Shown here one piece after another: positions 1-64,000 of a DNA stretch of 64,000 nucleotides. The notes beneath the pieces were generated by a model. It was not told the DNA's origin. It saw only the letters and a program-made list of their open reading frames with translations, and made no database searches. This stretch comes from Crossaster papposus (lineage: Eukaryota > Echinodermata > Asteroidea > Velatida > Solasteridae). Position 1 is the first letter of the stretch; the number at the start of each line of letters is the position of its first letter. Position numbers and translations under genes: made by a program. Location: NCBI GenBank assembly GCA_037893245.1, contig JBAIAA010001114.1, forward strand, positions 248,001 to 312,000. The letters run 5' to 3'.

Positions 1-458
1 AAAAAAAGAGGTAATTTCCTGGCCATGTACACAATTGTTTATGCAGTCGTTTTGTGTCATATTTTCGAAAACGGAAACTCTTCGTTACATTGGATGGCAC
101 GCAAGTTTCCCCTGCGTTTGGGGCAAAACAAATAATGTGTAAAACCACACCGGATTGTTGACGTTTACCGAATATAATAAATAATTGTATTATTATTATT
201 ATTGTTATTATTAATTGTTTGTTTGTTTGTTTGTTTGTTTGTTTGTTTGTTTGTTTGTTTGTTTGTTTGTTTGTTTGTTTGTTTGTTTGTTTGTTTGTTT
301 GTTTGTTTGTTTGTTTGTTTGTTTGTTTCTTGGTTTTCATTCGGAGAGATGGCTTTTGCCTTCAGTGCTAATGCGTGTCACTTTGCACGCGTACAGATTT
401 CTTTACGCTTGGGTGATTGTGTGGACAATGCGTGTATGCCCAGAATCCTATCGTGTGC
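1..458. other. H3-H2B spacer, partial (end of preceding unit)
   Basis: Noncoding. It begins inside the A-rich run that ends the H3 3' spacer and corresponds to the sequence from about 6323 onward. It holds a short (ATT)n stretch around 189-213 followed directly by the GTTT microsatellite. The rest up to the H2B TATA box shows no gene and no further motif I recognise. Reading frames through the GTTT tract are artefacts of the repeat. Confidence 0.8.
217..328. repeat. (GTTT)28 microsatellite, unit 1
   Basis: Twenty-eight perfect GTTT repeats directly downstream of an ATT-rich compound microsatellite, ending about 130 bp upstream of the H2B TATA box. This tract is the main source of unit-length variation in the array. 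Confidence 0.97.
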
Positions 459-495
459 CATAAAAGTCGTCCCGGCATTTTTGACCTTCCATTCG
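459..495 (+). promoter_or_regulatory. H2B core promoter (TATA + histone cap site)
   Basis: A TATA-type box ATAAAAG at 460-466 is followed by CCATTCG at 489-495. The latter fits the sea urchin histone cap consensus YCATTCR exactly and places transcription start near A491, about 31 bp after the TATA box. The predicted 5' UTR is about 39 nt. The same sites lie 70 and 39 bp before each of the other H2B start codons. A CCAAT at 523-527 lies inside the predicted UTR and is probably not a promoter element. Confidence 0.75.
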
Positions 496-529
496 ATCGC
501 ACGATCACATACACTCATCAACTCCAATC

Positions 530-898
530 ATGGCTCCTAAAGTTAGCGGAAAAGGCCAGAAGAAGGCAGGCAACACCAAGGCTCCGGTCAGCATAAACAA
601 GAAGAGGCGCCGGCGTCGCAAGGAGAGCTACGGCATCTACATCTACAAAGTCATGAAACAGGTGCACCCCGACACAGGAATCTCAAGCAAGGCAATGAGC
701 ATCATGAACAGCTTTGTCAACGACGTGTTTGAGCGCATCGCCGGGGAATCTTCTCGCCTTGCCCACTACAACAAGAAGTCGACCATCTCAAGTCGTGAAG
801 TGCAGACTGCAGTACGTCTTATCCTCCCGGGAGAGCTTGCCAAGCATGCAGTCAGCGAAGGGACCAAGGCCGTCACCAAGTATACTACTTCAAAATAG
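530..898 (+). CDS. H2B: Histone H2B, unit 1
   Basis: Core histone H2B, 122 residues, which pairs with H2A in the nucleosome and acts in the nucleus. The basic N-terminal tail (about residues 1-36) includes an Arg-rich stretch at 26-30. The histone fold follows, with the conserved [11 protein letters not shown] start (31-41), HPDTG (46-50) and the C-terminal [18 protein letters not shown] helix. Lys117 corresponds to the ubiquitinated Lys120 of vertebrate H2B. The length is normal for the family. The start is fixed by the MAPK N-terminus and by the promoter 39-70 bp upstream. There are no introns. The 3' stem-loop at 944-959 marks it as a replication-dependent gene. The tail resembles echinoderm and amphioxus H2B (SGKGQKKAG), an impression from memory. 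Confidence 0.98.
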
Positions 899-943
899 GG
901 TGACCGAGAAGAAAAAAAACCACGAAAAACATAATAACCAAAC

Positions 944-959
944 GGCTCTTTTCAGAGCC
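944..959 (+). terminator. Histone 3' stem-loop, H2B unit 1
   Basis: GGCTCTTTTCAGAGCC forms a perfect 6-bp stem with a TTTC loop, the canonical histone mRNA 3' end bound by SLBP. A purine-rich downstream element (AAAAAGAGATG, about 972-982) lies 12 nt further on, where U7 snRNA would pair. No poly(A) signal was seen in the following 300 bp. Confidence 0.95.
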
Positions 960-983
960 AACACAATTTTAAAAAAGAGATGT

Positions 984-1854
984 GACTGTCCAATTTGTGT
1001 TACTAATTCAGTCAATGTTCGTAGGTTTCACAACCGTTCGGGTAGTGTTCCCGTCTTTACAACCCCCCTGACCTTAAAAGGAGAAAAGAAGATCAACATT
1101 GACATTCTGTTCTCGTCGCCTTTGAAAACAAATATGTGACTTGAAAAGGCATGACGGGGAAAAGTATTTCGGTAGTATTTGGAGTTCTATTGTTTTACAC
1201 ACTTGTAAATGGCGATTCGTTAGCTTTCCAATGATACCAAAAGTAGTTATGTACATCATTTAATTACAATGATATATACCACAGCAGGGCTGACAGTGCG
1301 CCGCCCAACTTTAGCGATCGAATTTTTAAAACCAAAATATCGCTTTGACCAAAACAATTATACGCGTGCCCGCCAACAACGAAATTGACAAATGGGGGTC
1401 ATTGTTCAATAAGCCTCAGTAAGTCACGTAAGAATTTCAAATGGCGGCACGGCCTTTTGTTATTCAGCACCTGTGCGCGCACTGGTTTCAGTTCATTCAG
1501 TCTCCATTACGAGAAGTAGTGGTTTCTTGTTTGATGTATGTTAAATATATGTGTTTGTCATTATCTCCGTGCAGACAAATCCGTGACAGTTTTCAATGCG
1601 GTATATGACGGCCGATCTGCGGCCAGCGTGGGGGCAGGTCAATCGGTAGGCAACAGGGACACTCCGTCGGGATTACAGAAATCGTCTGAGAAAGCAGGTA
1701 AGCTTTTTGGGTGCTTTGGGTTTTTGCTGTTATGATTTCATCGCTTAGATTGAAGACAGACAGACAGACCTCGTTCAAAAAATGTATCTCTGTTTCCACG
1801 CATCAAAAAAATGGATGCGGTGCACTCAACCGTACAGTCAGTGTGTCGCGCGTG
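984..1854. other. H2B-H2A spacer, unit 1
   Basis: About 870 bp with no recognised gene. It contains a CAAATGGCGGC (1438-1448) YY1-like motif whose ATG at 1441 opens a 55-codon frame ending at 1608. It also contains an exon-like 123-nt block at 1575-1697 flanked by splice-site-like sequence. A short (ACAG)n-like run, ACAGACAGACAGAC, lies near 1756-1769. The spacer is conserved in all units, but so is every other spacer, so conservation within the array says little about function. Confidence 0.6.
1575..1697 (+). other. Exon-like block (hypothetical), unit 1
   Basis: A 123-nt segment preceded by a pyrimidine-rich acceptor-like stretch ending CCGTGCAG (1567-1574) and followed by a donor-like CAG/GTAAGC (1695-1703). 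One frame is open throughout (41 codons). In that frame both boundaries would be phase 1, giving a symmetric 1-1 exon. The peptide (starting KSVTVFNAVYDGRSAAS) is not one I recognise. No convincing upstream exon or downstream partner was found. A 41-codon open frame is not rare by chance, so this stays a hypothesis. Confidence 0.2.
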
Positions 1855-1935
1855 ATTGGCTACTTGGCGTGCTTCGGCCAATCCACCGGAACGCTATAAC
1901 TAGTGCCGTCACCCCCCTCGTACGGCACTTTCACT
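1855..1935 (+). promoter_or_regulatory. H2A promoter: paired CCAAT boxes, TATA, start site
   Basis: An inverted CCAAT (ATTGG, 1855-1859) and a direct CCAAT (1878-1882) face each other within GATTGGC...GGCCAATC. A TATAAC box lies at 1895-1900. Start candidates are the CACT at 1926-1929 or TTTCACT at 1929-1935, so the 5' UTR is roughly 40 nt. The same arrangement precedes every H2A copy, with TATA 76 bp before the start codon. This is the only core-histone promoter in the unit with clear CCAAT boxes. Confidence 0.75.
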
Positions 1936-1970
1936 GCAGATCGCAATCTACTGCCACCAACTACTTCAAG

Positions 1971-2348
1971 ATGACTGGACGAGGAAAGAGCGGAAAAGCA
2001 AGAAGCAAGGCCAGGAGCAGGTCCTCAAGGGCGGGACTGCAGTTCCCCGTGGGTCGTGTTCATCGATTTTTGCGAAGGGGCAACTACGCTGAGCGGGTTG
2101 GAGCCGGTGCACCGGTCTACCTGGCAGCCGTGATGGAATACCTGACCGCCGAGATCCTGGAGCTGGCCGGTAACGCAGCACGAGATAATAAGAAGACGAG
2201 AATTAACCCTCGACACCTGCAGCTTGCTATACGCAACGACGAAGAGCTTAACAAGTTGATGAGTGGAGTTACCATCGCGCAAGGCGGTGTGCTTCCCAAC
2301 ATCCAGCAAGTACTTCTGCCCAAAAAGACCGCCAAAGTATCAAAGTAA
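1971..2348 (+). CDS. H2A: Histone H2A, unit 1
   Basis: Core histone H2A, 125 residues with Met, partner of H2B. The N-terminal tail [10 protein letters not shown] is followed by [16 protein letters not shown] and the histone fold. Acidic-patch residues are all present (Glu55, Glu60, Glu63, Asp89, Glu90, Glu91 counted without Met). Docking-domain GGVLPNI and the LLPKKT ubiquitination site are also present. There is no SQ(E/D)-aromatic end, so it is not H2A.X, and it is not an H2A.Z type. Unusual residues: Thr at position 1 where Ser is usual, Asn78 (Ile in most animal H2A), Met96 and Gln112. The reading frame stays open 189 bp upstream, but that stretch contains the CCAAT and TATA boxes, so the internal ATG at 1971 is the start. 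Confidence 0.98.
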
Positions 2349-2387
2349 TACAAACAAATTACTTGGCCTCCATATACAAAAACAAAA

Positions 2388-2403
2388 GGCTCTTTTCAGG
2401 GCC
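2388..2403 (+). terminator. Histone 3' stem-loop with a G-U pair, H2A unit 1
   Basis: GGCTCTTTTCAGGGCC: a 6-bp stem in which the fourth pair is U-G rather than a Watson-Crick pair, the same in every H2A copy. The downstream element CAAGAGAGAAA (2416-2426) resembles the sea urchin CAAGAAAGA element for U7 pairing. Confidence 0.93.
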
Positions 2404-2455
2404 ACCACATAATTACAAGAGAGAAACGCCGCTGTCTGTCTGTTCTTCATTTTTA

Positions 2456-2461
2456 AATAAA
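2456..2461 (+). promoter_or_regulatory. Poly(A) signal AATAAA downstream of H2A
   Basis: A canonical AATAAA 53 nt beyond the H2A stem-loop. It could act as a fail-safe or tissue-specific polyadenylation site. It lies 485 bp after each H2A start codon in the other units. Use in vivo is unknown. Confidence 0.5.
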
Positions 2462-2583
2462 GTTTTAAAAGAGACAAAGTTAGATATTACATTTGTAGAT
2501 TTTCAATAACTTTTTACTTACACGGCCATTTACATTTTCCACTTTTATTTACACTTTCACAGCCAAAGGCCCGCTGGGTTTGT

Positions 2584-2666
2584 CCAATAGCTTCGTTTAT
2601 TTTGTAAAGAATCGCCTTCTCTTTTTCTGCTTATAAAAACATTGAGAAAGTGTTTGTTTTCATCCT
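2584..2666 (+). promoter_or_regulatory. Orphan Pol II promoter (CCAAT-TATA-cap) after H2A
   Basis: CCAAT at 2584-2588, TATAAAAA at 2632-2639 and a cap-like TCATCCT at 2660-2666 are spaced like a histone promoter (TATA to start about 29 bp). No histone frame or histone stem-loop follows before U2. The first ATG (2708) opens only four codons. The next, in TATGCAAC near 2728, opens about 37 codons without resemblance to any histone. In sea urchin repeats the gene after H2A is H1, so this could be the remnant of an H1 promoter or the promoter of a noncoding RNA. Equivalent intervals start at 8908, 15231, 21555, 27881, 34205, 40529, 46854, 53175 and 59495. Confidence 0.45.
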
Positions 2667-2807
2667 CGCGCGGGTGTGTTTTAACGTGTATCCAGGTGAC
2701 ATTATTATGAAACTAGCTCATTAAATATGCAACGCGCGCACTGTGACTTCAACAAAGCAAAAAGAAATACGCGCTGTGTCTGTACTCTATATATACACGT
2801 ACTACGC

Positions 2808-2829
2808 GTACTGTACAGTACATGCATGT
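2808..2829. repeat. Two overlapping perfect palindromes
   Basis: GTACTGTACAGTAC (2808-2821) and ACATGCATGT (2820-2829) are each perfect inverted repeats and share two bases. They could extrude a small cruciform or bind a dimeric factor. Unit 3 carries a T-to-A change at 15470 that breaks the second palindrome, so it is not strictly maintained. Confidence 0.6.
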
Positions 2830-3500
2830 TCAGTTTGTAAAAGTACGTGAATGATATTATACCCGTGACCCAGCACATCAAAATCAAGAATAAGTCGGAA
2901 AATGACTTTCACAGATATAAATATAATAAGATGGGAAATTCAAGAAGCTTTGTAATGACATCCATCACAAGCCTTTAGCTCGGAAATTATTGGTTACGAG
3001 TTACAGACTAGGGATGGGTATCATTAGAAAGCCTATGGAATTTCAAATGTTACTATGTACATAACGCGAATTGTCATTTCCCGCTTATTAGTGATTTTGA
3101 TATCCTGGGTCACATTTTCATGGATTTAACAAAAACATTGGAAATGTGGTGAGTTGACACTTCGCGTGTGGTCTATTAGCTTTGTTCTCGTGTTCCGTTT
3201 TACCTGGGCCCAATTTCGTAACAAATGTAAGCACACCAATTTGCTTAGCACGAAACATTTTCCTTGGCCAAACTGTCGTTTCCAAAAATGTCTGAAGATT
3301 TCCGAACACGTTTTGTTGACGGTCGGGTATTATCGTTAACGTTCGCGACTACAATTTCGACGTCTGGGTGTACACAATTAAATGGTCAGGCCATGGAACC
3401 AGACTATTTTCACCGCCCCCAAAGTGGGACATTTAGGTTCTGCTTGAAAACAAATAAACCGGCCTGAACGGTAAACGATCGAGGCGCGGTTGTGCCGAAG

Positions 3501-3515
3501 GGCGCCATCTATCGG
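3501..3515 (-). promoter_or_regulatory. CTCF-like motif A upstream of U2
   Basis: GGCGCCATCTATCGG read on the minus strand is CCGATAGATGGCGCC. It agrees with the CTCF core CCASYAGRKGGCRSY at all but two or three positions. It lies 411 bp before U2 inside a GC-rich island. A second match sits in the H4 upstream region in the opposite orientation. Binding is inference. Confidence 0.3.
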
Positions 3516-3862
3516 CGCGCTCGTACCGGTAGGTCGGTGTAATTACAGCGGCGAGGCGCGGTGCAGCATGGCGATAATTATGATACCACTCGCATTTTTT
3601 CAGATTTTCAAGCGACTTTTGGTTAAAAAAATGAATTTGTAAAAGAATATTGTCGATGTGTATGAAAATGTGTTATGAAAAACCCCCAAGATCATGAATA
3701 TTGATGTAAATTAACGTGCCAAAAGTTGGTAATTTCTCTAAACGGGTTTTTTCGGGTTTGCGTCGGGCTCTGTGAGGAGTCCTTGTATTGATCCCAAATA
3801 CACAAATTAGAAAAAGTAAAAAATGAATATTATTCGGATGAGAACAATGGTCGGGGGAATAA

Positions 3863-3911
3863 ATTTGCATACATAATTCCAGAGCGCCCTATTGGTTCAA
3901 TATCAATCGTT
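3863..3911 (+). promoter_or_regulatory. U2 snRNA proximal promoter with octamer
   Basis: A perfect octamer ATTTGCAT (3863-3870) lies at -49 to -42 relative to U2, in the window where the proximal sequence element of snRNA genes is expected. An inverted CCAAT (ATTGG) lies at about -22. There is no clear TATA box near -25. A GGTTCAATATC near 3894 resembles a Pol III B box but has no partner A box. PSE sequences diverge strongly between phyla, so only its position can be proposed. Confidence 0.4.
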
Positions 3912-4101
3912 ATCGCTTCTCGGCCTTTTGGCTAAGATCATGTGTAGTATCTGTTCTTTTCAGCTTAATATCTGAAACGCTGTTCATCGAACAGCCAGTA
4001 TATTAATCTGATTTTTGGATTTGGGCCGTGGAATAGAGGCTTGCCTCGTCCCGGCCATGGGTTGGCCCGGTATAGCAGTACATCCGGGATTCGGCCCACT
4101 C
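3912..4101 (+). ncRNA. U2: U2 spliceosomal snRNA, unit 1
   Basis: U2 snRNA pairs with the intron branch site and with U6 in the spliceosome. The 5' end ATCGCTTCTCGGCCTTTTGG and the following block are nearly identical to animal U2. The branch-site recognition GTAGTA is at 3944-3949. Stem IIb is a perfect 7-bp hairpin (3979-3985 with 3989-3995). The Sm site GATTTTTGG is at 4010-4018. Stem-loop IV is closed by CCCGG/CCGGG (4066-4070, 4084-4088), with the loop TATAGCAGTAC for the U2A'/U2B'' proteins. Length is about 190 nt against 187 in human; the exact 3' end is uncertain by 2-3 nt. It has its own promoter and lies between H2A and H4 on the same strand. Confidence 0.96.
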
Positions 4102-4125
4102 CCCTCGGGGAACATCAAATAATAC

Positions 4126-4134
4126 AAAAACAGG
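4126..4134 (+). terminator. snRNA 3' box-like element
   Basis: AAAAACAGG matches 8 of 9 positions of the AAARNNAGA core of the snRNA 3' box, about 25 nt beyond the U2 3' end. This is slightly further than the 9-19 nt usual in vertebrates. It would direct Integrator-dependent 3' processing. The same site follows the other U2 copies. Confidence 0.4.
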
Positions 4135-5142
<1,008 letters not shown>

Positions 5143-5173
5143 ATGCATGCTACATGCAATTTTCAAACCAAAC

Positions 5174-5189
5174 GGCTCTTTTCAGAGCC
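5174..5189 (+). terminator. Histone 3' stem-loop, H4 unit 1
   Basis: GGCTCTTTTCAGAGCC with a perfect 6-bp stem, followed by the ACCAC flank and a downstream element AAAAAGAGATT (5203-5213) for U7 pairing. Confidence 0.95.
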
Positions 5190-5230
5190 ACCACGATTTC
5201 ACAAAAAGAGATTGATTCCAGGTTTTTATT

Positions 5231-5250
5231 TGTGTGTGTGTGTGTGTGTG
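5231..5250. repeat. (TG)10 dinucleotide repeat
   Basis: Ten TG repeats 42 bp downstream of the H4 stem-loop, with unchanged length in all units as far as read (starts 11555, 17879, 24204, 30528, 36852, 43177, 49501, 55822, 62142). The rest of the 506-bp H4-H3 spacer has no recognised element until the H3 promoter. A 62139 A-to-T change in unit 10 lies just before the repeat. Confidence 0.9.
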
Positions 5251-5570
5251 TACTCTGTTATTATTTTAGCATTGTCTCAGGATTCAGTGTGGATTTTCCT
5301 CCCAGTGTCTATTAAGTTTTCCCTTTTCGTTTATTGCCCGTAATTATTTGTGGGATGTCTTTGTCGAAGACACGGCCCTTTTGTTTATTTTGGTAGCTGG
5401 GGGGAAATTAATTTGCTTGCAAAGTATCATGTACTCGTGGGTAATATTGACCGTATTGTTTCGGAGGGTAAATAAGTTGTGATCAGTGAAGCGTCTCGGC
5501 ATGGTGTCCGAATTACCAAATTGGAAGACTGCCCTTTGTTAGACTTCAGCCCGAGGATGCTATTCTCTAG

Positions 5571-5606
5571 TCTTAAGAGACGGCCTGTTCGTTGATTTGG
5601 CATTCA
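5571..5606 (+). promoter_or_regulatory. H3 core promoter (degenerate TATA)
   Basis: GCATTCA at 5600-5606 resembles the histone cap consensus YCATTCR with one mismatch. About 30 bp upstream there is only TCTTAAGAG (5571-5579), not a standard TATA box. H3 is thus the one histone gene of the unit without a clear TATA. The predicted 5' UTR is about 47 nt. The start-codon-relative positions are identical in the other units. Confidence 0.5.
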
Positions 5607-5630
5607 CTTCTTATCTACTCTTCAATCTGA

Positions 5631-6059
<429 letters not shown>

Positions 6060-6090
6060 GTCAAAGCTGTGTGCGCAAAACAAACCGAAC

Positions 6091-6106
6091 GGCCCTTTTC
6101 AGGGCC
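6091..6106 (+). terminator. Histone 3' stem-loop, H3 unit 1
   Basis: GGCCCTTTTCAGGGCC: perfect 6-bp stem, GC-richer than the other three genes. Downstream element AAAGAGAGATT at 6118-6128 for U7 pairing. Confidence 0.95.
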
Positions 6107-6224
6107 AAAACTTTTTTAAAGAGAGATTAATTCCAATAGCGTTTTCTGTAGAGTTTGGAAAGTTAAATGCGGTTACTATTGGTGAATACGAATTTTAACT
6201 GGCCAGGGTTCCGGAGAACGGATT

Positions 6225-6230
6225 AATAAA
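6225..6230 (+). promoter_or_regulatory. Poly(A) signal AATAAA downstream of H3
   Basis: Canonical AATAAA 119 nt beyond the H3 stem-loop and 576 bp after the H3 start codon in each unit. It is a possible backup polyadenylation site; use is unknown. Confidence 0.45.
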
Positions 6231-6782
6231 ATCATCAAGATTAGTCTCTATCCATTTTGTTTATTGATCTGTATCCTGGTTTTAGTTGTCTCCCCCCTAT
6301 TTCTTTTACTTTTAATTCTGTAAAAAAAAAAGAGGTAATTTCCTGGCCATGTACACAATTGTTTATGCAGTCGTTTTGTGTCATATTTTCGAAAACGGAA
6401 ACTCTTCGTTACATTGGATGGCACGCAAGTTTCCCCTGCGTTTGGGGCAAAACAAATAATGTGTAAAACCACACCGGATTGTTGACGTTTACCGAATATA
6501 ATAAATAATTGTATTATTATTATTATTGTTATTATTAATTGTTTGTTTGTTTGTTTGTTTGTTTGTTTGTTTGTTTGTTTGTTTGTTTGTTTGTTTGTTT
6601 GTTTGTTTGTTTGTTTGTTTGTTTGTTTGTTTGTTTGTTTGTTTGTTTGTTTCTTGGTTTTCATTCGGAGAGATGGCTTTTGCCTTCAGTGCTAATGCGT
6701 GTCACTTTGCACGCGTACAGATTTCTTTACGCTTGGGTGATTGTGTGGACAATGCGTGTATGCCCAGAATCCTATCGTGTGC
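6231..6782. other. H3-H2B spacer between units 1 and 2
   Basis: About 550 bp of noncoding sequence with a pyrimidine-rich stretch near 6290-6320, an A10-type run, an (ATT)n run and the GTTT tract. I see no gene. Predicted frames through the GTTT tract on either strand encode only CLFV or KQTN repeats. Confidence 0.7.
6541..6652. repeat. (GTTT)28 microsatellite, before unit 2
   Basis: 28 perfect repeats. Confidence 0.97.
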
Positions 6783-6853
6783 CATAAAAGTCGTCCCGGC
6801 ATTTTTGACCTTCCATTCGATCGCACGATCACATACACTCATCAACTCCAATC

Positions 6854-7222
6854 ATGGCTCCTAAAGTTAGCGGAAAAGGCCAGAAGAAGGCAGGCAACAC
6901 CAAGGCTCCTGTCAGCATAAACAAGAAGAGGCGCCGGCGTCGCAAGGAGAGCTACGGCATCTACATCTACAAAGTCATGAAACAGGTGCACCCCGACACA
7001 GGAATCTCAAGCAAGGCAATGAGCATCATGAACAGCTTTGTCAACGACGTGTTTGAGCGCATCGCCGGGGAATCTTCTCGCCTTGCCCACTACAACAAGA
7101 AGTCGACCATCTCAAGTCGTGAAGTGCAGACTGCAGTACGTCTTATCCTCCCGGGAGAGCTTGCCAAGCATGCAGTCAGCGAAGGGACCAAGGCCGTCAC
7201 CAAGTATACTACTTCAAAATAG
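6854..7222 (+). CDS. H2B: Histone H2B, unit 2
   Basis: Protein identical to the unit 1 copy (530-898). One silent change: T at 6910 in the codon for Pro19 (CCT instead of CCG), unique to this unit and useful as a marker of it. Confidence 0.98.
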
Positions 7223-7267
7223 GGTGACCGAGAAGAAAAAAAACCACGAAAAACATAATAACCAAAC

Positions 7268-7283
7268 GGCTCTTTTCAGAGCC
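7268..7283 (+). terminator. Histone 3' stem-loop, H2B unit 2
   Basis: Same 16-nt hairpin as at 944-959. Confidence 0.95.
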
Positions 7284-8294
7284 AACACAATTTTAAAAAA
7301 GAGATGTGACTGTCCAATTTGTGTTACTAATTCAGTCAATGTTCGTAGGTTTCACAACCGTTCGGGTAGTGTTCCCGTCTTTACAACCCCCCTGACCTTA
7401 AAAGGAGAAAAGAAGATCAACATTGACATTCTGTTCTCGTCGCCTTTGAAAACAAATATGTGACTTGAAAAGGCATGACGGGGAAAAGTATTTCGGTAGT
7501 ATTTGGAGTTCTATTGTTTTACACACTTGTAAATGGCGATTCGTTAGCTTTCCAATGATACCAAAAGTAGTTATGTACATCATTTAATTACAATGATATA
7601 TACCACAGCAGGGCTGACAGTGCGCCGCCCAACTTTAGCGATCGAATTTTTAAAACCAAAATATCGCTTTGACCAAAACAATTATACGCGTGCCCGCCAA
7701 CAACGAAATTGACAAATGGGGGTCATTGTTCAATAAGCCTCAGTAAGTCACGTAAGAATTTCAAATGGCGGCACGGCCTTTTGTTATTCAGCACCTGTGC
7801 GCGCACTGGTTTCAGTTCATTCAGTCTCCATTACGAGAAGTAGTGGTTTCTTGTTTGATGTATGTTAAATATATGTGTTTGTCATTATCTCCGTGCAGAC
7901 AAATCCGTGACAGTTTTCAATGCGGTATATGACGGCCGATCTGCGGCCAGCGTGGGGGCAGGTCAATCGGTAGGCAACAGGGACACTCCGTCGGGATTAC
8001 AGAAATCGTCTGAGAAAGCAGGTAAGCTTTTTGGGTGCTTTGGGTTTTTGCTGTTATGATTTCATCGCTTAGATTGAAGACAGACAGACAGACCTCGTTC
8101 AAAAAATGTATCTCTGTTTCCACGCATCAAAAAAATGGATGCGGTGCACTCAACCGTACAGTCAGTGTGTCGCGCGTGATTGGCTACTTGGCGTGCTTCG
8201 GCCAATCCACCGGAACGCTATAACTAGTGCCGTCACCCCCCTCGTACGGCACTTTCACTGCAGATCGCAATCTACTGCCACCAACTACTTCAAG

Positions 8295-8672
8295 ATGACT
8301 GGACGAGGAAAGAGCGGAAAAGCAAGAAGCAAGGCCAGGAGCAGGTCCTCAAGGGCGGGACTGCAGTTCCCCGTGGGTCGTGTTCATCGATTTTTGCGAA
8401 GGGGCAACTACGCTGAGCGGGTTGGAGCCGGTGCACCGGTCTACCTGGCAGCCGTGATGGAATACCTGACCGCCGAGATCCTGGAGCTGGCCGGTAACGC
8501 AGCACGAGATAATAAGAAGACGAGAATTAACCCTCGACACCTGCAGCTTGCTATACGCAACGACGAAGAGCTTAACAAGTTGATGAGTGGAGTTACCATC
8601 GCGCAAGGCGGTGTGCTTCCCAACATCCAGCAAGTACTTCTGCCCAAAAAGACCGCCAAAGTATCAAAGTAA
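8295..8672 (+). CDS. H2A: Histone H2A, unit 2
   Basis: Protein identical to the unit 1 copy (1971-2348), including Asn78 and Met96. Start chosen at the MTGRGK codon, downstream of the CCAAT/TATA promoter at about 8179-8259. Confidence 0.98.
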
Positions 8673-8711
8673 TACAAACAAATTACTTGGCCTCCATATA
8701 CAAAAACAAAA

Positions 8712-8727
8712 GGCTCTTTTCAGGGCC
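8712..8727 (+). terminator. Histone 3' stem-loop with G-U pair, H2A unit 2
   Basis: Same hairpin as at 2388-2403. Confidence 0.93.
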
Positions 8728-8907
8728 ACCACATAATTACAAGAGAGAAACGCCGCTGTCTGTCTGTTCTTCATTTTTAAATAAAGTTTTAAAAGAGACA
8801 AAGTTAGATATTACATTTGTAGATTTTCAATAACTTTTTACTTACACGGCCATTTACATTTTCCACTTTTATTTACACTTTCACAGCCAAAGGCCCGCTG
8901 GGTTTGT

Positions 8908-8990
8908 CCAATAGCTTCGTTTATTTTGTAAAGAATCGCCTTCTCTTTTTCTGCTTATAAAAACATTGAGAAAGTGTTTGTTTTCATCCT
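8908..8990 (+). promoter_or_regulatory. Orphan CCAAT-TATA-cap promoter, unit 2
   Basis: Copy of the element at 2584-2666; no recognised gene follows. Confidence 0.45.
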
Positions 8991-10235
8991 CGCGCGGGTG
9001 TGTTTTAACGTGTATCCAGGTGACATTATTATGAAACTAGCTCATTAAATATGCAACGCGCGCACTGTGACTTCAACAAAGCAAAAAGAAATACGCGCTG
9101 TGTCTGTACTCTATATATACACGTACTACGCGTACTGTACAGTACATGCATGTTCAGTTTGTAAAAGTACGTGAATGATATTATACCCGTGACCCAGCAC
9201 ATCAAAATCAAGAATAAGTCGGAAAATGACTTTCACAGATATAAATATAATAAGATGGGAAATTCAAGAAGCTTTGTAATGACATCCATCACAAGCCTTT
9301 AGCTCGGAAATTATTGGTTACGAGTTACAGACTAGGGATGGGTATCATTAGAAAGCCTATGGAATTTCAAATGTTACTATGTACATAACGCGAATTGTCA
9401 TTTCCCGCTTATTAGTGATTTTGATATCCTGGGTCACATTTTCATGGATTTAACAAAAACATTGGAAATGTGGTGAGTTGACACTTCGCGTGTGGTCTAT
9501 TAGCTTTGTTCTCGTGTTCCGTTTTACCTGGGCCCAATTTCGTAACAAATGTAAGCACACCAATTTGCTTAGCACGAAACATTTTCCTTGGCCAAACTGT
9601 CGTTTCCAAAAATGTCTGAAGATTTCCGAACACGTTTTGTTGACGGTCGGGTATTATCGTTAACGTTCGCGACTACAATTTCGACGTCTGGGTGTACACA
9701 ATTAAATGGTCAGGCCATGGAACCAGACTATTTTCACCGCCCCCAAAGTGGGACATTTAGGTTCTGCTTGAAAACAAATAAACCGGCCTGAACGGTAAAC
9801 GATCGAGGCGCGGTTGTGCCGAAGGGCGCCATCTATCGGCGCGCTCGTACCGGTAGGTCGGTGTAATTACAGCGGCGAGGCGCGGTGCAGCATGGCGATA
9901 ATTATGATACCACTCGCATTTTTTCAGATTTTCAAGCGACTTTTGGTTAAAAAAATGAATTTGTAAAAGAATATTGTCGATGTGTATGAAAATGTGTTAT
10001 GAAAAACCCCCAAGATCATGAATATTGATGTAAATTAACGTGCCAAAAGTTGGTAATTTCTCTAAACGGGTTTTTTCGGGTTTGCGTCGGGCTCTGTGAG
10101 GAGTCCTTGTATTGATCCCAAATACACAAATTAGAAAAAGTAAAAAATGAATATTATTCGGATGAGAACAATGGTCGGGGGAATAAATTTGCATACATAA
10201 TTCCAGAGCGCCCTATTGGTTCAATATCAATCGTT

Positions 10236-10425
10236 ATCGCTTCTCGGCCTTTTGGCTAAGATCATGTGTAGTATCTGTTCTTTTCAGCTTAATATCTGAA
10301 ACGCTGTTCATCGAACAGCCAGTATATTAATCTGATTTTTGGATTTGGGCCGTGGAATAGAGGCTTGCCTCGTCCCGGCCATGGGTTGGCCCGGTATAGC
10401 AGTACATCCGGGATTCGGCCCACTC
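10236..10425 (+). ncRNA. U2: U2 snRNA, unit 2
   Basis: Copy of the U2 gene at 3912-4101, with branch-site recognition, Sm site and stem-loop IV intact and the octamer 49 bp upstream. Confidence 0.96.
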
Positions 10426-10869
10426 CCCTCGGGGAACATCAAATAATACAAAAACAGGTCTCGTCTATGTGTATTCCTATGTCGCATCACTTTTACAAGT
10501 TCTTTCTTCGCTTTACTTCGGGGCTTTCGTATATTTAAACATTTCAATACGTCTAAAGTAAATAATTGTATGAAGACCGATCTCTTTGTTTTTGGATGAT
10601 TTCTGATGAAGGAGAAAAACAACAACAAAAACAAACAGGCCCTCTGCGTCTGGTTGTATATTTATTTGACGACGATGTATTAGATTTTCTTTATTTTTTC
10701 CCAATTTTTTTTAATTCATATGATTTCACATAATTGTAGACTTTAGATTTGCTTTTTGTTTGTGGTCTTGTTTTAACTCTATTTTTGTTTGAAATACTGT
10801 ATAGGTAATAATGCAGGGCCGTTTTGGATAGCATTTTTGTTGTAAGTGATAAAACCTCAAATAAAATAA

Positions 10870-11466
<597 letters not shown>

Positions 11467-11497
11467 ATGCATGCTACATGCAATTTTCAAACCAAAC

Positions 11498-11513
11498 GGC
11501 TCTTTTCAGAGCC
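11498..11513 (+). terminator. Histone 3' stem-loop, H4 unit 2
   Basis: Same hairpin as at 5174-5189. Confidence 0.95.
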
Positions 11514-11949
11514 ACCACGATTTCACAAAAAGAGATTGATTCCAGGTTTTTATTTGTGTGTGTGTGTGTGTGTGTACTCTGTTATTATTTTAGCATTGTC
11601 TCAGGATTCAGTGTGGATTTTCCTCCCAGTGTCTATTAAGTTTTCCCTTTTCGTTTATTGCCCGTAATTATTTGTGGGATGTCTTTGTCGAAGACACGGC
11701 CCTTTTGTTTATTTTGGTAGCTGGGGGGAAATTAATTTGCTAGTATCATGTACTCGTGGGTAATATTGACCGTATTGTTTCGGAGGGTAAATAAGTTGTG
11801 ATCAGTGAAGCGTCTCGGCATGGTGTCCGAATTACCAAATTGGAAGACTGCCCTTTGTTAGACTTCAGCCCGAGGATGCTATTCTCTAGTCTTAAGAGAC
11901 GGCCTGTTCGTTGATTTGGCATTCACTTCTTATCTACTCTTCAATCTGA

Positions 11950-12378
<429 letters not shown>

Positions 12379-12409
12379 GTCAAAGCTGTGTGCGCAAAAC
12401 AAACCGAAC

Positions 12410-12425
12410 GGCCCTTTTCAGGGCC
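12410..12425 (+). terminator. Histone 3' stem-loop, H3 unit 2
   Basis: Same hairpin as at 6091-6106. Confidence 0.95.
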
Positions 12426-12859
12426 AAAACTTTTTTAAAGAGAGATTAATTCCAATAGCGTTTTCTGTAGAGTTTGGAAAGTTAAATGCGGTTACTATTG
12501 GTGAATACGAATTTTAACTGGCCAGGGTTCCGGAGAACGGATTAATAAAATCATCAAGATTAGTCTCTATCCATTTTGTTTATTGATCTGTATCCTGGTT
12601 TTAGTTGTCTCCCCCCTATTTCTTTTACTTTTAATTCTGTAAAAAAAAAAGAGGTAATTTCCTGGCCATGTACACAATTGTTTATGCAGTCGTTTTGTGT
12701 CATATTTTCGAAAACGGAAACTCTTCGTTACATTGGATGGCACGCAAGTTTCCCCTGCGTTTGGGGCAAAACAAATAATGTGTAAAACCACACCGGATTG
12801 TTGACGTTTACCGAATATAATAAATAATTGTATTATTATTATTATTGTTATTATTAATT

Positions 12860-12975
12860 GTTTGTTTGTTTGTTTGTTTGTTTGTTTGTTTGTTTGTTTG
12901 TTTGTTTGTTTGTTTGTTTGTTTGTTTGTTTGTTTGTTTGTTTGTTTGTTTGTTTGTTTGTTTGTTTGTTTGTTT
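12860..12975. repeat. (GTTT)29 microsatellite, before unit 3
   Basis: 29 perfect repeats, one more than the commonest length. Confidence 0.97.
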
Positions 12976-13176
12976 CTTGGTTTTCATTCGGAGAGATGGC
13001 TTTTGCCTTCAGTGCTAATGCGTGTCACTTTGCACGCGTACAGATTTCTTTACGCTTGGGTGATTGTGTGGACAATGCGTGTATGCCCAGAATCCTATCG
13101 TGTGCCATAAAAGTCGTCCCGGCATTTTTGACCTTCCATTCGATCGCACGATCACATACACTCATCAACTCCAATC

Positions 13177-13545
13177 ATGGCTCCTAAAGTTAGCGGAAAA
13201 GGCCAGAAGAAGGCAGGCAACACCAAGGCTCCGGTCAGCATAAACAAGAAGAGGCGCCGGCGTCGCAAGGAGAGCTACGGCATCTACATCTACAAAGTCA
13301 TGAAACAGGTGCACCCCGACACAGGAATCTCAAGCAAGGCAATGAGCATCATGAACAGCTTTGTCAACGACGTGTTTGAGCGCATCGCCGGGGAATCTTC
13401 TCGCCTTGCCCACTACAACAAGAAGTCGACCATCTCAAGTCGTGAAGTGCAGACTGCAGTACGTCTTATCCTCCCGGGAGAGCTTGCCAAGCATGCAGTC
13501 AGCGAAGGGACCAAGGCCGTCACCAAGTATACTACTTCAAAATAG
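13177..13545 (+). CDS. H2B: Histone H2B, unit 3
   Basis: Protein identical to the unit 1 copy (530-898). Confidence 0.98.
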
Positions 13546-13590
13546 GGTGACCGAGAAGAAAAAAAACCACGAAAAACATAATAACCAAAC

Positions 13591-13606
13591 GGCTCTTTTC
13601 AGAGCC
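13591..13606 (+). terminator. Histone 3' stem-loop, H2B unit 3
   Basis: Same hairpin as at 944-959. Confidence 0.95.
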
Positions 13607-14617
13607 AACACAATTTTAAAAAAGAGATGTGACTGTCCAATTTGTGTTACTAATTCAGTCAATGTTCGTAGGTTTCACAACCGTTCGGGTAGTGTTCCCG
13701 TCTTTACAACCCCCCTGACCTTAAAAGGAGAAAAGAAGATCAACATTGACATTCTGTTCTCGTCGCCTTTGAAAACAAATATGTGACTTGAAAAGGCATG
13801 ACGGGGAAAAGTATTTCGGTAGTATTTGGAGTTCTATTGTTTTACACACTTGTAAATGGCGATTCGTTAGCTTTCCAATGATACCAAAAGTAGTTATGTA
13901 CATCATTTAATTACAATGATATATACCACAGCAGGGCTGACAGTGCGCCGCCCAACTTTAGCGATCGAATTTTTAAAACCAAAATATCGCTTTGACCAAA
14001 ACAATTATACGCGTGCCCGCCAACAACGAAATTGACAAATGGGGGTCATTGTTCAATAAGCCTCAGTAAGTCACGTAAGAATTTCAAATGGCGGCACGGC
14101 CTTTTGTTATTCAGCACCTGTGCGCGCACTGGTTTCAGTTCATTCAGTCTCCATTACGAGAAGTAGTGGTTTCTTGTTTGATGTATGTTAAATATATGTG
14201 TTTGTCATTATCTCCGTGCAGACAAATCCGTGACAGTTTTCAATGCGGTATATGACGGCCGATCTGCGGCCAGCGTGGGGGCAGGTCAATCGGTAGGCAA
14301 CAGGGACACTCCGTCGGGATTACAGAAATCGTCTGAGAAAGCAGGTAAGCTTTTTGGGTGCTTTGGGTTTTTGCTGTTATGATTTCATCGCTTAGATTGA
14401 AGACAGACAGACAGACCTCGTTCAAAAAATGTATCTCTGTTTCCACGCATCAAAAAAATGGATGCGGTGCACTCAACCGTACAGTCAGTGTGTCGCGCGT
14501 GATTGGCTACTTGGCGTGCTTCGGCCAATCCACCGGAACGCTATAACTAGTGCCGTCACCCCCCTCGTACGGCACTTTCACTGCAGATCGCAATCTACTG
14601 CCACCAACTACTTCAAG

Positions 14618-14995
14618 ATGACTGGACGAGGAAAGAGCGGAAAAGCAAGAAGCAAGGCCAGGAGCAGGTCCTCAAGGGCGGGACTGCAGTTCCCCGTGGG
14701 TCGTGTTCATCGATTTTTGCGAAGGGGCAACTACGCTGAGCGGGTTGGAGCCGGTGCACCGGTCTACCTGGCAGCCGTGATGGAATACCTGACCGCCGAG
14801 ATCCTGGAGCTGGCCGGTAACGCAGCACGAGATAATAAGAAGACGAGAATTAACCCTCGACACCTGCAGCTTGCTATACGCAACGACGAAGAGCTTAACA
14901 AGTTGATGAGTGGAGTTACCATCGCGCAAGGCGGTGTGCTTCCCAACATCCAGCAAGTACTTCTGCCCAAAAAGACCGCCAAAGTATCAAAGTAA
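14618..14995 (+). CDS. H2A: Histone H2A, unit 3
   Basis: Protein identical to the unit 1 copy (1971-2348). Downstream spacer carries T-to-A at 15470. Confidence 0.98.
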
Positions 14996-15034
14996 TACAA
15001 ACAAATTACTTGGCCTCCATATACAAAAACAAAA

Positions 15035-15050
15035 GGCTCTTTTCAGGGCC
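15035..15050 (+). terminator. Histone 3' stem-loop with G-U pair, H2A unit 3
   Basis: Same hairpin as at 2388-2403. Confidence 0.93.
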
Positions 15051-15230
15051 ACCACATAATTACAAGAGAGAAACGCCGCTGTCTGTCTGTTCTTCATTTT
15101 TAAATAAAGTTTTAAAAGAGACAAAGTTAGATATTACATTTGTAGATTTTCAATAACTTTTTACTTACACGGCCATTTACATTTTCCACTTTTATTTACA
15201 CTTTCACAGCCAAAGGCCCGCTGGGTTTGT

Positions 15231-15313
15231 CCAATAGCTTCGTTTATTTTGTAAAGAATCGCCTTCTCTTTTTCTGCTTATAAAAACATTGAGAAAGTGT
15301 TTGTTTTCATCCT
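15231..15313 (+). promoter_or_regulatory. Orphan CCAAT-TATA-cap promoter, unit 3
   Basis: Copy of the element at 2584-2666. Confidence 0.45.
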
Positions 15314-16559
15314 CGCGCGGGTGTGTTTTAACGTGTATCCAGGTGACATTATTATGAAACTAGCTCATTAAATATGCAACGCGCGCACTGTGACTTCAAC
15401 AAAGCAAAAAGAAATACGCGCTGTGTCTGTACTCTATATATACACGTACTACGCGTACTGTACAGTACAAGCATGTTCAGTTTGTAAAAGTACGTGAATG
15501 ATATTATACCCGTGACCCAGCACATCAAAATCAAGAATAAGTCGGAAAATGACTTTCACAGATATAAATATAATAAGATGGGAAATTCAAGAAGCTTTGT
15601 AATGACATCCATCACAAGCCTTTAGCTCGGAAATTATTGGTTACGAGTTACAGACTAGGGATGGGTATCATTAGAAAGCCTATGGAATTTCAAATGTTAC
15701 TATGTACATAACGCGAATTGTCATTTCCCGCTTATTAGTGATTTTGATATCCTGGGTCACATTTTCATGGATTTAACAAAAACATTGGAAATGTGGTGAG
15801 TTGACACTTCGCGTGTGGTCTATTAGCTTTGTTCTCGTGTTCCGTTTTACCTGGGCCCAATTTCGTAACAAATGTAAGCACACCAATTTGCTTAGCACGA
15901 AACATTTTCCTTGGCCAAACTGTCGTTTCCAAAAATGTCTGAAGATTTCCGAACACGTTTTGTTGACGGTCGGGTATTATCGTTAACGTTCGCGACTACA
16001 ATTTCGACGTCTGGGTGTACACAATTAAATGGTCAGGCCATGGAACCAGACTATTTTCACCGCCCCCAAAGTGGGACATTTAGGTTCTGCTTGAAAACAA
16101 ATAAACCGGCCTGAACGGTAAACGATCGAGGCGCGGTTGTGCCGAAGGGCGCCATCTATCGGCGCGCTCGTACCGGTAGGTCGGTGTAATTACAGCGGCG
16201 AGGCGCGGTGCAGCATGGCGATAATTATGATACCACTCGCATTTTTTCAGATTTTCAAGCGACTTTTGGTTAAAAAAATGAATTTGTAAAAGAATATTGT
16301 CGATGTGTATGAAAATGTGTTATGAAAAACACCCCAAGATCATGAATATTGATGTAAATTAACGTGCCAAAAGTTGGTAATTTCTCTAAACGGGTTTTTT
16401 CGGGTTTGCGTCGGGCTCTGTGAGGAGTCCTTGTATTGATCCCAAATACACAAATTAGAAAAAGTAAAAAATGAATATTATTCGGATGAGAACAATGGTC
16501 GGGGGAATAAATTTGCATACATAATTCCAGAGCGCCCTATTGGTTCAATATCAATCGTT

Positions 16560-16749
16560 ATCGCTTCTCGGCCTTTTGGCTAAGATCATGTGTAGTATCT
16601 GTTCTTTTCAGCTTAATATCTGAAACGCTGTTCATCGAACAGCCAGTATATTAATCTGATTTTTGGATTTGGGCCGTGGAATAGAGGCTTGCCTCGTCCC
16701 GGCCATGGGTTGGCCCGGTATAGCAGTACATCCGGGATTCGGCCCACTC
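16560..16749 (+). ncRNA. U2: U2 snRNA, unit 3
   Basis: Copy of the U2 gene at 3912-4101. An extra A at about 16331 in the upstream spacer is private to this unit and lies well outside the proximal promoter. Confidence 0.96.
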
Positions 16750-17193
16750 CCCTCGGGGAACATCAAATAATACAAAAACAGGTCTCGTCTATGTGTATTC
16801 CTATGTCGCATCACTTTTACAAGTTCTTTCTTCGCTTTACTTCGGGGCTTTCGTATATTTAAACATTTCAATACGTCTAAAGTAAATAATTGTATGAAGA
16901 CCGATCTCTTTGTTTTTGGATGATTTCTGATGAAGGAGAAAAACAACAACAAAAACAAACAGGCCCTCTGCGTCTGGTTGTATATTTATTTGACGACGAT
17001 GTATTAGATTTTCTTTATTTTTTCCCAATTTTTTTTAATTCATATGATTTCACATAATTGTAGACTTTAGATTTGCTTTTTGTTTGTGGTCTTGTTTTAA
17101 CTCTATTTTTGTTTGAAATACTGTATAGGTAATAATGCAGGGCCGTTTTGGATAGCATTTTTGTTGTAAGTGATAAAACCTCAAATAAAATAA

Positions 17194-17790
<597 letters not shown>

Positions 17791-17821
17791 ATGCATGCTA
17801 CATGCAATTTTCAAACCAAAC

Positions 17822-17837
17822 GGCTCTTTTCAGAGCC
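17822..17837 (+). terminator. Histone 3' stem-loop, H4 unit 3
   Basis: Same hairpin as at 5174-5189. Confidence 0.95.
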
Positions 17838-18273
17838 ACCACGATTTCACAAAAAGAGATTGATTCCAGGTTTTTATTTGTGTGTGTGTGTGTGTGTGTA
17901 CTCTGTTATTAGCATTGTCTCAGGATTCAGTGTGGATTTTCCTCCCAGTGTCTATTAAGTTTTCCCTTTTCGTTTATTGCCCGTAATTATTTGTGGGATG
18001 TCTTTGTCGAAGACACGGCCCTTTTGTTTATTTTGGTAGCTGGGGGGAAATTAATTTGCTTGCAAAGTATCATGTACTCGTGGGTAATATTGACCGTATT
18101 GTTTCGGAGGGTAAATAAGTTGTGATCAGTGAAGCGTCTCGGCATGGTGTCCGAATTACCAAATTGGAAGACTGCCCTTTGTTAGACTTCAGCCCGAGGA
18201 TGCTATTCTCTAGTCTTAAGAGACGGCCTGTTCGTTGATTTGGCATTCACTTCTTATCTACTCTTCAATCTGA

Positions 18274-18702
<429 letters not shown>

Positions 18703-18733
18703 GTCAAAGCTGTGTGCGCAAAACAAACCGAAC

Positions 18734-18749
18734 GGCCCTTTTCAGGGCC
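18734..18749 (+). terminator. Histone 3' stem-loop, H3 unit 3
   Basis: Same hairpin as at 6091-6106. Confidence 0.95.
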
Positions 18750-19183
18750 AAAACTTTTTTAAAGAGAGATTAATTCCAATAGCGTTTTCTGTAGAGTTTG
18801 GAAAGTTAAATGCGGTTACTATTGGTGAATACGAATTTTAACTGGCCAGGGTTCCGGAGAACGGATTAATAAAATCATCAAGATTAGTCTCTATCCATTT
18901 TGTTTATTGATCTGTATCCTGGTTTTAGTTGTCTCCCCCCTATTTCTTTTACTTTTAATTCTGTAAAAAAAAAAGAGGTAATTTCCTGGCCATGTACACA
19001 ATTGTTTATGCAGTCGTTTTGTGTCATATTTTCGAAAACGGAAACTCTTCGTTACATTGGATGGCACGCAAGTTTCCCCTGCGTTTGGGGCAAAACAAAT
19101 AATGTGTAAAACCACACCGGATTGTTGACGTTTACCGAATATAATAAATAATTGTATTATTATTATTATTGTTATTATTAATT

Positions 19184-19299
19184 GTTTGTTTGTTTGTTTG
19201 TTTGTTTGTTTGTTTGTTTGTTTGTTTGTTTGTTTGTTTGTTTGTTTGTTTGTTTGTTTGTTTGTTTGTTTGTTTGTTTGTTTGTTTGTTTGTTTGTTT
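19184..19299. repeat. (GTTT)29 microsatellite, before unit 4
   Basis: 29 perfect repeats. Confidence 0.97.
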
Positions 19300-19500
19300 C
19301 TTGGTTTTCATTCGGAGAGATGGCTTTTGCCTTCAGTGCTAATGCGTGTCACTTTGCACGCGTACAGATTTCTTTACGCTTGGGTGATTGTGTGGACAAT
19401 GCGTGTATGCCCAGAATCCTATCGTGTGCCATAAAAGTCGTCCCGGCATTTTTGACCTTCCATTCGATCGCACGATCACATACACTCATCAACTCCAATC

Positions 19501-19869
19501 ATGGCTCCTAAAGTTAGCGGAAAAGGCCAGAAGAAGGCAGGCAACACCAAGGCTCCGGTCAGCATAAACAAGAAGAGGCGCCGGCGTCGCAAGGAGAGCT
19601 ACGGCATCTACATCTACAAAGTCATGAAACAGGTGCACCCCGACACAGGAATCTCAAGCAAGGCAATGAGCATCATGAACAGCTTTGTCAACGACGTGTT
19701 TGAGCGCATCGCCGGGGAATCTTCTCGCCTTGCCCACTACAACAAGAAGTCGACCATCTCAAGTCGTGAAGTGCAGACTGCAGTACGTCTTATCCTCCCG
19801 GGAGAGCTTGCCAAGCATGCAGTCAGCGAAGGGACCAAGGCCGTCACCAAGTATACTACTTCAAAATAG
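19501..19869 (+). CDS. H2B: Histone H2B, unit 4
   Basis: Protein identical to the unit 1 copy (530-898). Confidence 0.98.
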
Positions 19870-19914
19870 GGTGACCGAGAAGAAAAAAAACCACGAAAAA
19901 CATAATAACCAAAC

Positions 19915-19930
19915 GGCTCTTTTCAGAGCC
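19915..19930 (+). terminator. Histone 3' stem-loop, H2B unit 4
   Basis: Same hairpin as at 944-959. Confidence 0.95.
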
Positions 19931-20941
19931 AACACAATTTTAAAAAAGAGATGTGACTGTCCAATTTGTGTTACTAATTCAGTCAATGTTCGTAGGTTTC
20001 ACAACCGTTCGGGTAGTGTTCCCGTCTTTACAACCCCCCTGACCTTAAAAGGAGAAAAGAAGATCAACATTGACATTCTGTTCTCGTCGCCTTTGAAAAC
20101 AAATATGTGACTTGAAAAGGCATGACGGGGAAAAGTATTTCGGTAGTATTTGGAGTTCTATTGTTTTACACACTTGTAAATGGCGATTCGTTAGCTTTCC
20201 AATGATACCAAAAGTAGTTATGTACATCATTTAATTACAATGATATATACCACAGCAGGGCTGACAGTGCGCCGCCCAACTTTAGCGATCGAATTTTTAA
20301 AACCAAAATATCGCTTTGACCAAAACAATTATACGCGTGCCCGCCAACAACGAAATTGACAAATGGGGGTCATTGTTCAATAAGCCTCAGTAAGTCACGT
20401 AAGAATTTCAAATGGCGGCACGGCCTTTTGTTATTCAGCACCTGTGCGCGCACTGGTTTCAGTTCATTCAGTCTCCATTACGAGAAGTAGTGGTTTCTTG
20501 TTTGATGTATGTTAAATATAAGTGTTTGTCATTATCTCCGTGCAGACAAATCCGTGACAGTTTTCAATGCGGTATATGACGGCCGATCTGCGGCCAGCGT
20601 GGGGGCAGGTCAATCGGTAGGCAACAGGGACACTCCGTCGGGATTACAGAAATCGTCTGAGAAAGCAGGTAAGCTTTTTGGGTGCTTTGGGTTTTTGCTG
20701 TTATGATTTCATCGCTTAGATTGAAGACAGACAGACAGACCTCGTTCAAAAAATGTATCTCTGTTTCCACGCATCAAAAAAATGGATGCGGTGCACTCAA
20801 CCGTACAGTCAGTGTGTCGCGCGTGATTGGCTACTTGGCGTGCTTCGGCCAATCCACCGGAACGCTATAACTAGTGCCGTCACCCCCCTCGTACGGCACT
20901 TTCACTGCAGATCGCAATCTACTGCCACCAACTACTTCAAG

Positions 20942-21319
20942 ATGACTGGACGAGGAAAGAGCGGAAAAGCAAGAAGCAAGGCCAGGAGCAGGTCCTCAAG
21001 GGCGGGACTGCAGTTCCCCGTGGGTCGTGTTCATCGATTTTTGCGAAGGGGCAACTACGCTGAGCGGGTTGGAGCCGGTGCACCGGTCTACCTGGCAGCC
21101 GTGATGGAATACCTGACCGCCGAGATCCTGGAGCTGGCCGGTAACGCAGCACGAGATAATAAGAAGACGAGAATTAACCCTCGACACCTGCAGCTTGCTA
21201 TACGCAACGACGAAGAGCTTAACAAGTTGATGAGTGGAGTTACCATCGCGCAAGGCGGTGTGCTTCCCAACATCCAGCAAGTACTTCTGCCCAAAAAGAC
21301 CGCCAAAGTATCAAAGTAA
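20942..21319 (+). CDS. H2A: Histone H2A, unit 4
   Basis: Protein identical to the unit 1 copy (1971-2348). A T-to-A change at 20521 lies in the upstream spacer, inside the acceptor-like stretch of the exon-like block. The error-like patch of this unit begins about 410 bp downstream of the stop codon. Confidence 0.98.
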
Positions 21320-21358
21320 TACAAACAAATTACTTGGCCTCCATATACAAAAACAAAA

Positions 21359-21374
21359 GGCTCTTTTCAGGGCC
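21359..21374 (+). terminator. Histone 3' stem-loop with G-U pair, H2A unit 4
   Basis: Same hairpin as at 2388-2403. Confidence 0.93.
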
Positions 21375-21554
21375 ACCACATAATTACAAGAGAGAAACGC
21401 CGCTGTCTGTCTGTTCTTCATTTTTAAATAAAGTTTTAAAAGAGACAAAGTTAGATATTACATTTGTAGATTTTCAATAACTTTTTACTTACACGGCCAT
21501 TTACATTTTCCACTTTTATTTACACTTTCACAGCCAAAGGCCCGCTGGGTTTGT

Positions 21555-21637
21555 CCAATAGCTTCGTTTATTTTGTAAAGAATCGCCTTCTCTTTTTCTG
21601 CTTATAAAAACATTGAGAAAGTGTTTGTTTTCATCCT
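21555..21637 (+). promoter_or_regulatory. Orphan CCAAT-TATA-cap promoter, unit 4
   Basis: Copy of the element at 2584-2666, just before the divergent patch. Confidence 0.45.
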
Positions 21638-21730
21638 CGCGCGGGTGTGTTTTAACGTGTATCCAGGTGACATTATTATGAAACTAGCTCATTAAATATG
21701 CAACGCGCGCACTGTGACTTCAACAAAGCA

Positions 21731-23195
21731 AAAGAAATACGCGCTGTGTCTGTACTCTATATATACACGTACTACGCGTACTGTACAGTACATGCATGTT
21801 CAGTTTGTAAAAGTACGTGAATGATATTATACCCGTGACCCAGCACATCAAAATCAAGAATAAGTCGGAAAATGACTTTCACAGATATAAATATAATAAG
21901 ATGGGAAATTCAAGAAGCTTTGTAATGACATCCATCACAAGCCTTTAGCTCGGAAATTATTGGTTACGAGTTACAGACTAGGGATGGGTATCATTAGAAA
22001 GCCTATGGAATTTCAAATGTTACTATGTACATAACGCGAATTGTCATTTCCCGCTTATTAGTGATTTTGATATCCTGGGTCACATTTTCATGGATTTAAC
22101 AAAAACATTGGAAATGTGGTGAGTTGACACTTCGCGTGTGGTCTATTAGCTTTGTTCTCGTGTTCCGTTTTACCTGGGCCCAATGTCGTAACAAATGTAA
22201 GCACACCAATTTGCTTAGCACGAAACATTTTTCCTTGGCCAAACTGTCGTTTCCAAAAATGTCTGAAGATTTCCGAACACGTTTTTGTTGACGGTCGGGT
22301 ATTATCGTTAACGTTCGCGACTACAATTTCGACGTCTGGGTGTACACAATTAAATGGTCAGGCCATGGAACCAGACTATTTTCACCGCCCCCCAAAGTGG
22401 GACATTTAGGTTCTGCTTGAAAACAAATAAACCGGCCTGAACGGTAAACGATCGAGGCGCGGTTGTGCCGAAGGGCGCCATCTATCGGCGCGCTCGTACC
22501 GGGTAGGTCGGTGTAATTACAGCGGCGAGGCGCGGTGCAGCATGGCGATAAATAAGTATACCACTCGCATTTTTCAGATTTTCAAGCGACTTTTGGTTAA
22601 AAAAATGAATTTCGTAAAAGATATTGTCGATGGTGTATGAAAATGTGTTATGAAAAACCCCCAAGATCATGAATATTGATGTAAATAACGTGCCAAAAGT
22701 TGGTAATTTCTCTAAACGGGTTTTTTCGGGTTTGCGTCGGGCTCTGTGAGGAGTCCTTGTATTGATCCCAAATACACAAATTAGAAAAAGTAAAAAATGA
22801 ATATTATTCGGATGAGAACAATGGTCGGGGGAATAAATTTGCATACATAATTCCAGAGCGCCTATTGGTTCAATATCAATCGTTATCGCTTCTCGGCCTT
22901 TTGGCTAAGATCATGTGTAGTATCTGTTCTTTTCAGCTTAATATCTGAAACGCTGTTCATCGAACAGCCAGTATATTAATCTGATTTTTGGATTTGGGCC
23001 GTGGAATAGAGGCTTGCCTCGTCCGGCCCATGGGTTGGCCCGGTATAGCAGTACATCCGGGACTTCGGCCCACTCCCCTCGGGGAACATCAAATAATACA
23101 AAAACAGGTCTCGTCTATGTGTATTCCTAGTCGCATCACTTTTACAAGTTCTTTCTTCGCTTTACTTCGGGCTTTCGTATATTTAAACATTCTCA
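21731..23195. other. Divergent patch of unit 4, probable consensus errors
   Basis: Against the other nine units this stretch holds about 20 differences, nearly all single-base gains or losses in or next to homopolymers, with a net gain of 2 bp. Examples: an extra T near 22230, an extra T in GTTTTTG near 22285, an extra C in CCGCCCCCC near 22391, an extra G in ACCGGGTAGG near 22502, a lost C near 22860, and a lost G in ACTTCGGGC near 23170. The flanking H2A and H4 genes of the same unit are unchanged. The pattern fits a low-coverage or unpolished long-read segment rather than divergence. Confidence 0.75.
22885..23075 (+). ncRNA. U2: U2 snRNA, unit 4, with indels
   Basis: Same gene as at 3912-4101. 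It differs in the stem-loop III region, where GTCCCGGCC reads GTCCGGCCC, and has an extra C before the 3' terminal segment (GGGACTTCGG for GGGATTCGG). The 5' half, branch-site recognition, stem IIb and Sm site are unchanged. It lies inside the error-like patch, so these changes may not be real. If real, this would be a 191-nt variant. Confidence 0.9.
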
Positions 23196-23518
23196 ATACG
23201 TCTAAAGTAAATAATTGTATGAAGACCGATCTCTTTGTTTTTGGATGATTTCTGATGAAGGAGAAAAACAACAACAAAAACAAACAGGCCCTCTGCGTCT
23301 GGTTGTATATTTATTTGACGACGATGTATTAGATTTTCTTTATTTTTTCCCAATTTTTTTTAATTCATATGATTTCACATAATTGTAGACTTTAGATTTG
23401 CTTTTTGTTTGTGGTCTTGTTTTAACTCTATTTTTGTTTGAAATACTGTATAGGTAATAATGCAGGGCCGTTTTGGATAGCATTTTTGTTGTAAGTGATA
23501 AAACCTCAAATAAAATAA

Positions 23519-24115
<597 letters not shown>

Positions 24116-24146
24116 ATGCATGCTACATGCAATTTTCAAACCAAAC

Positions 24147-24162
24147 GGCTCTTTTCAGAGCC
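24147..24162 (+). terminator. Histone 3' stem-loop, H4 unit 4
   Basis: Same hairpin as at 5174-5189. Confidence 0.95.
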
Positions 24163-24603
24163 ACCACGATTTCACAAAAAGAGATTGATTCCAGGTTTTT
24201 ATTTGTGTGTGTGTGTGTGTGTGTACTCTGTTATTATTTTAGCATTGTCTCAGGATTCAGTGTGGATTTTCCTCCCAGTGTCTATTAAGTTTTCCCTTTT
24301 CGTTTATTGCCCGTAATTATTTGTGGGATGTCTTTGTCGAAGACACGGCCCTTTTGTTTATTTTGGTAGCTGGGGGGAAATTAATTTGCTTGCAAAGTAT
24401 CATGTACTCGTGGGTAATATTGACCGTATTGTTTCGGAGGGTAAATAAGTTGTGATCAGTGAAGCGTCTCGGCATGGTGTCCGAATTACCAAATTGGAAG
24501 ACTGCCCTTTGTTAGACTTCAGCCCGAGGATGCTATTCTCTAGTCTTAAGAGACGGCCTGTTCGTTGATTTGGCATTCACTTCTTATCTACTCTTCAATC
24601 TGA

Positions 24604-25032
<429 letters not shown>

Positions 25033-25063
25033 GTCAAAGCTGTGTGCGCAAAACAAACCGAAC

Positions 25064-25079
25064 GGCCCTTTTCAGGGCC
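25064..25079 (+). terminator. Histone 3' stem-loop, H3 unit 4
   Basis: Same hairpin as at 6091-6106. Confidence 0.95.
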
Positions 25080-25513
25080 AAAACTTTTTTAAAGAGAGAT
25101 TAATTCCAATAGCGTTTTCTGTAGAGTTTGGAAAGTTAAATGCGGTTACTATTGGTGAATACGAATTTTAACTGGCCAGGGTTCCGGAGAACGGATTAAT
25201 AAAATCATCAAGATTAGTCTCTATCCATTTTGTTTATTGATCTGTATCCTGGTTTTAGTTGTCTCCCCCCTATTTCTTTTACTTTTAATTCTGTAAAAAA
25301 AAAAGAGGTAATTTCCTGGCCATGTACACAATTGTTTATGCAGTCGTTTTGTGTCATATTTTCGAAAACGGAAACTCTTCGTTACATTGGATGGCACGCA
25401 AGTTTCCCCTGCGTTTGGGGCAAAACAAATAATGTGTAAAACCACACCGGATTGTTGACGTTTACCGAATATAATAAATAATTGTATTATTATTATTATT
25501 GTTATTATTAATT

Positions 25514-25625
25514 GTTTGTTTGTTTGTTTGTTTGTTTGTTTGTTTGTTTGTTTGTTTGTTTGTTTGTTTGTTTGTTTGTTTGTTTGTTTGTTTGTTTGTT
25601 TGTTTGTTTGTTTGTTTGTTTGTTT
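25514..25625. repeat. (GTTT)28 microsatellite, before unit 5
   Basis: 28 perfect repeats. Confidence 0.97.
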
Positions 25626-25826
25626 CTTGGTTTTCATTCGGAGAGATGGCTTTTGCCTTCAGTGCTAATGCGTGTCACTTTGCACGCGTACAGATTTCTT
25701 TACGCTTGGGTGATTGTGTGGACAATGCGTGTATGCCCAGAATCCTATCGTGTGCCATAAAAGTCGTCCCGGCATTTTTGACCTTCCATTCGATCGCACG
25801 ATCACATACACTCATCAACTCCAATC

Positions 25827-26195
25827 ATGGCTCCTAAAGTTAGCGGAAAAGGCCAGAAGAAGGCAGGCAACACCAAGGCTCCGGTCAGCATAAACAAGAA
25901 GAGGCGCCGGCGTCGCAAGGAGAGCTACGGCATCTACATCTACAAAGTCATGAAACAGGTGCACCCCGACACAGGAATCTCAAGCAAGGCAATGAGCATC
26001 ATGAACAGCTTTGTCAACGACGTGTTTGAGCGCATCGCCGGGGAATCTTCTCGCCTTGCCCACTACAACAAGAAGTCGACCATCTCAAGTCGTGAAGTGC
26101 AGACTGCAGTACGTCTTATCCTCCCGGGAGAGCTTGCCAAGCATGCAGTCAGCGAAGGGACCAAGGCCGTCACCAAGTATACTACTTCAAAATAG
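25827..26195 (+). CDS. H2B: Histone H2B, unit 5
   Basis: Protein identical to the unit 1 copy (530-898). Unit 5 shows no private variant that I noticed. Confidence 0.98.
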
Positions 26196-26240
26196 GGTGA
26201 CCGAGAAGAAAAAAAACCACGAAAAACATAATAACCAAAC

Positions 26241-26256
26241 GGCTCTTTTCAGAGCC
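26241..26256 (+). terminator. Histone 3' stem-loop, H2B unit 5
   Basis: Same hairpin as at 944-959. Confidence 0.95.
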
Positions 26257-27267
26257 AACACAATTTTAAAAAAGAGATGTGACTGTCCAATTTGTGTTAC
26301 TAATTCAGTCAATGTTCGTAGGTTTCACAACCGTTCGGGTAGTGTTCCCGTCTTTACAACCCCCCTGACCTTAAAAGGAGAAAAGAAGATCAACATTGAC
26401 ATTCTGTTCTCGTCGCCTTTGAAAACAAATATGTGACTTGAAAAGGCATGACGGGGAAAAGTATTTCGGTAGTATTTGGAGTTCTATTGTTTTACACACT
26501 TGTAAATGGCGATTCGTTAGCTTTCCAATGATACCAAAAGTAGTTATGTACATCATTTAATTACAATGATATATACCACAGCAGGGCTGACAGTGCGCCG
26601 CCCAACTTTAGCGATCGAATTTTTAAAACCAAAATATCGCTTTGACCAAAACAATTATACGCGTGCCCGCCAACAACGAAATTGACAAATGGGGGTCATT
26701 GTTCAATAAGCCTCAGTAAGTCACGTAAGAATTTCAAATGGCGGCACGGCCTTTTGTTATTCAGCACCTGTGCGCGCACTGGTTTCAGTTCATTCAGTCT
26801 CCATTACGAGAAGTAGTGGTTTCTTGTTTGATGTATGTTAAATATATGTGTTTGTCATTATCTCCGTGCAGACAAATCCGTGACAGTTTTCAATGCGGTA
26901 TATGACGGCCGATCTGCGGCCAGCGTGGGGGCAGGTCAATCGGTAGGCAACAGGGACACTCCGTCGGGATTACAGAAATCGTCTGAGAAAGCAGGTAAGC
27001 TTTTTGGGTGCTTTGGGTTTTTGCTGTTATGATTTCATCGCTTAGATTGAAGACAGACAGACAGACCTCGTTCAAAAAATGTATCTCTGTTTCCACGCAT
27101 CAAAAAAATGGATGCGGTGCACTCAACCGTACAGTCAGTGTGTCGCGCGTGATTGGCTACTTGGCGTGCTTCGGCCAATCCACCGGAACGCTATAACTAG
27201 TGCCGTCACCCCCCTCGTACGGCACTTTCACTGCAGATCGCAATCTACTGCCACCAACTACTTCAAG

Positions 27268-27645
27268 ATGACTGGACGAGGAAAGAGCGGAAAAGCAAGA
27301 AGCAAGGCCAGGAGCAGGTCCTCAAGGGCGGGACTGCAGTTCCCCGTGGGTCGTGTTCATCGATTTTTGCGAAGGGGCAACTACGCTGAGCGGGTTGGAG
27401 CCGGTGCACCGGTCTACCTGGCAGCCGTGATGGAATACCTGACCGCCGAGATCCTGGAGCTGGCCGGTAACGCAGCACGAGATAATAAGAAGACGAGAAT
27501 TAACCCTCGACACCTGCAGCTTGCTATACGCAACGACGAAGAGCTTAACAAGTTGATGAGTGGAGTTACCATCGCGCAAGGCGGTGTGCTTCCCAACATC
27601 CAGCAAGTACTTCTGCCCAAAAAGACCGCCAAAGTATCAAAGTAA
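27268..27645 (+). CDS. H2A: Histone H2A, unit 5
   Basis: Protein identical to the unit 1 copy (1971-2348). Confidence 0.98.
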
Positions 27646-27684
27646 TACAAACAAATTACTTGGCCTCCATATACAAAAACAAAA

Positions 27685-27700
27685 GGCTCTTTTCAGGGCC
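27685..27700 (+). terminator. Histone 3' stem-loop with G-U pair, H2A unit 5
   Basis: Same hairpin as at 2388-2403. Confidence 0.93.
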
Positions 27701-27880
27701 ACCACATAATTACAAGAGAGAAACGCCGCTGTCTGTCTGTTCTTCATTTTTAAATAAAGTTTTAAAAGAGACAAAGTTAGATATTACATTTGTAGATTTT
27801 CAATAACTTTTTACTTACACGGCCATTTACATTTTCCACTTTTATTTACACTTTCACAGCCAAAGGCCCGCTGGGTTTGT

Positions 27881-27963
27881 CCAATAGCTTCGTTTATTTT
27901 GTAAAGAATCGCCTTCTCTTTTTCTGCTTATAAAAACATTGAGAAAGTGTTTGTTTTCATCCT
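27881..27963 (+). promoter_or_regulatory. Orphan CCAAT-TATA-cap promoter, unit 5
   Basis: Copy of the element at 2584-2666. Confidence 0.45.
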
Positions 27964-29208
27964 CGCGCGGGTGTGTTTTAACGTGTATCCAGGTGACATT
28001 ATTATGAAACTAGCTCATTAAATATGCAACGCGCGCACTGTGACTTCAACAAAGCAAAAAGAAATACGCGCTGTGTCTGTACTCTATATATACACGTACT
28101 ACGCGTACTGTACAGTACATGCATGTTCAGTTTGTAAAAGTACGTGAATGATATTATACCCGTGACCCAGCACATCAAAATCAAGAATAAGTCGGAAAAT
28201 GACTTTCACAGATATAAATATAATAAGATGGGAAATTCAAGAAGCTTTGTAATGACATCCATCACAAGCCTTTAGCTCGGAAATTATTGGTTACGAGTTA
28301 CAGACTAGGGATGGGTATCATTAGAAAGCCTATGGAATTTCAAATGTTACTATGTACATAACGCGAATTGTCATTTCCCGCTTATTAGTGATTTTGATAT
28401 CCTGGGTCACATTTTCATGGATTTAACAAAAACATTGGAAATGTGGTGAGTTGACACTTCGCGTGTGGTCTATTAGCTTTGTTCTCGTGTTCCGTTTTAC
28501 CTGGGCCCAATTTCGTAACAAATGTAAGCACACCAATTTGCTTAGCACGAAACATTTTCCTTGGCCAAACTGTCGTTTCCAAAAATGTCTGAAGATTTCC
28601 GAACACGTTTTGTTGACGGTCGGGTATTATCGTTAACGTTCGCGACTACAATTTCGACGTCTGGGTGTACACAATTAAATGGTCAGGCCATGGAACCAGA
28701 CTATTTTCACCGCCCCCAAAGTGGGACATTTAGGTTCTGCTTGAAAACAAATAAACCGGCCTGAACGGTAAACGATCGAGGCGCGGTTGTGCCGAAGGGC
28801 GCCATCTATCGGCGCGCTCGTACCGGTAGGTCGGTGTAATTACAGCGGCGAGGCGCGGTGCAGCATGGCGATAATTATGATACCACTCGCATTTTTTCAG
28901 ATTTTCAAGCGACTTTTGGTTAAAAAAATGAATTTGTAAAAGAATATTGTCGATGTGTATGAAAATGTGTTATGAAAAACCCCCAAGATCATGAATATTG
29001 ATGTAAATTAACGTGCCAAAAGTTGGTAATTTCTCTAAACGGGTTTTTTCGGGTTTGCGTCGGGCTCTGTGAGGAGTCCTTGTATTGATCCCAAATACAC
29101 AAATTAGAAAAAGTAAAAAATGAATATTATTCGGATGAGAACAATGGTCGGGGGAATAAATTTGCATACATAATTCCAGAGCGCCCTATTGGTTCAATAT
29201 CAATCGTT

Positions 29209-29398
29209 ATCGCTTCTCGGCCTTTTGGCTAAGATCATGTGTAGTATCTGTTCTTTTCAGCTTAATATCTGAAACGCTGTTCATCGAACAGCCAGTATAT
29301 TAATCTGATTTTTGGATTTGGGCCGTGGAATAGAGGCTTGCCTCGTCCCGGCCATGGGTTGGCCCGGTATAGCAGTACATCCGGGATTCGGCCCACTC
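29209..29398 (+). ncRNA. U2: U2 snRNA, unit 5
   Basis: Copy of the U2 gene at 3912-4101, all landmarks intact. Confidence 0.96.
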
Positions 29399-29842
29399 CC
29401 CTCGGGGAACATCAAATAATACAAAAACAGGTCTCGTCTATGTGTATTCCTATGTCGCATCACTTTTACAAGTTCTTTCTTCGCTTTACTTCGGGGCTTT
29501 CGTATATTTAAACATTTCAATACGTCTAAAGTAAATAATTGTATGAAGACCGATCTCTTTGTTTTTGGATGATTTCTGATGAAGGAGAAAAACAACAACA
29601 AAAACAAACAGGCCCTCTGCGTCTGGTTGTATATTTATTTGACGACGATGTATTAGATTTTCTTTATTTTTTCCCAATTTTTTTTAATTCATATGATTTC
29701 ACATAATTGTAGACTTTAGATTTGCTTTTTGTTTGTGGTCTTGTTTTAACTCTATTTTTGTTTGAAATACTGTATAGGTAATAATGCAGGGCCGTTTTGG
29801 ATAGCATTTTTGTTGTAAGTGATAAAACCTCAAATAAAATAA

Positions 29843-30439
<597 letters not shown>

Positions 30440-30470
30440 ATGCATGCTACATGCAATTTTCAAACCAAAC

Positions 30471-30486
30471 GGCTCTTTTCAGAGCC
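30471..30486 (+). terminator. Histone 3' stem-loop, H4 unit 5
   Basis: Same hairpin as at 5174-5189. Confidence 0.95.
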
Positions 30487-30927
30487 ACCACGATTTCACA
30501 AAAAGAGATTGATTCCAGGTTTTTATTTGTGTGTGTGTGTGTGTGTGTACTCTGTTATTATTTTAGCATTGTCTCAGGATTCAGTGTGGATTTTCCTCCC
30601 AGTGTCTATTAAGTTTTCCCTTTTCGTTTATTGCCCGTAATTATTTGTGGGATGTCTTTGTCGAAGACACGGCCCTTTTGTTTATTTTGGTAGCTGGGGG
30701 GAAATTAATTTGCTTGCAAAGTATCATGTACTCGTGGGTAATATTGACCGTATTGTTTCGGAGGGTAAATAAGTTGTGATCAGTGAAGCGTCTCGGCATG
30801 GTGTCCGAATTACCAAATTGGAAGACTGCCCTTTGTTAGACTTCAGCCCGAGGATGCTATTCTCTAGTCTTAAGAGACGGCCTGTTCGTTGATTTGGCAT
30901 TCACTTCTTATCTACTCTTCAATCTGA

Positions 30928-31356
<429 letters not shown>

Positions 31357-31387
31357 GTCAAAGCTGTGTGCGCAAAACAAACCGAAC

Positions 31388-31403
31388 GGCCCTTTTCAGG
31401 GCC
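31388..31403 (+). terminator. Histone 3' stem-loop, H3 unit 5
   Basis: Same hairpin as at 6091-6106. Confidence 0.95.
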
Positions 31404-31837
31404 AAAACTTTTTTAAAGAGAGATTAATTCCAATAGCGTTTTCTGTAGAGTTTGGAAAGTTAAATGCGGTTACTATTGGTGAATACGAATTTTAACTGGC
31501 CAGGGTTCCGGAGAACGGATTAATAAAATCATCAAGATTAGTCTCTATCCATTTTGTTTATTGATCTGTATCCTGGTTTTAGTTGTCTCCCCCCTATTTC
31601 TTTTACTTTTAATTCTGTAAAAAAAAAAGAGGTAATTTCCTGGCCATGTACACAATTGTTTATGCAGTCGTTTTGTGTCATATTTTCGAAAACGGAAACT
31701 CTTCGTTACATTGGATGGCACGCAAGTTTCCCCTGCGTTTGGGGCAAAACAAATAATGTGTAAAACCACACCGGATTGTTGACGTTTACCGAATATAATA
31801 AATAATTGTATTATTATTATTATTGTTATTATTAATT

Positions 31838-31949
31838 GTTTGTTTGTTTGTTTGTTTGTTTGTTTGTTTGTTTGTTTGTTTGTTTGTTTGTTTGTTTGTT
31901 TGTTTGTTTGTTTGTTTGTTTGTTTGTTTGTTTGTTTGTTTGTTTGTTT
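31838..31949. repeat. (GTTT)28 microsatellite, before unit 6
   Basis: 28 perfect repeats. Confidence 0.97.
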
Positions 31950-32150
31950 CTTGGTTTTCATTCGGAGAGATGGCTTTTGCCTTCAGTGCTAATGCGTGTC
32001 ACTTTGCACGCGTACAGATTTCTTTACGCTTGGGTGATTGTGTGGACAATGCGTGTATGCCCAGAATCCTATCGTGTGCCATAAAAGTCGTCCCGGCATT
32101 TTTGACCTTCCATTCGATCGCACGATCACATACACTCATCAACTCCAATC

Positions 32151-32519
32151 ATGGCTCCTAAAGTTAGCGGAAAAGGCCAGAAGAAGGCAGGCAACACCAA
32201 GGCTCCGGTCAGCATAAACAAGAAGAGGCGCCGGCGTCGCAAGGAGAGCTACGGCATCTACATCTACAAAGTCATGAAACAGGTGCACCCCGACACAGGA
32301 ATCTCAAGCAAGGCAATGAGCATCATGAACAGCTTTGTCAACGACGTGTTTGAGCGCATCGCCGGGGAATCTTCTCGCCTTGCCCACTACAACAAGAAGT
32401 CGACCATCTCAAGTCGTGAAGTGCAGACTGCAGTACGTCTTATCCTCCCGGGAGAGCTTGCCAAGCATGCAGTCAGCGAAGGGACCAAGGCCGTCACCAA
32501 GTATACTACTTCAAAATAG
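32151..32519 (+). CDS. H2B: Histone H2B, unit 6
   Basis: Protein identical to the unit 1 copy (530-898). Units 1, 5 and 6 have the same length (6324 bp) and look identical. Confidence 0.98.
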
Positions 32520-32564
32520 GGTGACCGAGAAGAAAAAAAACCACGAAAAACATAATAACCAAAC

Positions 32565-32580
32565 GGCTCTTTTCAGAGCC
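32565..32580 (+). terminator. Histone 3' stem-loop, H2B unit 6
   Basis: Same hairpin as at 944-959. Confidence 0.95.
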
Positions 32581-33591
32581 AACACAATTTTAAAAAAGAG
32601 ATGTGACTGTCCAATTTGTGTTACTAATTCAGTCAATGTTCGTAGGTTTCACAACCGTTCGGGTAGTGTTCCCGTCTTTACAACCCCCCTGACCTTAAAA
32701 GGAGAAAAGAAGATCAACATTGACATTCTGTTCTCGTCGCCTTTGAAAACAAATATGTGACTTGAAAAGGCATGACGGGGAAAAGTATTTCGGTAGTATT
32801 TGGAGTTCTATTGTTTTACACACTTGTAAATGGCGATTCGTTAGCTTTCCAATGATACCAAAAGTAGTTATGTACATCATTTAATTACAATGATATATAC
32901 CACAGCAGGGCTGACAGTGCGCCGCCCAACTTTAGCGATCGAATTTTTAAAACCAAAATATCGCTTTGACCAAAACAATTATACGCGTGCCCGCCAACAA
33001 CGAAATTGACAAATGGGGGTCATTGTTCAATAAGCCTCAGTAAGTCACGTAAGAATTTCAAATGGCGGCACGGCCTTTTGTTATTCAGCACCTGTGCGCG
33101 CACTGGTTTCAGTTCATTCAGTCTCCATTACGAGAAGTAGTGGTTTCTTGTTTGATGTATGTTAAATATATGTGTTTGTCATTATCTCCGTGCAGACAAA
33201 TCCGTGACAGTTTTCAATGCGGTATATGACGGCCGATCTGCGGCCAGCGTGGGGGCAGGTCAATCGGTAGGCAACAGGGACACTCCGTCGGGATTACAGA
33301 AATCGTCTGAGAAAGCAGGTAAGCTTTTTGGGTGCTTTGGGTTTTTGCTGTTATGATTTCATCGCTTAGATTGAAGACAGACAGACAGACCTCGTTCAAA
33401 AAATGTATCTCTGTTTCCACGCATCAAAAAAATGGATGCGGTGCACTCAACCGTACAGTCAGTGTGTCGCGCGTGATTGGCTACTTGGCGTGCTTCGGCC
33501 AATCCACCGGAACGCTATAACTAGTGCCGTCACCCCCCTCGTACGGCACTTTCACTGCAGATCGCAATCTACTGCCACCAACTACTTCAAG

Positions 33592-33969
33592 ATGACTGGA
33601 CGAGGAAAGAGCGGAAAAGCAAGAAGCAAGGCCAGGAGCAGGTCCTCAAGGGCGGGACTGCAGTTCCCCGTGGGTCGTGTTCATCGATTTTTGCGAAGGG
33701 GCAACTACGCTGAGCGGGTTGGAGCCGGTGCACCGGTCTACCTGGCAGCCGTGATGGAATACCTGACCGCCGAGATCCTGGAGCTGGCCGGTAACGCAGC
33801 ACGAGATAATAAGAAGACGAGAATTAACCCTCGACACCTGCAGCTTGCTATACGCAACGACGAAGAGCTTAACAAGTTGATGAGTGGAGTTACCATCGCG
33901 CAAGGCGGTGTGCTTCCCAACATCCAGCAAGTACTTCTGCCCAAAAAGACCGCCAAAGTATCAAAGTAA
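33592..33969 (+). CDS. H2A: Histone H2A, unit 6
   Basis: Protein identical to the unit 1 copy (1971-2348). Confidence 0.98.
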
Positions 33970-34008
33970 TACAAACAAATTACTTGGCCTCCATATACAA
34001 AAACAAAA

Positions 34009-34024
34009 GGCTCTTTTCAGGGCC
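34009..34024 (+). terminator. Histone 3' stem-loop with G-U pair, H2A unit 6
   Basis: Same hairpin as at 2388-2403. Confidence 0.93.
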
Positions 34025-34204
34025 ACCACATAATTACAAGAGAGAAACGCCGCTGTCTGTCTGTTCTTCATTTTTAAATAAAGTTTTAAAAGAGACAAAG
34101 TTAGATATTACATTTGTAGATTTTCAATAACTTTTTACTTACACGGCCATTTACATTTTCCACTTTTATTTACACTTTCACAGCCAAAGGCCCGCTGGGT
34201 TTGT

Positions 34205-34287
34205 CCAATAGCTTCGTTTATTTTGTAAAGAATCGCCTTCTCTTTTTCTGCTTATAAAAACATTGAGAAAGTGTTTGTTTTCATCCT
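34205..34287 (+). promoter_or_regulatory. Orphan CCAAT-TATA-cap promoter, unit 6
   Basis: Copy of the element at 2584-2666. Confidence 0.45.
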
Positions 34288-35532
34288 CGCGCGGGTGTGT
34301 TTTAACGTGTATCCAGGTGACATTATTATGAAACTAGCTCATTAAATATGCAACGCGCGCACTGTGACTTCAACAAAGCAAAAAGAAATACGCGCTGTGT
34401 CTGTACTCTATATATACACGTACTACGCGTACTGTACAGTACATGCATGTTCAGTTTGTAAAAGTACGTGAATGATATTATACCCGTGACCCAGCACATC
34501 AAAATCAAGAATAAGTCGGAAAATGACTTTCACAGATATAAATATAATAAGATGGGAAATTCAAGAAGCTTTGTAATGACATCCATCACAAGCCTTTAGC
34601 TCGGAAATTATTGGTTACGAGTTACAGACTAGGGATGGGTATCATTAGAAAGCCTATGGAATTTCAAATGTTACTATGTACATAACGCGAATTGTCATTT
34701 CCCGCTTATTAGTGATTTTGATATCCTGGGTCACATTTTCATGGATTTAACAAAAACATTGGAAATGTGGTGAGTTGACACTTCGCGTGTGGTCTATTAG
34801 CTTTGTTCTCGTGTTCCGTTTTACCTGGGCCCAATTTCGTAACAAATGTAAGCACACCAATTTGCTTAGCACGAAACATTTTCCTTGGCCAAACTGTCGT
34901 TTCCAAAAATGTCTGAAGATTTCCGAACACGTTTTGTTGACGGTCGGGTATTATCGTTAACGTTCGCGACTACAATTTCGACGTCTGGGTGTACACAATT
35001 AAATGGTCAGGCCATGGAACCAGACTATTTTCACCGCCCCCAAAGTGGGACATTTAGGTTCTGCTTGAAAACAAATAAACCGGCCTGAACGGTAAACGAT
35101 CGAGGCGCGGTTGTGCCGAAGGGCGCCATCTATCGGCGCGCTCGTACCGGTAGGTCGGTGTAATTACAGCGGCGAGGCGCGGTGCAGCATGGCGATAATT
35201 ATGATACCACTCGCATTTTTTCAGATTTTCAAGCGACTTTTGGTTAAAAAAATGAATTTGTAAAAGAATATTGTCGATGTGTATGAAAATGTGTTATGAA
35301 AAACCCCCAAGATCATGAATATTGATGTAAATTAACGTGCCAAAAGTTGGTAATTTCTCTAAACGGGTTTTTTCGGGTTTGCGTCGGGCTCTGTGAGGAG
35401 TCCTTGTATTGATCCCAAATACACAAATTAGAAAAAGTAAAAAATGAATATTATTCGGATGAGAACAATGGTCGGGGGAATAAATTTGCATACATAATTC
35501 CAGAGCGCCCTATTGGTTCAATATCAATCGTT

Positions 35533-35722
35533 ATCGCTTCTCGGCCTTTTGGCTAAGATCATGTGTAGTATCTGTTCTTTTCAGCTTAATATCTGAAACG
35601 CTGTTCATCGAACAGCCAGTATATTAATCTGATTTTTGGATTTGGGCCGTGGAATAGAGGCTTGCCTCGTCCCGGCCATGGGTTGGCCCGGTATAGCAGT
35701 ACATCCGGGATTCGGCCCACTC
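35533..35722 (+). ncRNA. U2: U2 snRNA, unit 6
   Basis: Copy of the U2 gene at 3912-4101, all landmarks intact. Confidence 0.96.
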
Positions 35723-36166
35723 CCCTCGGGGAACATCAAATAATACAAAAACAGGTCTCGTCTATGTGTATTCCTATGTCGCATCACTTTTACAAGTTCT
35801 TTCTTCGCTTTACTTCGGGGCTTTCGTATATTTAAACATTTCAATACGTCTAAAGTAAATAATTGTATGAAGACCGATCTCTTTGTTTTTGGATGATTTC
35901 TGATGAAGGAGAAAAACAACAACAAAAACAAACAGGCCCTCTGCGTCTGGTTGTATATTTATTTGACGACGATGTATTAGATTTTCTTTATTTTTTCCCA
36001 ATTTTTTTTAATTCATATGATTTCACATAATTGTAGACTTTAGATTTGCTTTTTGTTTGTGGTCTTGTTTTAACTCTATTTTTGTTTGAAATACTGTATA
36101 GGTAATAATGCAGGGCCGTTTTGGATAGCATTTTTGTTGTAAGTGATAAAACCTCAAATAAAATAA

Positions 36167-36763
<597 letters not shown>

Positions 36764-36794
36764 ATGCATGCTACATGCAATTTTCAAACCAAAC

Positions 36795-36810
36795 GGCTCT
36801 TTTCAGAGCC
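36795..36810 (+). terminator. Histone 3' stem-loop, H4 unit 6
   Basis: Same hairpin as at 5174-5189. Confidence 0.95.
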
Positions 36811-37251
36811 ACCACGATTTCACAAAAAGAGATTGATTCCAGGTTTTTATTTGTGTGTGTGTGTGTGTGTGTACTCTGTTATTATTTTAGCATTGTCTCA
36901 GGATTCAGTGTGGATTTTCCTCCCAGTGTCTATTAAGTTTTCCCTTTTCGTTTATTGCCCGTAATTATTTGTGGGATGTCTTTGTCGAAGACACGGCCCT
37001 TTTGTTTATTTTGGTAGCTGGGGGGAAATTAATTTGCTTGCAAAGTATCATGTACTCGTGGGTAATATTGACCGTATTGTTTCGGAGGGTAAATAAGTTG
37101 TGATCAGTGAAGCGTCTCGGCATGGTGTCCGAATTACCAAATTGGAAGACTGCCCTTTGTTAGACTTCAGCCCGAGGATGCTATTCTCTAGTCTTAAGAG
37201 ACGGCCTGTTCGTTGATTTGGCATTCACTTCTTATCTACTCTTCAATCTGA

Positions 37252-37680
<429 letters not shown>

Positions 37681-37711
37681 GTCAAAGCTGTGTGCGCAAA
37701 ACAAACCGAAC

Positions 37712-37727
37712 GGCCCTTTTCAGGGCC
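37712..37727 (+). terminator. Histone 3' stem-loop, H3 unit 6
   Basis: Same hairpin as at 6091-6106. Confidence 0.95.
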
Positions 37728-38161
37728 AAAACTTTTTTAAAGAGAGATTAATTCCAATAGCGTTTTCTGTAGAGTTTGGAAAGTTAAATGCGGTTACTAT
37801 TGGTGAATACGAATTTTAACTGGCCAGGGTTCCGGAGAACGGATTAATAAAATCATCAAGATTAGTCTCTATCCATTTTGTTTATTGATCTGTATCCTGG
37901 TTTTAGTTGTCTCCCCCCTATTTCTTTTACTTTTAATTCTGTAAAAAAAAAAGAGGTAATTTCCTGGCCATGTACACAATTGTTTATGCAGTCGTTTTGT
38001 GTCATATTTTCGAAAACGGAAACTCTTCGTTACATTGGATGGCACGCAAGTTTCCCCTGCGTTTGGGGCAAAACAAATAATGTGTAAAACCACACCGGAT
38101 TGTTGACGTTTACCGAATATAATAAATAATTGTATTATTATTATTATTGTTATTATTAATT

Positions 38162-38273
38162 GTTTGTTTGTTTGTTTGTTTGTTTGTTTGTTTGTTTGTT
38201 TGTTTGTTTGTTTGTTTGTTTGTTTGTTTGTTTGTTTGTTTGTTTGTTTGTTTGTTTGTTTGTTTGTTTGTTT
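38162..38273. repeat. (GTTT)28 microsatellite, before unit 7
   Basis: 28 perfect repeats. Confidence 0.97.
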
Positions 38274-38474
38274 CTTGGTTTTCATTCGGAGAGATGGCTT
38301 TTGCCTTCAGTGCTAATGCGTGTCACTTTGCACGCGTACAGATTTCTTTACGCTTGGGTGATTGTGTGGACAATGCGTGTATGCCCAGAATCCTATCGTG
38401 TGCCATAAAAGTCGTCCCGGCATTTTTGACCTTCCATTCGATCGCACGATCACATACACTCATCAACTCCAATC

Positions 38475-38843
38475 ATGGCTCCTAAAGTTAGCGGAAAAGG
38501 CCAGAAGAAGGCAGGCAACACCAAGGCTCCGGTCAGCATAAACAAGAAGAGGCGCCGGCGTCGCAAGGAGAGCTACGGCATCTACATCTACAAAGTCATG
38601 AAACAGGTGCACCCCGACACAGGAATCTCAAGCAAGGCAATGAGCATCATGAACAGCTTTGTCAACGACGTGTTTGAGCGCATCGCCGGGGAATCTTCTC
38701 GCCTTGCCCACTACAACAAGAAGTCGACCATCTCAAGTCGTGAAGTGCAGACTGCAGTACGTCTTATCCTCCCGGGAGAGCTTGCCAAGCATGCAGTCAG
38801 CGAAGGGACCAAGGCCGTCACCAAGTATACTACTTCAAAATAG
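38475..38843 (+). CDS. H2B: Histone H2B, unit 7
   Basis: Protein identical to the unit 1 copy (530-898). Confidence 0.98.
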
Positions 38844-38888
38844 GGTGACCGAGAAGAAAAAAAACCACGAAAAACATAATAACCAAAC

Positions 38889-38904
38889 GGCTCTTTTCAG
38901 AGCC
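38889..38904 (+). terminator. Histone 3' stem-loop, H2B unit 7
   Basis: Same hairpin as at 944-959. Confidence 0.95.
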
Positions 38905-39915
38905 AACACAATTTTAAAAAAGAGATGTGACTGTCCAATTTGTGTTACTAATTCAGTCAATGTTCGTAGGTTTCACAACCGTTCGGGTAGTGTTCCCGTC
39001 TTTACAACCCCCCTGACCTTAAAAGGAGAAAAGAAGATCAACATTGACATTCTGTTCTCGTCGCCTTTGAAAACAAATATGTGACTTGAAAAGGCATGAC
39101 GGGGAAAAGTATTTCGGTAGTATTTGGAGTTCTATTGTTTTACACACTTGTAAATGGCGATTCGTTAGCTTTCCAATGATACCAAAAGTAGTTATGTACA
39201 TCATTTAATTACAATGATATATACCACAGCAGGGCTGACAGTGCGCCGCCCAACTTTAGCGATCGAATTTTTAAAACCAAAATATCGCTTTGACCAAAAC
39301 AATTATACGCGTGCCCGCCAACAACGAAATTGACAAATGGGGGTCATTGTTCAATAAGCCTCAGTAAGTCACGTAAGAATTTCAAATGGCGGCACGGCCT
39401 TTTGTTATTCAGCACCTGTGCGCGCACTGGTTTCAGTTCATTCAGTCTCCATTACGAGAAGTAGTGGTTTCTTGTTTGATGTATGTTAAATATATGTGTT
39501 TGTCATTATCTCCGTGCAGACAAATCCGTGACAGTTTTCAATGCGGTATATGACGGCCGATCTGCGGCCAGCGTGGGGGCAGGTCAATCGGTAGGCAACA
39601 GGGACACTCCGTCGGGATTACAGAAATCGTCTGAGAAAGCAGGTAAGCTTTTTGGGTGCTTTGGGTTTTTGCTGTTATGATTTCATCGCTTAGATTGAAG
39701 ACAGACAGACAGACCTCGTTCAAAAAATGTATCTCTGTTTCCACGCATCAAAAAAATGGATGCGGTGCACTCAACCGTACAGTCAGTGTGTCGCGCGTGA
39801 TTGGCTACTTGGCGTGCTTCGGCCAATCCACCGGAACGCTATAACTAGTGCCGTCACCCCCCTCGTACGGCACTTTCACTGCAGATCGCAATCTACTGCC
39901 ACCAACTACTTCAAG

Positions 39916-40293
39916 ATGACTGGACGAGGAAAGAGCGGAAAAGCAAGAAGCAAGGCCAGGAGCAGGTCCTCAAGGGCGGGACTGCAGTTCCCCGTGGGTC
40001 GTGTTCATCGATTTTTGCGAAGGGGCAACTACGCTGAGCGGGTTGGAGCCGGTGCACCGGTCTACCTGGCAGCCGTGATGGAATACCTGACCGCCGAGAT
40101 CCTGGAGCTGGCCGGTAACGCAGCACGAGATAATAAGAAGACGAGAATTAACCCTCGACACCTGCAGCTTGCTATACGCAACGACGAAGAGCTTAACAAG
40201 TTGATGAGTGGAGTTACCATCGCGCAAGGCGGTGTGCTTCCCAACATCCAGCAAGTACTTCTGCCCAAAAAGACCGCCAAAGTATCAAAGTAA
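39916..40293 (+). CDS. H2A: Histone H2A, unit 7
   Basis: Protein identical to the unit 1 copy (1971-2348). Confidence 0.98.
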
Positions 40294-40332
40294 TACAAAC
40301 AAATTACTTGGCCTCCATATACAAAAACAAAA

Positions 40333-40348
40333 GGCTCTTTTCAGGGCC
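40333..40348 (+). terminator. Histone 3' stem-loop with G-U pair, H2A unit 7
   Basis: Same hairpin as at 2388-2403. Confidence 0.93.
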
Positions 40349-40528
40349 ACCACATAATTACAAGAGAGAAACGCCGCTGTCTGTCTGTTCTTCATTTTTA
40401 AATAAAGTTTTAAAAGAGACAAAGTTAGATATTACATTTGTAGATTTTCAATAACTTTTTACTTACACGGCCATTTACATTTTCCACTTTTATTTACACT
40501 TTCACAGCCAAAGGCCCGCTGGGTTTGT

Positions 40529-40611
40529 CCAATAGCTTCGTTTATTTTGTAAAGAATCGCCTTCTCTTTTTCTGCTTATAAAAACATTGAGAAAGTGTTT
40601 GTTTTCATCCT
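40529..40611 (+). promoter_or_regulatory. Orphan CCAAT-TATA-cap promoter, unit 7
   Basis: Copy of the element at 2584-2666. Confidence 0.45.
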
Positions 40612-41857
40612 CGCGCGGGTGTGTTTTAACGTGTATCCAGGTGACATTATTATGAAACTAGCTCATTAAATATGCAACGCGCGCACTGTGACTTCAACAA
40701 AGCAAAAAGAAATACGCGCTGTGTCTGTACTCTATATATACACGTACTACGCGTACTGTACAGTACATGCATGTTCAGTTTGTAAAAGTACGTGAATGAT
40801 ATTATACCCGTGACCCAGCACATCAAAATCAAGAATAAGTCGGAAAATGACTTTCACAGATATAAATATAATAAGATGGGAAATTCAAGAAGCTTTGTAA
40901 TGACATCCATCACAAGCCTTTAGCTCGGAAATTATTGGTTACGAGTTACAGACTAGGGATGGGTATCATTAGAAAGCCTATGGAATTTCAAATGTTACTA
41001 TGTACATAACGCGAATTGTCATTTCCCGCTTATTAGTGATTTTGATATCCTGGGTCACATTTTCATGGATTTAACAAAAACATTGGAAATGTGTGTGAGT
41101 TGACACTTCGCGTGTGGTCTATTAGCTTTGTTCTCGTGTTCCGTTTTACCTGGGCCCAATTTCGTAACAAATGTAAGCACACCAATTTGCTTAGCACGAA
41201 ACATTTTCCTTGGCCAAACTGTCGTTTCCAAAAATGTCTGAAGATTTCCGAACACGTTTTGTTGACGGTCGGGTATTATCGTTAACGTTCGCGACTACAA
41301 TTTCGACGTCTGGGTGTACACAATTAAATGGTCAGGCCATGGAACCAGACTATTTTCACCGCCCCCAAAGTGGGACATTTAGGTTCTGCTTGAAAACAAA
41401 TAAACCGGCCTGAACGGTAAACGATCGAGGCGCGGTTGTGCCGAAGGGCGCCATCTATCGGCGCGCTCGTACCGGTAGGTCGGTGTAATTACAGCGGCGA
41501 GGCGCGGTGCAGCATGGCGATAATTATGATACCACTCGCATTTTTTCAGATTTTCAAGCGACTTTTGGTTAAAAAAATGAATTTGTAAAAGAATATTGTC
41601 GATGTGTATGAAAATGTGTTATGAAAAACCCCCAAGATCATGAATATTGATGTAAATTAACGTGCCAAAAGTTGGTAATTTCTCTAAACGGGTTTTTTCG
41701 GGTTTGCGTCGGGCTCTGTGAGGAGTCCTTGTATTGATCCCAAATACACAAATTAGAAAAAGTAAAAAATGAATATTATTCGGATGAGAACAATGGTCGG
41801 GGGAATAAATTTGCATACATAATTCCAGAGCGCCCTATTGGTTCAATATCAATCGTT

Positions 41858-42047
41858 ATCGCTTCTCGGCCTTTTGGCTAAGATCATGTGTAGTATCTGT
41901 TCTTTTCAGCTTAATATCTGAAACGCTGTTCATCGAACAGCCAGTATATTAATCTGATTTTTGGATTTGGGCCGTGGAATAGAGGCTTGCCTCGTCCCGG
42001 CCATGGGTTGGCCCGGTATAGCAGTACATCCGGGATTCGGCCCACTC
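41858..42047 (+). ncRNA. U2: U2 snRNA, unit 7
   Basis: Copy of the U2 gene at 3912-4101. The upstream spacer has one extra T at about 41094 (GTGTGTGAG for GTGGTGAG), private to this unit. Confidence 0.96.
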
Positions 42048-42491
42048 CCCTCGGGGAACATCAAATAATACAAAAACAGGTCTCGTCTATGTGTATTCCT
42101 ATGTCGCATCACTTTTACAAGTTCTTTCTTCGCTTTACTTCGGGGCTTTCGTATATTTAAACATTTCAATACGTCTAAAGTAAATAATTGTATGAAGACC
42201 GATCTCTTTGTTTTTGGATGATTTCTGATGAAGGAGAAAAACAACAACAAAAACAAACAGGCCCTCTGCGTCTGGTTGTATATTTATTTGACGACGATGT
42301 ATTAGATTTTCTTTATTTTTTCCCAATTTTTTTTAATTCATATGATTTCACATAATTGTAGACTTTAGATTTGCTTTTTGTTTGTGGTCTTGTTTTAACT
42401 CTATTTTTGTTTGAAATACTGTATAGGTAATAATGCAGGGCCGTTTTGGATAGCATTTTTGTTGTAAGTGATAAAACCTCAAATAAAATAA

Positions 42492-43088
<597 letters not shown>

Positions 43089-43119
43089 ATGCATGCTACA
43101 TGCAATTTTCAAACCAAAC

Positions 43120-43135
43120 GGCTCTTTTCAGAGCC
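43120..43135 (+). terminator. Histone 3' stem-loop, H4 unit 7
   Basis: Same hairpin as at 5174-5189. Confidence 0.95.
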
Positions 43136-43576
43136 ACCACGATTTCACAAAAAGAGATTGATTCCAGGTTTTTATTTGTGTGTGTGTGTGTGTGTGTACT
43201 CTGTTATTATTTTAGCATTGTCTCAGGATTCAGTGTGGATTTTCCTCCCAGTGTCTATTAAGTTTTCCCTTTTCGTTTATTGCCCGTAATTATTTGTGGG
43301 ATGTCTTTGTCGAAGACACGGCCCTTTTGTTTATTTTGGTAGCTGGGGGGAAATTAATTTGCTTGCAAAGTATCATGTACTCGTGGGTAATATTGACCGT
43401 ATTGTTTCGGAGGGTAAATAAGTTGTGATCAGTGAAGCGTCTCGGCATGGTGTCCGAATTACCAAATTGGAAGACTGCCCTTTGTTAGACTTCAGCCCGA
43501 GGATGCTATTCTCTAGTCTTAAGAGACGGCCTGTTCGTTGATTTGGCATTCACTTCTTATCTACTCTTCAATCTGA

Positions 43577-44005
<429 letters not shown>

Positions 44006-44036
44006 GTCAAAGCTGTGTGCGCAAAACAAACCGAAC

Positions 44037-44052
44037 GGCCCTTTTCAGGGCC
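44037..44052 (+). terminator. Histone 3' stem-loop, H3 unit 7
   Basis: Same hairpin as at 6091-6106. Confidence 0.95.
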
Positions 44053-44486
44053 AAAACTTTTTTAAAGAGAGATTAATTCCAATAGCGTTTTCTGTAGAGT
44101 TTGGAAAGTTAAATGCGGTTACTATTGGTGAATACGAATTTTAACTGGCCAGGGTTCCGGAGAACGGATTAATAAAATCATCAAGATTAGTCTCTATCCA
44201 TTTTGTTTATTGATCTGTATCCTGGTTTTAGTTGTCTCCCCCCTATTTCTTTTACTTTTAATTCTGTAAAAAAAAAAGAGGTAATTTCCTGGCCATGTAC
44301 ACAATTGTTTATGCAGTCGTTTTGTGTCATATTTTCGAAAACGGAAACTCTTCGTTACATTGGATGGCACGCAAGTTTCCCCTGCGTTTGGGGCAAAACA
44401 AATAATGTGTAAAACCACACCGGATTGTTGACGTTTACCGAATATAATAAATAATTGTATTATTATTATTATTGTTATTATTAATT

Positions 44487-44598
44487 GTTTGTTTGTTTGT
44501 TTGTTTGTTTGTTTGTTTGTTTGTTTGTTTGTTTGTTTGTTTGTTTGTTTGTTTGTTTGTTTGTTTGTTTGTTTGTTTGTTTGTTTGTTTGTTTGTTT
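44487..44598. repeat. (GTTT)28 microsatellite, before unit 8
   Basis: 28 perfect repeats. Confidence 0.97.
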
Positions 44599-44799
44599 CT
44601 TGGTTTTCATTCGGAGAGATGGCTTTTGCCTTCAGTGCTAATGCGTGTCACTTTGCACGCGTACAGATTTCTTTACGCTTGGGTGATTGTGTGGACAATG
44701 CGTGTATGCCCAGAATCCTATCGTGTGCCATAAAAGTCGTCCCGGCATTTTTGACCTTCCATTCGATCGCACGATCACATACACTCATCAACTCCAATC

Positions 44800-45168
44800 A
44801 TGGCTCCTAAAGTTAGCGGAAAAGGCCAGAAGAAGGCAGGCAACACCAAGGCTCCGGTCAGCATAAACAAGAAGAGGCGCCGGCGTCGCAAGGAGAGCTA
44901 CGGCATCTACATCTACAAAGTCATGAAACAGGTGCACCCCGACACAGGAATCTCAAGCAAGGCAATGAGCATCATGAACAGCTTTGTCAACGACGTGTTT
45001 GAGCGCATCGCCGGGGAATCTTCTCGCCTTGCCCACTACAACAAGAAGTCGACCATCTCAAGTCGTGAAGTGCAGACTGCAGTACGTCTTATCCTCCCGG
45101 GAGAGCTTGCCAAGCATGCAGTCAGCGAAGGGACCAAGGCCGTCACCAAGTATACTACTTCAAAATAG
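44800..45168 (+). CDS. H2B: Histone H2B, unit 8
   Basis: Protein identical to the unit 1 copy (530-898). Confidence 0.98.
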
Positions 45169-45213
45169 GGTGACCGAGAAGAAAAAAAACCACGAAAAAC
45201 ATAATAACCAAAC

Positions 45214-45229
45214 GGCTCTTTTCAGAGCC
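45214..45229 (+). terminator. Histone 3' stem-loop, H2B unit 8
   Basis: Same hairpin as at 944-959. Confidence 0.95.
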
Positions 45230-46240
45230 AACACAATTTTAAAAAAGAGATGTGACTGTCCAATTTGTGTTACTAATTCAGTCAATGTTCGTAGGTTTCA
45301 CAACCGTTCGGGTAGTGTTCCCGTCTTTACAACCCCCCTGACCTTAAAAGGAGAAAAGAAGATCAACATTGACATTCTGTTCTCGTCGCCTTTGAAAACA
45401 AATATGTGACTTGAAAAGGCATGACGGGGAAAAGTATTTCGGTAGTATTTGGAGTTCTATTGTTTTACACACTTGTAAATGGCGATTCGTTAGCTTTCCA
45501 ATGATACCAAAAGTAGTTATGTACATCATTTAATTACAATGATATATACCACAGCAGGGCTGACAGTGCGCCGCCCAACTTTAGCGATCGAATTTTTAAA
45601 ACCAAAATATCGCTTTGACCAAAACAATTATACGCGTGCCCGCCAACAACGAAATTGACAAATGGGGGTCATTGTTCAATAAGCCTCAGTAAGTCACGTA
45701 AGAATTTCAAATGGCGGCACGGCCTTTTGTTATTCAGCACCTGTGCGCGCACTGGTTTCAGTTCATTCAGTCTCCATTACGAGAAGTAGTGGTTTCTTGT
45801 TTGATGTATGTTAAATATATGTGTTTGTCATTATCTCCGTGCAGACAAATCCGTGACAGTTTTCAATGCGGTATATGACGGCCGATCTGCGGCCAGCGTG
45901 GGGGCAGGTCAATCGGTAGGCAACAGGGACACTCCGTCGGGATTACAGAAATCGTCTGAGAAAGCAGGTAAGCTTTTTGGGTGCTTTGGGTTTTTGCTGT
46001 TATGATTTCATCGCTTAGATTGAAGACAGACAGACAGACCTCGTTCAAAAAATGTATCTCTGTTTCCACGCATCAAAAAAATGGATGCGGTGCACTCAAC
46101 CGTACAGTCAGTGTGTCGCGCGTGATTGGCTACTTGGCGTGCTTCGGCCAATCCACCGGAACGCTATAACTAGTGCCGTCACCCCCCTCGTACGGCACTT
46201 TCACTGCAGATCGCAATCTACTGCCACCAACTACTTCAAG

Positions 46241-46618
46241 ATGACTGGACGAGGAAAGAGCGGAAAAGCAAGAAGCAAGGCCAGGAGCAGGTCCTCAAGG
46301 GCGGGACTGCAGTTCCCCGTGGGTCGTGTTCATCGATTTTTGCGAAGGGGCAACTACGCTGAGCGGGTTGGAGCCGGTGCACCGGTCTACCTGGCAGCCG
46401 TGATGGAATACCTGACCGCCGAGATCCTGGAGCTGGCCGGTAACGCAGCACGAGATAATAAGAAGACGAGAATTAACCCTCGACACCTGCAGCTTGCTAT
46501 ACGCAACGACGAAGAGCTTAACAAGTTGATGAGTGGAGTTACCATCGCGCAAGGCGGTGTGCTTCCCAACATCCAGCAAGTACTTCTGCCCAAAAAGACC
46601 GCCAAAGTATCAAAGTAA
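46241..46618 (+). CDS. H2A: Histone H2A, unit 8
   Basis: Protein identical to the unit 1 copy (1971-2348). Confidence 0.98.
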
Positions 46619-46657
46619 TACAAACAAATTACTTGGCCTCCATATACAAAAACAAAA

Positions 46658-46673
46658 GGCTCTTTTCAGGGCC
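46658..46673 (+). terminator. Histone 3' stem-loop with G-U pair, H2A unit 8
   Basis: Same hairpin as at 2388-2403. Confidence 0.93.
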
Positions 46674-46853
46674 ACCACATAATTACAAGAGAGAAACGCC
46701 GCTGTCTGTCTGTTCTTCATTTTTAAATAAAGTTTTAAAAGAGACAAAGTTAGATATTACATTTGTAGATTTTCAATAACTTTTTACTTACACGGCCATT
46801 TACATTTTCCACTTTTATTTACACTTTCACAGCCAAAGGCCCGCTGGGTTTGT

Positions 46854-46936
46854 CCAATAGCTTCGTTTATTTTGTAAAGAATCGCCTTCTCTTTTTCTGC
46901 TTATAAAAACATTGAGAAAGTGTTTGTTTTCATCCT
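46854..46936 (+). promoter_or_regulatory. Orphan CCAAT-TATA-cap promoter, unit 8
   Basis: Copy of the element at 2584-2666. Confidence 0.45.
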
Positions 46937-48181
46937 CGCGCGGGTGTGTTTTAACGTGTATCCAGGTGACATTATTATGAAACTAGCTCATTAAATATGC
47001 AACGCGCGCACTGTGACTTCAACAAAGCAAAAAGAAATACGCGCTGTGTCTGTACTCTATATATACACGTACTACGCGTACTGTACAGTACATGCATGTT
47101 CAGTTTGTAAAAGTACGTGAATGATATTATACCCGTGACCCAGCACATCAAAATCAAGAATAAGTCGGAAAATGACTTTCACAGATATAAATATAATAAG
47201 ATGGGAAATTCAAGAAGCTTTGTAATGACATCCATCACAAGCCTTTAGCTCGGAAATTATTGGTTACGAGTTACAGACTAGGGATGGGTATCATTAGAAA
47301 GCCTATGGAATTTCAAATGTTACTATGTACATAACGCGAATTGTCATTTCCCGCTTATTAGTGATTTTGATATCCTGGGTCACATTTTCATGGATTTAAC
47401 AAAAACATTGGAAATGTGGTGAGTTGACACTTCGCGTGTGGTCTATTAGCTTTGTTCTCGTGTTCCGTTTTACCTGGGCCCAATTTCGTAACAAATGTAA
47501 GCACACCAATTTGCTTAGCACGAAACATTTTCCTTGGCCAAACTGTCGTTTCCAAAAATGTCTGAAGATTTCCGAACACGTTTTGTTGACGGTCGGGTAT
47601 TATCGTTAACGTTCGCGACTACAATTTCGACGTCTGGGTGTACACAATTAAATGGTCAGGCCATGGAACCAGACTATTTTCACCGCCCCCAAAGTGGGAC
47701 ATTTAGGTTCTGCTTGAAAACAAATAAACCGGCCTGAACGGTAAACGATCGAGGCGCGGTTGTGCCGAAGGGCGCCATCTATCGGCGCGCTCGTACCGGT
47801 AGGTCGGTGTAATTACAGCGGCGAGGCGCGGTGCAGCATGGCGATAATTATGATACCACTCGCATTTTTTCAGATTTTCAAGCGACTTTTGGTTAAAAAA
47901 ATGAATTTGTAAAAGAATATTGTCGATGTGTATGAAAATGTGTTATGAAAAACCCCCAAGATCATGAATATTGATGTAAATTAACGTGCCAAAAGTTGGT
48001 AATTTCTCTAAACGGGTTTTTTCGGGTTTGCGTCGGGCTCTGTGAGGAGTCCTTGTATTGATCCCAAATACACAAATTAGAAAAAGTAAAAAATGAATAT
48101 TATTCGGATGAGAACAATGGTCGGGGGAATAAATTTGCATACATAATTCCAGAGCGCCCTATTGGTTCAATATCAATCGTT

Positions 48182-48371
48182 ATCGCTTCTCGGCCTTTTG
48201 GCTAAGATCATGTGTAGTATCTGTTCTTTTCAGCTTAATATCTGAAACGCTGTTCATCGAACAGCCAGTATATTAATCTGATTTTTGGATTTGGGCCGTG
48301 GAATAGAGGCTTGCCTCGTCCCGGCCATGGGTTGGCCCGGTATAGCAGTACATCCGGGATTCGGCCCACTC
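48182..48371 (+). ncRNA. U2: U2 snRNA, unit 8
   Basis: Copy of the U2 gene at 3912-4101, all landmarks intact. Confidence 0.96.
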
Positions 48372-48815
48372 CCCTCGGGGAACATCAAATAATACAAAAA
48401 CAGGTCTCGTCTATGTGTATTCCTATGTCGCATCACTTTTACAAGTTCTTTCTTCGCTTTACTTCGGGGCTTTCGTATATTTAAACATTTCAATACGTCT
48501 AAAGTAAATAATTGTATGAAGACCGATCTCTTTGTTTTTGGATGATTTCTGATGAAGGAGAAAAACAACAACAAAAACAAACAGGCCCTCTGCGTCTGGT
48601 TGTATATTTATTTGACGACGATGTATTAGATTTTCTTTATTTTTTCCCAATTTTTTTTAATTCATATGATTTCACATAATTGTAGACTTTAGATTTGCTT
48701 TTTGTTTGTGGTCTTGTTTTAACTCTATTTTTGTTTGAAATACTGTATAGGTAATAATGCAGGGCCGTTTTGGATAGCATTTTTGTTGTAAGTGATAAAA
48801 CCTCAAATAAAATAA

Positions 48816-49412
<597 letters not shown>

Positions 49413-49443
49413 ATGCATGCTACATGCAATTTTCAAACCAAAC

Positions 49444-49459
49444 GGCTCTTTTCAGAGCC
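49444..49459 (+). terminator. Histone 3' stem-loop, H4 unit 8
   Basis: Same hairpin as at 5174-5189. Confidence 0.95.
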
Positions 49460-49900
49460 ACCACGATTTCACAAAAAGAGATTGATTCCAGGTTTTTATT
49501 TGTGTGTGTGTGTGTGTGTGTACTCTGTTATTATTTTAGCATTGTCTCAGGATTCAGTGTGGATTTTCCTCCCAGTGTCTATTAAGTTTTCCCTTTTCGT
49601 TTATTGCCCGTAATTATTTGTGGGATGTCTTTGTCGAAGACACGGCCCTTTTGTTTATTTTGGTAGCTGGGGGGAAATTAATTTGCTTGCAAAGTATCAT
49701 GTACTCGTGGGTAATATTGACCGTATTGTTTCGGAGGGTAAATAAGTTGTGATCAGTGAAGCGTCTCGGCATGGTGTCCGAATTACCAAATTGGAAGACT
49801 GCCCTTTGTTAGACTTCAGCCCGAGGATGCTATTCTCTAGTCTTAAGAGACGGCCTGTTCGTTGATTTGGCATTCACTTCTTATCTACTCTTCAATCTGA

Positions 49901-50329
<429 letters not shown>

Positions 50330-50360
50330 GTCAAAGCTGTGTGCGCAAAACAAACCGAAC

Positions 50361-50376
50361 GGCCCTTTTCAGGGCC
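50361..50376 (+). terminator. Histone 3' stem-loop, H3 unit 8
   Basis: Same hairpin as at 6091-6106. Confidence 0.95.
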
Positions 50377-50810
50377 AAAACTTTTTTAAAGAGAGATTAA
50401 TTCCAATAGCGTTTTCTGTAGAGTTTGGAAAGTTAAATGCGGTTACTATTGGTGAATACGAATTTTAACTGGCCAGGGTTCCGGAGAACGGATTAATAAA
50501 ATCATCAAGATTAGTCTCTATCCATTTTGTTTATTGATCTGTATCCTGGTTTTAGTTGTCTCCCCCCTATTTCTTTTACTTTTAATTCTGTAAAAAAAAA
50601 AGAGGTAATTTCCTGGCCATGTACACAATTGTTTATGCAGTCGTTTTGTGTCATATTTTCGAAAACGGAAACTCTTCGTTACATTGGATGGCACGCAAGT
50701 TTCCCCTGCGTTTGGGGCAAAACAAATAATGTGTAAAACCACACCGGATTGTTGACGTTTACCGAATATAATAAATAATTGTATTATTATTATTATTGTT
50801 ATTATTAATT

Positions 50811-50919
50811 GTTTGTTTGTTTGTTTGTTTGTTTGTTTGTTTGTTTGTTTGTTTGTTTGTTTGTTTGTTTGTTTGTTTGTTTGTTTGTTTGTTTGTTTGT
50901 TTGTTTGTTTGTTTGTGTT
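50811..50919. repeat. (GTTT)26 microsatellite with altered end, before unit 9
   Basis: 26 perfect repeats, then GTGTT in place of the usual GTTT end before CTTGG. It is the only tract in the window with an interruption. Confidence 0.95.
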
Positions 50920-51120
50920 CTTGGTTTTCATTCGGAGAGATGGCTTTTGCCTTCAGTGCTAATGCGTGTCACTTTGCACGCGTACAGATTTCTTTACGCT
51001 TGGGTGATTGTGTGGACAATGCGTGTATGCCCAGAATCCTATCGTGTGCCATAAAAGTCGTCCCGGCATTTTTGACCTTCCATTCGATCGCACGATCACA
51101 TACACTCATCAACTCCAATC

Positions 51121-51489
51121 ATGGCTCCTAAAGTTAGCGGAAAAGGCCAGAAGAAGGCAGGCAACACCAAGGCTCCGGTCAGCATAAACAAGAAGAGGCG
51201 CCGGCGTCGCAAGGAGAGCTACGGCATCTACATCTACAAAGTCATGAAACAGGTGCACCCCGACACAGGAATCTCAAGCAAGGCAATGAGCATCATGAAC
51301 AGCTTTGTCAACGACGTGTTTGAGCGCATCGCCGGGGAATCTTCTCGCCTTGCCCACTACAACAAGAAGTCGACCATCTCAAGTCGTGAAGTGCAGACTG
51401 CAGTACGTCTTATCCTCCCGGGAGAGCTTGCCAAGCATGCAGTCAGCGAAGGGACCAAGGCCGTCACCAAGTATACTACTTCAAAATAG
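51121..51489 (+). CDS. H2B: Histone H2B, unit 9
   Basis: Protein identical to the unit 1 copy (530-898). Confidence 0.98.
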
Positions 51490-51534
51490 GGTGACCGAGA
51501 AGAAAAAAAACCACGAAAAACATAATAACCAAAC

Positions 51535-51550
51535 GGCTCTTTTCAGAGCC
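51535..51550 (+). terminator. Histone 3' stem-loop, H2B unit 9
   Basis: Same hairpin as at 944-959. Confidence 0.95.
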
Positions 51551-52561
51551 AACACAATTTTAAAAAAGAGATGTGACTGTCCAATTTGTGTTACTAATTC
51601 AGTCAATGTTCGTAGGTTTCACAACCGTTCGGGTAGTGTTCCCGTCTTTACAACCCCCCTGACCTTAAAAGGAGAAAAGAAGATCAACATTGACATTCTG
51701 TTCTCGTCGCCTTTGAAAACAAATATGTGACTTGAAAAGGCATGACGGGGAAAAGTATTTCGGTAGTATTTGGAGTTCTATTGTTTTACACACTTGTAAA
51801 TGGCGATTCGTTAGCTTTCCAATGATACCAAAAGTAGTTATGTACATCATTTAATTACAATGATATATACCACAGCAGGGCTGACAGTGCGCCGCCCAAC
51901 TTTAGCGATCGAATTTTTAAAACCAAAATATCGCTTTGACCAAAACAATTATACGCGTGCCCGCCAACAACGAAATTGACAAATGGGGGTCATTGTTCAA
52001 TAAGCCTCAGTAAGTCACGTAAGAATTTCAAATGGCGGCACGGCCTTTTGTTATTCAGCACCTGTGCGCGCACTGGTTTCAGTTCATTCAGTCTCCATTA
52101 CGAGAAGTAGTGGTTTCTTGTTTGATGTATGTTAAATATATGTGTTTGTCATTATCTCCGTGCAGACAAATCCGTGACAGTTTTCAATGCGGTATATGAC
52201 GGCCGATCTGCGGCCAGCGTGGGGGCAGGTCAATCGGTAGGCAACAGGGACACTCCGTCGGGATTACAGAAATCGTCTGAGAAAGCAGGTAAGCTTTTTG
52301 GGTGCTTTGGGTTTTTGCTGTTATGATTTCATCGCTTAGATTGAAGACAGACAGACAGACCTCGTTCAAAAAATGTATCTCTGTTTCCACGCATCAAAAA
52401 AATGGATGCGGTGCACTCAACCGTACAGTCAGTGTGTCGCGCGTGATTGGCTACTTGGCGTGCTTCGGCCAATCCACCGGAACGCTATAACTAGTGCCGT
52501 CACCCCCCTCGTACGGCACTTTCACTGCAGATCGCAATCTACTGCCACCAACTACTTCAAG

Positions 52562-52939
52562 ATGACTGGACGAGGAAAGAGCGGAAAAGCAAGAAGCAAG
52601 GCCAGGAGCAGGTCCTCAAGGGCGGGACTGCAGTTCCCCGTGGGTCGTGTTCATCGATTTTTGCGAAGGGGCAACTACGCTGAGCGGGTTGGAGCCGGTG
52701 CACCGGTCTACCTGGCAGCCGTGATGGAATACCTGACCGCCGAGATCCTGGAGCTGGCCGGTAACGCAGCACGAGATAATAAGAAGACGAGAATTAACCC
52801 TCGACACCTGCAGCTTGCTATACGCAACGACGAAGAGCTTAACAAGTTGATGAGTGGAGTTACCATCGCGCAAGGCGGTGTGCTTCCCAACATCCAGCAA
52901 GTACTTCTGCCCAAAAAGACCGCCAAAGTATCAAAGTAA
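52562..52939 (+). CDS. H2A: Histone H2A, unit 9
   Basis: Protein identical to the unit 1 copy (1971-2348). Confidence 0.98.
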
Positions 52940-52978
52940 TACAAACAAATTACTTGGCCTCCATATACAAAAACAAAA

Positions 52979-52994
52979 GGCTCTTTTCAGGGCC
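52979..52994 (+). terminator. Histone 3' stem-loop with G-U pair, H2A unit 9
   Basis: Same hairpin as at 2388-2403. Confidence 0.93.
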
Positions 52995-53174
52995 ACCACA
53001 TAATTACAAGAGAGAAACGCCGCTGTCTGTCTGTTCTTCATTTTTAAATAAAGTTTTAAAAGAGACAAAGTTAGATATTACATTTGTAGATTTTCAATAA
53101 CTTTTTACTTACACGGCCATTTACATTTTCCACTTTTATTTACACTTTCACAGCCAAAGGCCCGCTGGGTTTGT

Positions 53175-53257
53175 CCAATAGCTTCGTTTATTTTGTAAAG
53201 AATCGCCTTCTCTTTTTCTGCTTATAAAAACATTGAGAAAGTGTTTGTTTTCATCCT
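53175..53257 (+). promoter_or_regulatory. Orphan CCAAT-TATA-cap promoter, unit 9
   Basis: Copy of the element at 2584-2666. Confidence 0.45.
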
Positions 53258-54502
53258 CGCGCGGGTGTGTTTTAACGTGTATCCAGGTGACATTATTATG
53301 AAACTAGCTCATTAAATATGCAACGCGCGCACTGTGACTTCAACAAAGCAAAAAGAAATACGCGCTGTGTCTGTACTCTATATATACACGTACTACGCGT
53401 ACTGTACAGTACATGCATGTTCAGTTTGTAAAAGTACGTGAATGATATTATACCCGTGACCCAGCACATCAAAATCAAGAATAAGTCGGAAAATGACTTT
53501 CACAGATATAAATATAATAAGATGGGAAATTCAAGAAGCTTTGTAATGACATCCATCACAAGCCTTTAGCTCGGAAATTATTGGTTACGAGTTACAGACT
53601 AGGGATGGGTATCATTAGAAAGCCTATGGAATTTCAAATGTTACTATGTACATAACGCGAATTGTCATTTCCCGCTTATTAGTGATTTTGATATCCTGGG
53701 TCACATTTTCATGGATTTAACAAAAACATTGGAAATGTGGTGAGTTGACACTTCGCGTGTGGTCTATTAGCTTTGTTCTCGTGTTCCGTTTTACCTGGGC
53801 CCAATTTCGTAACAAATGTAAGCACACCAATTTGCTTAGCACGAAACATTTTCCTTGGCCAAACTGTCGTTTCCAAAAATGTCTGAAGATTTCCGAACAC
53901 GTTTTGTTGACGGTCGGGTATTATCGTTAACGTTCGCGACTACAATTTCGACGTCTGGGTGTACACAATTAAATGGTCAGGCCATGGAACCAGACTATTT
54001 TCACCGCCCCCAAAGTGGGACATTTAGGTTCTGCTTGAAAACAAATAAACCGGCCTGAACGGTAAACGATCGAGGCGCGGTTGTGCCGAAGGGCGCCATC
54101 TATCGGCGCGCTCGTACCGGTAGGTCGGTGTAATTACAGCGGCGAGGCGCGGTGCAGCATGGCGATAATTATGATACCACTCGCATTTTTTCAGATTTTC
54201 AAGCGACTTTTGGTTAAAAAAATGAATTTGTAAAAGAATATTGTCGATGTGTATGAAAATGTGTTATGAAAAACCCCCAAGATCATGAATATTGATGTAA
54301 ATTAACGTGCCAAAAGTTGGTAATTTCTCTAAACGGGTTTTTTCGGGTTTGCGTCGGGCTCTGTGAGGAGTCCTTGTATTGATCCCAAATACACAAATTA
54401 GAAAAAGTAAAAAATGAATATTATTCGGATGAGAACAATGGTCGGGGGAATAAATTTGCATACATAATTCCAGAGCGCCCTATTGGTTCAATATCAATCG
54501 TT

Positions 54503-54692
54503 ATCGCTTCTCGGCCTTTTGGCTAAGATCATGTGTAGTATCTGTTCTTTTCAGCTTAATATCTGAAACGCTGTTCATCGAACAGCCAGTATATTAATCT
54601 GATTTTTGGATTTGGGCCGTGGAATAGAGGCTTGCCTCGTCCCGGCCATGGGTTGGCCCGGTATAGCAGTACATCCGGGATTCGGCCCACTC
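54503..54692 (+). ncRNA. U2: U2 snRNA, unit 9
   Basis: Copy of the U2 gene at 3912-4101, all landmarks intact. Confidence 0.96.
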
Positions 54693-55136
54693 CCCTCGGG
54701 GAACATCAAATAATACAAAAACAGGTCTCGTCTATGTGTATTCCTATGTCGCATCACTTTTACAAGTTCTTTCTTCGCTTTACTTCGGGGCTTTCGTATA
54801 TTTAAACATTTCAATACGTCTAAAGTAAATAATTGTATGAAGACCGATCTCTTTGTTTTTGGATGATTTCTGATGAAGGAGAAAAACAACAACAAAAACA
54901 AACAGGCCCTCTGCGTCTGGTTGTATATTTATTTGACGACGATGTATTAGATTTTCTTTATTTTTTCCCAATTTTTTTTAATTCATATGATTTCACATAA
55001 TTGTAGACTTTAGATTTGCTTTTTGTTTGTGGTCTTGTTTTAACTCTATTTTTGTTTGAAATACTGTATAGGTAATAATGCAGGGCCGTTTTGGATAGCA
55101 TTTTTGTTGTAAGTGATAAAACCTCAAATAAAATAA

Positions 55137-55733
<597 letters not shown>

Positions 55734-55764
55734 ATGCATGCTACATGCAATTTTCAAACCAAAC

Positions 55765-55780
55765 GGCTCTTTTCAGAGCC
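55765..55780 (+). terminator. Histone 3' stem-loop, H4 unit 9
   Basis: Same hairpin as at 5174-5189. Confidence 0.95.
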
Positions 55781-56221
55781 ACCACGATTTCACAAAAAGA
55801 GATTGATTCCAGGTTTTTATTTGTGTGTGTGTGTGTGTGTGTACTCTGTTATTATTTTAGCATTGTCTCAGGATTCAGTGTGGATTTTCCTCCCAGTGTC
55901 TATTAAGTTTTCCCTTTTCGTTTATTGCCCGTAATTATTTGTGGGATGTCTTTGTCGAAGACACGGCCCTTTTGTTTATTTTGGTAGCTGGGGGGAAATT
56001 AATTTGCTTGCAAAGTATCATGTACTCGTGGGTAATATTGACCGTATTGTTTCGGAGGGTAAATAAGTTGTGATCAGTGAAGCGTCTCGGCATGGTGTCC
56101 GAATTACCAAATTGGAAGACTGCCCTTTGTTAGACTTCAGCCCGAGGATGCTATTCTCTAGTCTTAAGAGACGGCCTGTTCGTTGATTTGGCATTCACTT
56201 CTTATCTACTCTTCAATCTGA

Positions 56222-56650
<429 letters not shown>

Positions 56651-56681
56651 GTCAAAGCTGTGTGCGCAAAACAAACCGAAC

Positions 56682-56697
56682 GGCCCTTTTCAGGGCC
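56682..56697 (+). terminator. Histone 3' stem-loop, H3 unit 9
   Basis: Same hairpin as at 6091-6106. Confidence 0.95.
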
Positions 56698-57131
56698 AAA
56701 ACTTTTTTAAAGAGAGATTAATTCCAATAGCGTTTTCTGTAGAGTTTGGAAAGTTAAATGCGGTTACTATTGGTGAATACGAATTTTAACTGGCCAGGGT
56801 TCCGGAGAACGGATTAATAAAATCATCAAGATTAGTCTCTATCCATTTTGTTTATTGATCTGTATCCTGGTTTTAGTTGTCTCCCCCCTATTTCTTTTAC
56901 TTTTAATTCTGTAAAAAAAAAAGAGGTAATTTCCTGGCCATGTACACAATTGTTTATGCAGTCGTTTTGTGTCATATTTTCGAAAACGGAAACTCTTCGT
57001 TACATTGGATGGCACGCAAGTTTCCCCTGCGTTTGGGGCAAAACAAATAATGTGTAAAACCACACCGGATTGTTGACGTTTACCGAATATAATAAATAAT
57101 TGTATTATTATTATTATTGTTATTATTAATT

Positions 57132-57239
57132 GTTTGTTTGTTTGTTTGTTTGTTTGTTTGTTTGTTTGTTTGTTTGTTTGTTTGTTTGTTTGTTTGTTTG
57201 TTTGTTTGTTTGTTTGTTTGTTTGTTTGTTTGTTTGTTT
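57132..57239. repeat. (GTTT)27 microsatellite, before unit 10
   Basis: 27 perfect repeats. Confidence 0.97.
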
Positions 57240-57440
57240 CTTGGTTTTCATTCGGAGAGATGGCTTTTGCCTTCAGTGCTAATGCGTGTCACTTTGCACG
57301 CGTACAGATTTCTTTACGCTTGGGTGATTGTGTGGACAATGCGTGTATGCCCAGAATCCTATCGTGTGCCATAAAAGTCGTCCCGGCATTTTTGACCTTC
57401 CATTCGATCGCACGATCACATACACTCATCAACTCCAATC

Positions 57441-57809
57441 ATGGCTCCTAAAGTTAGCGGAAAAGGCCAGAAGAAGGCAGGCAACACCAAGGCTCCGGTC
57501 AGCATAAACAAGAAGAGGCGCCGGCGTCGCAAGGAGAGCTACGGCATCTACATCTACAAAGTCATGAAACAGGTGCACCCCGACACAGGAATCTCAAGCA
57601 AGGCAATGAGCATCATGAACAGCTTTGTCAACGACGTGTTTGAGCGCATCGCCGGGGAATCTTCTCGCCTTGCCCACTACAACAAGAAGTCGACCATCTC
57701 AAGTCGTGAAGTGCAGACTGCAGTACGTCTTATCCTCCCGGGAGAGCTTGCCAAGCATGCAGTCAGCGAAGGGACCAAGGCCGTCACCAAGTATACTACT
57801 TCAAAATAG
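57441..57809 (+). CDS. H2B: Histone H2B, unit 10
   Basis: Protein identical to the unit 1 copy (530-898). Confidence 0.98.
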
Positions 57810-57854
57810 GGTGACCGAGAAGAAAAAAAACCACGAAAAACATAATAACCAAAC

Positions 57855-57870
57855 GGCTCTTTTCAGAGCC
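57855..57870 (+). terminator. Histone 3' stem-loop, H2B unit 10
   Basis: Same hairpin as at 944-959. Confidence 0.95.
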
Positions 57871-58881
57871 AACACAATTTTAAAAAAGAGATGTGACTGT
57901 CCAATTTGTGTTACTAATTCAGTCAATGTTCGTAGGTTTCACAACCGTTCGGGTAGTGTTCCCGTCTTTACAACCCCCCTGACCTTAAAAGGAGAAAAGA
58001 AGATCAACATTGACATTCTGTTCTCGTCGCCTTTGAAAACAAATATGTGACTTGAAAAGGCATGACGGGGAAAAGTATTTCGGTAGTATTTGGAGTTCTA
58101 TTGTTTTACACACTTGTAAATGGCGATTCGTTAGCTTTCCAATGATACCAAAAGTAGTTATGTACATCATTTAATTACAATGATATATACCACAGCAGGG
58201 CTGACAGTGCGCCGCCCAACTTTAGCGATCGAATTTTTAAAACCAAAATATCGCTTTGACCAAAACAATTATACGCGTGCCCGCCAACAACGAAATTGAC
58301 AAATGGGGGTCATTGTTCAATAAGCCTCAGTAAGTCACGTAAGAATTTCAAATGGCGGCACGGCCTTTTGTTATTCAGCACCTGTGCGCGCACTGGTTTC
58401 AGTTCATTCAGTCTCCATTACGAGAAGTAGTGGTTTCTTGTTTGATGTATGTTAAATATATGTGTTTGTCATTATCTCCGTGCAGACAAATCCGTGACAG
58501 TTTTCAATGCGGTATATGACGGCCGATCTGCGGCCAGCGTGGGGGCAGGTCAATCGGTAGGCAACAGGGACACTCCGTCGGGATTACAGAAATCGTCTGA
58601 GAAAGCAGGTAAGCTTTTTGGGTGCTTTGGGTTTTTGCTGTTATGATTTCATCGCTTAGATTGAAGACAGACAGACAGACCTCGTTCAAAAAATGTATCT
58701 CTGTTTCCACGCATCAAAAAAATGGATGCGGTGCACTCAACCGTACAGTCAGTGTGTCGCGCGTGATTGGCTACTTGGCGTGCTTCGGCCAATCCACCGG
58801 AACGCTATAACTAGTGCCGTCACCCCCCTCGTACGGCACTTTCACTGCAGATCGCAATCTACTGCCACCAACTACTTCAAG

Positions 58882-59259
58882 ATGACTGGACGAGGAAAGA
58901 GCGGAAAAGCAAGAAGCAAGGCCAGGAGCAGGTCCTCAAGGGCGGGACTGCAGTTCCCCGTGGGTCGTGTTCATCGATTTTTGCGAAGGGGCAACTACGC
59001 TGAGCGGGTTGGAGCCGGTGCACCGGTCTACCTGGCAGCCGTGATGGAATACCTGACCGCCGAGATCCTGGAGCTGGCCGGTAACGCAGCACGAGATAAT
59101 AAGAAGACGAGAATTAACCCTCGACACCTGCAGCTTGCTATACGCAACGACGAAGAGCTTAACAAGTTGATGAGTGGAGTTACCATCGCGCAAGGCGGTG
59201 TGCTTCCCAACATCCAGCAAGTACTTCTGCCCAAAAAGACCGCCAAAGTATCAAAGTAA
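58882..59259 (+). CDS. H2A: Histone H2A, unit 10
   Basis: Protein identical to the unit 1 copy (1971-2348). Confidence 0.98.
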
Positions 59260-59298
59260 TACAAACAAATTACTTGGCCTCCATATACAAAAACAAAA

Positions 59299-59314
59299 GG
59301 CTCTTTTCAGGGCC
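59299..59314 (+). terminator. Histone 3' stem-loop with G-U pair, H2A unit 10
   Basis: Same hairpin as at 2388-2403. Confidence 0.93.
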
Positions 59315-59494
59315 ACCACATAATTACAAGAGAGAAACGCCGCTGTCTGTCTGTTCTTCATTTTTAAATAAAGTTTTAAAAGAGACAAAGTTAGATATTA
59401 CATTTGTAGATTTTCAATAACTTTTTACTTACACGGCCATTTACATTTTCCACTTTTATTTACACTTTCACAGCCAAAGGCCCGCTGGGTTTGT

Positions 59495-59577
59495 CCAATA
59501 GCTTCGTTTATTTTGTAAAGAATCGCCTTCTCTTTTTCTGCTTATAAAAACATTGAGAAAGTGTTTGTTTTCATCCT
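59495..59577 (+). promoter_or_regulatory. Orphan CCAAT-TATA-cap promoter, unit 10
   Basis: Copy of the element at 2584-2666. Confidence 0.45.
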
Positions 59578-60822
59578 CGCGCGGGTGTGTTTTAACGTGT
59601 ATCCAGGTGACATTATTATGAAACTAGCTCATTAAATATGCAACGCGCGCACTGTGACTTCAACAAAGCAAAAAGAAATACGCGCTGTGTCTGTACTCTA
59701 TATATACACGTACTACGCGTACTGTACAGTACATGCATGTTCAGTTTGTAAAAGTACGTGAATGATATTATACCCGTGACCCAGCACATCAAAATCAAGA
59801 ATAAGTCGGAAAATGACTTTCACAGATATAAATATAATAAGATGGGAAATTCAAGAAGCTTTGTAATGACATCCATCACAAGCCTTTAGCTCGGAAATTA
59901 TTGGTTACGAGTTACAGACTAGGGATGGGTATCATTAGAAAGCCTATGGAATTTCAAATGTTACTATGTACATAACGCGAATTGTCATTTCCCGCTTATT
60001 AGTGATTTTGATATCCTGGGTCACATTTTCATGGATTTAACAAAAACATTGGAAATGTGGTGAGTTGACACTTCGCGTGTGGTCTATTAGCTTTGTTCTC
60101 GTGTTCCGTTTTACCTGGGCCCAATTTCGTAACAAATGTAAGCACACCAATTTGCTTAGCACGAAACATTTTCCTTGGCCAAACTGTCGTTTCCAAAAAT
60201 GTCTGAAGATTTCCGAACACGTTTTGTTGACGGTCGGGTATTATCGTTAACGTTCGCGACTACAATTTCGACGTCTGGGTGTACACAATTAAATGGTCAG
60301 GCCATGGAACCAGACTATTTTCACCGCCCCCAAAGTGGGACATTTAGGTTCTGCTTGAAAACAAATAAACCGGCCTGAACGGTAAACGATCGAGGCGCGG
60401 TTGTGCCGAAGGGCGCCATCTATCGGCGCGCTCGTACCGGTAGGTCGGTGTAATTACAGCGGCGAGGCGCGGTGCAGCATGGCGATAATTATGATACCAC
60501 TCGCATTTTTTCAGATTTTCAAGCGACTTTTGGTTAAAAAAATGAATTTGTAAAAGAATATTGTCGATGTGTATGAAAATGTGTTATGAAAAACCCCCAA
60601 GATCATGAATATTGATGTAAATTAACGTGCCAAAAGTTGGTAATTTCTCTAAACGGGTTTTTTCGGGTTTGCGTCGGGCTCTGTGAGGAGTCCTTGTATT
60701 GATCCCAAATACACAAATTAGAAAAAGTAAAAAATGAATATTATTCGGATGAGAACAATGGTCGGGGGAATAAATTTGCATACATAATTCCAGAGCGCCC
60801 TATTGGTTCAATATCAATCGTT

Positions 60823-61012
60823 ATCGCTTCTCGGCCTTTTGGCTAAGATCATGTGTAGTATCTGTTCTTTTCAGCTTAATATCTGAAACGCTGTTCATCG
60901 AACAGCCAGTATATTAATCTGATTTTTGGATTTGGGCCGTGGAATAGAGGCTTGCCTCGTCCCGGCCATGGGTTGGCCCGGTATAGCAGTACATCCGGGA
61001 TTCGGCCCACTC
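60823..61012 (+). ncRNA. U2: U2 snRNA, unit 10
   Basis: Copy of the U2 gene at 3912-4101, all landmarks intact. Confidence 0.96.
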
Positions 61013-61456
61013 CCCTCGGGGAACATCAAATAATACAAAAACAGGTCTCGTCTATGTGTATTCCTATGTCGCATCACTTTTACAAGTTCTTTCTTCGCTT
61101 TACTTCGGGGCTTTCGTATATTTAAACATTTCAATACGTCTAAAGTAAATAATTGTATGAAGACCGATCTCTTTGTTTTTGGATGATTTCTGATGAAGGA
61201 GAAAAACAACAACAAAAACAAACAGGCCCTCTGCGTCTGGTTGTATATTTATTTGACGACGATGTATTAGATTTTCTTTATTTTTTCCCAATTTTTTTTA
61301 ATTCATATGATTTCACATAATTGTAGACTTTAGATTTGCTTTTTGTTTGTGGTCTTGTTTTAACTCTATTTTTGTTTGAAATACTGTATAGGTAATAATG
61401 CAGGGCCGTTTTGGATAGCATTTTTGTTGTAAGTGATAAAACCTCAAATAAAATAA

Positions 61457-62053
<597 letters not shown>

Positions 62054-62084
62054 ATGCATGCTACATGCAATTTTCAAACCAAAC

Positions 62085-62100
62085 GGCTCTTTTCAGAGCC
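62085..62100 (+). terminator. Histone 3' stem-loop, H4 unit 10
   Basis: Same hairpin as at 5174-5189. Confidence 0.95.
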
Positions 62101-62541
62101 ACCACGATTTCACAAAAAGAGATTGATTCCAGGTTTTTTTTTGTGTGTGTGTGTGTGTGTGTACTCTGTTATTATTTTAGCATTGTCTCAGGATTCAGTG
62201 TGGATTTTCCTCCCAGTGTCTATTAAGTTTTCCCTTTTCGTTTATTGCCCGTAATTATTTGTGGGATGTCTTTGTCGAAGACACGGCCCTTTTGTTTATT
62301 TTGGTAGCTGGGGGGAAATTAATTTGCTTGCAAAGTATCATGTACTCGTGGGTAATATTGACCGTATTGTTTCGGAGGGTAAATAAGTTGTGATCAGTGA
62401 AGCGTCTCGGCATGGTGTCCGAATTACCAAATTGGAAGACTGCCCTTTGTTAGACTTCAGCCCGAGGATGCTATTCTCTAGTCTTAAGAGACGGCCTGTT
62501 CGTTGATTTGGCATTCACTTCTTATCTACTCTTCAATCTGA

Positions 62542-62970
<429 letters not shown>

Positions 62971-63001
62971 GTCAAAGCTGTGTGCGCAAAACAAACCGAA
63001 C

Positions 63002-63017
63002 GGCCCTTTTCAGGGCC
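63002..63017 (+). terminator. Histone 3' stem-loop, H3 unit 10
   Basis: Same hairpin as at 6091-6106. Confidence 0.95.
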
Positions 63018-63451
63018 AAAACTTTTTTAAAGAGAGATTAATTCCAATAGCGTTTTCTGTAGAGTTTGGAAAGTTAAATGCGGTTACTATTGGTGAATAC
63101 GAATTTTAACTGGCCAGGGTTCCGGAGAACGGATTAATAAAATCATCAAGATTAGTCTCTATCCATTTTGTTTATTGATCTGTATCCTGGTTTTAGTTGT
63201 CTCCCCCCTATTTCTTTTACTTTTAATTCTGTAAAAAAAAAAGAGGTAATTTCCTGGCCATGTACACAATTGTTTATGCAGTCGTTTTGTGTCATATTTT
63301 CGAAAACGGAAACTCTTCGTTACATTGGATGGCACGCAAGTTTCCCCTGCGTTTGGGGCAAAACAAATAATGTGTAAAACCACACCGGATTGTTGACGTT
63401 TACCGAATATAATAAATAATTGTATTATTATTATTATTGTTATTATTAATT

Positions 63452-63571
63452 GTTTGTTTGTTTGTTTGTTTGTTTGTTTGTTTGTTTGTTTGTTTGTTTG
63501 TTTGTTTGTTTGTTTGTTTGTTTGTTTGTTTGTTTGTTTGTTTGTTTGTTTGTTTGTTTGTTTGTTTGTTT
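63452..63571. repeat. (GTTT)30 microsatellite, before unit 11
   Basis: 30 perfect repeats, the longest tract in the window. Confidence 0.97.
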
Positions 63572-63772
63572 CTTGGTTTTCATTCGGAGAGATGGCTTTT
63601 GCCTTCAGTGCTAATGCGTGTCACTTTGCACGCGTACAGATTTCTTTACGCTTGGGTGATTGTGTGGACAATGCGTGTATGCCCAGAATCCTATCGTGTG
63701 CCATAAAAGTCGTCCCGGCATTTTTGACCTTCCATTCGATCGCACGATCACATACACTCATCAACTCCAATC

Positions 63773-64000
63773 ATGGCTCCTAAAGTTAGCGGAAAAGGCC
63801 AGAAGAAGGCAGGCAACACCAAGGCTCCGGTCAGCATAAACAAGAAGAGGCGCCGGCGTCGCAAGGAGAGCTACGGCATCTACATCTACAAAGTCATGAA
63901 ACAGGTGCACCCCGACACAGGAATCTCAAGCAAGGCAATGAGCATCATGAACAGCTTTGTCAACGACGTGTTTGAGCGCATCGCCGGGGAATCTTCTCGC
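63773..64000 (+). CDS. H2B: Histone H2B, unit 11, cut by window end
   Basis: First 76 codons of the 122-codon H2B gene, identical to the other copies as far as visible; the end is the window edge, not a biological truncation. The normal promoter precedes it. Confidence 0.97.

Follow-up and report, generated by a model that had tools for sequence, protein, structure and literature searches.

U2 snRNA genes in the tandem histone repeats of Crossaster papposus and the elements inserted in them

The histone repeat unit and its U2 gene

The window, by which we mean the whole stretch of 64,000 nucleotides analysed (contig C1113, positions 248001-312000), comprises ten complete units in tandem, each 6,319-6,332 bp (~6.32 kb) long as judged from the spacing of exact start words, and every unit carries the genes in the order H2B-H2A-U2-H4-H3, all on the + strand. 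The start words of H2A, H4 and H3 were found ten times each and that of H2B eleven times, the extra H2B being part of an incomplete unit. An earlier note on this DNA had placed a U2 snRNA gene between H2A and H4, on the same strand, in all ten units, and both the cmscan matches and the start words bear this out (10/10 in the window). The features of unit 1 and the remaining U2 genes are as follows.

530..898 (+): H2B coding sequence, unit 1, 122 aa; stem-loop at 939-984
1971..2348 (+): H2A coding sequence, unit 1, 125 aa; stem-loop at 2383-2428
3863..3870 (+): octamer ATTTGCAT at -49 of U2, one per unit, putative promoter element
3912..4104 (+): U2 snRNA gene, unit 1 (RF00004, 182.3 bits)
3946..3950 (+): U2 nt 35-39, the point at which U2 resumes after an insert in other genomic copies; unbroken here
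4113..4134 (+): weakly supported 3'-box-like sequence downstream of U2, conserved between the array lineages aligned
4831..5142 (+): H4 coding sequence, unit 1; stem-loop at 5169-5214
5649..6059 (+): H3 coding sequence, unit 1; stem-loop-like sequence at ~6090-6105, under the Rfam cut-off
10236..10428 (+): U2, unit 2, identical
16560..16752 (+): U2, unit 3, identical
22885..23078 (+): U2, unit 4, two substitutions and one inserted base (171.5 bits)
29209..29401 (+): U2, unit 5, identical
35533..35725 (+): U2, unit 6, identical
41858..42050 (+): U2, unit 7, identical
48182..48374 (+): U2, unit 8, identical
54503..54695 (+): U2, unit 9, identical
60823..61015 (+): U2, unit 10, identical

Unit 1 has an open frame for each of the four histones, and Pfam assigns all of them to histone families, H4 by a match below threshold although its sequence is unmistakably that of H4. 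Over the whole window, cmscan returned 30 Rfam histone stem-loops, which belong to H2B, H2A and H4 and lie on the strand of the genes, the H3 stem-loops scoring under the Rfam cut-off. Apart from U2 and these stem-loops, no RNA gene was found in the window at the Rfam gathering threshold; U1 and 5S were rejected as parts of the window unit on zero matches at this threshold, and H1 is absent from the listed frames of the unit.

The unit-1 U2 matches its covariance model over the full length (192/192 model positions, 182.3 bits where the cut-off is 46), including the branch-site-binding GUAGUA, and its mature end probably lies near 4100. Nine of the ten U2 genes in the window reach the same score and are identical across 193 nt, while the unit-4 copy, at 171.5 bits, has substitutions at two paired positions, nt 141 and nt 143, as well as an extra base near nt 178. 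The claim of a U2 gene in every unit is confirmed for the window, unit 4 being slightly different. The unit-4 copy falls within a stretch of ~1 kb (~22182-23186) that accounts for 23 differences private to unit 4, 13 of them single-base indels, and that is either a badly polished stretch or a converted segment. Elsewhere the ten units differ in only 27 columns of their alignment, and a (TTTG)n run contains many of these.

Further details of the unit may be recorded here. The (TTTG)n microsatellite, with 27 to 32.5 copies, lies upstream of every H2B (215-336 in unit 1) and is among the few sites of length difference between units. In the H2B-H2A spacer, an exon-like block at 1576-1698, noticed by eye, is flanked by an AG-ending pyrimidine-rich stretch on one side and by GTAAGC on the other. 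A single copy per unit of CTAGAGGGCGCC, at 4691-4702 upstream of H4, has what we take to be a resemblance to the CTCF core motif. Finally, nt 30 of U2 (position 3941), beside the branch-site-binding sequence, is U where the Rfam consensus has A.

Array and dispersed U2 genes across the assembly

Throughout the assembly (1.02 Gb in 1,841 contigs), the 50-base U2 core (nt 19-68) occurs 478 times with no mismatch allowed and the 25-base U2 3' piece (nt 86-110) 902 times with up to one mismatch, so that point variants fall under copies counted as not intact, and both haplotypes may be included in places. The 23-base 3' flank of the array U2 occurs 904 times and an exact 41-base piece of H4 717 times. 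Three of the 902 U2 3' matches (on C53, C74 and C815) have the exact dispersed form described below, and the array base is present in all 97 others among the 100 listed; subtracting the three gives ~899 array-type 3' ends, a type assignment that is taken from these 97 matches. When the three dispersed genes are likewise removed from the cores, with the membership of the C815 gene deduced from the C815 sequence, 475 exact 5' cores stand against these ~899 3' ends. On contig C9, furthermore, the U2 3' end lies 1.11-1.14 kb upstream of H4 for 72/72 H4 matches, the full set on that contig. The linkage of U2 to the histone unit therefore holds across the genome, and array-type genes make up nearly all U2 copies found. 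These pattern counts were used instead of an Rfam-scored genome search, which yielded at least 46 U2 from 41,684 candidates. The mitochondrial COX1 on contig C1841 shows conserved stretches such as STNHKDIG, GNWLIP and MNNMSFW when translated with code 9, in which AAA stands for Asn, and has Lys at those sites with the other codes compared; code 9 is used by echinoderms and also by flatworms. Ahead of COX1, four tRNA genes were found, Leu, Tyr and Leu on the minus strand and Gln on the plus strand, an arrangement resembling that of sea stars. Both features point to an echinoderm, probably one of the Asteroidea.

For comparison of the arrays, one intact unit per contig was aligned from C1113 (the window), C9, C280, C396 and C50. 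The five units, of 6,239 to 6,507 bp, fall into three lineages, namely the window with C280, C9 with C396, and C50 by itself. Tandem arrays are difficult to assemble, and the private differences of unit 4, rich in single-base indels, look like badly polished sequence; one might hence suspect that two separate tandem arrays were misjoined and that the U2-histone junction was created in this way. Such an artefact is scarcely credible, as the arrangement recurs on many contigs and in three lineages that differ in spacer sequence and unit length, and as the U2 3' end accompanies every one of the H4 copies found on C9.

Within this alignment, U2 shows 0/189 substitutions in the ten pairs of units, whereas the divergence of spacers between lineages is 3.0-8.7%. 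Were U2 to change as fast as spacer, the probability of its having no substitution would be ~5e-8 for the window and C9 and 0.003 for the window and C50. The 50 nt downstream of U2 are nearly unchanged across the units compared, and the 120 nt upstream are not clearly more conserved than spacer. U2 is free of decay in these lineages. A simple reading as constraint is weakened by the histone coding sequences, which are well kept too (H3, 3/411 between the window and C9), so that gene conversion may account for part of the U2 identity, and by ten inspected split copies on C9 (see below), whose U2 3' parts have not decayed either. Even so, the invariance of U2 among lineages whose spacers differ by 3-9% makes the array U2 look functional, and from these comparisons we consider it quite probably so.

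The three dispersed U2 genes share 85.9-88.6% identity with one another over ~850-1,160 nt around U2, but are alignable with the array over 202-223 nt only, that is, U2 plus a few bases. They differ from the array U2 at 8-9 positions, the array-specific bases including U72/A80, U96 and G167, where the dispersed form has C72/G80, A96 and C167. From the array to the dispersed form, one stem pair changes from U-A to C-G and one from A-U to G-U, the other changes being at unpaired positions; given this swap of a stem pair and the mostly unpaired nature of the changes, both classes look like working RNAs. The U at nt 30 is common to the array U2 and all three dispersed genes, so that it is a lineage trait, and the reading of the array U2 as a pseudogene on account of this base was rejected. 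As to the separate canonical U2 cluster that had been contemplated earlier, a second class of genes does exist outside the array, but only three members were found and no large cluster.

The earlier note had also credited each array U2 with its own promoter and a 3' box-like element. A motif, ACTGTGACT, occurs with up to two mismatches and mostly near -57 in 28/30 distinct upstream regions of U1 (12) and U5 (18), a count made in the same genes from which the motif was picked. All three dispersed U2 genes have a match at -58 with two mismatches, which 5% of shuffled sequences equal. In contrast, none of the four distinct upstream regions of the array U2 contains the motif, the best match having four mismatches, like shuffled sequence; use of the U1/U5 motif by the array U2 was therefore rejected, and a promoter of its own is not something that the sequence reveals. 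The octamer ATTTGCAT at -49 may be a promoter element, and octamers are also present near -140 in 4/11 U1 upstream regions. The array U2 would have either a different proximal element or some other drive. Sea urchin embryonic snRNA promoter elements are very dissimilar to one another, and for this reason the absent motif is no proof of silence. The 3' box-like element fared somewhat better, as the stretch is present and kept in the lineages compared, albeit weakly supported by shuffling (P ~0.03).

U1 and U5 genes, too, occur in tandem arrays and as dispersed copies. A U1 tandem unit of ~1.37 kb is found on C319 and C579, part of the U5 genes lies in ~0.68 kb tandem units on C54, and several U5 genes form divergent pairs. 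Among the matches listed, the contigs with U1 or U5 do not overlap with those carrying the array U2.

Split U2 genes, their inserts and a derived array

On contig C9, 39/79 U2 copies are intact and occur in irregular runs; one of the 40 non-intact copies, whose spacing is the usual 6,249 bp, could represent a point variant. Among 27 loci (L012-L038), 17 are intact and ten start U2 only at nt 35-39, after foreign DNA, so all ten of the non-intact loci inspected (10/10) are split by inserted DNA near this point. Histone units devoid of U2 were considered and rejected, as the gaps in the exact-core list held a split U2 at every place inspected. Three inserts on C9 were read.

C9:50728-53233: ins1, 2,506 bp, with a 563-aa frame bearing zinc-finger-like motifs under Pfam cut-offs
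C9:65727-67460: ins2, 1,734 bp, with a 450-aa frame bearing CCHC knuckles
C9:67929-71098: ins3, with a reverse transcriptase; U2 rejoined at nt 39

U2 resumes at nt 39 after ins3 and likewise at L023, L024 and L026. A further stretch (C9:76001-85097) contains the element twice, head to tail, in copies that are 99.97% identical to ins3 over 3,167 bp, a near-identity to this third copy that suggests recent activity or copying with the array. One of the two head-to-tail copies has an open frame of 1,574 aa with C2H2-like fingers and a reverse transcriptase (RVT_1, 1.5e-34 in Pfam). Compared with solved R2 proteins, this frame matches at 6.3e-66 in the reverse transcriptase, and its C-terminal 325 aa match the corresponding end of those proteins at 3.3e-17, with the PD and D of the endonuclease motif aligned.

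The longest frames of ins1 and ins2 gave zinc-finger matches only, with neither a reverse transcriptase nor an apurinic-type endonuclease found in them, and their identification as Keno was rejected on these grounds. The two are mutually unrelated inserts at the U2 site, and they may be short elements dependent on a helper.

Allowing up to one mismatch, the assembly contains 120 junctions of ins1, 114 of ins2, 26 of ins3 and 121 of a relative of ins1. The four types sum to 381, against 424 non-intact copies, and are not a strict subset of these, as at least one ins3 junction lies inside a tandem pair. One ins3 junction occurs elsewhere on the contig of the window (C1113:129257). If copies were independent, ten intact ones in a row, as in the window, would arise at the genome frequency with a chance of 0.0017; this rarity indicates that intact units cluster, as local amplification predicts. 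That about half of the array U2 is not intact and yet tolerated further implies that many array copies are dispensable.

A derived array departs further from the unit of the window. Among the 100 of 121 ins1-relative junctions listed, 41 lie on C136, C726, C1306, C1486, C1531 and C1743, in runs spaced ~5.97 kb. Two of these units were read (C1743:11900-18000 and C1306:15000-21100), and the four further contigs are assigned by spacing. Each of the two combines the 3' part of U2, 61 nt from the start of H4 that run into H2B-H2A spacer sequence, a complete H2A, the 5' part of U2 and an element like ins1; H3, H2B, an intact U2 and a full H4 are absent from the units read on C1743 and C1306. An array that keeps H2A without an intact U2 demonstrates that histone and U2 contents can part ways. 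The supposition that U2 copy number is locked to histone copy number accordingly fails twice, on the one hand by only 475 exact 5' cores for ~899 3' ends and by the intact half of the U2 copies on C9, and on the other by this derived array, in which H2A is accompanied only by split U2.

U2 in histone repeats and its possible meaning

Whether the H2B-H2A-U2-H4-H3 unit had a precedent was left undecided in the earlier note. The histone repeat of the hydrozoan Hydractinia echinata, of 5,998 bp, includes U1, U2, 5S and tRNA-Arg, is present in at least 700 copies per haplotype, and has both snRNAs transcribed; its authors suggest a tie to a role of U2 in histone 3'-end formation (PMC5011920). In both species, then, U2 shares a tandem unit of ~6 kb with core histones, and this unit is present in hundreds of copies. 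However, the Hydractinia unit also has U1, 5S, tRNA-Arg and H1, whereas in the window unit of Crossaster U2 is the sole RNA gene at Rfam thresholds and H1 is not among the frames listed. In the open-access literature searched, Hydractinia is the only U2 within a histone repeat that we found (PMC5011920). U2 in a histone repeat is therefore not entirely new, and the repeat described here adds a second instance in a different phylum, one in which no RNA gene other than U2 was found. The partner also sets it apart from repeats in corals, molluscs and fish, in which snRNA genes are joined to 5S rDNA (PMC8167085, PMC9005458): in both instances a small-RNA gene belongs to a joint tandem repeat, but here it is joined to histones and not to 5S.

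With respect to the inserts, the ins3 element resembles Utopia, after which U2 starts at nt 39, whose 3' flank Keno shares, for which tandem insertion is reported, and whose hosts include sea urchins and a starfish (PMC4640811). Like Utopia, the ins3 element rejoins U2 at nt 39, forms tandem copies in an echinoderm host and encodes one protein that runs from N-terminal zinc fingers through a central reverse transcriptase to a C-terminal region with a zinc finger and an R2-like endonuclease. By site, tandem habit and domains, it is assigned as an R2-related retrotransposon at the Utopia site. Unlike Utopia as described, its target lies inside a histone repeat; the word histone does not occur in PMC4640811, and the available part of the Hydractinia paper makes no mention of mobile elements inserted in U2 (PMC5011920). 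Site-specific elements of U2 have been described before, but the open-access literature searched yielded no account of such numbers within a histone array. The situation is reminiscent of ribosomal DNA, in whose arrays the site-specific elements R1 and R2 disable many gene copies and array turnover keeps the gene. Here, as there, a large share of a multicopy gene is disabled and the array persists, but the target is a spliceosomal RNA gene within a repeat of protein genes.

Taken as a whole, the account that we regard as the probable one, on the strength of the sequence comparisons, is that the arrays bear the main U2 supply, that a second, dispersed class exists beside them, and that the arrays outlast their element-split copies through the renewal of intact units by turnover. 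The window lies within one of several long tandem arrays, together holding ~900 U2-bearing repeats in the assembly, of which the fully examined units are mostly of the four-histone type H2B-H2A-U2-H4-H3. These arrays would be the main source of U2 RNA, probably at the time of peak histone demand (oocyte and cleavage), and the three dispersed genes, with their other upstream region, would form the second class. Other copies are split at nt 35-39 by the R2-related retrotransposon and by short elements in which no protein but a zinc-finger or zinc-knuckle one was found, all of which presumably target U2. Like rDNA under R1 and R2, the arrays could survive by an excess of intact units and by renewal through unequal exchange and gene conversion, and renewal from such an excess would couple U2 and histone numbers only loosely.

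Two other explanations deserve weighing against this one. U2 might have been kept in the histone unit because the U2 snRNP helps U7-dependent histone 3'-end formation. Binding of U2 snRNP to intronless histone pre-mRNAs has been reported, with a benefit to their U7-dependent processing (Friend et al. 2007, as described in PMC7452928 and PMC9133132), and the same idea was put forward for the U2-bearing repeat of Hydractinia (PMC5011920). The linkage is, moreover, common to two distant phyla, and U2 is the only RNA gene found in the window beside the histone stem-loops. However, the presence of U1, 5S and tRNA genes in the Hydractinia unit fits a general settling of small-RNA genes in arrays, and in Crossaster about half of the array U2 is non-intact without having been purged, so that we hold such a functional coupling to be rather unlikely. 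Still lower we rate the notion of a passive passenger, i.e. a single landing of U2 that spread by amplification, with an array that is mostly unused and three dispersed genes that supply the RNA. This would accord with the motif near -57, matched in 3/3 dispersed genes and 0/4 array regions, and with the non-intact half of the array copies. Yet, the motif match of the dispersed genes is weak, being equalled by a twentieth of shuffled sequences, and, given how unlike each other the embryonic snRNA promoters of sea urchins are, its absence from the array does not equate to silence. U2 has, moreover, taken no substitution across lineages whose spacers diverged, and the 50 nt after it are conserved too, which makes a mere passenger quite improbable.

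Beyond this account, a broader and doubtful, albeit conceivable, scenario may be sketched: U2 would have been recruited to histone repeats in at least two distant phyla, for histone mRNA maturation or for the joint demand of the egg; the array U2 would be an early-embryo isoform driven by an unlike promoter; and the array would have become an rDNA-like home of U2-specific elements, including those with zinc knuckles only. In any case, with nearly all U2 copies found in the histone arrays of a bilaterian, two large early-embryo demands fall on one locus, a sharing comparable to that reported, within the open-access literature searched, only for a hydrozoan. With about half of the U2 non-intact, a small-RNA passenger can evidently open a histone array to site-specific retrotransposons. 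In addition, the fixed base differences between array and dispersed U2 make the class used, its timing and its snRNP readable from small-RNA data.

A last and separate observation concerns the large contig C8, which at 5208663-5210009 and 2872001-2873343 contains COX1-family frames that are stop-free in the standard code, and which may stem from an assembled bacterial symbiont or contaminant.
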